From the IMG/VR virus record IMGVR_UViG_3300050821_000611, positions 1 through 44,557 of that record: a stretch of 44,557 nucleotides of DNA, one strand, 5' to 3'. Below the pieces are notes generated by a model, which did not search any database, was not told the origin of the DNA, and saw only the letters and a list, made by a program, of their open reading frames with translations. Shown in pieces: positions 1 through 44,557 of the stretch. Positions within the stretch are counted from its first letter, which is position 1; every line of letters begins with the position of its first letter. The position numbers were made by a program, and so were the translations under genes. Origin of the DNA: a virus.

Positions 1-97
1 TTGAAGGTTGAACCAAGGTGTACTATGGCCTCCGCCATGTGACATTGCACTGCATCCACTGGTCTAGACCACTCATGTCAACAGACTGTTGAAGCAT
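1..97. repeat. 97-bp direct terminal repeat, left copy
   Basis: Bases 1-97 are identical to 44461-44557. The genome is either circular in the assembly (the repeat being the overlap of a circular contig) or has short direct terminal repeats. The unit length is 44,460 bp either way. The repeat carries one copy of the palindromic repeat described at 51-157. Confidence 0.95.
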
Positions 98-157
98 GCG
101 TGTGCATGGATGGCTATACGCTCGCATGCATGGTCATGCATCCACTGGTCTAGACCA
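51..157. repeat. paired 21-bp direct repeats with a perfect 12-bp palindrome
   Basis: The same 21 bases occur at 51-71 and 137-157. Each contains TGGTCTAGACCA, which is its own reverse complement (60-71 and 146-157). Start-to-start spacing is 86 bp. A shortened relative, TCTAGAC, lies at 632-638. A repeated palindrome in a gene-free region next to the late operon is what a dimeric regulator or origin-binding protein would use. The binding protein is not known. Confidence 0.75.
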
Positions 158-463
158 ATCTGGCCATGGTCGGCAGCTGGCATGGGCAAGTCAAGTTAGG
201 TTAGGCTTGCCTGGGCAGGGTGGGCATGGGCATGCCAGGTATGGCAGGGTTAGGTTAGGCTATCCTGACCTGGCGACCCGGGGCATGTTTAATCCGGGCT
301 TGTGAGTGAGTGTGAGTCCCCCCTAAAGTGCTGCATAGGTAGTGTGACCTGCATCACATTTGATATGCTACCTACACGCACGACCCTTGGTACGTAAGGG
401 CTGTAAAGTCTTTACCAAACCTTTACCTTTCCACCTGTCCGAAAAACCGGAAAATCACACGTA

Positions 464-471
464 TATATAGT
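464..471 (+). promoter_or_regulatory. possible -10 element (TATATAGT)
   Basis: A TATATAGT run in GC-richer surroundings resembles a -10 element reading rightward toward the terminase gene. I see no matching TTGACA-like -35 at the usual distance, so this is either an unusual promoter dependent on a phage factor or an AT-rich accident. Confidence 0.3.
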
Positions 472-563
472 GAGGGATGTTTCTTCAGCCAGCAGGGACC
501 GGTGTAGGTCACCAGAGGCGTAGTGCTGAAGGCAACACTTGACACGCTCAAGCCCCTACGGAT

Positions 564-593
564 TTGACAGGTGTGCTCTAGGTACGCTACACT
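564..593 (+). promoter_or_regulatory. predicted late promoter, TTGACA-N18-TACACT
   Basis: TTGACA (564-569) is followed after 18 bases by TACACT (588-593), a near-consensus housekeeping-sigma promoter reading rightward. Transcription would begin near 600. It would then cross the repeat block at 618-697 and two hairpins before reaching the terminase gene at 799. It is the most convincing promoter ahead of the late operon. Confidence 0.6.
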
Positions 594-617
594 TCCATGT
601 CTTCCTATACATTCTTA

Positions 618-697
618 CATGTCTAAACATGTCTAGACTGTTAAGCATGTCTAAGAGGAAACCCCCTAAGGGGTTTCCTGTTAAACATGTTAGACAT
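618..697 (+). repeat. CATGTCTA repeats around a strong hairpin
   Basis: CATGTCTA occurs at 618-625, 628-635 and 646-653, with a partial inverted copy at 691-697. Between them lies a perfect 10-bp stem (656-665 with 670-679) closed by a 4-base loop CTAA. No U-run follows, so it is more likely an attenuator, binding-site cluster or RNA-processing hairpin than a simple terminator. Confidence 0.6.
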
Positions 698-757
698 TAT
701 CAAATCCCTTTCAAGCCTGTACAAGCCTGTCCTCCAGGGAATCCCTCCCCCGTTCCC

Positions 758-786
758 AAGCGAAGCGCCTAGAGCGCTTCGTTCTT
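758..786 (+). terminator. terminator-like hairpin just upstream of terminase
   Basis: CGAAGCGC (761-768) pairs perfectly with GCGCTTCG (774-781) around a 5-base loop, and is followed by TTCTT. It sits between the promoter at 564-593 and the terminase start. It could attenuate the late operon or end a short upstream RNA of about 180 bases. The pyrimidine tail is short, so termination would probably be partial. Confidence 0.5.
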
Positions 787-798
787 AACATCCTAGTC

Positions 799-2772
799 AT
801 GACCACTCATGAGTGCCCGATGGTCGGAGACCAATGGCACACATTACCATTGGAAGAGTTCCTCTTGGCAATCCGACAGTTGACCACGCCCGAGAAGAAG
901 CGGGCTTTCCTAAAGCTCGCCCAGGCAGGTCTTCCAAGGATGAAGGCTTACGCCGAGGTGGGCATCACCGCCCAGGCTTGCGACTACTGGCGACGCTCGG
1001 ACCCCGAGTTCCGAGCGAGCGATGACAGGATCAAACTGGTACGCCAGGAGATCATGCCAGAGGCCAGGGAGTCCATGCCGGACTTCGAAGAGTTCTGTAT
1101 GAAGTACCTTGATACCAAGCTCTTCAATCACCACCTTCAGTGGGTGGATCTACTGGAGGGCCGGGAGCCGAGGAACCTGCATCCCAGTCAGCAGTACTTC
1201 ACCGGCACTAACCCTGACTTCATCCTGATCAATACTCCGCCGGAGCATGCGAAGAGTACGACGATCACGGTGAACTACGTAACGTACAGGATCTGCCAGG
1301 ACCCGAACATCCGTGTCATCATCGTCTCCCAGACTCAGGAGATGGCCAAGAGGTTCCTTCGGGCGATCAAGGACCGGCTGGCATCTCCGAACCCGAACTA
1401 CCGTAAGCTCCAGATTGACTTCGCTCCGGATGGCGGATTCGATGCCAACTCGGCCGCTTGGACGGCCGACTCAATCTATGTGAACCCTGAGCTTCGTGAC
1501 TCGGGTGAGGCAAGCCCTACGGTTCAGGCTCTCGGTATTGGTGGTCAGATCTACGGTTCGCGATGTGACCTCATGATCTTCGATGACACCGTGACCAACA
1601 AGAATGCCCATGACTACATCAAGCAGATGGACTGGATGCAGCGTGAGGTATACAACCGCAACTCACAGTTCGGTGCCAAGATGCTTCTCATTGGAACCAG
1701 GCTCGCTCCCACCGATCTGTACGGTGAGATCGTCAAGCCTGAGTACTACAATGATGAAGAGTCCCCGTGGACGTACCTGAGCCAGCCTGCCGTACTTGAG
1801 TACGCTGACAATCCCGATGACTGGGTTACACTCTGGCCAAGGACCAACCGTCCACCGGTTTCCCTGTCCGGGAAGAGTGAAGTGACTCTTGGTGAAGACG
1901 GACTGTATCCCATGTGGAACGGCAAGGCGCTCCGAAAGCGCCGTGCCTCCATGTCCCCCAGGAACTGGGCCCTCGTCTACCAGCAGGAGAAGGTTGTCGA
2001 TGATGCGATCTTCGGGCAGAAGGCCGTCATGGGTTCTGTGGATAACGCTCGTCAGCCTGGCCCCATGGGCGGCGGCACAGTTGGTGGTCGTGACAATGGT
2101 ATTGAGGGTTGTTATGTCGTAGGCGGTTTCGACCCTGCAATGACAGGCCATAGTGCAGCTGTCGTGATTGCCATGGACCGGCGCACCGGAGTGCGCTGGG
2201 TTCTGGATGTGTGGAACAAGGCGCACTGCAAGCCTGATGACCTCTTTGACAAGATCAAAGAGTGGACGGTGAAGTACCGGATGAATGAGTGGCGTATCGA
2301 GAAGAACGCCATGAACCTGATGGTGACGCAGAACCGGGAGATCCGGTCCTTCCTGGCGACCAGAGGTTGCCTTCTGAGGGAGCACTTCACTGGCTCCAAT
2401 AAGTGGGATAGCGACTTCGGAGTCGCGTCCATGTCCATGCTGTTCGACGGATGGGAACAGAAGAAGCAGCTCATCCGCCTGCCCAATAAGTCTGCCGAGG
2501 GTGTTCGTGCTCTGATCGAGCAGCTCACCACGTGGGAGCCTGACCCGCCTGGCACTCGGACCAAGCGCAAGACAGACTGTGTCATGGCTCTGTGGTTCGC
2601 GGAGATTCGCTGCCGCGAACTGGTTGATGAAGTAAGCCAGCAGGAAGAGTTCCATGCCAAGAACCCCTGGCTCAGTGAACGTGACAGGAACAAGCAGTCA
2701 GTGATTGACCTTGACTACATGGCTCAATCGGCAATGCACGGAGAATCTACTATGGACTGGTGGTCGGGGTGA
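799..2772 (+). CDS. terminase large subunit with N-terminal HTH
   Basis: This is the DNA-packaging motor: ATPase plus headful or site-specific nuclease. A divergent Walker A (PPEHAKST, residues 147-154) and Walker B (DLMIFDD, 257-263) mark the ATPase. The RNase-H-fold nuclease residues look like D445 in GGFDPAMTG, E501 in WRIEKN and D593 in KRKTD. At 657 residues it is longer than usual. The extra N-terminus (about 36-72) reads like the helix-turn-helix of a small terminase subunit, ending WRRSDPEF. No separate small subunit is visible. ATG 799 is the first start after an in-frame stop, but no ribosome-binding site is recognisable before it. Confidence 0.93.
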   Translation: MTTHECPMVGDQWHTLPLEEFLLAIRQLTTPEKKRAFLKLAQAGLPRMKAYAEVGITAQACDYWRRSDPEFRASDDRIKLVRQEIMPEARESMPDFEEFCMKYLDTKLFNHHLQWVDLLEGREPRNLHPSQQYFTGTNPDFILINTPPEHAKSTTITVNYVTYRICQDPNIRVIIVSQTQEMAKRFLRAIKDRLASPNPNYRKLQIDFAPDGGFDANSAAWTADSIYVNPELRDSGEASPTVQALGIGGQIYGSRCDLMIFDDTVTNKNAHDYIKQMDWMQREVYNRNSQFGAKMLLIGTRLAPTDLYGEIVKPEYYNDEESPWTYLSQPAVLEYADNPDDWVTLWPRTNRPPVSLSGKSEVTLGEDGLYPMWNGKALRKRRASMSPRNWALVYQQEKVVDDAIFGQKAVMGSVDNARQPGPMGGGTVGGRDNGIEGCYVVGGFDPAMTGHSAAVVIAMDRRTGVRWVLDVWNKAHCKPDDLFDKIKEWTVKYRMNEWRIEKNAMNLMVTQNREIRSFLATRGCLLREHFTGSNKWDSDFGVASMSMLFDGWEQKKQLIRLPNKSAEGVRALIEQLTTWEPDPPGTRTKRKTDCVMALWFAEIRCRELVDEVSQQEEFHAKNPWLSERDRNKQSVIDLDYMAQSAMHGESTMDWWSG

Positions 2773-3083
2773 GTGAGCGAGGAGACAGGGCCAGCGATAA
2801 GCTGGCCTCATTCGTAGGTTCCTGGAGGTTCGTTCTACTTCAGAGCATCTTCCTGGCAATCTGGTTCGCTGTCAATATGATGGTCAAGGTTCTCGCCTGG
2901 GACCCTTACCCGTTCATCCTTGCCAATCTGTTCATGAGTGCGGAGGCCGCCTTCACTGCCCCGATCATCATGATGTCCCAGAACCGGGCCGCCAATGCGG
3001 ACCGGCGTACCCTGCAATCCGACCTTAGTACAGATGAGCAGTCGCTTGAGATCCTCAAGCGCATTGAGGAGAAACTCAAGTGA
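2769..3083 (+). CDS. DUF1003-like membrane protein, putative holin
   Basis: About 104 residues with two membrane segments (near 17-37 and 46-70), then a hydrophilic, charged C-terminus. The stretch DPYPFILANLFMS followed by APIIMMSQNR matches what I know of the DUF1003 family. Position directly before an endolysin suggests the holin or an accessory lysis membrane protein. I chose GTG 2769 because it overlaps the terminase stop as GTGA; an in-frame GTG at 2760 is possible. The next gene also overlaps it as GTGA. Confidence 0.8.
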   Translation: MSERGDRASDKLASFVGSWRFVLLQSIFLAIWFAVNMMVKVLAWDPYPFILANLFMSAEAAFTAPIIMMSQNRAANADRRTLQSDLSTDEQSLEILKRIEEKLK

Positions 3084-3838
3084 TCGCAAGCTGGACCTTT
3101 GATCCGGTCAAGAACTTCACACCGGATGGCCAGGATCGGGTTCTCGGCCTGGTTGTCCATATCATGGATGGCTCATTCGATGGAACCAAGTCCTGGTTCA
3201 ATAACCCTCAGTCCCAGGCATCCAGTCATTTCGGTACCCGCAAGGATGGGTATGCCGAGCAGTGGGTTGACACCAAGAACCGTGCTTGGGCGCAGATGTC
3301 CGGGAACCACGACTATCTGAGTGTTGAGAACGAGGGACTTGGTGGTGCCAGTCTCACGGATGGCCAGCTCTCCCGTGTTGCCGAGATTCTTGCATTCGTT
3401 CACAAGGCTTACGGTGTTCCGATTCAGATCGCCAATTCAGTTGGTGATCAGGGCCTCGCTTGGCATGGAATGGGCGGCAATGCCTGGGGTGGTCACTTTG
3501 ACTGCCCTGGCGATCCTGTCCGCGCACAGTTCCCCGAGATCATCAAGCGCGCTCAGGCCATCTTCAATCCGGTTCCCGCTCCGACCATCGCCCGCTATCA
3601 GGTGACCATCGATGGTCAGACGTATGGCTATGGTGCAAGCGGTCCTCAGGTGACCGCAGTCGGTGAGGCCCTCGTCAAGGCTGGCTTCGGTTCTCACTAC
3701 AAGGTGGGACCTGGACCCGACTGGACCGATGCCGATACTCTGAACTACGAGGATTACCAGAATAGCCTTGGCTACACCGGCTCCGATGCCGATGGCGTTC
3801 CCGGTCCGACTTCGCTTCACCGACTGCTTGGCCAGTGA
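3080..3838 (+). CDS. endolysin: N-acetylmuramoyl-L-alanine amidase
   Basis: 252 residues. The N-terminal domain (about 1-160) is a zinc amidase of the Amidase_2/PGRP fold: an early His in VVHIMDG (H27), and a late block WHGMGG...GHFDCPGD carrying H129, H139 and C142 for zinc binding and catalysis. It would cut the bond between MurNAc and L-Ala in host peptidoglycan. The C-terminus (about 170-252) resembles a cell-wall-binding module I associate with Streptomyces phages and secreted proteins, with NSLGYTGSDADGVPG as its signature. No signal peptide is visible, so release would need the holin. The start is a GTG overlapping the previous stop. Confidence 0.92.
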   Translation: MIASWTFDPVKNFTPDGQDRVLGLVVHIMDGSFDGTKSWFNNPQSQASSHFGTRKDGYAEQWVDTKNRAWAQMSGNHDYLSVENEGLGGASLTDGQLSRVAEILAFVHKAYGVPIQIANSVGDQGLAWHGMGGNAWGGHFDCPGDPVRAQFPEIIKRAQAIFNPVPAPTIARYQVTIDGQTYGYGASGPQVTAVGEALVKAGFGSHYKVGPGPDWTDADTLNYEDYQNSLGYTGSDADGVPGPTSLHRLLGQ

Positions 3839-4107
3839 TCATGACTACCGTAGTCGTGGTACCTAAGCCATCCCCTCCCCCGCCCCCTTCCCTCTTTCGT
3901 AGTCTTTACTTCAGGCGCCAGGATCTCATGACGGGCAATGATGTAGCCCTTCTCCAGAAGAAGCTCAATGGCGCCGGAGCAAGTCTGGTCACTGCTGGAC
4001 TCTTCGACCCGAAGACCCTGTCGGCAGTCAAGGACTATCAGCAGTCCCATGATCTTCAGGTCGATGGGATCGTAGGCCCACTCACTTGGGCTTCTCTTTG
4101 GAGCTAG
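3835..4107 (+). CDS. free-standing peptidoglycan-binding domain protein
   Basis: 90 residues. After a proline-rich N-terminus (PSPPPPPS) comes a PG_binding_1-type repeat: DVALLQKKLNGAGA, then KTLSAVKDYQQSHDLQVDG and GPLTWASL. No catalytic domain is attached. It overlaps the amidase stop (GTG 3835; ATG 3841 is an alternative). It may be a targeting subunit that assembles with the amidase, or a split-off part of a once longer lysin. Confidence 0.85.
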   Translation: MIMTTVVVVPKPSPPPPPSLFRSLYFRRQDLMTGNDVALLQKKLNGAGASLVTAGLFDPKTLSAVKDYQQSHDLQVDGIVGPLTWASLWS

Positions 4108-4110
4108 TCC

Positions 4111-5928
4111 ATGCGCTCTCTTGATGAGATTGCCCGAAAGGTCAAGGCGCTCAAGGATGCCAATCGCGAACGCGATCAGCGGAACCGAGATGTCCACGAT
4201 GTTCGTTCGGGTGATATCGACACGGTGATCCCGGGGTCCATGCCTGATGCATGGCCCCGGCCCGTTGTTGCCAACATGATCGACACCACTGCTCGTGACA
4301 CATCTGAAGTCATGGGCCAGATGCCTAGCATCAACTGCACCAACTCTCTCCAGACAAGTGACCGCAGTAAGAAGTTCTCCAGTAAGCGCACCAAGATGGC
4401 CAACCACTATGTGATTGCCTCAAGGCTTCCAGCTGGAGAGCAGGTTAAGTTCTGCGATCACTACCTGTCCTTCGGTATGGCCGTCTACTCCATTGAGCCG
4501 GACTTCGATATGAAGACTCCGATCATGCGAGTAGAGAATCCGATGGGAGCTTATCCAGAGTTCGATCTGTTCGGAAGGCTTAAGTCCTACTCGCGCGTCT
4601 GGCGCGAGGAGGCTATCTCGCTGGTTGCCAAGTATCCAGGTCTCATGCGTACACTCCGGAAGCAGAACGCTTCCGGGTACGGCAATGACGAAGGATGGGC
4701 AGAGCGGGAGATTGAAGTCTGCAAGTACATGGACAATGATCAGATCGTCATGTACCTTCCGTCTCACAGCAACCGCCTGGTTGACCAGATGGAAAACCCG
4801 ATGGGTAAGCTGACTGTCTCCATTGCGATCCGTCCATCGTTCGATCACGAGATTCGTGGCGCATTCGATGATGCGATCTGGGTTTACCTTGCCAAGAGCC
4901 GTATGGCAATGCTGGGGCTTGAGGCCACAGAAAAGGCCGTACGTGCTCCTCTGGCAGTTCCTCGTGATCTTCAGCGGATGGTCTTCGGCGGTGATGCAGT
5001 TCTCCGTACCGACAGCCCGGAGAAGATCAAGTATGTCGGTATTGACATGCCGCAGTTCGCAGCACAGGAAGCCCAGAATATGGAGCGAGAGCTTAGGCTC
5101 TCGACCCGAACTCCTGAATCCAGGACTGGTGCAGTCAATGCGAACATCATTACAGGCAAGGGCATTGAGGCCCTCCAGGGTGGCTTCGATACTGTCATCA
5201 CCACTGGACAGCAGGTAATCGGCCAAGCTCTCAAGCGTGCCCTTGAGTACGCGTTCGAGATGGACGAGAAGCTCTGGCCGGATGAAAAGAAGACCATTCG
5301 CGGAATGGTCCAAGGTGCACCCTTCGAAGAGACCTACGTCCCTTCGAAGGACATTGGAGGCAACTATCTCGTTGATGTCGCATACGGGTTCGCTGCTGGA
5401 CAGGACCCGGCCAGGGCCATCGTTGCCATGCTTCAGCTCCGTGGAGATAATCTAGTCTCCCGGGACTTTGTTATGCGTCAGCTTCCAATGGACATCGATG
5501 TAGTCCAGATGCAAACCCAGATCGACAACGAGCAGTTTGAGGATGCGCTCAAGTCTGGACTCCAGGGTCTCATGCAGTCCATTCCCCAGATGGCACAGCA
5601 GGGCATGGACCCCATGGATACCATCGTCAAGGTTGCTGAGATCATCAAACTGCGAGAGCAGGGCAAGCCAATCCATGACGCCATCTTCCAGGCATACAAG
5701 CCCAAGGAGGCCCCACAGGGGGCCTCTGCCGGTCCAGAGCAGCAAGGTGGACCAATGGGCCAGGGTGGCCCTCCAGGCGCTCCACAGGGCCCTCCAGGGG
5801 CTCACGGAGCTGCACCGGGTCAAGGTGGTCCAACGGGGATGGATATGATGCAGCTCCTATCCAGCATGAAGAGTACTGGCGGAGCACCCGTCATGACATC
5901 CAGAACTAGGCGACAGGTTCCCATCTAA
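4111..5928 (+). CDS. portal protein
   Basis: 605 residues, following terminase and lysis genes. The N-terminus (PVVANMIDTTARDTSEVMGQMPSI as separate short motifs) and overall length are typical of the portal proteins of actinobacteriophages. Twelve copies would form the ring at the capsid vertex through which DNA is packaged. The C-terminal 60-70 residues are low complexity, rich in Gly, Pro and Gln, and may reach into the capsid or neck. ATG 4111 lies 3 bases past the previous stop, with GGAG nearby. Confidence 0.85.
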   Translation: MRSLDEIARKVKALKDANRERDQRNRDVHDVRSGDIDTVIPGSMPDAWPRPVVANMIDTTARDTSEVMGQMPSINCTNSLQTSDRSKKFSSKRTKMANHYVIASRLPAGEQVKFCDHYLSFGMAVYSIEPDFDMKTPIMRVENPMGAYPEFDLFGRLKSYSRVWREEAISLVAKYPGLMRTLRKQNASGYGNDEGWAEREIEVCKYMDNDQIVMYLPSHSNRLVDQMENPMGKLTVSIAIRPSFDHEIRGAFDDAIWVYLAKSRMAMLGLEATEKAVRAPLAVPRDLQRMVFGGDAVLRTDSPEKIKYVGIDMPQFAAQEAQNMERELRLSTRTPESRTGAVNANIITGKGIEALQGGFDTVITTGQQVIGQALKRALEYAFEMDEKLWPDEKKTIRGMVQGAPFEETYVPSKDIGGNYLVDVAYGFAAGQDPARAIVAMLQLRGDNLVSRDFVMRQLPMDIDVVQMQTQIDNEQFEDALKSGLQGLMQSIPQMAQQGMDPMDTIVKVAEIIKLREQGKPIHDAIFQAYKPKEAPQGASAGPEQQGGPMGQGGPPGAPQGPPGAHGAAPGQGGPTGMDMMQLLSSMKSTGGAPVMTSRTRRQVPI

Positions 5929-6146
5929 TGAAGCCGACCGTTGGTCGAATTGTGCATTACACCAGCTTTGGCACTCCTGGCGGAGAGTATGGCCAGGAGT
6001 GCCGGGCTGCAATCGTTACCTGTGCCAATGATCACACCATCGGACTTGCCATCCTGAATCCCACTGGGATGTTCTTCAATGATGAGATCTATGAAGGAAA
6101 GTATTCCACTGATGGTGGAACCTGGCACTGGCCGGAGCGAGCCTGA
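5928..6146 (+). CDS. conserved small phage protein, unknown
   Basis: 72 residues, starting KPTVGRIVHYTSFGTPGGEY. I have met this opening in small proteins of actinobacteriophages, but no function is established to my knowledge. It is compact and beta-rich by eye, with two Cys and a Trp-rich end. ATG overlaps the portal stop (TAATG), and its own stop overlaps the next start (TGATG), so translation is coupled. Confidence 0.8.
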   Translation: MKPTVGRIVHYTSFGTPGGEYGQECRAAIVTCANDHTIGLAILNPTGMFFNDEIYEGKYSTDGGTWHWPERA

Positions 6147-6304
6147 TGCCTGAAGACAATCCGTGCACTTACGCACGAACCATCGGGAGTCCAGTTAAAT
6201 GGCAGACCGATTCCAATGGCCTGACGGTCTGTGTTTACTGTCACGCCAAGGATCACAACCCACCGGCTGATGCCAAGCCAGCAGCCAAAACCCTAAGGAA
6301 GTAA
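6146..6304 (+). CDS. 52-residue Cys/His microprotein
   Basis: A short gene between two coupled neighbours. The protein starts MPEDNPCTYAR and contains C7, then C29-x2-C32-H33 and H37, a plausible single zinc site; the tail is Pro/Ala/Lys-rich. ATG overlaps the upstream stop as TGATG. Function unknown. Its Cys pattern recalls the microproteins of the leftward operon, though the sequence is different. Confidence 0.7.
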   Translation: MPEDNPCTYARTIGSPVKWQTDSNGLTVCVYCHAKDHNPPADAKPAAKTLRK

Positions 6305-6306
6305 GC

Positions 6307-6648
6307 ATGGCTACCGATGGAATGACTATTGACGGCTCGGAGATGCCTGGTCATCACGTCATGAACGCTGAGGCGTCTACCGCCAACAGCGAGGTTCCCG
6401 ATGAGGCCAATCTCGGTGGACTGAATGACATGTTCCCGCAGCACCCCAAGGTTGGTCCCTGGTATACCCTAATGGGCACCGATGCCAAGCCGTGGGAGCT
6501 TGAGGTTCTTGAGTCTCACGCCACTGGCGACACCCGACACCAGACTGTTACCAAGTCTCCCGCATGGGAGTCTACTACCATCGTCTCGACTGGCGTTACT
6601 CGTGGTGGCTCCAGCGAGTTCGGCGAGTCCGATCTTCCCAATCACTAG
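6307..6648 (+). CDS. unknown protein
   Basis: 113 residues, acidic, rich in Thr, Ser and Gly, with no membrane segment or recognisable motif. The start is supported by GGAAG 6 bases upstream. Placement between the portal and the giant virion protein suggests a minor virion or assembly role, but nothing in the sequence proves it. Confidence 0.75.
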   Translation: MATDGMTIDGSEMPGHHVMNAEASTANSEVPDEANLGGLNDMFPQHPKVGPWYTLMGTDAKPWELEVLESHATGDTRHQTVTKSPAWESTTIVSTGVTRGGSSEFGESDLPNH

Positions 6649-6665
6649 AGTAAAGGGGGCTGCTA

Positions 6666-7094
6666 ATGCCCGGCCAACCTGTATCGGGTCCTGGTAAGTT
6701 CTCTCAGAGAACTGACAAGCAGCCCATTGCATCTCTGGATAACGCCAACTATGGCGAACAGAAGGATTACAAGCAGCTCCAGCAGGATGCTCCAGTAGCG
6801 GCGGCCCCTCAAGGGCCGCCCGCCGGAGGTGGCATGGACTTCAGTAGCATGTTCGGTAGTGCTGCCAATCGGGTTGTTCCGATGGATGCAGAATCAACTC
6901 AACCGAATGTGCCCGTGACCAACGGCGCCTCCATGGGCGCCGGAGCGGGGACTGAAGCGCTAGGACTACAGAGTGGAAAGACTGATCTCAAGGCCATGGC
7001 TTCACAGCTGCCGGTCATCGAGTTCATGGCCAATCAGCCCAATGCATCCTGGGGTCTGAGGAACCTTGTCCGCCAGATTAAGGGGGCGATGTAA
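6666..7094 (+). CDS. unknown low-complexity protein
   Basis: 142 residues. The N-terminal two thirds are Pro/Ala/Gly-rich and probably disordered. The C-terminal 40 residues (SQLPVIEFMANQPNASWG, then LRNLVRQIKGAM) are more ordered and amphipathic. The pattern fits a virion assembly or packaged accessory protein. A strong purine-rich ribosome-binding site (AAAGGGGG) precedes ATG 6666. A palindrome lies inside the gene at 6801-6819. Confidence 0.75.
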   Translation: MPGQPVSGPGKFSQRTDKQPIASLDNANYGEQKDYKQLQQDAPVAAAPQGPPAGGGMDFSSMFGSAANRVVPMDAESTQPNVPVTNGASMGAGAGTEALGLQSGKTDLKAMASQLPVIEFMANQPNASWGLRNLVRQIKGAM

Positions 7095-7279
7095 TGACAG
7101 TCCCTCCTGACTACATCTACCCCGGTCAGGCGTTCGATGAACTGGGATCTCTCGCCACCCTGATGCCGAACTATCCACGCCTAGCCCTTGATCTGTCAGC
7201 AACTCCAGGATCAAGGAATGTCATTAACGTTCTGTCTCGATCCATATTCCAATCCGGGATATCACCTTACGGAGAATGA
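7094..7279 (+). CDS. 61-residue unknown protein
   Basis: Starts at an ATG overlapping the previous stop (TAATG) and itself overlaps the next gene by 4 bases (ATGA). No recognisable domain. The coupling to the giant virion gene suggests the two are made in a fixed ratio. Confidence 0.7.
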   Translation: MTVPPDYIYPGQAFDELGSLATLMPNYPRLALDLSATPGSRNVINVLSRSIFQSGISPYGE

Positions 7280-10200
7280 TCTTGAGTACTCCCACTCCTT
7301 CAGCTGGATTTGCTCCAGCTCCCGTGGACTCCACTCAGTGGAATGCTCAGGTCGTTGAGGATGCAGCCAAGGCTCAGCAGCAGGACATTACCTACAGGGC
7401 AAGCAATCCAGCAACCGATAGCAGCTGGATTCCGGACTGGATCAAGACTCCGGTTGAGTGGGTCGGCTCCAAGATGCACGACATCTACTCTGCCACAATC
7501 TCCCGTCCACTGGCCACGGCGCTTATGGCGCCGGAGATCGCCCTTGGTACTGGTAACACCAATCCATTCTCATCGGAGACCTGGGACCGTGCATACCAGG
7601 ACTCCTCCCATGTTTCACCTGGTCAGGCGCTTGAGTTCGGACTCCAGCACTTCTTCGACACCAATGATGAGGTGCGACAGGCCCTCATGAAGCCTGTCAA
7701 CTATCAGCCCAAGGATATCTTTGGTAAGCCAGCAGCTGACAGCACCGGCAAGCCGATCATTCAGAACCTGAATCAGACTGGCATTCTCTGGGACAATCCT
7801 CAGGCAGTCCAGCAGCACTTCGATTCCGGGATTCAGAAGTGGATCTCCGGCGGCCTGGATGCCGCAACCAGTTGGTACGTCGATCCCTTCGCCCTTGCTG
7901 GCAAGTCTCTCGGTGCCGCCAGGAACTTTGCCTACGTTCGCCCGGCAGCCGAGACCGCCAATCAGAACATCTTCGGTGCAGCTGCCGCCAAGCTGACCGG
8001 TGGTGCGATCGGGGTCCCCAAGACCACGAACAACATTACGAAGAACCTTGAGTCCTCTGCTTTCAATTCGATGGGTGATCTCATCATGAAGCAGAAGTCT
8101 AAGCTGAGTGCGGTTCAGGGTCCAGTCCTTCAGGGTGCAGCACCTCTTGGTGGCGACACCTTCACTGACTGGGTGAGCCGCCAGAACTGGGCAAAGAACT
8201 CTTCAGACTCGGGGGCCCTGGCCGCACAACTTGGCAAGGCTGCCGACCGCACCCAGGTTGACCAGATCCTTTCGATCAGCCTTGGTGATGAAGTTGCACG
8301 ACAGGCACTGACTGCCAAGAATGCCGAGCTTGGTGCAATGACTACCATGCTCACCAGGCAGCGAGAAGGTCTGATCTCCAACTTCCCGGCCAATCCCAAC
8401 CCTGGTCAGGCTGCCATTCATGCCCAGCAGCTTCAGGATATCTCTGACCAGCTGACCGGCATCGATCGTCAGACTTCTTCGATCAGCGCCAAGCTTAATC
8501 TTGCCAATAGTATGAAGAGTGGAATGTACTTCAACCCTACACTCTCTCCGATCGCATCCAATATGGGTCAGTACGTCAGAAGCCTGACGCCCATGAAGGC
8601 GTCCGAGTCTGGTATTGGCATGTCACTCCTGTATAACAACCTGTACGTTCGCCCGCTTCGCGTCGTGACTGGAGCTACGTGGGGCGCCGTCAGGGCGCCT
8701 GGTCACATCGATCTGTTCGATAGCGAATCCCATCGTGCATTCGATGCCAGCATTGATCAGTCCAAGGTGTACACTCCAGCCGAGCGTCAGGAACTTGTCA
8801 GCAAATACATCGGTCTCGATGGCAACAGTCGTGGTACGTATCTCGACGTTGTCGACCGAAACACTGTCGGTCGCATTGCACAGAAGTATAATCTAACCGA
8901 TGAGCAGGCTAGCGCCATCTACAACCAGCTCGGTGGCATGAAGGGTGCGGCCCGGGATGGCCGCATATACTCGACCGCCAGGATTGATACTGCCAGCGGT
9001 GGAAGCATTCGAGCTGACCATGTTGACGATGCAGGCAACATCATTGCAGTCAGCCCTGTCCTCAATACCCAGCTTGAGAACACTCACATCCTGACGGACT
9101 ACGAGCACTTCAATAACGTTCTGAAGTACAATGCCGCCTCATTCAAGCGGCTCTTCAATGAGCAGCAGATCCAGGCGAGGGCCGCACAGAACGGCCCTCT
9201 CAGTATGGCTCAGATGCAGCAGGCTCAGACTGCTGCCATTGGTGGAGTTTCAGGTACGGCTACCGCAAGGATTCAGCAGGGACTCCAGGTCGGCAAGGAT
9301 ATGGCCGATCTCATGGGCCATATGTGGAAGTTCAATGTCCTCATGCGCCTCGGTTATGGGCCTCGCGCTATTGCTGATGACTTCATGGGCCAGGCTGCAC
9401 GCTTCGGTTCATGGACGACCTTCGGTGAAAGGATGGTCGGGGGTGGTAGGAACAATGCCCTCCGCAACTGGAACAAGGCCCTCAATGACCCGACTGGCTA
9501 TGAGCAGCAGATCTCTTCGCTCGACTCCGGGATCAATATCCTGACCGAACGCAGTCAGAAATTCCAGGACAAGATCGACACGATCAACTCCTATCTGCCT
9601 CCAGCAAAGAACTACACTGGACTTGGCGCCCAGGGTAGGCGCCAGATGAACCAGAGGACCAGTACTCTAGCTGCATACCAGCAGAGGCTTGACGATACTC
9701 AGACAAGCCTTGAGGCACTTAAGGCGCAGCGTAACAAGATCGGTGAAACCAAGAACAGGCTTGGTGACAACTACATCATCATGCCTGATGGCACTGCTTT
9801 CCCTCGTCCATATGAGGGACCCAATGGCGCACTGTTCCGCGATCTTAATACCGGCCGCAAGACCATCGACAGCATCATGGGTGGTACATCCTCTGACATC
9901 TGGAACGCCTATCGCTCTGGCGATTGGCGGACTATCACCAGCGCTGAGCCTGGTCATTCAGCTGCATGGCTCAAGGATGTTCAGTACCAGATTGCCAACG
10001 ACAAGGCTGCTATGCAGGTAGTGAAGGGCAAGAATGCCCAGCAGCTTGAGGCCTGGTTCGGTACGCAGGAGGGTCGTCAGTACCGTCGCGAATCTGCCAT
10101 GAACAACATGTCCGACGCCGATCATGCCGATCGAATTGCGGCTCATGTCAACATGTATCTCCCGACCCATACTCCTGAAGCAATGGCACTTCGACAGACG

Positions 10201-12153
10201 GTTGCCGAAGGTGCCGATGATAAGACCGTCGCTGCCGCAATGAGCAAGGTCGACCAGGTGGACAGGCCGGATGTGCAGTCCGAAGGACTGTCCTATGCAA
10301 TGGGTAAGAGTGATGCCATCAAGGGCATGAACTCTGCCATCAACAAGTTCTACAATGTGATGAATCGCCTGCCAGCTGAAGTACTCTCACGTAATCCGCT
10401 GTTCTTCCAGCTGTACCGTCAGCACGTCAGTGAGATGTGGTCGGGTGCAATGGACCAGGGGATTACTCACCTGACTCCACTTCGCCAGCAGCAAATGGCC
10501 GAGACCGCCAGACAGCTCGCCCTCAAGGATGTCAAGAAGTTCACGTTCAACATGGACTTCGAGACCAAGCTTGCTCATAATATGAGGTTCCTCTCCCCGT
10601 TCTTCGGCCCCATGCAGGAGTCGTTCACTCGATGGGGAAGGATTCTGGCGGACAAGCCAGAGATCCTCAGTCACGCCAATAATATCTACACTGCACCTAT
10701 CCACGCTGGTCATGCTGTAGATGCACAGGGCAATCCTGTGGACCAGGATGGTTACGTTCATAACGCGGATGGAAGCAAGACGCTAGTCAGCAAGGCTGAT
10801 ATGCACATCCAGTTCCAGGTTCCGACCTGGGCCCAGAAGGGCCTTGGTCTTGACGGTGGGACGATGGTCAACATGCCCATCAATACACTGAACCTGGTTC
10901 TCCAGAATGACCCTTGGTATAATCCTGGAGTCGGTCCATGGGTCCAACTCCCCGCTAACTATGCGGCTCTCAGGTCCAATCCGACCGTTGGCGACACGCT
11001 GAAGCAACTAGGCATTCTTCAGTCTGTCCAGCAGAATACTCTCAGCCAACTGACTGGTGCCGCTCCGAAGTTCCTCAATCAACTGATCACTGACGATCCT
11101 GCCCAGCAGCAGAAAGACATGATCCAGATCATGCAGGCTGAGGACTACAAGTACAAGAATGGCATGCGCCCTACTGAGCCGACATGGCAGGAAGTCAAGG
11201 ACAAGGCTAGTCACGGAGCGCTTATGCGCTCCTTTATGAAGACGATTCTGCCAGTCAGTGCCAGCTTTAAGGACCCTTACCAGTTCTTCCGTGACAGGTA
11301 TCAGGAACTTCAGCAAGCTGATCCGAAGACTGCAGATCAGATCTATCTGGCCAAGTACGGTGAGGCTGCCTTCGCCTTCACGGGTGCACTGAGCAAAAGT
11401 GGCAAGGGGCTTCCGTCTACAGCGGAAGCTGTCATGGCGGATAAGAAGTACTCATACCTGACTGACAAGTTCCCCGAGCTTGCCTCCCTGATTGTCGGTC
11501 CATATGGTGAAGGCCAGTTCAGCCAGACTGCATACACTCAGCAGCTCGCCTCTGGAGACAGGGTCAAGCTGACTGCTCAGCAGTCTATGGACAGTGCCAA
11601 GGCGAATCTTGGCTGGGCCATGTTCGGCAAGTACATGAACCAGGTTACGGCCAGCCTGTACCAGGCTGGCTTCACTTCGTTCCAGGACAAGGGTGCTCAG
11701 CAGTATAACAATCAGCGCAAGGCCATTATCTCTATGCTGACATCTCCGACGCTGCCCAATGGGCAGATCAACAAGATGTACAACGATCAGTTCGACAAGG
11801 CATACAATACTGTAGATCGTACTAAGTATGATCGTCAGGCGGATGCACTGAGGCAGGTTGTCACTGAGGGAAGCCTTGTCAGGGACCCCCTGCGATCTGA
11901 TATCAGGAGCCTGTCTCAGTACCTCGTGTATCGCAGCGCCATGAAGACTGTTCTTGGTGCACGTGGTCAGCAAGCTGGCGGTTCTGCTGATATCAATGCC
12001 AAGCAGAACGCAGACCTCAAGACAATCTTCGAAGGTGTCACTATGAATCTGATTCAGAATGACACTCAGTTCCAGTCACTTCATGACAGATTCCTGGTTC
12101 ACGACATGTTCAATCACTATGATCCTGCACTCACTTCGGCAGTAGGAGGCTGA
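7276..12153 (+). CDS. giant internal virion protein (1,625 residues)
   Basis: The largest gene. It lies right after the portal group, where podoviruses keep proteins ejected with the DNA. It is mostly helical by composition, with Gln/Asn/Ala-rich stretches and a probable coiled coil around 740-820, and has no signal peptide. I cannot assign a catalytic motif with confidence. A tape-measure role is unlikely, since no tail tube or assembly chaperones are present. By position and size it compares with T7 gp16-type ejection proteins, a contextual inference. It is followed by a hydrolase and helical proteins that may be co-ejected. Palindromes lie inside it at 7517-7533, 8683-8699, 11215-11232 and 11409-11429. 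Confidence 0.85.
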   Translation: MILSTPTPSAGFAPAPVDSTQWNAQVVEDAAKAQQQDITYRASNPATDSSWIPDWIKTPVEWVGSKMHDIYSATISRPLATALMAPEIALGTGNTNPFSSETWDRAYQDSSHVSPGQALEFGLQHFFDTNDEVRQALMKPVNYQPKDIFGKPAADSTGKPIIQNLNQTGILWDNPQAVQQHFDSGIQKWISGGLDAATSWYVDPFALAGKSLGAARNFAYVRPAAETANQNIFGAAAAKLTGGAIGVPKTTNNITKNLESSAFNSMGDLIMKQKSKLSAVQGPVLQGAAPLGGDTFTDWVSRQNWAKNSSDSGALAAQLGKAADRTQVDQILSISLGDEVARQALTAKNAELGAMTTMLTRQREGLISNFPANPNPGQAAIHAQQLQDISDQLTGIDRQTSSISAKLNLANSMKSGMYFNPTLSPIASNMGQYVRSLTPMKASESGIGMSLLYNNLYVRPLRVVTGATWGAVRAPGHIDLFDSESHRAFDASIDQSKVYTPAERQELVSKYIGLDGNSRGTYLDVVDRNTVGRIAQKYNLTDEQASAIYNQLGGMKGAARDGRIYSTARIDTASGGSIRADHVDDAGNIIAVSPVLNTQLENTHILTDYEHFNNVLKYNAASFKRLFNEQQIQARAAQNGPLSMAQMQQAQTAAIGGVSGTATARIQQGLQVGKDMADLMGHMWKFNVLMRLGYGPRAIADDFMGQAARFGSWTTFGERMVGGGRNNALRNWNKALNDPTGYEQQISSLDSGINILTERSQKFQDKIDTINSYLPPAKNYTGLGAQGRRQMNQRTSTLAAYQQRLDDTQTSLEALKAQRNKIGETKNRLGDNYIIMPDGTAFPRPYEGPNGALFRDLNTGRKTIDSIMGGTSSDIWNAYRSGDWRTITSAEPGHSAAWLKDVQYQIANDKAAMQVVKGKNAQQLEAWFGTQEGRQYRRESAMNNMSDADHADRIAAHVNMYLPTHTPEAMALRQTVAEGADDKTVAAAMSKVDQVDRPDVQSEGLSYAMGKSDAIKGMNSAINKFYNVMNRLPAEVLSRNPLFFQLYRQHVSEMWSGAMDQGITHLTPLRQQQMAETARQLALKDVKKFTFNMDFETKLAHNMRFLSPFFGPMQESFTRWGRILADKPEILSHANNIYTAPIHAGHAVDAQGNPVDQDGYVHNADGSKTLVSKADMHIQFQVPTWAQKGLGLDGGTMVNMPINTLNLVLQNDPWYNPGVGPWVQLPANYAALRSNPTVGDTLKQLGILQSVQQNTLSQLTGAAPKFLNQLITDDPAQQQKDMIQIMQAEDYKYKNGMRPTEPTWQEVKDKASHGALMRSFMKTILPVSASFKDPYQFFRDRYQELQQADPKTADQIYLAKYGEAAFAFTGALSKSGKGLPSTAEAVMADKKYSYLTDKFPELASLIVGPYGEGQFSQTAYTQQLASGDRVKLTAQQSMDSAKANLGWAMFGKYMNQVTASLYQAGFTSFQDKGAQQYNNQRKAIISMLTSPTLPNGQINKMYNDQFDKAYNTVDRTKYDRQADALRQVVTEGSLVRDPLRSDIRSLSQYLVYRSAMKTVLGARGQQAGGSADINAKQNADLKTIFEGVTMNLIQNDTQFQSLHDRFLVHDMFNHYDPALTSAVGG

Positions 12154-12155
12154 CG

Positions 12156-12989
12156 GTGGCAGTTCCTGATCCCACTCCGGGACCGACTCAAGCTCCCAAT
12201 GCTCCGAATGTAGGTGCTGGTGCGGACTCGGTTTTGAATCAGTTCGCCTCATCCACTCCGACCGGAAGCAGTGCCAAGCCAAGTACTGCGTTCGAAGAGT
12301 TCGGTCCGTTCTCAGGTCATGGTCAGAGCTGGGCCTATAACCAGGGCATTGATATAACGCCCCAGCAGCATGGTCCAGCTATCACCAGGTCTGTCAATGA
12401 CATGACCAATGACTTCTACAACTGGACCGAACAGCAGAAGATGGACTTCAGGAGCAAGCTTTCCCTTGTGGACAAGACTGCCCTGACTGCTCCTGACAGT
12501 GCTATCGCCACTGCGTGGGGCGACTATGTCCAGCAGTCCGCTAACTACTTTGCTGCTGGAGCTACGGTTAGCCCCTGGGATATCCTCTCAAAGGATATAG
12601 CCAGTAGGGGTGGTTCCGGCCTGGCTGGCACAAAGACTCAGACCACCAGGGATGTCAACCTCACTAGCGCTCCAGATGCTCAGGCTATCTTTCATAGTGC
12701 GGCCCAGTCCCTGCTTGGTAGGAATGCAACCCCGGATGAAGAGGCTGCATTCAAGAAGGTTCTTAATGAGAAGGAGCAGGCGAACCCTGTCACTTCCACT
12801 ATCAACACAACCACCGACGCATCTGGAAACGTGATCAATACAAGTCGCACCAGCACTGGCGGTGTCAGTTCGGCAGCTGCTCAGCTTCAGGCTGAGCAGC
12901 AAGCAAGGCAGAACCCTGAGTACGCAAGCTATCAGGCCGCTACTACTTACTACAATGCAATGATGCAGACACTCTCTAGGGGTTACTAG
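12156..12989 (+). CDS. predicted virion-associated helical protein
   Basis: 277 residues, start GTG with GGAGG upstream. Rich in Gln, Ala, Ser and Thr, ending in a Gln/Ala-rich helix (AAQLQAEQQARQNPEYASY). Residues around 185-205 (SLLGRNATPDEEAAFKKVL) resemble the short helical motif that recurs in the following virion genes. Probably part of the same internal-virion set, but its specific role is unknown. Confidence 0.7.
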   Translation: MAVPDPTPGPTQAPNAPNVGAGADSVLNQFASSTPTGSSAKPSTAFEEFGPFSGHGQSWAYNQGIDITPQQHGPAITRSVNDMTNDFYNWTEQQKMDFRSKLSLVDKTALTAPDSAIATAWGDYVQQSANYFAAGATVSPWDILSKDIASRGGSGLAGTKTQTTRDVNLTSAPDAQAIFHSAAQSLLGRNATPDEEAAFKKVLNEKEQANPVTSTINTTTDASGNVINTSRTSTGGVSSAAAQLQAEQQARQNPEYASYQAATTYYNAMMQTLSRGY

Positions 12990-14287
12990 TGACTTCAGGT
13001 CAGGACGTAGTTAACTACCTCATGGGCTTCCAGGGGACACCGTACCAGTGGGGAGGCAATAGCCTTACTAGTGGTATCGACTGTTCTGGCCTGATCCAGC
13101 AGGGCTTCAGTCACTTTGGTATCAACGTTGCCAGAACGACTTACGATCAGATCGGGCAAGGGAAGGCTATTGACCTGGATCACCTCCAGGTTGGTGACGC
13201 CGTCTTCTTCGACACTGACCCCGGAACAAAGGGTCCCGACCATGTTGGAATCTATATCGGCAACGGCAAGATGCTAGAGGCTCCGCACACTGGAGACGTT
13301 GTCAAGGTTGCCGATATGACCACCTCCTACTGGACCAGCAAGTTTATGGGTGGTCGCAGATTCGATGGTATCGATGGTGGTGGATCATCCAATAGCGACT
13401 GGTCCACCCAGTCGCAGACGGAGAAGAGGCTCAGTCCCCAGGATCTGGCTGCTAGCTACGGATGGGCTTACTCTTTCCTTAACTCAGAGCCAAGTCTCAA
13501 GGGCATCTTCTCTGATGCTGTCGATCAGAACTGGACGACTGCCAAGTTCCAGGCCGAACTTCGCAACACTGACTTCTGGAAGAACAACTCCAGCACCGCA
13601 CGCCAGGCACTCCAGGAGAAGGAAGCTGATCCTGCAACATGGTCAGCCAAGATGGATGCCAATAGGACCGTCATCTCAGAGCTTGCAGCCAAGGTGGGAG
13701 CGGCCATTCCGGATGGCCAGCTCCCCAAGCTAGCAGAGCAGATGGAGATGTTCGGCCAGGGTGAAGAGCAGCTTCGCGGAATCCTTGCCAACTACATAGA
13801 CTTCACCAAGAACGGAACCCTCGGTGGAGAGGCTGGCATGTACGAGCACACGATGCGTCAGTATGCATCGAATATGGGTGTTGACATGAACCAGCAGTCT
13901 ATCAAGAACTATGCTCAGCTCATGGTCAAGGGTGTATCCACTCCACAGGACTTCCAGAACTTCATCAAGTCCCAGGCCATATCTGCATACCCAGCATTCA
14001 CTGAGCAGATCAATGCAGGTCAGACAGTTCAGAATATAGCCAACCCTTACATCCAGACCATGGCACAGAATCTTGAAATCAACCCCAACGACATTGGAGT
14101 CAGCGACCCAACCATAAAGGCTGGACTGAACGGGGTGGATGAGAATGGAAAGCCAACCGGCAAGAACATCGTTGACTTCCAGGACATGTTGAGGGGCGAT
14201 CCTCGCTGGAGTAGCACTCAACAGGCCCAGGATAAGACCATGGCAGTTGGCAATCAGGTACTCAAGAACATGGGGCTGGTATCGTGA
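12989..14287 (+). CDS. NlpC/P60 virion hydrolase with helical C-terminus
   Basis: 432 residues. Residues 1-125 form an NlpC/P60 cysteine peptidase: catalytic C32 in GIDCSGL, H85 in DHVGIYIG and H100 in EAPH. This family cuts peptide bonds in peptidoglycan stems. The long C-terminus (about 150-432) is a helical domain closely related to the next protein, with shared motifs such as W-T-T-x-x-F-Q-A-E, and a common end DFQ-x-x-L/M-R-x-D-x-R-W. The likely job is local wall digestion during DNA entry. GTG start overlaps the previous stop. Confidence 0.88.
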   Translation: MTSGQDVVNYLMGFQGTPYQWGGNSLTSGIDCSGLIQQGFSHFGINVARTTYDQIGQGKAIDLDHLQVGDAVFFDTDPGTKGPDHVGIYIGNGKMLEAPHTGDVVKVADMTTSYWTSKFMGGRRFDGIDGGGSSNSDWSTQSQTEKRLSPQDLAASYGWAYSFLNSEPSLKGIFSDAVDQNWTTAKFQAELRNTDFWKNNSSTARQALQEKEADPATWSAKMDANRTVISELAAKVGAAIPDGQLPKLAEQMEMFGQGEEQLRGILANYIDFTKNGTLGGEAGMYEHTMRQYASNMGVDMNQQSIKNYAQLMVKGVSTPQDFQNFIKSQAISAYPAFTEQINAGQTVQNIANPYIQTMAQNLEINPNDIGVSDPTIKAGLNGVDENGKPTGKNIVDFQDMLRGDPRWSSTQQAQDKTMAVGNQVLKNMGLVS

Positions 14288-15297
14288 ATCAGGGATGGGA
14301 CGGTTCTGTATACTGGTTCCAGAACTCCAGCGGCGAATGGCGATACACCAGTCACAAGGATGTATACCTCAGCCGCACTGGCGGCGGAGGTGGATCTGAC
14401 AATGGCGGTAGCGGCAGTGACGATAGCGGTCCACCACTGAATGAACAGCAGGCTGAGCAGTACGGCCTGACTGTCAATATGCTCAACGCTTTCCCTGAAC
14501 TGAAGGATCTATTCAGGCAGGCAACCGACGGCCAGTGGACAACGGACAGATTTCAGGCGGAGTTCAGGAACTCGGACTTCTACAAGACCCGCAGTGACTC
14601 ACAGCGCAAGGCTGTGGTCGAGCAGTATACTGACCCTGCAACCTATGGTCAGCTGTGGAATGTGACACAGAATCATATCCGGACTCTCATGGGTGACATG
14701 GGTTCAGACTCGAACAACTGGGCCAACATCAACGAGATAGCTGGTCATGTCATCTTCGATGGCTGGACTGACGAGCAAGCCCGCAACAAGATCGGTGAGT
14801 ATATCACCTTCGGCACCAAGGGCCTGGCTGCTGGCAAGGCTGGTATTACTCAGCAGAATCTGAACTCCTATGCATACAGCATGGGTGTTCACAATGCTGA
14901 CTGGTGGATTCAGAATGCAGTTCGCCAGGTATCAACTGGCATGAAGACTGAGCAAGATTTCAAGAACGAGATCATGGCCCAGGCCATTGCCGCCTTTCCT
15001 CAGTTTGAAGATAATCTGAAGTCAGGCCAGACCATGAGTGATGTTGCCCAGCCCTACATGCAGAGCATGTCACAGATACTTGAGATAGCTCCGGGCTCAG
15101 TGAATCTGTTCGACCCTACGATTCGCAAGGCACTTAGCTTTAAGGACCCTAGCACTGGGGATGCTGGATCTCAGCCACTATGGGACTTTCAGAATAGCCT
15201 CCGCCAGGATGACCGATGGGGTAAGACTCAGAATGCCCAGGATGCTGCAATGGGCACTGCGCACAAGGTACTTCAAGACTTCGGAGTTGCATACTGA
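14284..15297 (+). CDS. paralogue of the NlpC/P60 protein's helical domain
   Basis: 337 residues without a peptidase domain. After a Gly/Ser-rich linker (about 36-58), the rest aligns by eye over its whole length with the C-terminus of the preceding protein: WTTDRFQAEFRNSDFY versus WTTAKFQAELRNTDFW, and YAYSMGV versus YASNMGV. A tandem duplication with loss or gain of the peptidase explains the pair. It starts at GTG overlapping the upstream stop. Probably a co-assembled virion component. Confidence 0.8.
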   Translation: MNQGWDGSVYWFQNSSGEWRYTSHKDVYLSRTGGGGGSDNGGSGSDDSGPPLNEQQAEQYGLTVNMLNAFPELKDLFRQATDGQWTTDRFQAEFRNSDFYKTRSDSQRKAVVEQYTDPATYGQLWNVTQNHIRTLMGDMGSDSNNWANINEIAGHVIFDGWTDEQARNKIGEYITFGTKGLAAGKAGITQQNLNSYAYSMGVHNADWWIQNAVRQVSTGMKTEQDFKNEIMAQAIAAFPQFEDNLKSGQTMSDVAQPYMQSMSQILEIAPGSVNLFDPTIRKALSFKDPSTGDAGSQPLWDFQNSLRQDDRWGKTQNAQDAAMGTAHKVLQDFGVAY

Positions 15298-16220
15298 TGA
15301 CTACCCCAATGGCAGTACAGGACGTTGCGAAGCCACCTTCGCAACTAAAGCCTCCAGCTCCACCGCCCGACTGGACCAAGGATCTAAGCGGAGATCAGAG
15401 AAATGCATTCGTAGCACTGAAGGATCTCTTCAGTAGCTACGGCCTCGGGACACTTGCCCCCAAGATTGCCGACTTCATCAAGAAGGGCTATAGCGCTGAC
15501 ACGATCAGCATCCTGCTTCAGGATACCAGCGAGTATAAAGAGCGATTTGCTGGCAATGAGATCCGGAAGCAGAAGGGCCTACCAGTCCTTCCCCCGTCCC
15601 AATATCTTGCAACTGAGGCTGCCTACAGGCAGCTGATGGCACAGGCTGGACTCCCCAAGGGATTCTATGACCAGCCATCTGACTTCACTCAGTTCATCGG
15701 TAAGGATGTGAGTCCCACCGAACTCAAGTCAAGGGTGGACCTAGCAAGTCAGGCGACGATCCTCGCCTCTCCTGAGTACAAGAATGCTCTCCAGAAGATG
15801 TACGGACTTGACTCGTCTCACATGACTGCCTACTTCCTTGACGAGAATCGTGCACTCCCTCTCATTCAGAAGCAGGCAGCCGCTGCCCAGATTGGAGCGG
15901 AGGCACTGAGGCACGGACTCCAGATCTCTGGCAAGACTGAGAGTTATGCACTGGCTGGAGTCAGCCAGCAGCAGGCGGCTCAAGCGTACGGTCAGATAGC
16001 GCAGGAACTTCCTGACTACTCGAAGATTGGTGCATCCTTTGGCACCAATGTAAATCAGGGAACATTCGAGCAAGCTCTCTTCGGTGGAGCCACTCCTCCT
16101 GGAGCCGAGAATGCACAGTCCGAACTTGAGAGACTGGCATCTTGGAACAGGGCAAGGGCAGGCGGCTCAGCAGGCGCCGCATCCCAGGGACTTGCACGAA
16201 CTACACCAACTACTGTATAG
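15297..16220 (+). CDS. predicted virion protein with related helical motif
   Basis: 307 residues. The segment FVALKDLFSSYGL...YSADTISILLQDTSEY near the N-terminus follows the same layout as the motif in the two preceding proteins (LKDLF, a spacer, then W/Y-T/S-x-D/x-x-F/I and a D/N-x-x-F/Y end). The remainder is helical and Gln/Ala-rich. ATG overlaps the upstream stop (TGATGA). Role in the virion is inferred from context. Confidence 0.75.
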   Translation: MTTPMAVQDVAKPPSQLKPPAPPPDWTKDLSGDQRNAFVALKDLFSSYGLGTLAPKIADFIKKGYSADTISILLQDTSEYKERFAGNEIRKQKGLPVLPPSQYLATEAAYRQLMAQAGLPKGFYDQPSDFTQFIGKDVSPTELKSRVDLASQATILASPEYKNALQKMYGLDSSHMTAYFLDENRALPLIQKQAAAAQIGAEALRHGLQISGKTESYALAGVSQQQAAQAYGQIAQELPDYSKIGASFGTNVNQGTFEQALFGGATPPGAENAQSELERLASWNRARAGGSAGAASQGLARTTPTTV

Positions 16221-16253
16221 TTGAAGTGAGGGGATAGACATATCCCTTCACAT

Positions 16254-16324
16254 CTCCCGTTAGTGTAACGGTAGCACACCACGTTTGGGACGTGGTTGTC
16301 CGAGTTCAAATCTCGGGTGGGAGA
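16254..16324 (+). tRNA. tRNA-Pro (anticodon TGG)
   Basis: A complete 71-base cloverleaf: acceptor stem CTCCCGT with GTGGGAG (16254-16260 / 16317-16323), D stem GTG/CAC, anticodon stem CCACG/CGTGG around loop TTTGGGA, and T arm CCGAG-TTCAAAT-CTCGG. Anticodon TGG is at 16286-16288, reading CCN/CCA-type proline codons. C1-G72 and discriminator A fit tRNA-Pro. The CCA end is not encoded, so host CCA-adding enzyme would be needed. Confidence 0.9.
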
Positions 16325-16415
16325 CATCCCGGGTTGATCGCCGGTTGTACTGCGGCAACAGCTGTACGTAAAATAAGAAGTTGCAACACCTGGGCAGGTG
16401 TCTAAAAGGCCACTT
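16325..16415 (+). other. 91-base inter-tRNA spacer with hairpins
   Basis: No tRNA folds here. The stretch contains a small perfect hairpin, ACACCT with AGGTGT around GGGC (16386-16401), and a weaker GTTG/CAAC stem. It may simply hold processing signals for the two-tRNA transcript, or be the remnant of a third tRNA. Confidence 0.4.
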
Positions 16416-16490
16416 AGCGGGGTAGATCAGTGGTAGATCGCCAGGCTCATAACCTGGAAGTCATGGGTTCGAATCCCATCCCCGCCACCA
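16416..16490 (+). tRNA. tRNA-Met (anticodon CAT), mismatched first pair
   Basis: A 75-base cloverleaf including encoded CCA: D stem GATC/GATC, anticodon stem CCAGG/CCTGG around CTCATAA, T arm ATGGG-TTCGAAT-CCCAT. Six of seven acceptor pairs are perfect, but position 1 is A against C72. An unpaired 1-72 position is a hallmark of bacterial initiator tRNA. The anticodon stem, however, has only two of the three G-C pairs usual for initiators. It could serve as elongator, initiator-like or (with lysidine) isoleucine tRNA. Confidence 0.9.
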
Positions 16491-16545
16491 GACAGCAGAC
16501 CGACCGGCCCTGTTGCTGTAATGCAAGTCCGGTAGAACGAGTCTC

Positions 16546-16571
16546 AGCCACGGTCCCCGCCGTGGCTTTTA
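16546..16571 (+). terminator. rho-independent terminator after the tRNAs
   Basis: AGCCACGG (16546-16553) pairs with CCGTGGCT (16560-16567) around a 6-base loop and runs into TTTT. It separates the terminase-to-virion block plus tRNAs from the capsid block, so capsid genes are probably read from their own start or by partial read-through. Confidence 0.85.
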
Positions 16572-16610
16572 GCGTTCGCCACACATCCAACACATTAGGG
16601 AGAAGTCGTC

Positions 16611-17069
16611 ATGAATGACGCATGGGGCAACACTGATGAGAATGAGAGCCTGAACAACGGCCCTAAGCCACTTCGAGATGCTTATGAGGCGCAGAAGAAG
16701 GCAAACGATGAGCTGATGAAGCGACTGGCCAAGCTTGAAGAGATGGCCACCCGCAATTCCGCAGCTGATCTCATCGAAGCTCAGGGAGTTAACCGCTCCG
16801 CAGCTAAGTACTACAACGGAGAGGCTGACCCTGAGAAGGTTACCTCTTGGGTCAATGACCTTCGCAGCGCTTTCGGCGCTGCACCAGCACAGTCCGAGCA
16901 GCACGCAGAGCCTGTACTAGACCCCAACGATCAGGCTAAGTATCAGAAGTTTCTGAATGCTGGTGCGAACGGTGCTCCAGTCGGGAACATGGAAGCGGCT
17001 TCACAGGCCATCATGGACGCGACTTCTACCGCTGAACGTATCGCTGCCTTTGCAAAGCTTGCAGGGTAG
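16611..17069 (+). CDS. capsid scaffolding protein
   Basis: 152 residues, acidic and helical, with a coiled-coil stretch (about 22-48: AYEAQKKANDELMKRLAKLE). Size, composition and position before the major capsid gene fit a phage scaffold that guides shell assembly and leaves before or during packaging. A strong AGGGAGAAG site precedes ATG 16611. A palindrome lies inside at 16864-16882. Confidence 0.8.
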   Translation: MNDAWGNTDENESLNNGPKPLRDAYEAQKKANDELMKRLAKLEEMATRNSAADLIEAQGVNRSAAKYYNGEADPEKVTSWVNDLRSAFGAAPAQSEQHAEPVLDPNDQAKYQKFLNAGANGAPVGNMEAASQAIMDATSTAERIAAFAKLAG

Positions 17070-17078
17070 CACTTGTAA

Positions 17079-17504
17079 ATGAATGGATGTGAGACCCGAG
17101 AGGTAAAGACTTGCGCTAAGTGTAGGGTTGAGAAGTCCGTGGAAGACTTCCACCGCAGCAGTTCATCTAGGGATGGCACCCAGTACAACTGCAAGACATG
17201 CAACAAGGCCAGACTCTCCACTCCGGAGAACATTGAAAGGCGTAAGCAATACGCCTGGCTAGCATGCTTGAAGAAGTTTGGTATCACCGAAGATGATTAC
17301 AATGAGATGTTCGAGCGGCAGTTTGGTCTATGCGCAATTTGCCGCAAGCCCGAGAATGACATCAAGCTGGCAGTAGATCATTGCCATGAAACCGGCAAGG
17401 TTCGTGGCCTTCTCTGTAAGCGATGCAATATGGGCATCGGACTCCTTGGCGACAATCCTGACACATTGATTAGTGCAGCCATGTACCTCAAGGGCATTAA
17501 ATAG
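17079..17504 (+). CDS. HNH endonuclease (recombination endonuclease VII family)
   Basis: 141 residues. An N-terminal zinc finger (C12-x2-C15, C38-x2-C41) precedes the Endonuclease_7 signature: C85-x2-C88, DHCH at 100-103, then C113-x2-C116. In phages this type acts either as a resolvase or as a free-standing homing endonuclease. Here it sits between scaffold and capsid genes and seems to have displaced the capsid start (see findings), which favours a homing element. Its own stop overlaps the first codons of the capsid reading frame. Confidence 0.9.
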   Translation: MNGCETREVKTCAKCRVEKSVEDFHRSSSSRDGTQYNCKTCNKARLSTPENIERRKQYAWLACLKKFGITEDDYNEMFERQFGLCAICRKPENDIKLAVDHCHETGKVRGLLCKRCNMGIGLLGDNPDTLISAAMYLKGIK

Positions 17505-17530
17505 CGAACGCCTTTACCGGCACTCTTGCC

Positions 17531-18496
17531 ATGGCCAACCTTGTCCAGACTGCCTTCGACCGGGAGCTTGAGTACGCACTGCGTGCTCAGCCGATGTTCC
17601 GGCGAGTGGCTGACAAGCGTCCGGCTCAGCAGGCCATGCCTGGCTCCAGCGTCGTCTTCGAGATCTATCAGGATCTCGCTCAGCAGATCACCCCACTCAA
17701 TGAGCTGGTTGACCCTGACGCCGTTGCGGCAGGCAACCCGACCACGGTCACCGTTACCCTGAACGAGTATGGTAACGCGATCCTGGTCAGCAACAAGCTC
17801 GACCTGTTCTCCTTCACCGATATCACCGCCGGTCTGGTCAACCAGGTTGCGTGGAACCTTATCGACTCCGTCGACCTCATCGTTCAGAACGTTCTTGCTG
17901 CCGGTACCCAGACCGTGCGCAAGAACCCTGGTACTGGTGCGATCACCTACGGTTTCGGTACGACTCCGACTCAGCCAACCGCACTGAACACCATCGACAA
18001 CTCGACCAACTCTCTCTTTACTTCCACTGTTGCTCGATTCTCCGTCGCCAAGCTCCGTGCCAACAAGGTCCACCCAACGACCAACACGTACTACACCGCC
18101 TACATCCACCCCGAGATCAGTCATGACCTTCGCGCCGAAACGGGCTCTGCGGCCTGGCGTGACCCGCACAACTTCAGTGCGGCTGACAACATCTGGATGG
18201 GTAACATCGGTGAGTACGAGGGTGCTGTCTACCTTGAGACTCCTCGTGCACAGAACCTTCAGTCTGGCGCTGGTGCTGGTGCCACTCAGACCCGCGTGTA
18301 CAACACGTACTACCTGGGTCAGCAGGCTCTCGCTGAGGCTTGCGCCGAAGAGTTCCACACCATCCGTGGTCCGGTCGTTGACAAGCTTACCCGCTTCCAG
18401 CCTCTTGGTTGGTATGGCGTTGCTGGCTGGTCCCTGTACCGTCCTGAGGCCATGATTGTGGCTCAGACTTCCAGCACGGTTCGTCCGAACGCGTAA
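17531..18496 (+). CDS. major capsid protein
   Basis: 321 residues from ATG 17531. Motifs such as RAQPMFRRVADKRPAQQAMPG, then VTLNEYGNAILVS and WNLIDSVDLIVQNVL, match the HK97-fold major capsid proteins of actinobacteriophages as I know them. The frame stays open upstream for nine codons reading ANAFTGTLA, which I recall as the usual N-terminus of such proteins. That part is cut off by the HNH gene, and no ribosome-binding site precedes ATG 17531. Expression may rely on re-initiation after the HNH stop 26 bases upstream. Confidence 0.9.
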   Translation: MANLVQTAFDRELEYALRAQPMFRRVADKRPAQQAMPGSSVVFEIYQDLAQQITPLNELVDPDAVAAGNPTTVTVTLNEYGNAILVSNKLDLFSFTDITAGLVNQVAWNLIDSVDLIVQNVLAAGTQTVRKNPGTGAITYGFGTTPTQPTALNTIDNSTNSLFTSTVARFSVAKLRANKVHPTTNTYYTAYIHPEISHDLRAETGSAAWRDPHNFSAADNIWMGNIGEYEGAVYLETPRAQNLQSGAGAGATQTRVYNTYYLGQQALAEACAEEFHTIRGPVVDKLTRFQPLGWYGVAGWSLYRPEAMIVAQTSSTVRPNA

Positions 18497-18508
18497 CACC
18501 TTTTGATC

Positions 18509-18535
18509 GGGAGGCCCTTCGGGGCCTCCCTTTCT
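18509..18535 (+). terminator. terminator with TTCG tetraloop after capsid gene
   Basis: A perfect 9-bp GC-rich stem (18509-18517 with 18522-18530) closed by C(TTCG)G, an extra-stable tetraloop, followed by TTTCT. It should stop much of the capsid transcript, giving high capsid mRNA and less of the minor structural genes downstream. Confidence 0.85.
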
Positions 18536-18553
18536 CCATGGATGGGAGATGAA

Positions 18554-18736
18554 ATGGCTGCACCACTTCAGGTCGGCTCTAGCGTTGTGGTCTATTACGC
18601 TAAGGGTGACAGTACTCAGGGCGAAGTTGAAGGCACCGTCGTAACTATCGGTACCAATTATCTTGAAGTCCTCACCGCAAGCTCGCTCGACATCTGCATC
18701 GGATGGGCTCGGGTCAACGAAGTACTGGTGAGCTAA
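18554..18736 (+). CDS. 60-residue unknown head-region protein
   Basis: Starts MAAPLQVGSSVVV, with GGGAG before ATG 18554. The frame is open from 18503, but that part overlaps the terminator, so I use the downstream start. Beta-rich by eye. Lying just after the capsid gene, it could be a decoration or head-completion protein. No family recognised. Confidence 0.75.
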   Translation: MAAPLQVGSSVVVYYAKGDSTQGEVEGTVVTIGTNYLEVLTASSLDICIGWARVNEVLVS

Positions 18737-18737
18737 G

Positions 18738-19073
18738 TTGGCTAACTGGCACTTTCAGACTCCAGATGTGCCGAAAGAGAATCCATTTGCATGGAATCCT
18801 CTAATGGAACGCTTCGGTATCACTCGTGGGGTCACCGTATACCAGACTGCCCCTGGTCCTAACTATACAACCAAGCGGCATGGCTCCTATACTGACGAGC
18901 TTGGAAGTGCCAACCTGCCAGTCCAGCCAGGAAATCCATCGCCCCAAGTGAGACCGACTGGCCTCAACACCTTCCGTGGTGGATATGACTGGATCGTTGA
19001 TGATACCACAAAGGCAGACCTCATCAACTCTGGCATTGGAATAACCAATGCCAACTTCACACTTGCTCCGTAG
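18738..19073 (+). CDS. unknown protein, head-tail region
   Basis: 111 residues from a TTG start one base after the previous stop, so initiation depends on coupling; an ATG 66 bases downstream is possible. It contains NTFRGGYDWIVDDTTKADLI near the C-terminus. No domain recognised. Position suggests a virion component. Confidence 0.7.
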   Translation: MANWHFQTPDVPKENPFAWNPLMERFGITRGVTVYQTAPGPNYTTKRHGSYTDELGSANLPVQPGNPSPQVRPTGLNTFRGGYDWIVDDTTKADLINSGIGITNANFTLAP

Positions 19074-19081
19074 GAGGAGTT

Positions 19082-19258
19082 ATGGCTAAGCCAAATAAGA
19101 AGGCTCCACTCGGAGAGGGTGGAAGGTTCGCTGCTGTGGCCAAGGCCGCTGGTGGTGGCGAGAAGGGTGCGGCTATTGCCGCTTCTGCCGGTCGCAAGAA
19201 GTATGGCGCAAAGAAGATGGCTGCCATGGCAGCCGCTGGCAAGAAGAAGGCCAAGTAA
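19082..19258 (+). CDS. 58-residue Lys/Ala-rich basic protein
   Basis: AGGAGG 6 bases before ATG 19082. The protein is strongly basic and helical (MAKPNKKAPLGEGGRF, then GRKKYGAKKMAAMAAAGKK). I have seen this type of small Lys/Ala-rich protein in other actinobacteriophages. Binding of packaged DNA or host RNA is a reasonable guess only. Its stop overlaps the next start. Confidence 0.75.
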   Translation: MAKPNKKAPLGEGGRFAAVAKAAGGGEKGAAIAASAGRKKYGAKKMAAMAAAGKKKAK

Positions 19259-19587
19259 TGGCGGACTATGAGATGACTGAAGGACCGGAGAATCGTCCCG
19301 ATTCTGGGTACGGTCCTTACCAGAAGCCATCATATGAGCAGCGATATAACCCTACTCATATGCCTAAGCCGGATGAGCCCATGCACGGCTTCCCATGCAA
19401 GGACTACTGTTGCATGGGTGCCAGTCCCGGCGGAACCGAGACTCGTCACATGTGGGATGAGAAGGCTGGTCTAGATCAGATCGTTCTCCGGCAGACGCAG
19501 TTCATCGCACAGGGTTACATGAACAGTGAGCACGATGGTCAGCGCCAGGGAATCTACAAGACCAACTCGGCTGGCGACTATGACTAA
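19258..19587 (+). CDS. unknown protein with CKDYCC motif
   Basis: 109 residues, Tyr/Pro-rich N-terminus, a Cys cluster (CKDYCC near residue 47), then a mixed helical part. ATG overlaps the preceding stop. No family recognised; virion or assembly role inferred from position. Confidence 0.7.
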   Translation: MADYEMTEGPENRPDSGYGPYQKPSYEQRYNPTHMPKPDEPMHGFPCKDYCCMGASPGGTETRHMWDEKAGLDQIVLRQTQFIAQGYMNSEHDGQRQGIYKTNSAGDYD

Positions 19588-19855
19588 GGTTGACAACGAA
19601 GTTGTTCGGCCCGCTAGGTGTCGGAGTGGCTGTCCAACCCAGGATCATAAGTCCTACGCTGAATGCTCAAGGGGTCTCCAGCTTAATGCTGGAGCCCTTC
19701 TTACAGCCGAACAGAAGTCCTGGGATTCAGAGCTGAGTGCCTATCGCTCAGCTCGGTCTCAGGGAATCCAACCAGACGGGACCACCATGCCGAAGATCCG
19801 CGCGGCAATGGAATACAGCGACGCTACTGGCGTCGCCTACGGGGGCGATCGGTAG
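19580..19855 (+). CDS. unknown protein with CRSGCPTQDH motif
   Basis: 91 residues from ATG 19580, which overlaps the previous gene by 8 bases. The N-terminal Cys/His cluster (C14-x3-C18, H22 and C28) suggests a zinc site. I recall similar CxSGCPTxDH openings in actinobacteriophage proteins of unknown function. Three palindromes lie inside (19676-19694, 19730-19754, 19818-19836). Confidence 0.75.
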   Translation: MTKVDNEVVRPARCRSGCPTQDHKSYAECSRGLQLNAGALLTAEQKSWDSELSAYRSARSQGIQPDGTTMPKIRAAMEYSDATGVAYGGDR

Positions 19856-20475
19856 TGGCCGAATTGCGAGTGACGATTGACGGGACGTACCCCGCAGGTA
19901 CTCCCATCCCAGTGGCTGCAACTACTGGCGGAAGTTCTGGTACTCCGACCTTTGTCGAGATTACCGATGGAACCAATACTGCTGGTGTCACGGTGGCCAA
20001 TGCGCTAAAGGTAGATGCTTCCGCTGCTGGCGTTGGTGCTGTGAATCAGGGGACTCCAGGTTCCACGGCAAATGCTTGGCCAATCAAGGTGACCGATGGA
20101 ACCTCCACTGCCGGTGTTGCCGGTGGTGCTGGTGGCCCGGCTGGTCTTGTGGTCGTTGACGGCTTCGTCAACCCTGTCACTACCCTTGCTGCCGTAACAG
20201 CCAACACCACAGGAACCACCGTTGACGGTGGTTCCGCATTCTCTAACTGGTCTGCCGTTGCGGTAGCTGGTTCAGCCCCAACTGCTGGAACCCTCACGCT
20301 GGAACTATCGCTAGATGGGACTACCTTTGTGTCGAGTTCTGTCACGGCTTCGGTCACTGCGGCCGGTAACTTCCTTCTTGCTTCTACTGGGCGCAGTGCT
20401 CGTTATGGCCGAGTTAGCCTTACTAATCTCGCTGGCACGATCACACTCACTGTAAAGATGATGGCCTCGGGGTAA
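19855..20475 (+). CDS. predicted head/decoration structural protein
   Basis: 206 residues from GTG overlapping the previous stop (TAGTG). Almost entirely Gly/Thr/Ala/Val/Ser and beta-rich, with an Ig- or jelly-roll-like C-terminus (LTLELSLDGTTF...GRSARYGRVSL). It resembles surface decoration or fibre proteins. No certain family. Confidence 0.7.
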   Translation: MAELRVTIDGTYPAGTPIPVAATTGGSSGTPTFVEITDGTNTAGVTVANALKVDASAAGVGAVNQGTPGSTANAWPIKVTDGTSTAGVAGGAGGPAGLVVVDGFVNPVTTLAAVTANTTGTTVDGGSAFSNWSAVAVAGSAPTAGTLTLELSLDGTTFVSSSVTASVTAAGNFLLASTGRSARYGRVSLTNLAGTITLTVKMMASG

Positions 20476-20477
20476 TA

Positions 20478-20996
20478 ATGGCACAGATGGATATCACAAT
20501 TGATGCCCTGCCACCAGGGGCACTGATCTTCCAGGCGGGAATTGCTGACACTCCGGGCGTCGTTGCAGCCAATAACTTCGTAAGCCTGTTCAATCCGGTC
20601 GGCTCCGGCATTACCATAGGCGCCCTGGGATTCATTGTTCAGAGTTACACAACCGGAAACAGTACTTCAAGCAACTCCCTTCAGACGATCATGACAACGG
20701 CTGCAAGCGGTGGAACGCTGCTAGCTGCAAGCCAGATCTACAAGTTCGACAGTGGCCAGCGAAACTCCAAGGCCGAATGGAGAACTGGCAACCCAACGGT
20801 CACCACCACTGGCCTGCCAATCCTGTCCATAGCCCCCATCAACGCCTCCAGTGGAGGGGCGACAATCCCAGCCCTCCTATCCCCAGGCGGCGGAGCACCT
20901 CCCGTCCTCCATCCCGGCGAGGGTGTCGTCTATCGTACGGCCGGTGGCAACACTTCTCAGATGTGGAACATCGTTCAGGTTTGGGTGGAGTTCTAA
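20478..20996 (+). CDS. predicted virion surface protein
   Basis: 172 residues, beta-rich, with Gly/Pro-rich loops (LSPGGGAPPVLHPGEG). It has the general character of small decoration or tail proteins. Starts 3 bases after the previous stop. No family recognised. Confidence 0.65.
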   Translation: MAQMDITIDALPPGALIFQAGIADTPGVVAANNFVSLFNPVGSGITIGALGFIVQSYTTGNSTSSNSLQTIMTTAASGGTLLAASQIYKFDSGQRNSKAEWRTGNPTVTTTGLPILSIAPINASSGGATIPALLSPGGGAPPVLHPGEGVVYRTAGGNTSQMWNIVQVWVEF

Positions 20997-21361
20997 TGAT
21001 CACATCAAAGCCAGTGGCAGCTGACATTCTATGCGCATCGGCCATAGCTACAACTGCAACCCTTGTGACCGTACCGGCTGGTCGCTGGTATACGGCCGAT
21101 GTAAGTATCTCGGCATCATGCGGATCTGCCTCTATCACTGCGACTCCGGCTGTCACATGGACCCCGAACGACGCATCATGTGGACCGTCGGTCACGACCG
21201 TGCTTGCCAGGGTTACGGTTATCAGTATTGCATCCGCTCCGCAGCAGGGCTCTAGAACAACTGGCATCCTTGTCTATGGTGGCAATACTGGTGGAGTTCT
21301 TAGCTTTGCCACGAACAGTGCAACCACTGCTTCGGTCACCATTAACGGATTTCTTCTGTAG
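20996..21361 (+). CDS. small beta-rich virion protein, copy 1 of a tandem pair
   Basis: 121 residues from ATG 20996, overlapping the previous stop. Pattern and length match the next gene: TLVTVPAGRWYTADVSISAS here versus VVTIPANRYFSFDIQLSAN there, and both end V-x-I-N-G-(F/L)-L. The two are tandem duplicates that have diverged. Probably a decoration or fibre subunit. Confidence 0.7.
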   Translation: MITSKPVAADILCASAIATTATLVTVPAGRWYTADVSISASCGSASITATPAVTWTPNDASCGPSVTTVLARVTVISIASAPQQGSRTTGILVYGGNTGGVLSFATNSATTASVTINGFLL

Positions 21362-21369
21362 GAGGATGG

Positions 21370-21741
21370 ATGCTCTATAATCCAGCGCTCATAGCCACCA
21401 CCGACTTCATCAATGGCTCTGCGACTGCAACCACCACGGCGGTCGTAACCATCCCAGCCAACCGATACTTCTCCTTTGATATCCAGCTGTCAGCCAACGT
21501 CACTATTGCCGGAACTGCTACGCCCAGGGTCACCTACACAACTACTGGTTCCACTGGTGCCTCACCTGCCAATGGTTCCGTTGTTGCCAGGCTCGACCTT
21601 GGAGGACTGGCACTAACCACAACCCAGGCAACCGGTACGGTGGAATTCTCAGGCTATTCAGGTGACCATGCTGTCACTCTTGACTTCAACATCGGAGGCG
21701 CTTCAGGCGCCTCTTGTGTTATCAACGGACTTCTCTTCTAG
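21370..21741 (+). CDS. small beta-rich virion protein, copy 2 of a tandem pair
   Basis: 123 residues, GTAGGAGG upstream. Paralogue of the preceding protein (shared P-A-(G/N)-R-(W/Y) motif after a beta strand, and the common C-terminal ending). A palindrome at 21695-21713 lies inside the 3' end of the gene. Confidence 0.7.
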   Translation: MLYNPALIATTDFINGSATATTTAVVTIPANRYFSFDIQLSANVTIAGTATPRVTYTTTGSTGASPANGSVVARLDLGGLALTTTQATGTVEFSGYSGDHAVTLDFNIGGASGASCVINGLLF

Positions 21742-21749
21742 GGATTGAT

Positions 21750-22667
21750 ATGGCTGTCAGCCTAGGCGACCTGAAAGGTCGTATCTCACAACTCCTCCAG
21801 GGGTACACGAGGAATCAGCAGCAGATCTCCTGGCTGACAGCCCCCATGGCTGCAACAGATACCAGCTTCACCGTTGATACCTCCACCGCCAATGGGGTCT
21901 CTCGTGGACTAGTGGAGATCGGCAGTGAGCTAATCCTCGTCAATACGTTCAATAGTACGACTGGACTCATCCAGGTTTCAGCAGGGACCAATGGTCGGGG
22001 AAGGGAGAACACGACTCCCGCAATCCACTCCGTCAATGACATTGTCACCATGGACCCTGACTATCCGCAGCAGCGGATAACCGAAGCCATCAATGACACC
22101 ATCCAGGCTACCTACCCCGACCTGTATGTCATGAACAGTTTCGAGTTCCCCAAGGTCGCAGCTCGCTACGAGTACGATATGCCAGCTGTGGCCGAAGATG
22201 TCTTCAGGGTAACGGTCGATACTATCGGACCCTCAAGGGTCTGGTTCCCATCTCAGGCCTGGCGCTTCAATCCTCAGGCTTCCCTCCAACCTGTTGACGG
22301 AACCGCAACGGGCAAGTCTCTCCAGATTATGGATATGATCGTCCCCGGCAGGACGATCCGAGTCATGTACTCCCAGAAGCCTGGGACTCTGGTCAATGAC
22401 ACTGATGACTATCTGACCATCGTCGGATATCCAGAACGAACCATTGACATGATTCAGTATGGAGCCGTCGCACGGCTCCTTTCTGGTGTCGAGTCTGCGC
22501 GTCTTCAGCAGAAGAGTGTTGAATCCACCGAACGTGCAGCACTTGTTCCTACCAGTGCTGCATCGAATGCATCTCAGTACTTCTGGAACATGTACCTGCG
22601 ACGCATGAATGAAGAAGTTGACCGACTCCACCAGCTGTTCCCGACCTATCAGACGTTCCTGGCGTAA
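21750..22667 (+). CDS. head-to-tail connector-like protein
   Basis: 305 residues from ATG 21750 (AGGGA upstream). An N-terminal beta domain (residues 20-85) carries E-L-I-L-V and H-S-V-N-D-I-V, a pattern shared with the fibre protein that follows. The rest is mixed alpha/beta with a helical C-terminus. Position between small head proteins and fibre/nozzle genes suggests the adaptor that joins portal to the short tail. Confidence 0.65.
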   Translation: MAVSLGDLKGRISQLLQGYTRNQQQISWLTAPMAATDTSFTVDTSTANGVSRGLVEIGSELILVNTFNSTTGLIQVSAGTNGRGRENTTPAIHSVNDIVTMDPDYPQQRITEAINDTIQATYPDLYVMNSFEFPKVAARYEYDMPAVAEDVFRVTVDTIGPSRVWFPSQAWRFNPQASLQPVDGTATGKSLQIMDMIVPGRTIRVMYSQKPGTLVNDTDDYLTIVGYPERTIDMIQYGAVARLLSGVESARLQQKSVESTERAALVPTSAASNASQYFWNMYLRRMNEEVDRLHQLFPTYQTFLA

Positions 22668-22676
22668 GGACTATCA

Positions 22677-23639
22677 GTGACACAGTCAAGGTTCTACTCA
22701 GCGACTGCTCAGCCGACAGTCCTCACCTCCCCAATGACCGCCTCTCAGGTGACTGCTCAGGTTCAGCAGACGGTTGGCTTCCCCGTTTCCGTGCCGTACA
22801 TCCTTGCCATCGGATATGGAACTTCCTCGGAAGAGGTTGTTCTTGTCACCAACCAGGCTGGTCTTACTCTTACAATTACTCGCGGGTACGATGGCACGGC
22901 AGCTACAATACACAACACCAATGACGCAGTCCGTCATACTTGGACTGCCATGGATGGCAATGACAGTCGGGCCCACGAAGGCTCGACTGCTTCTGTCCAT
23001 GGTGTCACCAGTTCCCTGGTTGGAATCTCCGACACTCAGACTCTGACCAATAAGACCATCAGTACTGGCTCTTCCGTCTCCATTGGTGCTGGCAATATTG
23101 CCACTACCTCGGGAAATGTCACTACCACCTCCGGCAATATAACCAGCTCGACCGGCAATATAAGCACCACGTCCGGAGTCGGTGCAGTTCTATTCGCTCG
23201 CAAGACTGCCGACCAGACTGTTACCAGCACAACGTCAGTCATGGATGCAGATCTCATCGTCCCCGTTGTAGCAGGTGCAACCTATACCATTGAAGGTCGC
23301 ATCTCATATGCGACCACTGCCGCAGCTGACTTCGTTGCCCAACGACTGATCCCGACAGGATCAGTCTTCTGTGAGTTCTCTACGAGTGGACTGTCTGGCG
23401 CATTCACCACTGACTCTGGCCAGGTCCGCATGGTCTCACTGAACAGCAATAGCGTCGGTCCCGTCGGCTTCTCGTTCGATGCAGGCGGAACTTCCACTAG
23501 TACAATCATCCTTGGTGGATTCCTGACCACTGGTGCTAATGCTGGTAACTTCCAGTTCAACTGGGGACAGCTTGTCTCGACAGCAGCGAATACTACAGTC
23601 TTCCAGAACTCTTACATCGTTCTCCGTCGTGTAGCCTAG
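22677..23639 (+). CDS. predicted tail fibre or spike protein
   Basis: 320 residues from GTG 22677 with AAGGA upstream. N-terminal domain (1-90) ends in E-E-V-V-L-V...RGYDGTAA-x-x-H, a module common in phage fibre anchors. The middle (about 125-165) is a Thr/Ser repeat (GNxxTTSGN units) typical of a beta-helical or triple-stranded shaft. The C-terminus is a beta-rich globular domain. It probably contacts the host surface. Confidence 0.7.
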   Translation: MTQSRFYSATAQPTVLTSPMTASQVTAQVQQTVGFPVSVPYILAIGYGTSSEEVVLVTNQAGLTLTITRGYDGTAATIHNTNDAVRHTWTAMDGNDSRAHEGSTASVHGVTSSLVGISDTQTLTNKTISTGSSVSIGAGNIATTSGNVTTTSGNITSSTGNISTTSGVGAVLFARKTADQTVTSTTSVMDADLIVPVVAGATYTIEGRISYATTAAADFVAQRLIPTGSVFCEFSTSGLSGAFTTDSGQVRMVSLNSNSVGPVGFSFDAGGTSTSTIILGGFLTTGANAGNFQFNWGQLVSTAANTTVFQNSYIVLRRVA

Positions 23640-23649
23640 GAGGGTTCTC

Positions 23650-25806
23650 ATGGGTTTCGAGACCCTCGTTCAGCGAATCACATACAAGATCAATGGCCGG
23701 GAGACTTCAGGCTCCGGCCTGTTCGTGCCATCGACCAACCAGTATGACTATGCCATTGGTGGCATCCCATTTCTATCTGCCACCAATGACACACGGCCGG
23801 ATACAGAGAAGCCAGTCCAGCAGCGCAAGCAGCAGTTCGACTCCTTCCATGATCCCGGTGAGCAGAGCCTGAATCAGTGGTGGCTTCGATCCCAGACCAC
23901 CTTTACGGGTGGAGCTGGGATTGTCTACCAGGACCCGGATACTGCGGGCATTTCTGCTGGCACATCGGCGAACCTAAGGTACGGCAAGAGTATCGGAGTC
24001 GATCCATTCTCTGTGCCAGGACTTGTGACTCTCCTCAATGAAGTCAACCAGTCCGTCAACTACACGACGACCGCCAATACAAGTCTTCAGGTTGCCGCCT
24101 ATGTTGACGGCTCCAATCAGAGCCGCGTATGGCTGGTCAATGACAATGGTGATGTGGTCAGTGGTACCCTGCTTGCAGGTGATATCGACTCTGCCAACCA
24201 GAGGACTGGAACCATTGGTCCCAGCGTGCAGACTGGAGCCATCATTGCATACAAGGCCCCCAATGATAACTTCAGCGGCAAGCCTAGGCTGTATGCCTTC
24301 TCTGATTCTGGCATAGCTGGTAACGATGGTCTCTGGCGAGTGCAGGATAATAATGGCGCAGCACTGATTACCGATAGAATCTACAAACCACCGAGTATCT
24401 TCTCAACATTGGTCGGTTCCATGATGGCTGGTCGTGGATTCATTAACGTTGGAGCCAAGAACCTGTTCTACCAGCTTGACCCCAATGCTGCCGTTGACAC
24501 CGCCTGGCCAGCGGCAGTCGCAACACTGCCGCTCAATCAGTCAATCATCTCCATAACCGATGGCCCTGATGCTATTTACGTTGCAGCAAACTCGGATCAA
24601 GCTGGGTATATCTACAAGACTACGTTTAGCAATACTGGCTCTGTCAACGGTCTGACTCAGGTTGCCATCCTGCCCAATGGTGAACGCATCAACAACATAG
24701 CTGCCTATGTTGCCACGTACATGGTCATCTCTACTATGACCACCATCAGGGTTGCGCAGTTCACCGGCTCCGGCATCTCCTATGGACCGGCTATCATCAC
24801 AGTACCAATTGACAGAGCTGCCCCTGGATTCGTAGTAAGCCCAGGGAACTACTACAATTCCAGTGGATTCGGTGCCATAACGTTCTTCGGAACGAATGCT
24901 TACGTAGCCACTCAGACAAGTACAAGTCAACATGATGGCGCACAGGGAATCATTGCCATCAATCTTGGCGTCATACTCCAGGACAGAACCACAAGTGCCC
25001 AGTTCAATCCCTACAGTACCTGGGTATACAGTCCACTATCCACGGACAAGGTGATCAGTCTTACGACTGATGCATCCGGGCGCATCATATATACAACCGC
25101 CGGCCCGGTACTTCCCGGTACGGCAGTTGGCAAGCTTTGGGTTCAGCATTCGACAAGGATCATAAACACTGGTTACCTTGACACTGGTCGCTGCAGGTTC
25201 AATACCCTTGAGCCGAAGCTGTTCAAGTTCTTCTCTATCAAGACTCCGGTTCCCCTTCAGGGGAACCTTACTGTCTCTGTTCTGGGGGATGACGGAAGTC
25301 TCACCAACTATGTAACCTACGGTCCGACCGGAACAGATCCAGGAACCAGTGACATTGCCACCCCCGTCCCTCCTGGTCCACGGAACTGGGAAGCTCTTCG
25401 CTTCACGTTCAATAGAAGCGTAACGGATGACACCAAATGCTCCCAAATGGACTCCTGGCAGATTAAGGCGCTTCCTGGAACCCTGAAGCAGAGGACTATC
25501 ACCAGGCAGTTCCTGTGCTTCAACAGCCAGAAGGACAAGGGTGGCCAGACTGTCACTGGTGACACGCAGGCACTTGACCAACTCACTGCTATCAGGCAGA
25601 TGTGCCAACGCGGAGACACGGTAACCTTCCAGGATCTGGTCAACAATATCTCGGACCAGGTCATCATTGATGACTATCAGTTCACCATGCTGGCAACTCC
25701 TGGGCCCAATAAGGAGAACTATGGTGGGTACCTTACGGTCATGATGAGGACCGTTGCCGACAGTGTTCCGCCCATATCCTTCGCGGGAACGGTTGTCGAT
25801 GTCTGA
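23650..25806 (+). CDS. nozzle-like tail protein (718 residues)
   Basis: AGGAGG precedes ATG 23650. The protein is long and beta-rich throughout, consistent with a propeller or multi-sheet fold. It starts FETLVQRITYKINGRET. Its size and its place after connector and fibre genes compare with podovirus nozzle (T7 gp12-type) or receptor-binding proteins. I recognise no enzymatic motif. Confidence 0.65.
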   Translation: MGFETLVQRITYKINGRETSGSGLFVPSTNQYDYAIGGIPFLSATNDTRPDTEKPVQQRKQQFDSFHDPGEQSLNQWWLRSQTTFTGGAGIVYQDPDTAGISAGTSANLRYGKSIGVDPFSVPGLVTLLNEVNQSVNYTTTANTSLQVAAYVDGSNQSRVWLVNDNGDVVSGTLLAGDIDSANQRTGTIGPSVQTGAIIAYKAPNDNFSGKPRLYAFSDSGIAGNDGLWRVQDNNGAALITDRIYKPPSIFSTLVGSMMAGRGFINVGAKNLFYQLDPNAAVDTAWPAAVATLPLNQSIISITDGPDAIYVAANSDQAGYIYKTTFSNTGSVNGLTQVAILPNGERINNIAAYVATYMVISTMTTIRVAQFTGSGISYGPAIITVPIDRAAPGFVVSPGNYYNSSGFGAITFFGTNAYVATQTSTSQHDGAQGIIAINLGVILQDRTTSAQFNPYSTWVYSPLSTDKVISLTTDASGRIIYTTAGPVLPGTAVGKLWVQHSTRIINTGYLDTGRCRFNTLEPKLFKFFSIKTPVPLQGNLTVSVLGDDGSLTNYVTYGPTGTDPGTSDIATPVPPGPRNWEALRFTFNRSVTDDTKCSQMDSWQIKALPGTLKQRTITRQFLCFNSQKDKGGQTVTGDTQALDQLTAIRQMCQRGDTVTFQDLVNNISDQVIIDDYQFTMLATPGPNKENYGGYLTVMMRTVADSVPPISFAGTVVDV

Positions 25807-26081
25807 TGACCATAGGGATTGAATTCATCGTAGGCTGCCTGATCGGCCTTGCTGCAATAGCAGGAGCATTCGTCGGGGGGAAGAGGAACGCAGCCATAGC
25901 AGCTGATACCATCGCCATCCTCAATACTCGCATGGACATCTTTGAGGCCGAGTCCAAGAAGATACCAGCGCTCATGCAGAGGATCGGTATCCTTGAGGAG
26001 CTTGTCACACAGAGGGCAGATGTCGAAGGAGTCAAGGAGATCGTTCTGAGGATTGAGGAGAAGCTAGATGGACGCCCCTAG
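25806..26081 (+). CDS. membrane-anchored coiled-coil protein (lysis module 2)
   Basis: 91 residues. One N-terminal membrane segment (about 3-24, IGIEFIVGCLIGLAAIAGAFVGG), then KR and a helical, heptad-like tail. The layout fits a spanin-like or holin-regulator protein. ATG overlaps the nozzle stop, and its own end overlaps the next gene by 14 bases. Confidence 0.7.
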   Translation: MTIGIEFIVGCLIGLAAIAGAFVGGKRNAAIAADTIAILNTRMDIFEAESKKIPALMQRIGILEELVTQRADVEGVKEIVLRIEEKLDGRP

Positions 26082-26301
26082 CTGGTTCGCTGGCGACATC
26101 ATCTACCCCGCCAATGAACCTCAACGAGAGGCTCTGAGGCATGCTCAGCGAGTCCTGAGACTGGATGAGACCGGAGACATGAACGACATGACGAGGGCGG
26201 CCCTAAGGGGCTTCCAGGGCCTTTTCGCGTTGCGCATCTCCGGCATGCTAGACTTGCCTACGGCAATCAAACTCGAACAGATCAGGAGCCAGTACTCATG
26301 A
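26068..26301 (+). CDS. second peptidoglycan-binding-like small protein
   Basis: 77 residues. The run REALRHAQRVLRLDETGDMN followed by MTRAALRGFQGLFALRISG and LPTAIKLEQI follows the three-helix layout of PG_binding_1 domains (D-x-x-T-x-x-A-(L/V)-x-x-F-Q). No enzyme domain is attached. With its neighbours it forms a second lysis-type block 22 kb away from the amidase. Confidence 0.65.
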   Translation: MDAPSWFAGDIIYPANEPQREALRHAQRVLRLDETGDMNDMTRAALRGFQGLFALRISGMLDLPTAIKLEQIRSQYS

Positions 26302-26501
26302 CTCTCACCATCAAGGAAAAGGACGCGCTCATGCGCGTCGTCTGGACCACACTCCAGGTAGGCATTCCCTTTCTGACCGTCTACCTCACCAAGATGCCAG
26401 CGGCTTATGTGCCGCTGGGTACGGTCATCCTGGCCGTGCTCAAAAACCTGGTCACTGCGCGATCGAGCAACCCAGGTGCTACCACGAAGGACCCTTCATG
26501 A
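26298..26501 (+). CDS. small two-span membrane protein, putative holin
   Basis: 67 residues with two hydrophobic segments (about 14-31 and 36-52) split by KMPA, and a polar C-terminus. This matches small class II-type holins. ATG overlaps the previous gene (ATGA). The hydrophobic region coincides with a strong 8-bp palindrome (26397-26418), and another lies at 26322-26339. Confidence 0.7.
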   Translation: MTLTIKEKDALMRVVWTTLQVGIPFLTVYLTKMPAAYVPLGTVILAVLKNLVTARSSNPGATTKDPS

Positions 26502-26815
26502 GCGGCTATGACAACACTAGCGAGACCGTACGCACTACCAGTGCCACCACGGTGATCGTTACCAATAACGACTATGACCTCCTGCTGGTCGCGCTTACTG
26601 GCGCGACTGCTGTGACTCTGCCTGACCCGACCAAGATCCAGCCCGGTCGCCTGTACCGCATGTACAAGGATGCTTCGGCTCAGACTGTGACCATCGCCTC
26701 CGCTGGCTCCGGTCTCATTGATGGTGGTGCCAACACCACCCTTGCCACTGGTGCAGCTCACGCCAAGGCATTCCTTACCGATGGTGTCAACTGGTTCACC
26801 ATCACCGCGTACTAA
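26498..26815 (+). CDS. small beta-rich structural protein
   Basis: 105 residues, Thr/Ala/Gly-rich and beta-structured (AVTLPDPTKIQPGRLYRMYK, then QTVTIASAGSGLIDGG). It resembles C-terminal head domains of phage fibres or small decoration proteins. ATG overlaps the putative holin stop. Last gene of the late operon. Confidence 0.7.
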   Translation: MSGYDNTSETVRTTSATTVIVTNNDYDLLLVALTGATAVTLPDPTKIQPGRLYRMYKDASAQTVTIASAGSGLIDGGANTTLATGAAHAKAFLTDGVNWFTITAY

Positions 26816-26831
26816 TATCTGAAACAGAGAA

Positions 26832-26861
26832 AGCCCCCTCCTTTTGGGAGGGGGCTTCTTT
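26832..26861. terminator. bidirectional terminator between late and early operons
   Basis: A perfect 10-bp stem (26832-26841 with 26847-26856) around TTTTG, with T-rich sequence on the right and an A-rich stretch on the left. It can stop rightward late transcripts and leftward early transcripts, which converge here. Confidence 0.9.
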
Positions 26862-26866
26862 GCGTT

Positions 26867-26929
26867 CTAGTTCGGACATCCTAGCGGATAGATGGGATGG
26901 TCTTCTCCGCAACGCTTGCAAGGATGCAT
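26867..26929 (-). CDS. 20-residue zinc-binding microprotein
   Basis: MHPCKRCGEDHPIYPLGCPN, starting at an ATG that overlaps the previous stop (TGATG). C4-x2-C7-x3-H11-x6-C18 is a plausible zinc site. The block C-x2-C-x3-HPI-x-P-x-GCP is shared with the C-terminus of the gene just upstream, so the pair looks like a tandem duplication. It is the last gene before the terminator. The tiny size makes this a prediction, supported mainly by motif and start overlap. Confidence 0.55.
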   Translation of the reverse strand: MHPCKRCGEDHPIYPLGCPN

Positions 26930-27078
26930 CATCGATCCCATCCAGGGCAACCGCAGGGGTCAATTGGGTGACGCTGCTCGCATGTAGGGCAGGTGGGATC
27001 GAGTACAACTTCCACCGGTCGCATTGGACAGTTGTTCGTAGAGTGTGCCCGACTGGAGCACCACTGACACTTAGCCAT
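26929..27078 (-). CDS. 49-residue protein with a CCHC zinc knuckle
   Basis: Starts MAKCQWCSSRAHSTNNCP. C4-x2-C7-x4-H12-x4-C17 is exactly the CX2CX4HX4C zinc-knuckle pattern best known from retroviral nucleocapsid proteins, which bind single-stranded nucleic acid. A second possible knuckle follows (C30-x2-C33-x3-H37-x4-C42). ATG overlaps the upstream stop by 8 bases. Nucleic-acid binding is an inference from the pattern. Confidence 0.7.
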   Translation of the reverse strand: MAKCQWCSSRAHSTNNCPMRPVEVVLDPTCPTCEQRHPIDPCGCPGWDR

Positions 27079-27217
27079 GCTGCTTCGCCTTCTTCTCCAG
27101 TCGCTTGCAGTTGTCGGAGCAGTAGGGGAAGTGAACCGGGACAGCAGGCTTCTCCTCGCACCAGATGCAGTACTGGCGAGGGATGGCAGCGTGGCTGCCG
27201 GATAGTGCCTTACTCAT
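27071..27217 (-). CDS. 48-residue zinc-finger-like protein
   Basis: Starts MSKALSGSHAAIPRQYCIWC, with GGAGG before the ATG. C17-x2-C20 and C33-x3-C37 could bind one zinc ion, and the C-terminus is basic (KRLEKKAKQHG). This fits a small nucleic-acid-binding protein. Overlaps both neighbours. Confidence 0.7.
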   Translation of the reverse strand: MSKALSGSHAAIPRQYCIWCEEKPAVPVHFPYCSDNCKRLEKKAKQHG

Positions 27218-27413
27218 CTTTGGTAACCTCCAGGGTGTGACCATTGGTCGAACCCCACTTGAGTGGGTTCGTCTTGCGCCATGTCTCGCCAAGGTTCTTC
27301 TGTCGCCAGTTAACCGAGACAAGCATGGCATTCTTGGCATCTTCTTCGGAGAAGTGTGGACCGGACTTACCTCGCCCGTCACAGATTCTCAGCTCAACGA
27401 ACCACTCAGCCAT
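27210..27413 (-). CDS. 67-residue unknown protein
   Basis: Starts MAEWFVELRICDGRGKSGPH. The ATG lies inside the last codons of the preceding gene, indicating coupled translation. The open frame extends 12 codons further upstream, but without a ribosome-binding site. Trp-rich, mixed charge, no recognised domain. Confidence 0.65.
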   Translation of the reverse strand: MAEWFVELRICDGRGKSGPHFSEEDAKNAMLVSVNWRQKNLGETWRKTNPLKWGSTNGHTLEVTKDE

Positions 27414-27693
27414 CCAGATCAACCCATTCCATCGAGAGAGCGAACGCACCAGAAGGATGAATCTGCCTGAAGACTGGAGTCAGCTTCTGGATTGTATACT
27501 TGACCGTCTTGGTAGCGATGGTCTCGGTATTCCAGTCGTAGACGCTCACCTCTTTCGTCCTGCTGTTCACTCCCTCCCACCCGTAGGCCAGGTGAATTGA
27601 GGCCACATTGCGAGCTGAGGAGATGGCATCGTAGGGGCCGAAGCGAGTCGGCTGCCCGTCGGCAGCCACACGGTAGAACTCAACCTTGCTCAT
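27406..27693 (-). CDS. 95-residue unknown protein
   Basis: Starts MSKVEFYRVAADGQPTRFG, with GGAGAAAC before the ATG. Beta-rich N-terminus, a helix around ISSARNVASIHLAYG, no recognised domain. Overlaps genes on both sides. Confidence 0.65.
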   Translation of the reverse strand: MSKVEFYRVAADGQPTRFGPYDAISSARNVASIHLAYGWEGVNSRTKEVSVYDWNTETIATKTVKYTIQKLTPVFRQIHPSGAFALSMEWVDLDG

Positions 27694-27877
27694 TGTTTCT
27701 CCGATTCCGTGGCATGAAGCCACCGGTCTGGGTCATGGCACTGATCCTCATGCCATCAAGCTGACCTTCGAGTTCGGTAATCCTGATCGCCTGCTCAGTC
27801 ACCATGTCCAGCACTTCACTCAGGCACTTAGCCATGGCCATGATGTCAGGGAAGTCACCATAGCCAAGCTCCTCCAT
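27680..27877 (-). CDS. 65-residue helical protein
   Basis: Starts MEELGYGDFPDIMAMAKC and continues with a heptad-like helix (LSEVLDMVTEQAIRITELEG) that may dimerise. ATG overlaps the upstream stop (TGATG); a GTG one codon earlier is possible. Function unknown. Confidence 0.65.
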   Translation of the reverse strand: MEELGYGDFPDIMAMAKCLSEVLDMVTEQAIRITELEGQLDGMRISAMTQTGGFMPRNRRNNEQG

Positions 27878-28035
27878 CACGGAGTCATCCCGCAGTGCTT
27901 GCAGGCAAGAGTCTTGGCAGTCTTCTTGATGCTGCCCTTCTCGTCCCGCTCGACCACCTTCTCATAGTATCCCCAGTCATGCTCACCGCTCTGGGAATGC
28001 GTGCCCTTGCAGGGCTTGCCCTTGGAACTTACCAT
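27877..28035 (-). CDS. 52-residue zinc-ribbon-like protein
   Basis: Starts MVSSKGKPCKGTHSQSGEHD and ends LACKHCGMTP. C9, H13 or H19, and C45-x2-C48 could form one zinc site. GGAGG precedes the ATG, and the start overlaps the upstream stop (TAATG). Confidence 0.7.
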   Translation of the reverse strand: MVSSKGKPCKGTHSQSGEHDWGYYEKVVERDEKGSIKKTAKTLACKHCGMTP

Positions 28036-28145
28036 TACTTGCCTCCGTGTGCTGCGATTGCCAGAATGATGAGCCCCAGGATGGTGCCCATAATTAAGAA
28101 GGCGGCTGATCCGCAGCCGCTAGGGTTCTTGCCATGAGTTGACAT
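28035..28145 (-). CDS. 36-residue membrane microprotein
   Basis: MSTHGKNPSGCGS followed by one strong membrane helix (AFLIMGTILGLIILAIAA) and a short HGGK tail. GGAGG lies 6 bases before the ATG. Small single-span proteins in early phage operons often act on host membrane proteins or block superinfection; that is only a possibility here. Confidence 0.65.
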   Translation of the reverse strand: MSTHGKNPSGCGSAAFLIMGTILGLIILAIAAHGGK

Positions 28146-28208
28146 GTGAACCTCCTTGCGTGGACTGGCAGGAATTGAACCTGCCATGAACACCAGTAGC
28201 CCTGACCG

Positions 28209-28325
28209 CTACTCGCAGTCGATCAGATCGTCATCATCTTCGTGGTCGAAGTCGAAGTCATCCGGGAACTCTTCACCCTCGTCAAGATCTCCGAGGATCA
28301 TCCACATCGGTTCAGGCTGAAGCAT
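28209..28325 (-). CDS. 38-residue highly acidic microprotein
   Basis: Starts MLQPEPMWMILGDLDEGEEF and ends in a run of Asp/Glu (DDFDFDHEDDDDLIDCE). The ATG overlaps the RNA ligase stop (TAATG). The strong negative charge could mimic DNA or bind a basic host protein, as several anti-restriction proteins do, but nothing specific identifies it. Confidence 0.6.
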   Translation of the reverse strand: MLQPEPMWMILGDLDEGEEFPDDFDFDHEDDDDLIDCE

Positions 28326-28936
28326 TACAGAGTCTCCCACTTGCCCTTGTCGTTATTGTCGAAGGTGAACTTCTGGACCATGCGAGTCTGGCTGTGCCAG
28401 ATGCACAGTCCCTCGGGGCTCATGAATCCAGGGGCGGCAACAGAGCCAGCATGCCGAAGGTCAATGGCCGCTCGCATGATCTCATCCTGATCGAACTGTC
28501 CACGATACAGAACCGGAACGTGAGTCAGCTCCGCATCCCCGATTACGTGACTGATCTTGTCACCGACCTGGGCGGACCAGAGATCCGTATTGAAGATAGA
28601 GAAGACGCGGTGAGTCATGTCATACTTGCGACCGATCTTCTCGCCCCACCACTCACCATAGTGGCGGCCGTAGCCAAGCTGAACGAACAGTTCCTCATGC
28701 TTGGCGTAGACGAACTGAGCGAAGCCAGCATTGTCGGAGTCAGGAGTGATCAGCCGATTGCGAGACTGGGCAGCGAAGATGTACCCATAGCAACCACACT
28801 CAACCCCGCCAGGCACTAGCCTTTCGGTGCAGGGCTCGAAGATGATACAGGCATTCGTTCCATCGATCTTCTCAGTGACAGTGATCTGACGGAACAGGCG
28901 CGTGGTCTTAGGCCACGCTTCGAACTCGATGGCCAT
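28325..28936 (-). CDS. RNA ligase
   Basis: 203 residues with the nucleotidyltransferase motifs in order: motif I KIDGTN with adenylated K23, motif Ia-like SRNRLI (58-63), motif III GEWWG (94-98), motif IV PEGLCIW (174-180) and motif V QKF with K189. This set defines ATP-dependent RNA ligases that seal 5'-phosphate/3'-hydroxyl breaks. A phage of this kind would use it to repair tRNA cut by host defence nucleases. I see no partner kinase-phosphatase. Coupled to both neighbours by overlapping stop and start codons. Confidence 0.88.
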   Translation of the reverse strand: MAIEFEAWPKTTRLFRQITVTEKIDGTNACIIFEPCTERLVPGGVECGCYGYIFAAQSRNRLITPDSDNAGFAQFVYAKHEELFVQLGYGRHYGEWWGEKIGRKYDMTHRVFSIFNTDLWSAQVGDKISHVIGDAELTHVPVLYRGQFDQDEIMRAAIDLRHAGSVAAPGFMSPEGLCIWHSQTRMVQKFTFDNNDKGKWETL

Positions 28937-29142
28937 CAGTCAACATCCTCAACATAGTAGTCAAGCTGCTCTGCAATTTCATCATTGACCCAGGCGACAA
29001 GGTCATCGAAGTCAGTATCATCTTCGGTTGACTTCCAGAGAAGGAACTTCTCCTCCAGGGTAGAGCCCCTGAACATGGGGATGCGGATGGTCTGACAGTG
29101 TGCCTCTACATGAAACTGAAGGTACGTTGGTCCGTCAGTCAT
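28936..29142 (-). CDS. 68-residue acidic unknown protein
   Basis: Starts MTDGPTYLQFHVEAHCQTI; the C-terminal half is strongly acidic (STEDDTDFDDLVAW, EQLDYYVEDVD). GGAGCAG precedes the ATG, which overlaps the previous stop (ATGA). No domain recognised. Confidence 0.65.
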   Translation of the reverse strand: MTDGPTYLQFHVEAHCQTIRIPMFRGSTLEEKFLLWKSTEDDTDFDDLVAWVNDEIAEQLDYYVEDVD

Positions 29143-29387
29143 ACTGCTCCGATCATCAATTGCTTGGGGTCATACGATGACACGTAGTACGTCTGGAACT
29201 TGTATCCCCAAGGAAGTTGATCCTCATCAACTTCCCATGAGAGCCATCCACCCCGATCCATCGCATGCCAGTTGCTCATGTTGCGAAGGAATGACTCGGA
29301 CTCAAGCTTGTCAAGCTCGATGCTGCCACCAAGGACGACGGTGTTGCGTCGTCCGTCAAGCTCATAGTCCATGAACACTGCGTACAC
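29139..29387 (-). CDS. 82-residue unknown protein
   Basis: GTG start overlapping the upstream stop (TAGTG). Sequence begins MYAVFMDYELDGRRNTVVLG, with many aromatic residues and a WGYKFQTYYVSSYD stretch. No domain recognised. Confidence 0.65.
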   Translation of the reverse strand: MYAVFMDYELDGRRNTVVLGGSIELDKLESESFLRNMSNWHAMDRGGWLSWEVDEDQLPWGYKFQTYYVSSYDPKQLMIGAV

Positions 29388-29539
29388 TACTTGACCTCCA
29401 GGGCCGTGACGCCATGCTTGACGAATTCATCGATAGGAGAAGTTGAAGCCCTGTCATCTTCTACCGCCATGCGAGCAGTAGTCTCGTTGGCGTACAGACC
29501 AATGATATCCCACTGGCCATCGACTTCCCACCATGCCAT
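29387..29539 (-). CDS. 50-residue unknown protein
   Basis: MAWWEVDGQWDIIGLYANET then a helical middle and DEFVKHGVTALEVK. Its TAG overlaps the next GTG. It starts a few bases after the primase stop, with no clear ribosome-binding site. Real status inferred from frame packing in this operon. Confidence 0.55.
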   Translation of the reverse strand: MAWWEVDGQWDIIGLYANETTARMAVEDDRASTSPIDEFVKHGVTALEVK

Positions 29540-29547
29540 ATATACTG

Positions 29548-30198
29548 TCACTTGGCCAACTCCCTCATGAACTGTGCGCCCTTCTTGAGATACAAACTGT
29601 TTACATCCTCCCCGTCGGGAAGGTGAATGAGGACCACTGCCATGCCAAGTTCTCGTTGAACTCGTTCGCCCATGTCCTTGCCTGATGAATCCCCATCACA
29701 GAAGACGAAGATGCGTCGGAAGTCCCGAAGCAGATCAGTCCACCATGGCTTCCAGTTCTCCGCTCCAGGGTTTCCGATACTTGGCAGTCCCACAAGCTCT
29801 GAGAGTACGATAGCATCAAGCTCTCCTTCCGTCAGGCAGATGTCGAGAGTATCCTTGAACATGTCAGCGACGCCGTAGAGCGTCGTATCAAGTCCCTTGG
29901 GCTTCAGGTACTTCTTGTGGCTGGAGTCTATTGTCTTGCAGTCATGATCTCTCATGCACCTGAAGGTCATATTAACAGTGCCAGCTTGAGTGATGTAAGG
30001 TATCGAGAGCCTACCAGTGAAAGCCTGATGGCCAACTACCGGATCAACCACGACCCCAAGTCCTCTTGTAAGCGCTGACGCTCTGTCGATCCCCCTTGCT
30101 TCCAGGTACGGCATGGCGAGATCCAGCTTGCTGGCGTACGTTTCCGTTGCCAGATCCAGCAATTTCCTCTGCTCGCCGGACGGCATCCCAGTACCCAA
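29548..30198 (-). CDS. DNA primase, TOPRIM part
   Basis: 216 residues with the TOPRIM catalytic signature: E124-G-E126-x-D128 in LTEGELDA and D168-G-D170-S-S-G in FCDGDSSGKD, which bind metal ions for primer synthesis. It lacks the zinc finger, which is encoded by the overlapping gene upstream in another frame. Start: TTG 30198 has AAAGGGAG 4 bases upstream, and ATG 30186 is an alternative. The two halves may act as a two-subunit primase or be joined by frameshifting. Confidence 0.88.
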   Translation of the reverse strand: MGTGMPSGEQRKLLDLATETYASKLDLAMPYLEARGIDRASALTRGLGVVVDPVVGHQAFTGRLSIPYITQAGTVNMTFRCMRDHDCKTIDSSHKKYLKPKGLDTTLYGVADMFKDTLDICLTEGELDAIVLSELVGLPSIGNPGAENWKPWWTDLLRDFRRIFVFCDGDSSGKDMGERVQRELGMAVVLIHLPDGEDVNSLYLKKGAQFMRELAK

Positions 30199-30445
30199 GT
30201 GACTCCCTTTGCATTATCAATTGAGCAGAGTTCCCTTTTACTCCACAGGCGTGGCACACGAAGACTTGCTCATCGTCAGTGCGGACTGAGGCCGATGCAT
30301 CCTTCTCGCCATGGAAGGCGCACCTAATGGTGCGCCAACCACGACCGTCTTCTACTTCATCGAACCCGTAGTACTCAAGAATCGGTCCGATCGGAAAGCT
30401 CGGCAGGTTGCCATCCGGCTTCGATAGCACGATCCATCCATTCAT
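30044..30445 (-). CDS. DNA primase, zinc-finger part
   Basis: About 133 residues with a CHC2-type zinc ribbon (C42-x2-H45, C64-x2-C67, in RCAFHGEKDA and VCHACGVKGN) that recognises the template in DnaG-type primases. The following helix (ESLGYWDAVRRAEEIAG) is also typical. Beyond that the frame runs on for about 36 residues that look unstructured, while the TOPRIM frame takes over. The start is uncertain: ATG 30445, GTG 30430 or TTG 30478. It overlaps the resolvase gene. Confidence 0.8.
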   Translation of the reverse strand: MNGWIVLSKPDGNLPSFPIGPILEYYGFDEVEDGRGWRTIRCAFHGEKDASASVRTDDEQVFVCHACGVKGNSAQLIMQRESLGYWDAVRRAEEIAGSGNGNVRQQAGSRHAVPGSKGDRQSVSAYKRTWGRG

Positions 30446-30788
30446 TCCTCTGTTCACCCATGAGTACAATGTATTCAACGTACATCATGTAGTCCTCAAA
30501 GGCCATGAAGATTGGCCACTCACCGATACTGGCTTCGCCCATGCCATCCGGTCGCATGATGACGACCGGAGCATGGCCAGGCTTGGCATTCTTCTTGGCC
30601 TGCTTCAGCCACTCCTTGGGATTGAAGGCCCGTCTGGCCTTGACTTCGAAAGCGAATGGCGGTGTATTGAGGATATCTGCACCGGGAAGACTTGCAGCTA
30701 CACGCTGAGCGTTGGGCCAGATACGTCGGACATAGTCAGCTACCAGCTGCTCCGTCTGTCGCCCCCTGCTTACCCTCGCTGTTGCCAT
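30375..30788 (-). CDS. Holliday-junction resolvase-like nuclease
   Basis: 137 residues from ATG 30788 (GGAGA upstream). A PD-(D/E)xK core is visible: D38 in LPGADIL, then E48-V-K50 in FAFEVKAR, with a basic segment around WLKQAKKNAKPG. Size and motif spacing fit small archaeal-type Hjc or phage resolvases that cut branched DNA before packaging. Confidence 0.78.
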   Translation of the reverse strand: MATARVSRGRQTEQLVADYVRRIWPNAQRVAASLPGADILNTPPFAFEVKARRAFNPKEWLKQAKKNAKPGHAPVVIMRPDGMGEASIGEWPIFMAFEDYMMYVEYIVLMGEQRNEWMDRAIEAGWQPAELSDRTDS

Positions 30789-30957
30789 AGTGATTCTCCA
30801 TGTACCATCGCTGAGATTGTGACCACCTAGCCCTACTACTAGAGCAGAGATGGTCATTGGCAAGGGCATGATTATACATCAGTCGAATGGCTTCATCGCT
30901 GAATGCAAGCCTGGCCATATGGGCAATGAACTCAAGAGAGTTCTTACCAACAGCCAC
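30736..30957 (-). CDS. 73-residue unknown protein
   Basis: GTG 30957 overlaps the previous stop (TAGTG) and has GGGAG 8 bases upstream; another in-frame GTG lies at 30966. Helical N-terminus (LEFIAHMARLAFSDEAIRLM) and a polar tail. Overlaps the resolvase start by 53 bases. Confidence 0.6.
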   Translation of the reverse strand: MAVGKNSLEFIAHMARLAFSDEAIRLMYNHALANDHLCSSSRARWSQSQRWYMENHYGNSEGKQGATDGAAGS

Positions 30958-31079
30958 TACTTCCACTCCCGACTGAACTCATTGAAGACGGTAGTAGCTC
31001 CGCATGCACAACGGTGCATGCCATCCTTGAACTCATAGATGTGACCGGTTGCATAGACAGTACATGCTGCGTCTTGCAT
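30957..31079 (-). CDS. 40-residue zinc-binding microprotein
   Basis: Starts MQDAACTVYATGHIYEFKDG, with C6, H13, H22, C24 and C26 available for zinc. ATG overlaps the previous stop (TAATG), and its own stop overlaps the next start. Third in a row of three overlapping Cys-rich microproteins. Confidence 0.65.
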   Translation of the reverse strand: MQDAACTVYATGHIYEFKDGMHRCACGATTVFNEFSREWK

Positions 31080-31165
31080 TACCACCACTCTCCGCATCGA
31101 GTGCAAATCCTACCGCCAGACTTGGCGGGAATGCTCTCACTGCATCCACAGTTGGGACACTTCAC
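31079..31165 (-). CDS. 28-residue zinc-ribbon microprotein
   Basis: Starts MKCPNCGCSESIPAKSGG and ends ICTRCGEWW. C3-x2-C6-x-C8 and C21-x2-C24 make a complete four-Cys zinc ribbon in one of the smallest possible frames. GTG overlaps the previous stop as GTGA. Confidence 0.68.
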   Translation of the reverse strand: MKCPNCGCSESIPAKSGGRICTRCGEWW

Positions 31166-31257
31166 GATCCACCACGAATCCCGCAACGACCACAGTACAT
31201 ACCACCCGATCCATCGCTGTACCAGATGTGTCCACCAAGGTTAACGCACTCGCTCAC
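31162..31257 (-). CDS. 31-residue zinc-binding microprotein
   Basis: Starts MSECVNLGGHIWYSDGSGG, then MYCGRCGIRGGS. C4, H10, C22-x2-C25 form a CHCC site. GTG overlaps the helicase stop as GTGA. Confidence 0.65.
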   Translation of the reverse strand: MSECVNLGGHIWYSDGSGGMYCGRCGIRGGS

Positions 31258-32087
31258 CAGTCTTCTCCTTCTTCTGGAAGTACTATCTCACGGATAGCAG
31301 TAGGGTCTGTGTCTTCATCCACACTGTCCTCAATCCTGAACTGAGCAGGAAAGATGGGAAGCGTGAAGGTTGTCTTGCCAGCGGGATCACTTGGTCCATT
31401 GCGGTTCTTGACAACAGCATAGTGGACTCGTGATCCCTGTATTGCCTGTGTCATGATCAGCTCAGGAAGCTGATTGGCCTTACCCATAATGGCTGACATG
31501 GGAGGGCAAGGATCACCCTTGGCTGACTCACTTGTGTGATGCACCGCGAGTAGCGCGGTGTTCCACATGCCTGCAAGTTCCTTCAGCTCCGGCATAAGCC
31601 GCCAGTAGTTCTGTTCGGCCACACCCTCATGGTCGATGTTCATGAGAATGTCAACCACAGTCAGATGAGGATACTCCCCGAATAGTTCACGGAAGGCATC
31701 GCCATGACGAAGGATCTCATGAACATCAGGCTTGGAGCTGAAGTCAAACCGCACCTGTGCCCACTGCGCAAGGAACTTACGAGCAAGCTCAGGCTTGCTC
31801 TCGATGATCTCCTTGCCGACCAGCATATCCTGCTCTGTCAGCATGGAGAACACACGGTTAATGATGGTGTACTTGGTGCTGTCGTTCGAGACATACAGGG
31901 TTGGAACCCTGAGCCTGTTCACGATATTGAGAGAGGTGATAGTCTTGCCACTGCCGGGACCACCGGCAAGCAGGGTTACAGCACCACGGTAGAGCAGTGC
32001 TTGATGATTCTCGAACTCCTCGTACGGTGCAGGCAATGGCATGGATGACTCCATGCCTTCCATGACTGCTCTATCCAGACTGCGCAC
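31254..32087 (-). CDS. DnaB/RepA-type replicative helicase ATPase
   Basis: 277 residues of RecA fold. Walker A is AGGPGSGKT (41-49), Walker B is in HLTVVDILMN, and a sensor-like stretch is LLAVHHTSESAKG. It lacks the N-terminal domain of full DnaB and resembles the short RepA-like helicases or AAA ATPases of actinobacteriophages. It would unwind DNA near the primase. GTG 32087 lies inside the end of the upstream gene. Confidence 0.85.
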   Translation of the reverse strand: MRSLDRAVMEGMESSMPLPAPYEEFENHQALLYRGAVTLLAGGPGSGKTITSLNIVNRLRVPTLYVSNDSTKYTIINRVFSMLTEQDMLVGKEIIESKPELARKFLAQWAQVRFDFSSKPDVHEILRHGDAFRELFGEYPHLTVVDILMNIDHEGVAEQNYWRLMPELKELAGMWNTALLAVHHTSESAKGDPCPPMSAIMGKANQLPELIMTQAIQGSRVHYAVVKNRNGPSDPAGKTTFTLPIFPAQFRIEDSVDEDTDPTAIREIVLPEEGEDW

Positions 32088-32250
32088 TAAGCCACCTATC
32101 GAGCGCTTCCCTCAGGGCCTCATACTCGGGCCACTCTTCGGGCCTATAGTCGATAGTATAGAACAGCTCACTGGATAGGCAAGTGACATCCATCTTATTC
32201 ATCTCGTAGATGATATCACCATTCCCATCAACGAGTCGAAGGCTTGGCAT
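32071..32250 (-). CDS. 59-residue unknown protein
   Basis: Starts MPSLRLVDGNGDIIYEMNKM with GGAGCAG before the ATG. It lies after a terminator-like hairpin. Acidic, C-terminal helix EYEALREALDRWL. Function unknown; it may partner with the helicase it overlaps. Confidence 0.65.
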   Translation of the reverse strand: MPSLRLVDGNGDIIYEMNKMDVTCLSSELFYTIDYRPEEWPEYEALREALDRWLSAQSG

Positions 32251-32262
32251 ATTCTGCTCCCG

Positions 32263-32287
32263 AAAGGCGGAGCCCGAAGGCTCCGCC
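32263..32287 (-). terminator. intra-operon TTCG hairpin after the ssDNA-binding gene
   Basis: On the minus strand a perfect 9-bp stem GGCGGAGCC/GGCTCCGCC closed by C(TTCG)G is followed by TTT. It lies 10 bases past the stop of the gene at 32298-32717. Partial termination would make more of the upstream genes than of the helicase and genes beyond it. Confidence 0.75.
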
Positions 32288-32297
32288 ACTCTGCTAG

Positions 32298-32717
32298 TTA
32301 GTCGGTCGGGGCAATGAGACGAGCCTCGTACGTCATGGCAGGGGAGCCCTTGCTGTTCTTGGGCTTCTCGTAGCCGGTGAACTTGAAGCCGAGAGTCCAG
32401 CCGATGGGAATGTCCGACTGATCGACAGCCTCAAGGGCGACGAAGATAGCAGCGAACATCTTCTTCTTGTTCAGGTAGAGGGAGACCTTGTTGCCGTCGG
32501 ACTGCTCAATGACAACCTTCTGAGTGAGGACAGTCCGCTTGTAGTCCGGCTCACCCTCCTCGTAGAACTTGTTCGGTGCATCCCAGGGATCGCCGACGTA
32601 GGCAACCTTGCCGATGACCTTGTCACCGACGGTCTCGAACTTGACCGACGGGTAAACCTCACGACCAACACCAGACTCTTCGGCAGCAGCCTTGGCGTAA
32701 AGGGGATTGATGGGCAA
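32298..32717 (-). CDS. putative single-stranded DNA-binding protein
   Basis: 139 residues from TTG 32717, the first start after an in-frame stop, with no strong ribosome-binding site. It is beta-rich with conserved-looking stretches VGDKVIGKVAYVGDPWD and KVSLYLNKKKMFAAIF, which I associate with SSB-like phage proteins. The strong terminator right after suggests it is needed in quantity. The assignment rests on context and fold impression. Confidence 0.5.
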   Translation of the reverse strand: MPINPLYAKAAAEESGVGREVYPSVKFETVGDKVIGKVAYVGDPWDAPNKFYEEGEPDYKRTVLTQKVVIEQSDGNKVSLYLNKKKMFAAIFVALEAVDQSDIPIGWTLGFKFTGYEKPKNSKGSPAMTYEARLIAPTD

Positions 32718-32750
32718 ATCTATCTCGCTATCCTTCTCGATGGAATCGAT

Positions 32751-32939
32751 CTAATCTATGGTGATAATGAGTCGAGACTTGAAGATCTTCTCGACCTCCT
32801 TTGCCAGGCGACAGGCATCGTCGTATGGCATGCTCAGCGTTCGCTGATCCATGACGACCCAAGTCTCAAGGTCAACAAAGCCTTCCCGCTTGAGCGCCCC
32901 TTCAGCATACTCCTTGGCTAGGGTCTCTGCAAGCTCCAT
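32751..32939 (-). CDS. 62-residue helical unknown protein
   Basis: Starts MELAETLAKEYAEGALKREG with GGAGG upstream, and the ATG overlaps the previous stop (TGATG). Helical with a central VDLETWVVMD strand. No domain recognised. Confidence 0.65.
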   Translation of the reverse strand: MELAETLAKEYAEGALKREGFVDLETWVVMDQRTLSMPYDDACRLAKEVEKIFKSRLIITID

Positions 32940-33427
32940 CAGAAGTCCTCCAGGCCGCTCTGTGCTGGCCTCTGGACTACTGGAGTACCAGACTCCCATG
33001 GCTTGCTTGCAGCGGCCTTCACGGGCCGCTCCCAGGGCTTCTCAGGCTTGTCTGTGAACACCTCGGCCAGCAGATTGGGCTTGGCCTCTGGTACTCCAAG
33101 GACTTCCGCAAGCTCCCGCAGTGCCTCATTGTCAGTGGTCTTGATGATCTTGCCACCAAGCTCAGAGACGATCAGCTCTTCGGCCGCAACGATCTTCTCG
33201 GCTTCCTGATTGGCAGGCATGAAGGACTCGCGAGCTTCAGCAGGGTTCTTATATCCGTGCTTCACGGCGCCATTAAGCGCCGCCGCGACATTGCCAATGG
33301 TGATCGGAAGCTCATCCTCAATGGACTTGAGCTGATAGTTCAGCTCTGTCCACGTCTCGAAAGTGAGAGTGATCTTCGCATGCTCAAACTGTCCAGTGTT
33401 GACAATGAACTCAACTGAGTAGGTCAC
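32939..33427 (-). CDS. 162-residue unknown protein, recombination operon
   Basis: GTG start overlapping the upstream stop. The N-terminal half is beta/alpha (MTYSVEFIVNTGQFEHAKI, then FETWTELNYQLKSIE), and the C-terminal half is Pro/Lys/Glu-rich and probably disordered. Between nuclease and ssDNA-binding genes, a recombination-partner role is possible but unproven. Confidence 0.65.
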   Translation of the reverse strand: MTYSVEFIVNTGQFEHAKITLTFETWTELNYQLKSIEDELPITIGNVAAALNGAVKHGYKNPAEARESFMPANQEAEKIVAAEELIVSELGGKIIKTTDNEALRELAEVLGVPEAKPNLLAEVFTDKPEKPWERPVKAAASKPWESGTPVVQRPAQSGLEDF

Positions 33428-33561
33428 TGGAAAATCCCCTCAACCTTATTGGCTATCTCTTCGAGAGTGGCCAGGAACCAGTCCGGATCGTCAGAAGTTC
33501 CAGTCATGGTGTACGTGATGCCATCCTTCGTCACCTCAACGGTGACACTATTAGCTGCCAT
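33424..33561 (-). CDS. 45-residue unknown protein
   Basis: MAANSVTVEVTKDGITYTMT, then an acidic helical tail (DDPDWFLATLEEIANKVEG). Start and stop overlap both neighbours (TGATG and GTGA). Beta-hairpin plus helix layout, no known family. Confidence 0.6.
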   Translation of the reverse strand: MAANSVTVEVTKDGITYTMTGTSDDPDWFLATLEEIANKVEGIFQ

Positions 33562-34388
33562 CAGAAAGGGATCACTCCATCCTTCTCGGGCGTGTCATAG
33601 TACTTGGTGCGATCAGTCGCACCGGACTTGGTCTTGCAGTTCAGGATCTGATCGCAGAATCGGCAGTTGTACTGGATGTTGGCAGGGTATGCACCGAGGT
33701 TGATCTTTCGTTCAACCTCAGCATACATGGCACCCATCTCGACTGGAGTCTTGACCAGCTCGACAGGACGCGCTTTAGGCGCGTCCGGATTAAGCATGAC
33801 CCACAGGCCAGTGAATCCATGGCTCGAACGATCCCGCCATCCAGGTTCACGCTCAGCCAGTAGGCAGTTGTACGTCTCAAGCTGAAGGTTGTCCTTGGGC
33901 TTAGACTTGCCAGTCTTCCAGTCCACGATCACTGGACCATGCTTCTTGTGCTCACCAAGAAGATCAGGGAAAGCCTTGATGGGCAGAGTACATCCAGGCA
34001 GATAGCCTGTGATGTCAGGCTCTACTTCCCAGACTTCGATCTCTTCGAGAAATGCTTCAGCGTTCTGCGCACAAGTGAGTGCGAGCGTGAGTGCACGCTC
34101 TTCGATGACTGGCTCTTCCTTGCTGCCACCATGGAGCCAGAGTGAAGTGTCAGGTTCGATGGCCATGAGCCTTGAGACTTCATCGTAGAAGAAGTCTTGA
34201 ACGGGGGATGAAGTGTCGAACTCGCCACGCTTGAGCAGGCACTCAATATACCGATGGACAGCAGTACCGATAGCGAAGTACCAAGCCGGAGTGCTCTCCG
34301 CATTCTTGATCCTTGACAGGTAGTAGGACCGTGGACATGACAGGTATGTAGAAAGGGACGAATAGGACAGGTGTGACACTTTAGTCAT
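33561..34388 (-). CDS. Cas4/RecB-type PD-(D/E)xK exonuclease with Fe-S cysteines
   Basis: 275 residues. LSYSSLSTYLSCPRSYYL opens the domain, then H45 in GTAVHRYIE, D142 in AFPDLLG and D156-W-K158 in VIVDWKTGKSK form the metal site, followed by Q169-x3-Y173. Four cysteines (C18, C242, C245, C251) match the iron-sulfur cluster of Cas4/AddB-like nucleases. It likely resects DNA ends for recombination-dependent replication. No CRISPR array is present. A perfect palindrome lies in the gene at 33766-33786. Confidence 0.88.
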   Translation of the reverse strand: MTKVSHLSYSSLSTYLSCPRSYYLSRIKNAESTPAWYFAIGTAVHRYIECLLKRGEFDTSSPVQDFFYDEVSRLMAIEPDTSLWLHGGSKEEPVIEERALTLALTCAQNAEAFLEEIEVWEVEPDITGYLPGCTLPIKAFPDLLGEHKKHGPVIVDWKTGKSKPKDNLQLETYNCLLAEREPGWRDRSSHGFTGLWVMLNPDAPKARPVELVKTPVEMGAMYAEVERKINLGAYPANIQYNCRFCDQILNCKTKSGATDRTKYYDTPEKDGVIPF

Positions 34389-34975
34389 GCAGCAATCTTA
34401 GCACGGTTCCTAGCTGCACGCCTTCTCCTATCGCGTTCGTTCTTGCATTCTCGACACTCTGTCCTGACGTAGCCATTCTTGTCAGGCTTGTTGATGATCA
34501 GATTCTTCCACTCGTGAGTGCCCCTGGAGCAGTGAGTACGCTCGACTTTAGGTCGAGCCCTGTCTTCAACTCTGCAAGCCCTGCAAGAACCTGCAATCAT
34601 GTCAGCAATGGACTGGATGCCATGCTTGCTCTTGTTGCAGATCCCACGTTGAAGCATGCTCTGTCCCTCCTTTACTTCAAGAGGAACAGGCTTGGCTTCC
34701 CAGTCACCCTGCTTGGTGGACGACCCCTTAGGTCGTCCTGGATCTCTTGTCTTGCAAGTGGGAAGATACCCTCCCCTTACAGTCCAGTACCCATCGTCAA
34801 GAGACCACCCTTCGGAGGTGGTCTTATAGGAGTCATCCAGACACTCCTGTGCTACAGGGCATACCTCACAGTAGTCATGTATGAACTGCTTGAGCACGCT
34901 CATCCTGGAGGATGAGCTACTGTAAGTAGTGTCACCCTTACAGACTGCTTTATCGATCCAAGCCTGGACCTTCAT
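34385..34975 (-). CDS. WhiB-like protein fused to two zinc-finger-like modules
   Basis: 196 residues, about twice the length of a WhiB protein. The N-terminus has the four cluster cysteines (C12, C36-x2-C39-x5-C45) and GYWTVRGG (62-69) in place of the usual G-(V/I)-W-G-G turn. WhiB proteins bind the housekeeping sigma factor and alter transcription. The rest has two Cys/His modules (C113, H118, C131-x2-C134; C149, H154, C174-x2-C177) and a basic tail (RDRRRRAARNRAKIAA) suited to DNA binding. First gene after a terminator-like hairpin. Three palindromes lie inside it. Confidence 0.82.
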   Translation of the reverse strand: MKVQAWIDKAVCKGDTTYSSSSSRMSVLKQFIHDYCEVCPVAQECLDDSYKTTSEGWSLDDGYWTVRGGYLPTCKTRDPGRPKGSSTKQGDWEAKPVPLEVKEGQSMLQRGICNKSKHGIQSIADMIAGSCRACRVEDRARPKVERTHCSRGTHEWKNLIINKPDKNGYVRTECRECKNERDRRRRAARNRAKIAA

Positions 34976-35003
34976 GGCTTCCTTTCCTATTCATCCCCCG
35001 ATC

Positions 35004-35029
35004 AAAAAGCAACCCCCCGAAGGGGTTGC
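35004..35029 (-). terminator. intrinsic terminator upstream of the WhiB-like gene
   Basis: On the minus strand GCAACCCC pairs with GGGGTTGC around a TTCGG loop and is followed by TTTTT, a textbook rho-independent terminator. It ends 29 bases before the WhiB-like start. It therefore either ends transcripts from 35872 or acts as an attenuator for the whole replication operon. Confidence 0.88.
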
Positions 35030-35184
35030 GCTACACAGGGTTAACTGAGACCAGCTTGCCTTACATTACGAACCTTCTGGTAGCGGGCCGCTCTCGCCCT
35101 CCCTTTAGATTCCGGGCTCGGCGTCCTTCCCGGAGTGACTGCTTCTCCGGCTTGCCTTCGCTGACTATAGCTTAGCACACGCTG
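35030..35184 (-). ncRNA. structured gene-free stretch: candidate small RNA or attenuator leader
   Basis: 155 bases without a credible reading frame. On the minus strand CCGGAG...CTCCGG and TCCGGG...CCCGGA share bases, so only one can form at a time. GGGC/GCCC and AGCG/CGCT stems follow, and then the terminator at 35004-35029. A TATAGT (35164-35169) lies at its upstream end, with TTGACA only 13 bases before it (35183-35188), a spacing too short for a standard promoter. Mutually exclusive stems before a terminator suggest regulated read-through or a terminated small RNA. Confidence 0.45.
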
Positions 35185-35409
35185 TCAAGCCACGCAGTCT
35201 GGGTGATTGTAGGTGCGCTCCAGGGTGCAGGTCCCATCGGCCTTCGGGAACATGTAGAGCCCAACCGGATGGTCGCTCTCTACGGCCCTGGAGGGCACCA
35301 TGCGGGCCCCCTTGTGTATCACTTTGCCGCAGGTAGCGCAGAGCCTGTTACGGCCCGCCACAGGGGCCGTGCTGGGCTTCGCCTCAAAGGGATTCCAGGG
35401 CACGATCAC
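35185..35409 (-). CDS. zinc-finger-like protein
   Basis: About 74 residues. C24-x2-C27 with H31, and a distal H69 and C72 (in YNHPDC), could form a zinc site around LCATCGKVIHKG. GTG 35409 overlaps the previous stop; GTG 35403 has AGGGAG at a better distance. Function unknown. Confidence 0.68.
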   Translation of the reverse strand: MIVPWNPFEAKPSTAPVAGRNRLCATCGKVIHKGARMVPSRAVESDHPVGLYMFPKADGTCTLERTYNHPDCVA

Positions 35410-35672
35410 TCCCTGTCATGGCAGTCACACGTACAGTAGCAGCAGCCCCACTGGCAGACGTCAGTGCAGTCCTCGTGCCAGCTCATCGAGCAGACTGGCC
35501 TCACGGAGAGGCCCCAATGGGTCTCTGGCTGACTGTCACCGGTCTCTCCGGTGGATCTGTTGCGCCACTCCGGAAAGGCTGCTGCAAGGGCCTCTACGGC
35601 CTTCTGGTCGAGCGCCTCAAGCGCTCGCTTGTTCTTGGCTGACTTGGGCTTGAAGCCTCGCTGCCTAGTCAC
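35406..35672 (-). CDS. protein with very Cys-rich C-terminus
   Basis: 88 residues from a GTG overlapping the previous stop. A basic N-terminus (RQRGFKPKSAKNKRA) is followed by a helix and a C-terminal 28 residues holding nine Cys and two His (CSMSWHEDCTDVCQW, CCYCTCDCH). This probably binds more than one metal ion. A palindrome lies in the gene at 35609-35627. Confidence 0.68.
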   Translation of the reverse strand: MTRQRGFKPKSAKNKRALEALDQKAVEALAAAFPEWRNRSTGETGDSQPETHWGLSVRPVCSMSWHEDCTDVCQWGCCYCTCDCHDRE

Positions 35673-35872
35673 TCAAAGTCCGCCTCGCCACGATTGATCT
35701 CCTTCTGCATGGCGATGAACTGCCGCCACTCGACCGAGTGGATAGGAGTGGAGTTATCTGAAGCCAGAGCATTGAGGATGTTCAGGACAGCCGAAGGCGA
35801 CAGGGTCACCGTGAACGACTCGATCGGGGTAACCTTCCGGTTGACCACGTACTCAACGATACTGTCAGGCAT
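35669..35872 (-). CDS. 67-residue unknown protein, first gene of the leftward operon
   Basis: Starts MPDSIVEYVVNRKVTPIESF. ATG 35872 lies only 35 bases from the divergent gene at 35908, so the two operons share a compact control region. No strong ribosome-binding site is visible. No domain recognised. Confidence 0.65.
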   Translation of the reverse strand: MPDSIVEYVVNRKVTPIESFTVTLSPSAVLNILNALASDNSTPIHSVEWRQFIAMQKEINRGEADFE

Positions 35873-35901
35873 TTGCGAAATGACCTTTCCACTGTTATGC
35901 T
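35873..35901 (+). promoter_or_regulatory. promoter TTGCGA-N17-TATGCT for the rightward early genes
   Basis: TTGCGA (35873-35878) and TATGCT (35896-35901) are 17 bases apart. Transcription should start about 7 bases past the -10, at or next to the ATG at 35908. That would give a leaderless mRNA, a mode common in actinobacteria, and no ribosome-binding site is present to contradict it. Confidence 0.55.
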
Positions 35902-35907
35902 TCTGTT

Positions 35908-36660
35908 ATGAAGACTTGGCTAGTGATTCCAGACCTACAGATCCCACTTGAGGATCAGGCGTTCGTCACCAAGCTTGTCGATGTGGCGAACTACATCAAG
36001 CCTGACGGTCTCCTGTTTATCGGGGATCTGACGGACTCGACAGAGGTGGGCCGATGGGTGAAGGGGCGAGCTGGAGAATACTCCGGACAGCTTCAAGCAG
36101 CCTTCGACCGTACGGCAGAGGTGGTGGCACGCTTCAGGCGTGCCGTTGGTGATGTCGAGATAGTTCTACAGGGGAGCAACCATGACAGCAGGACGGCCCA
36201 GTATATCGCAGAGAACGCACCGGCACTCTCCTCGCTACGCTCACTCGATTTCCCAAGGCTCATCGGACTCGAAGCCAATGATGTGTCCTATGTGCATGGA
36301 CCTCACGAGTTCCTGCCCGGAGTCGTCTCTGTCCACGGACATGAGCGAGCCTACAGCTCGGTCCCAGGAAAGTATGGCATCGAGCGAGTCAAGGACTATG
36401 GCAAGTGCGTCGTCTATGGACATACGCACACTCCACTCCTGGTTACTACGGCAGTTGGCACAGGAGATCATCGACAGAATCGATGGGCAATGAACGTTGG
36501 CCATGGCATGGACATGTCCAAGGCTAGCTACCTGAAGGATGGCTATGCGACTTGGTGCCAAGCCTTCGGACTCGTTCACTCTGATGGAGTGAACGCTCAA
36601 CCAGAACTCATCATGGCTGTCAATGGTTCGTTCACGCTCGGAGAGGGGAAGTGGTGGTAG
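35908..36660 (+). CDS. metallophosphoesterase
   Basis: 250 residues with the calcineurin-like metal motifs in order: D9 in VIPDLQ, G-D at 39-40 (FIGDLTD), GSNHD in place of GNHD, VSVHGH, and YGHTH. These coordinate two metal ions for hydrolysis of phosphoesters; the substrate could be a nucleotide or nucleic acid. Divergent from the replication operon and placed right behind a promoter, so probably made early. Confidence 0.88.
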   Translation: MKTWLVIPDLQIPLEDQAFVTKLVDVANYIKPDGLLFIGDLTDSTEVGRWVKGRAGEYSGQLQAAFDRTAEVVARFRRAVGDVEIVLQGSNHDSRTAQYIAENAPALSSLRSLDFPRLIGLEANDVSYVHGPHEFLPGVVSVHGHERAYSSVPGKYGIERVKDYGKCVVYGHTHTPLLVTTAVGTGDHRQNRWAMNVGHGMDMSKASYLKDGYATWCQAFGLVHSDGVNAQPELIMAVNGSFTLGEGKWW

Positions 36661-37353
36661 ATGGAACTTAACCAGTTGACCCCATGGATCAACCAGTCTG
36701 CGACTGCCACGTATCGTGCTTATGCCTCTTGGGTAACCTTCCCTGATGTGGCAGCGCAGCTCTGGCTATGGGCAGTACACAATGAAGGGAAGGTTGACAC
36801 CTATCTAAGTCAGCCGGACGGAGAGCGGATCGTCCGCTCAATCCTCAATCAGGAGGCCCGTACATACGCCATTAAGGAGCGCGCTGTGAGCACCGGATAC
36901 AGCCCGGAAGATCTGACTTGGTACAGCCCGAACATGATCCGCAACATCCTGCCTGACGTCTTCGACTATGAAGACTGGCAGAGTTTCGAGTCACGGGGTG
37001 GAGATCGTGGCAGCAAGCCGGTCGCCAATGCGACCGGTGACAAGCTGGTCACCATCCTGGATGTCAAGGGTGCACTCACCAAGCTCCAGGAAGACAGTGT
37101 GGCACTCCTGAGGGAGCACTATGGACGGGGTGTAAGCACGGAAGCCTGTGCAGTTGCGCTGGACATCCAGCCAGAAGCGGCCAGGAAGCGCCTAGACAGG
37201 GCCGTGTACGCCCTCCGGGACAGCCTGAATGGTATACGCCAGGGAGACCCGTACGAGGCTGTCAACGGGCAGTTTGACACCCGCACCAAGGGGCGTCACG
37301 CAATGACCAACGCAGCCGCAAGGGCTGCGACGGATAAGAACTGGAGCGAGTAG
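36661..37353 (+). CDS. sigma-factor-like protein
   Basis: 230 residues, starting directly after the upstream stop. Residues about 136-186 (LTKLQEDSVALLREHYGRG, then EACAVALDIQPEAARKRL) follow the sigma-70 region 4 helix-turn-helix that contacts -35 DNA. The N-terminal part is helical but I cannot identify region 2 securely. It may steer host RNA polymerase to phage promoters together with the WhiB-like protein. Confidence 0.65.
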   Translation: MELNQLTPWINQSATATYRAYASWVTFPDVAAQLWLWAVHNEGKVDTYLSQPDGERIVRSILNQEARTYAIKERAVSTGYSPEDLTWYSPNMIRNILPDVFDYEDWQSFESRGGDRGSKPVANATGDKLVTILDVKGALTKLQEDSVALLREHYGRGVSTEACAVALDIQPEAARKRLDRAVYALRDSLNGIRQGDPYEAVNGQFDTRTKGRHAMTNAAARAATDKNWSE

Positions 37354-37745
37354 TGAATAGCAATCGAACCATGAATTATGCGGAAAGGGCAGTCTATAAC
37401 GAGGCGCAGGCTCTTTATAAGAAGGCCCAGCAGACTCGCGATAGGGCTTACTCCATGCAGAACTCTCGGGTGCTAGAGGAATCTCAGGCCGCCAAGAAGT
37501 TGGCAGAGGTCAAGAAGGAAGCCGAGGTTCAGGCGTTCTCTACCAAGATCAACAATCTGTGCCTTGCACTTGGTGAAGCTGCCAAGAAGGAGTCTCTTAC
37601 CATCGACGGTGGCCCGGATAGTATGTGGGGCATCGATGCCAAGGGCATCAAGATCTTCACAGTTCGCAATACTGGATACCCGAGCATGATTGCAGATGTG
37701 TATGCAGTCGCACGTAAGGGTTTCCGATGGGAGATCAAGAGCTGA
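37353..37745 (+). CDS. 130-residue unknown protein
   Basis: GTG start overlapping the upstream stop (TAGTG). The N-terminal 75 residues are a long charged helix (YNEAQALYKKAQQTRDRAYS...AAKKLAEVKKEAEVQAF), likely coiled coil. The C-terminus is a small beta domain (DSMWGIDAKGIKIFTVRN). No family recognised. Confidence 0.7.
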   Translation: MNSNRTMNYAERAVYNEAQALYKKAQQTRDRAYSMQNSRVLEESQAAKKLAEVKKEAEVQAFSTKINNLCLALGEAAKKESLTIDGGPDSMWGIDAKGIKIFTVRNTGYPSMIADVYAVARKGFRWEIKS

Positions 37746-37758
37746 CAGTTGGTGAATC

Positions 37759-37782
37759 GGCAGGGACTCCAGGGTCCCTGCC
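37759..37782. terminator. hairpin between convergent operons
   Basis: GGCAGGGA pairs perfectly with TCCCTGCC around an 8-base loop, in the 50-base gap where rightward and leftward transcripts meet. No U-run on either side, so it may act as a weak terminator or protect the 3' ends. Confidence 0.5.
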
Positions 37783-37795
37783 TCATCATCACGCG

Positions 37796-37891
37796 TCAGT
37801 GCTTGTGGACCTTGAAGACCAGCCAGAGGATGGTCAGGGAATTGGAGGCGATGCACAGTGACTCAAGTGCTCGCCAAAGGTGCTCACTCAC
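37796..37891 (-). CDS. 31-residue membrane microprotein
   Basis: Starts MSEHLWRALESLCIASNS, then the hydrophobic stretch LTILWLVF and KVHKH. GGAGAA lies 7 bases before GTG 37891, which begins right after the upstream TAA. Probably membrane-associated. The last gene of this leftward operon. Confidence 0.55.
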   Translation of the reverse strand: MSEHLWRALESLCIASNSLTILWLVFKVHKH

Positions 37892-38122
37892 TTACTTCTC
37901 CATACTTGCAGCAGGAATAGTATCGCAATCAGTAGGATTGCGAACTCCAGGATTGCCAGGCAGAGATAGCCTGTCCGATCTACGTGAAACGTCAGCATGC
38001 ATCTCCAGCAAGAGGAGTAGGCGGGAGTTCTCTCTCGCCAGATTCTCCCTCTGGCAGTACAGGATCAGGCATCTCACGCTGGATATGGCAAGTGTGAGCG
38101 CCAGGAGAGCATTGATTATCAC
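37892..38122 (-). CDS. 76-residue membrane-anchored protein
   Basis: One N-terminal membrane helix (MIINALLALTLAISSVRC), a charged helical segment (QRENLARENSRLLLLLEM) and a polar tail. GTG overlaps the lipoprotein stop (GTGA). With the lipoprotein and the 31-residue protein it forms a membrane trio, possibly spanin-like or for superinfection exclusion. Confidence 0.6.
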   Translation of the reverse strand: MIINALLALTLAISSVRCLILYCQRENLARENSRLLLLLEMHADVSRRSDRLSLPGNPGVRNPTDCDTIPAASMEK

Positions 38123-38388
38123 TTCTTATCATCGGCAAGTCCATTGGCTCGGTACCAATCACCGAGCTTGAGGGTCTGCCACTGTGCAGGGTCCGCGCAG
38201 TCGTAGGAAATCTGGCCCTTGTCTGTGAAAGTGACCCTCCAGCATGCCAGATTGTCATTGGCGGGGTCGGCAGGGTCATACTGGAGTCCAGTGATGCCAC
38301 CGGCAGTGATCGGCTTGACATTCTTGGATGCCTGGCAGCCAGTGAGAACAAGAGCCGCCAATGCAGCGGCTCCGATCAGCCTCTTCAC
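38119..38388 (-). CDS. predicted lipoprotein
   Basis: About 89 residues starting MKRLIGAAALAALVLTGCQA: basic start, hydrophobic core and lipobox LTGC, so it should be lipidated on Cys and shown on the outside of the membrane. GTG 38388 follows the previous stop at once, with GGATGG upstream; ATG 38403 is an alternative. Phage lipoproteins often block superinfection or act as outer spanins; which applies is unknown. Confidence 0.75.
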   Translation of the reverse strand: MKRLIGAAALAALVLTGCQASKNVKPITAGGITGLQYDPADPANDNLACWRVTFTDKGQISYDCADPAQWQTLKLGDWYRANGLADDKK

Positions 38389-38389
38389 T

Positions 38390-39019
38390 CTAATTCCATC
38401 CATCCTGATAGTACTTCTGGATGTGGGCATTGGTCTCCGGGACCAATTGCCCCGTGTCTCGCTCCTTCATGAGGACACCGCCAGCATGTACGGCGATGAT
38501 CTCAAACCTGTTGTACTGGCGGAGCTTGATCCTGTCTCCGACTACCATGCCTATCTCATTGACGAAGATTCGCTCATGGACAGGCGGGTAGAACTTCTTC
38601 ACGGAAGTGAAGACAGGCTCACCATCATCATCCAGCTTCTGATTGCCAGTAGCATCCATGACTGGAGTCTTGACTGTCCTATTTGTTCCCTTTTTCTCGG
38701 GGACAGGCTGACTCCAGAGCCAGAACGGGGAGGCTGAGAGACTGAACCAGCCGTATTCGGAGTCCTCCGTCACGATCCAGGCGTACTCTCGTCCGTCATA
38801 CTCCCCGATCCACACTATGTAGTGTGTCTTGGCAGTCATGATGGACTTGAATGCCTGGCGCAGCTTGAGAGGCGGCCCAACAGGCCGCCATGTGGTCGAT
38901 CTCAGGTCATCCAAGGCTTTGATGCATGCCTTGGCTACGGTCTCGGTGGAGGTGCCCTCAGGCCATTCCTTGTCAAGAATGAACCTGAGGGCAGTTACCT
39001 CAGAGGCCGTGCTCACTGA
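38390..39019 (-). CDS. 209-residue unknown protein
   Basis: The frame is open further upstream, but I start at GTG 39019, overlapping the preceding gene by about 20 bases. It has a helical N-terminus, then a Trp/Tyr-rich beta region (YIVWIGEYDGREYAWIVTED) and a C-terminal part with GDRIKLRQYNRFEIIAVH. No family recognised. Confidence 0.65.
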   Translation of the reverse strand, partial: SVSTASEVTALRFILDKEWPEGTSTETVAKACIKALDDLRSTTWRPVGPPLKLRQAFKSIMTAKTHYIVWIGEYDGREYAWIVTEDSEYGWFSLSASPFWLWSQPVPEKKGTNRTVKTPVMDATGNQKLDDDGEPVFTSVKKFYPPVHERIFVNEIGMVVGDRIKLRQYNRFEIIAVHAGGVLMKERDTGQLVPETNAHIQKYYQDGWN

Positions 39020-39419
39020 GGGCGAGAGAGAGACTGTCGGCCCAGGTGCGGCCCTTGTCCTGCTTCTGCTGAACTGCACCCATGAAAACACGAGCCTCGG
39101 GAGTAACCTCTGCGAGATCATCGTCCCTAAGGAAGGCTACGGAGGAATATCCGAATGACCCTTCGAACTCCCAAGTAAGGGATTCGATGGGAACTCCAGC
39201 CTTCACGAGCGCCTGACCGACGATGCAGCCAGGCTTCAGCTCGGAGTATTCGTCCCTGTGGTACCCGTTCAGGGCAATACTGCCGTCCTGCCTGATGCGG
39301 TGGACGTAGAGACATCCACCATCCTTACCGTCGGGGAATTCGTAGCCAGCCAGTGGACCAGCCTCATCCACGATCTCCTGGAAGAGTTCGATGGCCCTAG
39401 CCATGTCGATCTTGATCAT
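39000..39419 (-). CDS. unknown protein of the CIVG family, member 1
   Basis: 139 residues from ATG 39419, whose GAGGAGAGAAT site belongs to the repeated leader. It shares C-L-Y-V-H, then K-P-G-C-I-V-G-Q-A-L and a C-terminal helix ending G-x-T-W with the protein at 40853-41278, so the two are paralogues. I have seen this C-I-V-G pattern in unknown actinobacteriophage proteins. Confidence 0.75.
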   Translation of the reverse strand: MIKIDMARAIELFQEIVDEAGPLAGYEFPDGKDGGCLYVHRIRQDGSIALNGYHRDEYSELKPGCIVGQALVKAGVPIESLTWEFEGSFGYSSVAFLRDDDLAEVTPEARVFMGAVQQKQDKGRTWADSLSLALSEHGL

Positions 39420-39478
39420 GATTCTCTCCTCATGAAGTCCTGCGAACGCAGGCAGGGCCGCACAGTACAAGCCTGTGC
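39420..39478 (-). promoter_or_regulatory. structured leader element, copy 5
   Basis: Minus strand: hairpin GCACAG/CTGTGC with a 7-base loop (39460-39478), a second hairpin CCTGC-GTTC-GCAGG (39439-39452), then GAGGAGAGAAT before the ATG. It keeps the two-hairpin plus ribosome-site layout, but with a shorter stem and diverged loop compared with copies 1-4. Confidence 0.6.
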
Positions 39479-39491
39479 AACCTTGTCCACG

Positions 39492-39513
39492 CACGGACCC
39501 CGAAGGGTCCGTG
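39492..39513 (-). other. TTCG-capped hairpin between genes
   Basis: On the minus strand CACGGACCC-TTCG-GGGTCCGTG is a perfect 9-bp stem with an extra-stable tetraloop, 12 bases past the stop of the gene at 39525-40229. No U-run follows, so it may be a processing or 3'-end-protecting element. Confidence 0.65.
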
Positions 39514-39524
39514 AATGTTGGACT

Positions 39525-40229
39525 CTAGCTCTCGTTCCACATTTCCATGTAGAACTTGGCGTTACCGCGAGACTCATCAACGATGAGTTCTCCATCACTA
39601 TTCTCGTACCACTTGAGGGAGCACCACGACATCTTGTTATTGAGGATACGGATGACCTTCTCTTCGGAGATGTAGATGTAGGATGCCTGCGCACCATATC
39701 CGGTCGCAACCTTGGGCTTGAGCCACTGACCCTTCGTGAAGCGGACCTTCGGCTTCAGGGTCCACCTAGAAGTGAACTCGGACTCTCGAAGCACTGAAGT
39801 CACGCCATCAAACGTGAATGCGATCCACGTTTCACCGTCGATGTCGATGGTCTTCTTGACCGTGCGAGTGCAGCACTTGTTCACATCCTGATACTCATCA
39901 CCAGGGTTGAACTTGCTGGCAATGGCAGGCATGGAGTTCTTGAGCTGCTTGATCCACTCGCTCCCAGCATCACTGAAGGTATACTTGCCGGAGTAGACAT
40001 CCCGAGGGGAAGTCCGGTCGAGCGCATCCTTGGCGTCACTGTAACCGTCGCTCTCGCCAGTCTCAGCCTTCCAGAGCTGACCCAGAATGCAGTAGGTGCA
40101 CGAATCCATGTTGAGATCGCCGAGATCGATCTTCTCGCGCCAGTTGACCGGCACGAAGTCGACCTTGCCAGCCACATCATCCAGAAGCTCGATGGAGTTC
40201 TTGACTCGCTCTTCAGCGGTGTAATCCAT
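39525..40229 (-). CDS. 234-residue unknown protein with CIVG-like motif
   Basis: Starts MDYTAEERVKNSIELLDDVA, from the ATG that follows the leader block; the frame extends upstream only through the leader. S-C-T-Y-C-I-L-G-Q-L near residue 45 echoes the C-I-V-G motif of its neighbours. The C-terminus is beta-rich with a W-x-x-x-K-W-Y-E end. Function unknown. Confidence 0.75.
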   Translation of the reverse strand: MDYTAEERVKNSIELLDDVAGKVDFVPVNWREKIDLGDLNMDSCTYCILGQLWKAETGESDGYSDAKDALDRTSPRDVYSGKYTFSDAGSEWIKQLKNSMPAIASKFNPGDEYQDVNKCCTRTVKKTIDIDGETWIAFTFDGVTSVLRESEFTSRWTLKPKVRFTKGQWLKPKVATGYGAQASYIYISEEKVIRILNNKMSWCSLKWYENSDGELIVDESRGNAKFYMEMWNES

Positions 40230-40299
40230 GATTCTCTCTTCCCTGAAAGAAGTGATTCCTAGTGGAATCACAACGCACAGGTACTACACAACCTGTGCG
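40230..40299 (-). promoter_or_regulatory. structured leader element, copy 4
   Basis: Minus strand: CGCACAGG pairs with CCTGTGCG around TTGTGTAGTA (40274-40299), then GTGATTCC-ACTA-GGAATCAC, then AGGGAAGAGAGAATC and ATG. Confidence 0.8.
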
Positions 40300-40309
40300 A
40301 AGCGAGTTA

Positions 40310-40753
40310 CTAGGAGTCTTCGCCGATAAGGTCAGCCTCAATGGCTGCCAGCTTCAGCGTATTGTACTCAGCCTGAAGGCTGTTGAAGTTGGCCAGAAGT
40401 GAAACGTACTCACCATTCAGGTGGTCAGCAGCATCCTCCAGCTTCTCAAGCTCATTGGCGAGCTTGTCATTCTCGGATTGAAGCTCAATTGCCTCACGAA
40501 CTGCGGAGGCATGCAGATCCTGCATGTCCTTGTACTGGTCGGGGTGAACGTATCCGACGGCACGGAGGGCACTTGCAGTGCTGGCGAACTTGCCGACAGC
40601 TGCCTCAAGGTCGGCCACGTTGTAGACGTTGGTGTTCCCGAACTTGTGGACAGGCTTGACATCAGCCTTGTCCGCCCAGTTCTTGACGTTGCCGACGGTC
40701 GTACCGATCTTCTCGGCAAACTGTGCGAACGTCATGACGGAGCTGAAGTCCAT
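40310..40753 (-). CDS. HTH plus coiled-coil protein, putative regulator
   Basis: 147 residues. MTFAQFAEKIGTTVGNVKNW followed by HKFGNTNVYNVADLEAAV is the layout of a MerR/excisionase-type winged helix, the wing being K-F-G-N-T-N-V-Y. Residues 80-140 form a long coiled coil (REAIELQSENDKLANELEKL). A dimeric DNA-binding regulator is likely; it is a candidate to control the right-arm genes. It is preceded by leader copy 3. Confidence 0.72.
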   Translation of the reverse strand: MDFSSVMTFAQFAEKIGTTVGNVKNWADKADVKPVHKFGNTNVYNVADLEAAVGKFASTASALRAVGYVHPDQYKDMQDLHASAVREAIELQSENDKLANELEKLEDAADHLNGEYVSLLANFNSLQAEYNTLKLAAIEADLIGEDS

Positions 40754-40821
40754 TGGATTCTCTCTTCCCTGGAGGTGACCCGAACAGGATCAGAATGCAC
40801 AGGTACTCAGCAACCTGTGCA
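40754..40821 (-). promoter_or_regulatory. structured leader element, copy 3
   Basis: Minus strand: TGCACAGG pairs with CCTGTGCA around TTGCTGAGTA (40796-40821), then TGATCC-TGTTC-GGGTCA, then AGGGAAGAGAGAATC and ATG. Confidence 0.82.
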
Positions 40822-40852
40822 AACCGAACAATCCGGAGCTACTCTAGTCGAA

Positions 40853-41278
40853 CTAGTTGTGCGTGGCGTTCAGGAATGCCTGAAGGGTCGCATTGGCAAC
40901 CTGATATGCGGTGTGCCATGTCGTACCGAGATCCTGGCAACGCTGCATGGCAGCCAGGATCATGTACACCTCCGGCTTGGGCTTCTCGATGACCCCTTCG
41001 CTGGCAAGTGCATTCAGGAGACCAGAGGAACTGACCTCAGTCCGTGCCATGACGTCAAGCGGTACTCCGAGCCGGAAGAGGATCTTGCCGACGATGCATC
41101 CAGGCTCAGGAGAGTCCAGATCAACGCCGTCCTTCACGTTGTGAACGTAGTAGCAGGAAAAGATCTTGCCTTCGGCTGCAACGTCACCATTGGTGCTGAC
41201 GTAGCGATAGCCCTCGGGGGCCTCGGCAACCACAGCACCAGCCTCATCGAGAACAGTGTTAGGGTCAAGCTTGATCAT
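40853..41278 (-). CDS. unknown protein of the CIVG family, member 2
   Basis: 141 residues, paralogue of the protein at 39000-39419: C-Y-Y-V-H, then E-P-G-C-I-V-G-K-I-L-F-R-L-G-V-P and a C-terminal L-G-T-T-W. Unknown function. It follows leader copy 2, so coding and control parts were probably duplicated together. Confidence 0.75.
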   Translation of the reverse strand: MIKLDPNTVLDEAGAVVAEAPEGYRYVSTNGDVAAEGKIFSCYYVHNVKDGVDLDSPEPGCIVGKILFRLGVPLDVMARTEVSSSGLLNALASEGVIEKPKPEVYMILAAMQRCQDLGTTWHTAYQVANATLQAFLNATHN

Positions 41279-41351
41279 TGGATTCTCTCTTCCCTTGGAG
41301 GATCAGACATCAATGATGCCCCCAATGTCCAGATACTCAGCAATCTGGACA
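41279..41351 (-). promoter_or_regulatory. structured leader element, copy 2
   Basis: Minus strand: TGTCCAGA pairs with TCTGGACA around TTGCTGAGTA (41326-41351), then a weaker hairpin (CATCA/TGATG), then AGGGAAGAGAGAATC and ATG. Confidence 0.82.
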
Positions 41352-41361
41352 AAGGATTTGG

Positions 41362-41547
41362 TCACTGACGTTCGTAAAGGTATACGGCCCACGGAATGAA
41401 TTGATCCCCAGTGGATTCTATCTTCAGCAAGAAGGCATCTGTCTTGCCCTCCCTGACGATGACCTTGGATGCCTCAATCAGGCCCTCAGTGGCCTCTTTC
41501 TCAGTGCGATGCTCAGATATCTTCCTGAGCCTACGGTCCTTGCTCAC
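41362..41547 (-). CDS. 61-residue basic unknown protein
   Basis: Starts MSKDRRLRKISEHRTEKEAT from GTG 41547, which overlaps the upstream stop (GTGA) and has GGGAG upstream. The frame runs 16 codons further upstream without a ribosome site. Basic N-terminus, beta-rich C-terminus. Confidence 0.68.
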   Translation of the reverse strand: MSKDRRLRKISEHRTEKEATEGLIEASKVIVREGKTDAFLLKIESTGDQFIPWAVYLYERQ

Positions 41548-41762
41548 AAGATGCTCCCGAGTCCTTCCTTTGCCAGGCGGATAGTGCTGAAGCACTTGAC
41601 GCTCGCATGATTCCTGCCGAGCTTCTTGTACTTATAGCCAGCACCCTTGCCATATGGCTCAAAGATGTAGCCCAGGAGCTTGCGACCATCCTTCAGGTAG
41701 ACAGGACGAGTACGAGCCGAGTCCCCCTTGTGGGGACCGGCTACGAACATGCAAGCCTTCAC
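41544..41762 (-). CDS. 72-residue basic unknown protein
   Basis: Starts MKACMFVAGPHKGDSARTRP from GTG 41762 (overlapping GTGA, GGAGA upstream); GTG 41771 is possible. Contains GYIFEPYGKGAGYKYKKLGR. Basic, no domain recognised. Confidence 0.65.
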   Translation of the reverse strand: MKACMFVAGPHKGDSARTRPVYLKDGRKLLGYIFEPYGKGAGYKYKKLGRNHASVKCFSTIRLAKEGLGSIL

Positions 41763-41962
41763 TCTCCGCACCTCACAATCTGGTAGACGCCAACCTGAGC
41801 CACCGAGACATCATGCAGCTCCGCCAGAGCAGAGTTAATGTGTCCCTCAAGTGAGACCGGATTGGCTATCTGGAAAGTGTGATGCAGCATCGTAGGACTG
41901 TCGCCGATGGTGTAATCCACGGCGTACAGGTTACCACGAGAGCCATTGCGGAAGATTCTCAT
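41759..41962 (-). CDS. 67-residue unknown protein
   Basis: Starts MRIFRNGSRGNLYAVDYTIG; GGGAGCAG before the ATG, which overlaps the previous stop. Beta-rich, ending VGVYQIVRCGE. Confidence 0.65.
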   Translation of the reverse strand: MRIFRNGSRGNLYAVDYTIGDSPTMLHHTFQIANPVSLEGHINSALAELHDVSVAQVGVYQIVRCGE

Positions 41963-42138
41963 GACTGCTCCCAGAACTTACGAGCATCGATGTCAAAGTG
42001 ACTTACGCCAAGCTCATTAGCAACAGCATGCTCGATCTCACCCTTGTGGGCAGAGGAAGCAATGACAACGATCTCCTTGAGAGATCGTCCTTCGAGACTG
42101 TTGTCCTTCTGGAAGAACTGAACCTTGATCCTAGGCAT
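41959..42138 (-). CDS. 59-residue unknown protein
   Basis: Starts MPRIKVQFFQKDNSLEGRSL, then KEIVVIASSAHKGEIEHAVA. GAGGTG precedes the ATG, and both ends overlap neighbours. Beta-alpha-beta by eye, with no known family. Confidence 0.65.
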   Translation of the reverse strand: MPRIKVQFFQKDNSLEGRSLKEIVVIASSAHKGEIEHAVANELGVSHFDIDARKFWEQS

Positions 42139-42331
42139 TCCACACCTCTACGAGTTGATTGAAGGGAGCGTAGGCGACGGCACTCATGCCAAATCGGGCA
42201 GAGAGTCCCGTAACCATCACCTGATCCTCCTGCCACTCGACGCAACCGATGATCAGAAGATCAAAGGTGTCATCGGGGTGGATGAAGGGGATCAAATCAT
42301 CCTTCATCAGATCGTTGGATGCAACGTTCAT
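42131..42331 (-). CDS. 66-residue unknown protein
   Basis: Starts MNVASNDLMKDDLIPFIHPD from the ATG next to the leader block AGGGAAGAGAGAAT. Acidic N-terminal half, hydrophobic middle (TFDLLIIGCVEW). Function unknown. Confidence 0.7.
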   Translation of the reverse strand: MNVASNDLMKDDLIPFIHPDDTFDLLIIGCVEWQEDQVMVTGLSARFGMSAVAYAPFNQLVEVWNA

Positions 42332-42397
42332 GATATTCTCTCTTCCCTGTTCGGCACTATGATGCCGGGAATGTGATCGTACTCTGCAACGATCACA
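42332..42397 (-). promoter_or_regulatory. structured leader element, copy 1
   Basis: Minus strand: TGTGATCG pairs with CGATCACA around TTGCAGAGTA (42372-42397), then CGGCA-TCATAG-TGCCG, then AGGGAAGAGAGAAT (42335-42348) and ATG. Confidence 0.82.
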
Positions 42398-42405
42398 AAC
42401 CGTGG

Positions 42406-42543
42406 TCACAGTTCCTCGTCTCCATGAAGATCGGAGACGCACCATTCATCGGATTCGCCATTCCTGTGACCGCAGTCCCAGTCCATGCATGCCTCACAAC
42501 CCCAGACGGTTCCGGGTTCGTGAGGATAGTTTATGTGTTCCAT
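42406..42543 (-). CDS. 45-residue zinc-binding microprotein
   Basis: Starts MEHINYPHEPGTVWGCEACM. C16-x2-C19, C24, H26 and C35 could hold one zinc ion. ATG overlaps the upstream stop (TAATG); the frame is open further upstream. Confidence 0.62.
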   Translation of the reverse strand: MEHINYPHEPGTVWGCEACMDWDCGHRNGESDEWCVSDLHGDEEL

Positions 42544-42743
42544 TAGATCCCACATCCCTTGCGGAAGCGACGGAACTCTGTGGAGCTGATATGTATGGTT
42601 GCCTTGATAGTGCAACCATACTTGAACTCGACACTCTTTGCAGTCTGGCTGATTGTCTCTTCGATGAACACATTGGGCTCATTGCGAAGCAGGATCAGCC
42701 AACCGTTGCCTTGTGCGGCCTCAAGCCGCACTGCCATAGTCAC
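42543..42743 (-). CDS. 66-residue unknown protein
   Basis: Starts MTMAVRLEAAQGNGWLILLR, from GTG 42743 overlapping the previous stop (GTGA); ATG 42737 is possible. Beta-rich with a basic end (FRRFRKGCGI). Confidence 0.62.
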   Translation of the reverse strand: MTMAVRLEAAQGNGWLILLRNEPNVFIEETISQTAKSVEFKYGCTIKATIHISSTEFRRFRKGCGI

Positions 42744-43003
42744 GAGTTCACCAGCTGATAGGCGGACTCGTACTTGGCGTACTCATACTCCGATACTGTA
42801 CAGTCTCGCCACATCTCATTGACGTACATGTCAAAGATGTAAACACCTTCAGAGCTATTGCCACAGCCAAGCCACTCATACAGTGGAGAGTGACCATCGC
42901 AGTCGCCTTCGATGAATGTCAGACCCCTCGGGGTCCAGACCGTCCATCCACGACGGGGATAACCATCGACATCCTTGGGTGCACGGATGTATGTGATGTT
43001 CAC
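42740..43003 (-). CDS. 87-residue unknown protein
   Basis: Starts MNITYIRAPKDVDGYPRRGW; AGGGAAG before the GTG. Aromatic-rich, acidic C-terminus with many Tyr and Glu (SEYEYAKYESAYQLV). No domain recognised. Confidence 0.65.
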   Translation of the reverse strand: MNITYIRAPKDVDGYPRRGWTVWTPRGLTFIEGDCDGHSPLYEWLGCGNSSEGVYIFDMYVNEMWRDCTVSEYEYAKYESAYQLVNS

Positions 43004-43215
43004 AGCACTTCCCTTTCGATGGCGTCAAGTGCCTGCTTCTCGTCACGGTATACTTTGCTCAAGCTCTGTGGGTAGTTGTCCAAGCGGAACCGGAAGGAAG
43101 TGTCATCACCACCCTGTCGATACAAGGTGGCAACACTTTCTCCAGTGCTGCGCAGGATGACAATCCACAGCCTATCCTTGAGCTTGACGAGCTGGAAACT
43201 CTTGTGCCTACGCAT
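43000..43215 (-). CDS. 71-residue basic unknown protein
   Basis: Starts MRRHKSFQLVKLKDRLWIVI from the ATG overlapping the upstream stop (TGATG), with GAGAGG upstream. Basic, beta hairpin followed by a helix (DEKQALDAIEREVL). Confidence 0.65.
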   Translation of the reverse strand: MRRHKSFQLVKLKDRLWIVILRSTGESVATLYRQGGDDTSFRFRLDNYPQSLSKVYRDEKQALDAIEREVL

Positions 43216-43397
43216 CAGAGAGCCTCTCGCACCAGGAAGAGCCGGTGGGGAATCTTGGCCCACAGCTTGGCCTTGCCAACTTCGGCAAGAGCCTTGGTGC
43301 TGAAGACGTAGATGCCCACCAAGCCATGCTTGTTGCAGGAGACCTCATACCGGTCGAACATGAGAACCTCATGCTTGACCTTGAGCAGGCTGACCAT
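43215..43397 (-). CDS. 60-residue basic unknown protein
   Basis: Starts MVSLLKVKHEVLMFDRYEVS; GGAGG upstream, ATG overlapping the previous stop (TGATG). Basic, with a C-terminal helix. Confidence 0.65.
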   Translation of the reverse strand: MVSLLKVKHEVLMFDRYEVSCNKHGLVGIYVFSTKALAEVGKAKLWAKIPHRLFLVREAL

Positions 43398-43690
43398 CAC
43401 TTGACATCCTCCATGGCATTGGCGAACCAATCGGACTGTGCATCCCGGATGCCGATCAACCAGACCGTAGCCTCTCTGCGCGTCTTGATTCCGGTCCGAC
43501 AAGGACCGTTGCCAATGGCACTGAGGAGACGGAAGGTCGGGGAGATGACAGGGGATGCGTACCAGAGGTCGTTGAGCTTCTGAACGAGCCCAATCGGCTC
43601 GTTCATGTACTTGACCATGTAGGTAAGTCCGCAGCCAAGGGTGTTGTCCTTGCCAGCCGTGAGGACATACTTGATGTCCAACTTATCCAT
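43397..43690 (-). CDS. 97-residue unknown protein, first gene at the right end
   Basis: Starts MDKLDIKYVLTAGKDNTLGC; GGGGAGAAG lies upstream (GTG 43696 is an alternative start). The open frame reaches 43849, but that part crosses a strong hairpin and has no start signal. Mixed alpha/beta, no family recognised. Confidence 0.65.
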   Translation of the reverse strand: MDKLDIKYVLTAGKDNTLGCGLTYMVKYMNEPIGLVQKLNDLWYASPVISPTFRLLSAIGNGPCRTGIKTRREATVWLIGIRDAQSDWFANAMEDVK

Positions 43691-44460
43691 GCTCACATCT
43701 TCTCCCCAGATCAGAGAGCGGTGCTTAAGGCACCGCTTCCCAGGAAGATGAACAGCTGCACAAGCCTGCTCATCAACCTGCGAGAGTAGCCAACCGTTTA
43801 CACGACTGATAACCCTCTCGATAACCACCCTTGCGGGTGATCCGAGCAACTCTCACGAGTTGCTCAAATAGGGAAGAAGAGAGAATGTTCGACTCGTTGA
43901 TCATTGAGTCAGGTCACAAGCCGTAGACACTGGCCAGCGTGTATCGTCTGGCGGTGCTTAGGAACTTGCACACCTGGGCCGTTCTGCTGGGCCCAAGCCG
44001 TATTGGTTCAATCAACAGGCGCTTCCTTTGGATTAGCTCAGACCGATACCTAGATCAGTCCAGAACCATTGTCCTCCGGGCTAGCAGTGATTGCAGCTCA
44101 CTACTGGGCATCCTCGCTTGACCATCGGAGGGTGTGCCTTGCGAGAGGCTTAGACCATGAGGATCACAGGGGTTGTAGCCTGACGTGGATGACTCCATGC
44201 CGTGTCTGTGATCTTCCCGGTGTCATTCCCGGTTCGTTCTGGTGTGAGCCTAGCGGCCCACTGTCGTGGAAGCAAGGTCTGGATTCAAGAGCCTTTGCGG
44301 CCCTTTGTTTCTTGTCCCGCTCTTTCCGACATCACAAACTTTACGGGGTCTAGGTAACGGGGAAGATACCCAAACGGTCACGTGCTGATAACGAAGGCTG
44401 ATCCATTAACCGACCGTTCGGTATGTATTTAGCAAGCCTAACGATATAGGTGCTCAATCG
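43691..44460. other. gene-free right-end region
   Basis: No convincing gene except a possible 13-codon frame at 43885. It holds a hairpin at 43720-43740 (AGCGGTGC/GCACCGCT) just upstream of the first leftward gene, and the orphan leader at 43844-43926. From 43927 to 44460 I see only scattered weak inverted repeats and nothing I can name. The leftward promoter for the right-arm operon should lie here, but no consensus site stands out. Confidence 0.6.
43844..43926 (+). promoter_or_regulatory. orphan leader-like element with a 13-codon frame
   Basis: GAGCAACTC pairs with GAGTTGCTC around TCAC (43844-43865), followed by AGGGAAGAAGAGAGA directly before ATG 43885. This is the same kind of hairpin plus ribosome block seen in front of five leftward genes, but it points rightward. 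The frame that follows is only MFDSLIIESGHKP. It could be a remnant of an inverted gene or a true leader peptide. Confidence 0.5.
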
Positions 44461-44557
44461 TTGAAGGTTGAACCAAGGTGTACTATGGCCTCCGCCATGT
44501 GACATTGCACTGCATCCACTGGTCTAGACCACTCATGTCAACAGACTGTTGAAGCAT
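44461..44557. repeat. 97-bp direct terminal repeat, right copy
   Basis: Identical to bases 1-97. It shows that the window closes on itself. Confidence 0.95.

Follow-up and report, generated by a model that had tools for sequence, protein, structure and literature searches.

Organization of the right-arm leaders

The window, the whole 44,557-nt stretch of viral DNA that was analysed (IMG/VR record IMGVR_UViG_3300050821_000611), carries four leftward right-arm genes that are each preceded, on the minus strand, by a hairpin with a perfect stem (P3; 42372-42397, 41326-41351, 40796-40821 and 40274-40299). An earlier note on this DNA had placed these hairpins correctly, and their spread proved wider than it had recognized. 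The note described stand-alone hairpins with an 8-bp stem and a ten-base loop; the hairpins are real, but the stem is 9 bp and the loop 8 bases in all four copies, because the T and A at the ends of the ten-base loop also pair. Each P3 is the apex of a nested structure of 57-65 nt, composed of an outer helix (P1), a short P2, a UU/UU internal loop and P3. The 8-base loop is TGCTGAGT in two copies, TGCAGAGT in one and TGTGTAGT in one. The second small hairpin of the note also exists, but as a competitor of the outer helix rather than an independent element: this hairpin, P4, contains the 3′ strand of P1, and a purine-rich ribosome-binding site lies 3′ of it. The near-identical block reported before the start codons was recovered as GGGAAGAGAGAAT; the window contains exactly four instances of it, one lying a few bases 5′ of each of the four start codons.

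In copy A, P1-P2-P3 (42356..42412, minus strand, as for all features below) has the P1 strands ACTGTGA/TCATAGT, which include the upstream TGA stop, followed by TT/TT and the 9-bp P3 with loop TGCAGAGT. Its P4 (42352..42367; CGGCA-TCATAG-TGCCG) has the P1 3′ strand as its loop and competes with P1, and the ribosome-binding block AGGGAAGAGAGAAT (42335..42348) precedes the gene 42331-42131. Copy B (P1-P2-P3, 41307..41371) likewise holds the TGA stop of the upstream gene in P1 and has TT/TT and the P3 loop TGCTGAGT; P4 (41305..41321; GGGCATC-ATT-GATGTCT) and a ribosome-binding block (41282..41295) precede a phrog_572 gene (41278-40853). An RNA model matched copy A, one of its training sequences, with 65 bits, and copy B, which was outside the training set, with 48 bits (E 1e-7). 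Copy C (40779..40837) shares TT/TT and the loop TGCTGAGT, with the upstream stop 18 nt 5′ of P1; its P4 (40776..40792; TGATCC-TGTTC-GGGTCA) is the weakest and no better than shuffles, and its ribosome-binding block (40757..40770) precedes a gene for an HTH/coiled-coil product (40753-40310). In copy D (40257..40315), P1 (TCCTAGT/ACTAGGA) includes the upstream TAG stop, TT/TT is retained and the P3 loop is TGTGTAGT; the 8-bp P4 (40252..40271; GTGATTCC-ACTA-GGAATCAC) overlaps the 3′ strands of both P1 and P2, and the ribosome-binding block (40231..40244) precedes the gene 40229-39525. The fifth, diverged copy that had been suspected is a true variant: copy E (39446..39492) has a 10-bp P3 with a loop of 7, lacks TT/TT and has its upstream stop about 35 nt 5′ of P1, and its P4-like hairpin (39439..39452; CCTGC-GTTC-GCAGG) is followed by AGGAGAGAAT and a second phrog_572 gene (39419-39000).

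A nested descriptor (P1 of at least 5 bp, P2 of at least 2, a symmetrical internal loop of 1-2 nt, P3 of at least 6, energy ≤ -22) gives about one match per shuffled strand by chance; the window yields four matches of one design (TT/TT, 9-bp P3, 8-nt loop) within 2.2 kb, all 5′ of genes. GC-rich hairpins right after stop codons might suggest intrinsic terminators or attenuators of the upstream genes, and two hairpins of copy D pass a loose terminator scan. These are only loose matches, however, a genuine T run does not follow the hairpins and a purine-rich ribosome-binding site comes next, so that termination is highly unlikely as their role.

Distribution among related phages

Sequence-only searches do not detect this family. 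Phage records gave no match to a nucleotide query with the region, the HTH/coiled-coil product as a protein query had no relatives in IMG/VR, and a two-part motif pattern run on IMG/VR gave unrelated chance matches only. Relatives were therefore reached through protein homologues, namely TerL and phrog_572. The leaders match no Rfam 15 family: at gathering score the window gave tRNA alone, and the relatives, a few of which were searched at E up to 1, gave tRNA, rRNA and chance matches below threshold only. Leaders of this architecture, their stems varying freely, lie 5′ of many leftward right-arm genes in Beephvirinae (Streptomyces podoviruses) and in uncultivated relatives; a single descriptor counted 106 distinct copies. 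The descriptor matches 38/98 distinct right-arm leaders of Beephvirinae and the window, compared with 0.26% of shuffled leaders. In 33 right-arm stretches from uncultivated relatives it gives 175 matches, compared with 16 in shuffles, and in 73 of the 175 a purine-rich site and a start codon come next. Such leaders are absent from the more distant capsid/terminase relatives Bacillus phage poppyseed, Streptomyces phage Success and ct2KA10. Neither positions 1-26000 of the window nor the left arm of Stella holds a match with a ribosome-binding site, and in this comparison the element is located 5′ of non-structural right-arm gene starts only. In the records examined, the right-arm leaders of cultured and uncultivated phages carry no such annotation. 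The leaders form an RNA family that Rfam lacks; cultured Streptomyces podoviruses and uncultivated relatives together contribute more than 100 distinct copies.

Common to the relatives are the nested helices, the mismatch between P2 and P3, the competition between P1 and P4, and the ribosome-binding site. The earlier note took the fixed ten-base loop as a mark of function; that loop is local to the window phage, since the P3 loop of relatives is usually 3-5 nt and differs even inside one genome, and the P2/P3 mismatch varies within and between genomes (UU/UU, U/U, G/G, A/C). These data bear on the proposal, made in the same note, that the leaders are bound by a phage protein such as the HTH/coiled-coil product. 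A site for a phage or host RNA-binding protein, through which early genes would be jointly repressed or activated, would account for the repetition before many co-directional genes, the near-identical P3 loop of the four window copies and the fixed place of the internal mismatch. A recogniser of fixed sequence is nevertheless hard to reconcile with these leaders because stem and loop are free, and the identity of loop and mismatch varies as described. Nothing speaks for the HTH/coiled-coil product itself, which gave only sub-threshold coiled-coil and MerR-like matches, and no RNA-binding domain was found in the neighbouring products tested. We thus regard protein binding as improbable.

Covariation and selection on RNA

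The helix stems vary at nearly every position yet stay paired. As MAFFT put P1 in the wrong place when mixed geometries were aligned, the covariation counts use a single class of geometry (A5) and copies registered by structure. In a 15-sequence alignment, 97.3% of cells are paired, a figure inflated because the copies were chosen by the descriptor, and double changes number 85 compared with 25 in shuffles (0/500). RNAalifold, applied to copies chosen in the same way, predicted nearly the same structure unprompted. Descriptor-based pairing counts are partly circular because pairing was a descriptor requirement; the descriptor does not demand the observed spread of pair types, and the shuffled-descriptor counts and the P4 permutation given below are free of this circularity. 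On the mRNA strand the helices contain 129 G-U and 52 A-C juxtapositions, a raw excess that is partly compositional but persists after composition correction (p 0.0025). Selection can be assigned to the RNA because all helices covary strongly, P4 far exceeds permuted controls in stability, and G-U outnumbers A-C on the mRNA strand. That the leaders are a selected RNA structure, as the earlier note had proposed, is nearly certain: the covarying copies in related phages, whose absence would have spoken against it, were found.

The same results weigh on a DNA-level element such as a cruciform, a protein-binding inverted repeat, or a recombination or duplication module. Intergenic inverted repeats could aid gene shuffling, and both phrog_572 paralogues have a copy. 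Covariation with free stem sequence nonetheless speaks against a sequence-specific duplex site, G-U outnumbers A-C on the mRNA strand, the element is tied to stop and start codons, and those copies that have a ribosome-binding site are oriented with transcription; a function in DNA is hardly credible.

Competition between P1 and P4

The mutual exclusivity of P1 and P4 is conserved with covariation. A first test, in which the minimum free energy fold of the 3′ segment enclosed the P1 strand in 24/37 copies compared with 40% in shuffles, was indecisive because short segments commonly fold that way. The decisive test was permutation of the 3′ flanks among copies: the mean P4 energy is -7.1 with native flanks and -3.2 with permuted ones, the best of 200 permutations reaching -4.0. 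The P1 fold is more stable than the P4 fold by a median of 4.6 kcal/mol, which agrees with the requirement that P4 forms only once P1 is lost. Whichever of the two states is modelled, most folds leave the ribosome-binding site unpaired or weakly paired. An H-type pseudoknot, with P1 and P4 formed together, is conceivable where the P4 loop equals the P1 strand; exclusive states are favoured over it because the pairing bases overlap in many copies.

The structure is also positioned with respect to translation. The upstream stop falls within P1 or no more than 18 nt 5′ of it in 89/97 copies (from -18 to the end of the P1 5′ arm), a stop triplet lies within the P1 5′ arm in 62/71 matches compared with 28% of shuffled arms, and the distance from the P1 3′ end to the start codon is mostly 16-38 nt (median 23). 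Folds of seven first-gene leaders did not show the long P1-P3 structure, and in several of the seven a simple, strong hairpin lies close to the ribosome-binding site. No sigma-70-like promoter was found in 38300-44557. The starts of many early genes lie behind such a structured RNA, the folding of which is probably set by RNA cutting or by the ribosome finishing the preceding gene.

Possible functions

P1-P2-P3 is a long stacked hairpin of about 25 base-pair levels per arm (25.5 ± 2.2, internal loops counted), with a conserved P2/P3 mismatch, that begins at or just after the upstream stop, and its P1 3′ strand can alternatively be enclosed by P4 directly 5′ of the ribosome-binding site. Our preferred reading, held tentatively and at less than even confidence, is that each copy is a cis-acting intercistronic processing and insulation element of the RNase III type on a polycistronic early (right-arm) mRNA. 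On this reading a host nuclease of the RNase III kind, specific for double strands, would process the RNA at the long imperfect duplex; a duplex of about 20 or more levels, sequence-free and between cistrons, is what such a site calls for, and we know of no reliable recognition of RNase III substrates from sequence. Cutting would separate the cistrons, leave structure on the 3′ end of the upstream message and take away the partner of P1, and P4 may then fold as a 5′ hairpin directly before a strong ribosome-binding site. P4 would cap the new 5′ end, an arrangement resembling the first gene of the operon, which is without P1-P3, and each small early gene may thereby become its own translation unit in an operon without recognizable internal promoters. 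In several copies the 3′ side of the P1/P2 junction doubles as the P4 5′ strand; cutting at this place would destroy P4, so that the cut would have to lie upstream of it. Termination at the stop in P1 would open this helix as well, and upstream translation may modulate the same step. AbsB is an active RNase III of Streptomyces, which may or may not be the host of the window phage, and enzymes of the AbsB family process rRNA precursors and polycistronic mRNA (PMC2936110). Mismatches and loops may serve another purpose than processing, and cleavage does not need a stop near P1.

A ribosome-controlled switch would need one, and a translation-coupled two-state switch without cleavage is a close rival and a real, if doubtful, possibility. 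A terminating ribosome would cover the P1 5′ strand, P4 would form and the downstream start would be used; with the upstream gene idle, P1-P3 would form and, as an added effect, would help reinitiation by bringing the upstream stop, 67-110 nt away from the next start, to within about 23-30 nt of it. The stop sits where a terminating ribosome would open one of two exclusive, covarying helices that overlap in sequence, and the spacing from P1 to the start also suits this model. It leaves the long P2-P3 duplex and its conserved mismatch unexplained, however, most folds modelled for both states leave the ribosome-binding site unpaired, which makes it hard to see how the state would alter initiation, and the stop lies 18 nt (copy C) and about 35 nt (copy E) before P1. 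A combination of the two is rather unlikely but conceivable, namely a sequence-free intercistronic switch shared by a whole phage subfamily, through which many early genes would be controlled one at a time. Termination on the preceding gene would set its state, P1-P3 or P3 plus P4, and this state would then govern both nuclease processing and use of the next start.

How these phages express many small early genes from a long operon is directly testable, because some of them are in culture and tractable hosts are available, with a known RNase III mutant (absB). The leaders constitute a natural library of structure-conserved, sequence-free intercistronic elements, from which one could learn how RNA processing or translational coupling works in Actinobacteria.

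Comparison with known systems

Coliphage T7 has RNase III processing sites between its early genes. Like the present leaders, these are sequence-free hairpins that span about two helical turns, contain an internal loop and are located between small early genes of one polycistronic transcript. The T7 sites are processed by RNase III, whereas cleavage is only proposed here, and the present leaders have P4 before the next start; to our knowledge, no conserved competing hairpin occupies that position at T7 sites. In repY/repZ of IncI plasmids, a translational-coupling switch, a terminating ribosome opens an RNA helix. An upstream stop in or next to a helix and alternative pairing before the downstream start are common to both systems, but repY/repZ-type switches are single regulatory loci, whereas these leaders are repeated before many genes and mostly do not sequester the ribosome-binding site.

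The earlier note likened the layout to the start-associated sequences (SAS) of cluster K mycobacteriophages while remarking that the sequence differs, an apt comparison on both counts. According to the excerpted 2011 description (PMC3203893), SAS is the 13-bp GGGATAGGAGCCC, and the arms of ESAS are 17-bp inverted repeats of conserved sequence. The SAS consensus is absent from the leaders: at up to two mismatches, the window holds one two-mismatch match, far from these genes, where 1.2 are expected by chance. As far as the sequences and that excerpt tell, the resemblance is one of layout only. In both systems (for SAS and ESAS, PMC3203893) the element recurs immediately 5′ of many non-structural right-arm gene starts, an inverted repeat lies just upstream of a purine-rich block close to the start codon, and the proposed role is in translation. 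The ESAS arms are conserved over 17 bp, whereas the leader arms are sequence-free and covarying, and the P1/P4 competition, the stop in P1 and the internal mismatch belong to the leaders and not to ESAS as the excerpt describes it (PMC3203893).

Source Phage and Leader Architecture

The 44,557-base virus contig from IMG/VR encodes a terminase 66-67% identical to those of the Beephvirinae Streptomyces podoviruses Stella, FlowerPower, WRightOn, Manuel and Immanuel3, and a capsid protein that is up to 73% identical. Its right arm consists of small genes arrayed leftward, in which no sigma-70-like promoter was found. Two of the five leader-bearing genes (41278 and 39419) are paralogues of phrog_572, a family found outside the window in Streptomyces phages only.

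An earlier note had described four perfect hairpins and a shared AGGGAAGAGAGAAT block, and both lie exactly at the positions it gave, with stems of 9 bp and loops of 8 bases in place of the claimed 8 bp and 10 bases. Folding of whole intergenic segments revealed that most of these hairpins tip nested structures. A descriptor scan gave a plan common to all four, namely an outer helix P1 of 7-10 bp, a short junction, a helix P2 of 2-4 bp, a TT/TT internal loop and an apical hairpin P3 of 9 bp, against a shuffled-strand background of approximately one match of any plan at -22 kcal/mol. The proposed fifth copy is present as a variant without the TT/TT loop. On the plus strand, window 43844-43890 holds a 9-bp hairpin (GAGCAACTC/GAGTTGCTC). 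Next to it comes AGGGAAGAAGAGAGAATG, which resembles the leader ribosome-binding site but points rightward, and the reading frame after it has only about 13 codons.

The constant loop, taken earlier as a functional mark, is peculiar to the window phage, where it perhaps arose by copying among its own leaders; loops in other relatives are short and varied. Of the relatives whose right arm was available, the closest, L084, has an 8-nt loop resembling it in sequence (TGTTGAAT) alongside a 5-nt one. The HTH/coiled-coil product (40310-40753), suggested as the binder, yielded MerR-like and coiled-coil matches only, all sub-threshold, and a role of the element as a protein-binding site is improbable.

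Distribution and Covariation

In annotated Beephvirinae, leaders of about 67-110 bases stand before many right-arm genes, and the descriptor matches 38 of 98 distinct leaders (window included) versus 0.26% of shuffled leaders. Among 33 right-arm stretches of uncultivated relatives, reached via the terminase, there were 175 matches versus 16 in shuffles; in 73 of the 175 a purine-rich site and then a start codon come next. No match with such a site was found in the left arms of Stella and the window, in Bacillus phage poppyseed or in Streptomyces phage Success. The search for covarying copies in related phages was positive; the distinct copies number 106 over all sets. One relative's contig, L098, carries two different leader elements (2983-3979 and 3480-5045), each present twice before different genes and identical across the entire P1-P3 segment, which points to leaders having been copied, or genes duplicated, recently.

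Nearly every pair position in the 48 UU/UU-loop copies shows four to six different standard pairs, pairing itself having been a selection criterion. When 15 sequences of one geometry class were aligned, 97.3% of cells were paired; double changes numbered 85 versus 25 in shuffles, and covariation scored 0.81 versus 0.21. RNAalifold without a supplied structure returned nearly the same fold, with double changes at 14 pairs. P1 of this class includes the stop codon TGA, then CC paired with GG, plus a bulged CA, and one C-G becomes U-A in two copies. The pair-type search scored G-U and A-C alike, yet G-U outnumbers A-C by 129 to 52, an excess that persists after composition correction (p 0.0025). 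This points to selection at the mRNA strand and speaks against a DNA cruciform; together with the covariation, it bears out the earlier claim of a selected RNA structure.

A Competing Hairpin and Possible Functions

Of 48 copies, 46 have a competing hairpin, P4 (at least 4 bp), that encloses or overlaps the 3' strand of P1. Its mean energy is -7.1 kcal/mol versus -3.2 with downstream flanks swapped between copies, the lowest of 200 permutations reaching -4.0. As its pairs differ between copies (CGGCA/TGCCG, CAGCAT/ATGCTG, GATCC/GGATC, TGGTC/GACCA and others), P4 covaries too, and since many copies have bases common to both, P1 and P4 are mutually exclusive. Nearest-neighbour energies favour P1 by a median of 4.6 kcal/mol. 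The ribosome-binding site follows shortly 3' of P4, and most modelled folds leave it unpaired or pair it only weakly. The element is a two-state intercistronic RNA under selection.

Regarding function, we infer, tentatively, a processing site at which the early mRNA would be cut into messages for single genes, each carrying a hairpin at its 5' end. The near-continuous duplex, free in sequence, with arms of about 25 levels and occurring only between cistrons, fits such a site, as does the resemblance of the half made up of P4 and the ribosome-binding site to a first-gene leader. RNase III AbsB is active in Streptomyces, and its family processes rRNA precursors and polycistronic mRNA (PMC2936110). 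A close rival, somewhat less probable, is a switch controlled by the ribosome that terminates on the upstream gene, which the tight stop-codon placement fits equally well. The upstream stop codon lies inside or overlaps the P1 5' strand in 53 copies and is at most 18 nt upstream in 36, together 89 of the 97 in which an upstream reading frame could be recognised. The distance from the end of P1 to the start codon is mostly 16-38 nt (median 23). Processing and switching may also be combined: with the upstream gene idle, the long duplex would stay exposed to cleavage, and with it active, P1 would melt.

The layout recalls, as had been remarked, the start-associated sequences of cluster K mycobacteriophages (PMC3203893). 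The sequence does differ, as also stated: the cluster K 13-bp consensus is absent, and the cluster K inverted repeats are conserved in sequence. As Rfam has no matching family and the literature searched no description of these leaders for Streptomyces phages, the element is best filed among intercistronic, start-associated RNA elements.

Leaders of the First Early Genes

Folding of seven first-gene leaders revealed no P1-P3 structure; several have a single strong hairpin close to the ribosome-binding site instead. In four relatives (L017, L019, L020 and L021) the first early gene's leader contains CCCTTAA...AAGGG, so that, unlike in intercistronic leaders, the ribosome-binding site can pair with CCCTT just upstream.

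Degenerate bacterial 16S rRNA fragments, which all come from one region (model positions 106-311 or 347), occur at L016 10526-10634 (phage Stella, record 45525-45633; minus strand, 85 bits), where the fragment lies upstream of the early operon's first gene, and at L098 1158-1300 (84 bits), L110 2415-2602 (61 bits) and L084 10075-10257 (42 bits, below the gathering score); none was found in the window. Their recurrence looks like mimicry of the 16S 5' domain. A boxA-like TTTGAGAACTCAA-type sequence, as in actinobacterial rRNA operon leaders, lies in the same place in each relative carrying it, some hundreds of bases upstream of the first early gene (minus strand, L016 10189, L017 10056, L019 9983, L020 9964, L022 9783, L025 9836 and L026 9918; plus strand, L099 1169). 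This sequence and the 16S fragments together suggest that the early operon has an antitermination leader of the rRNA type.
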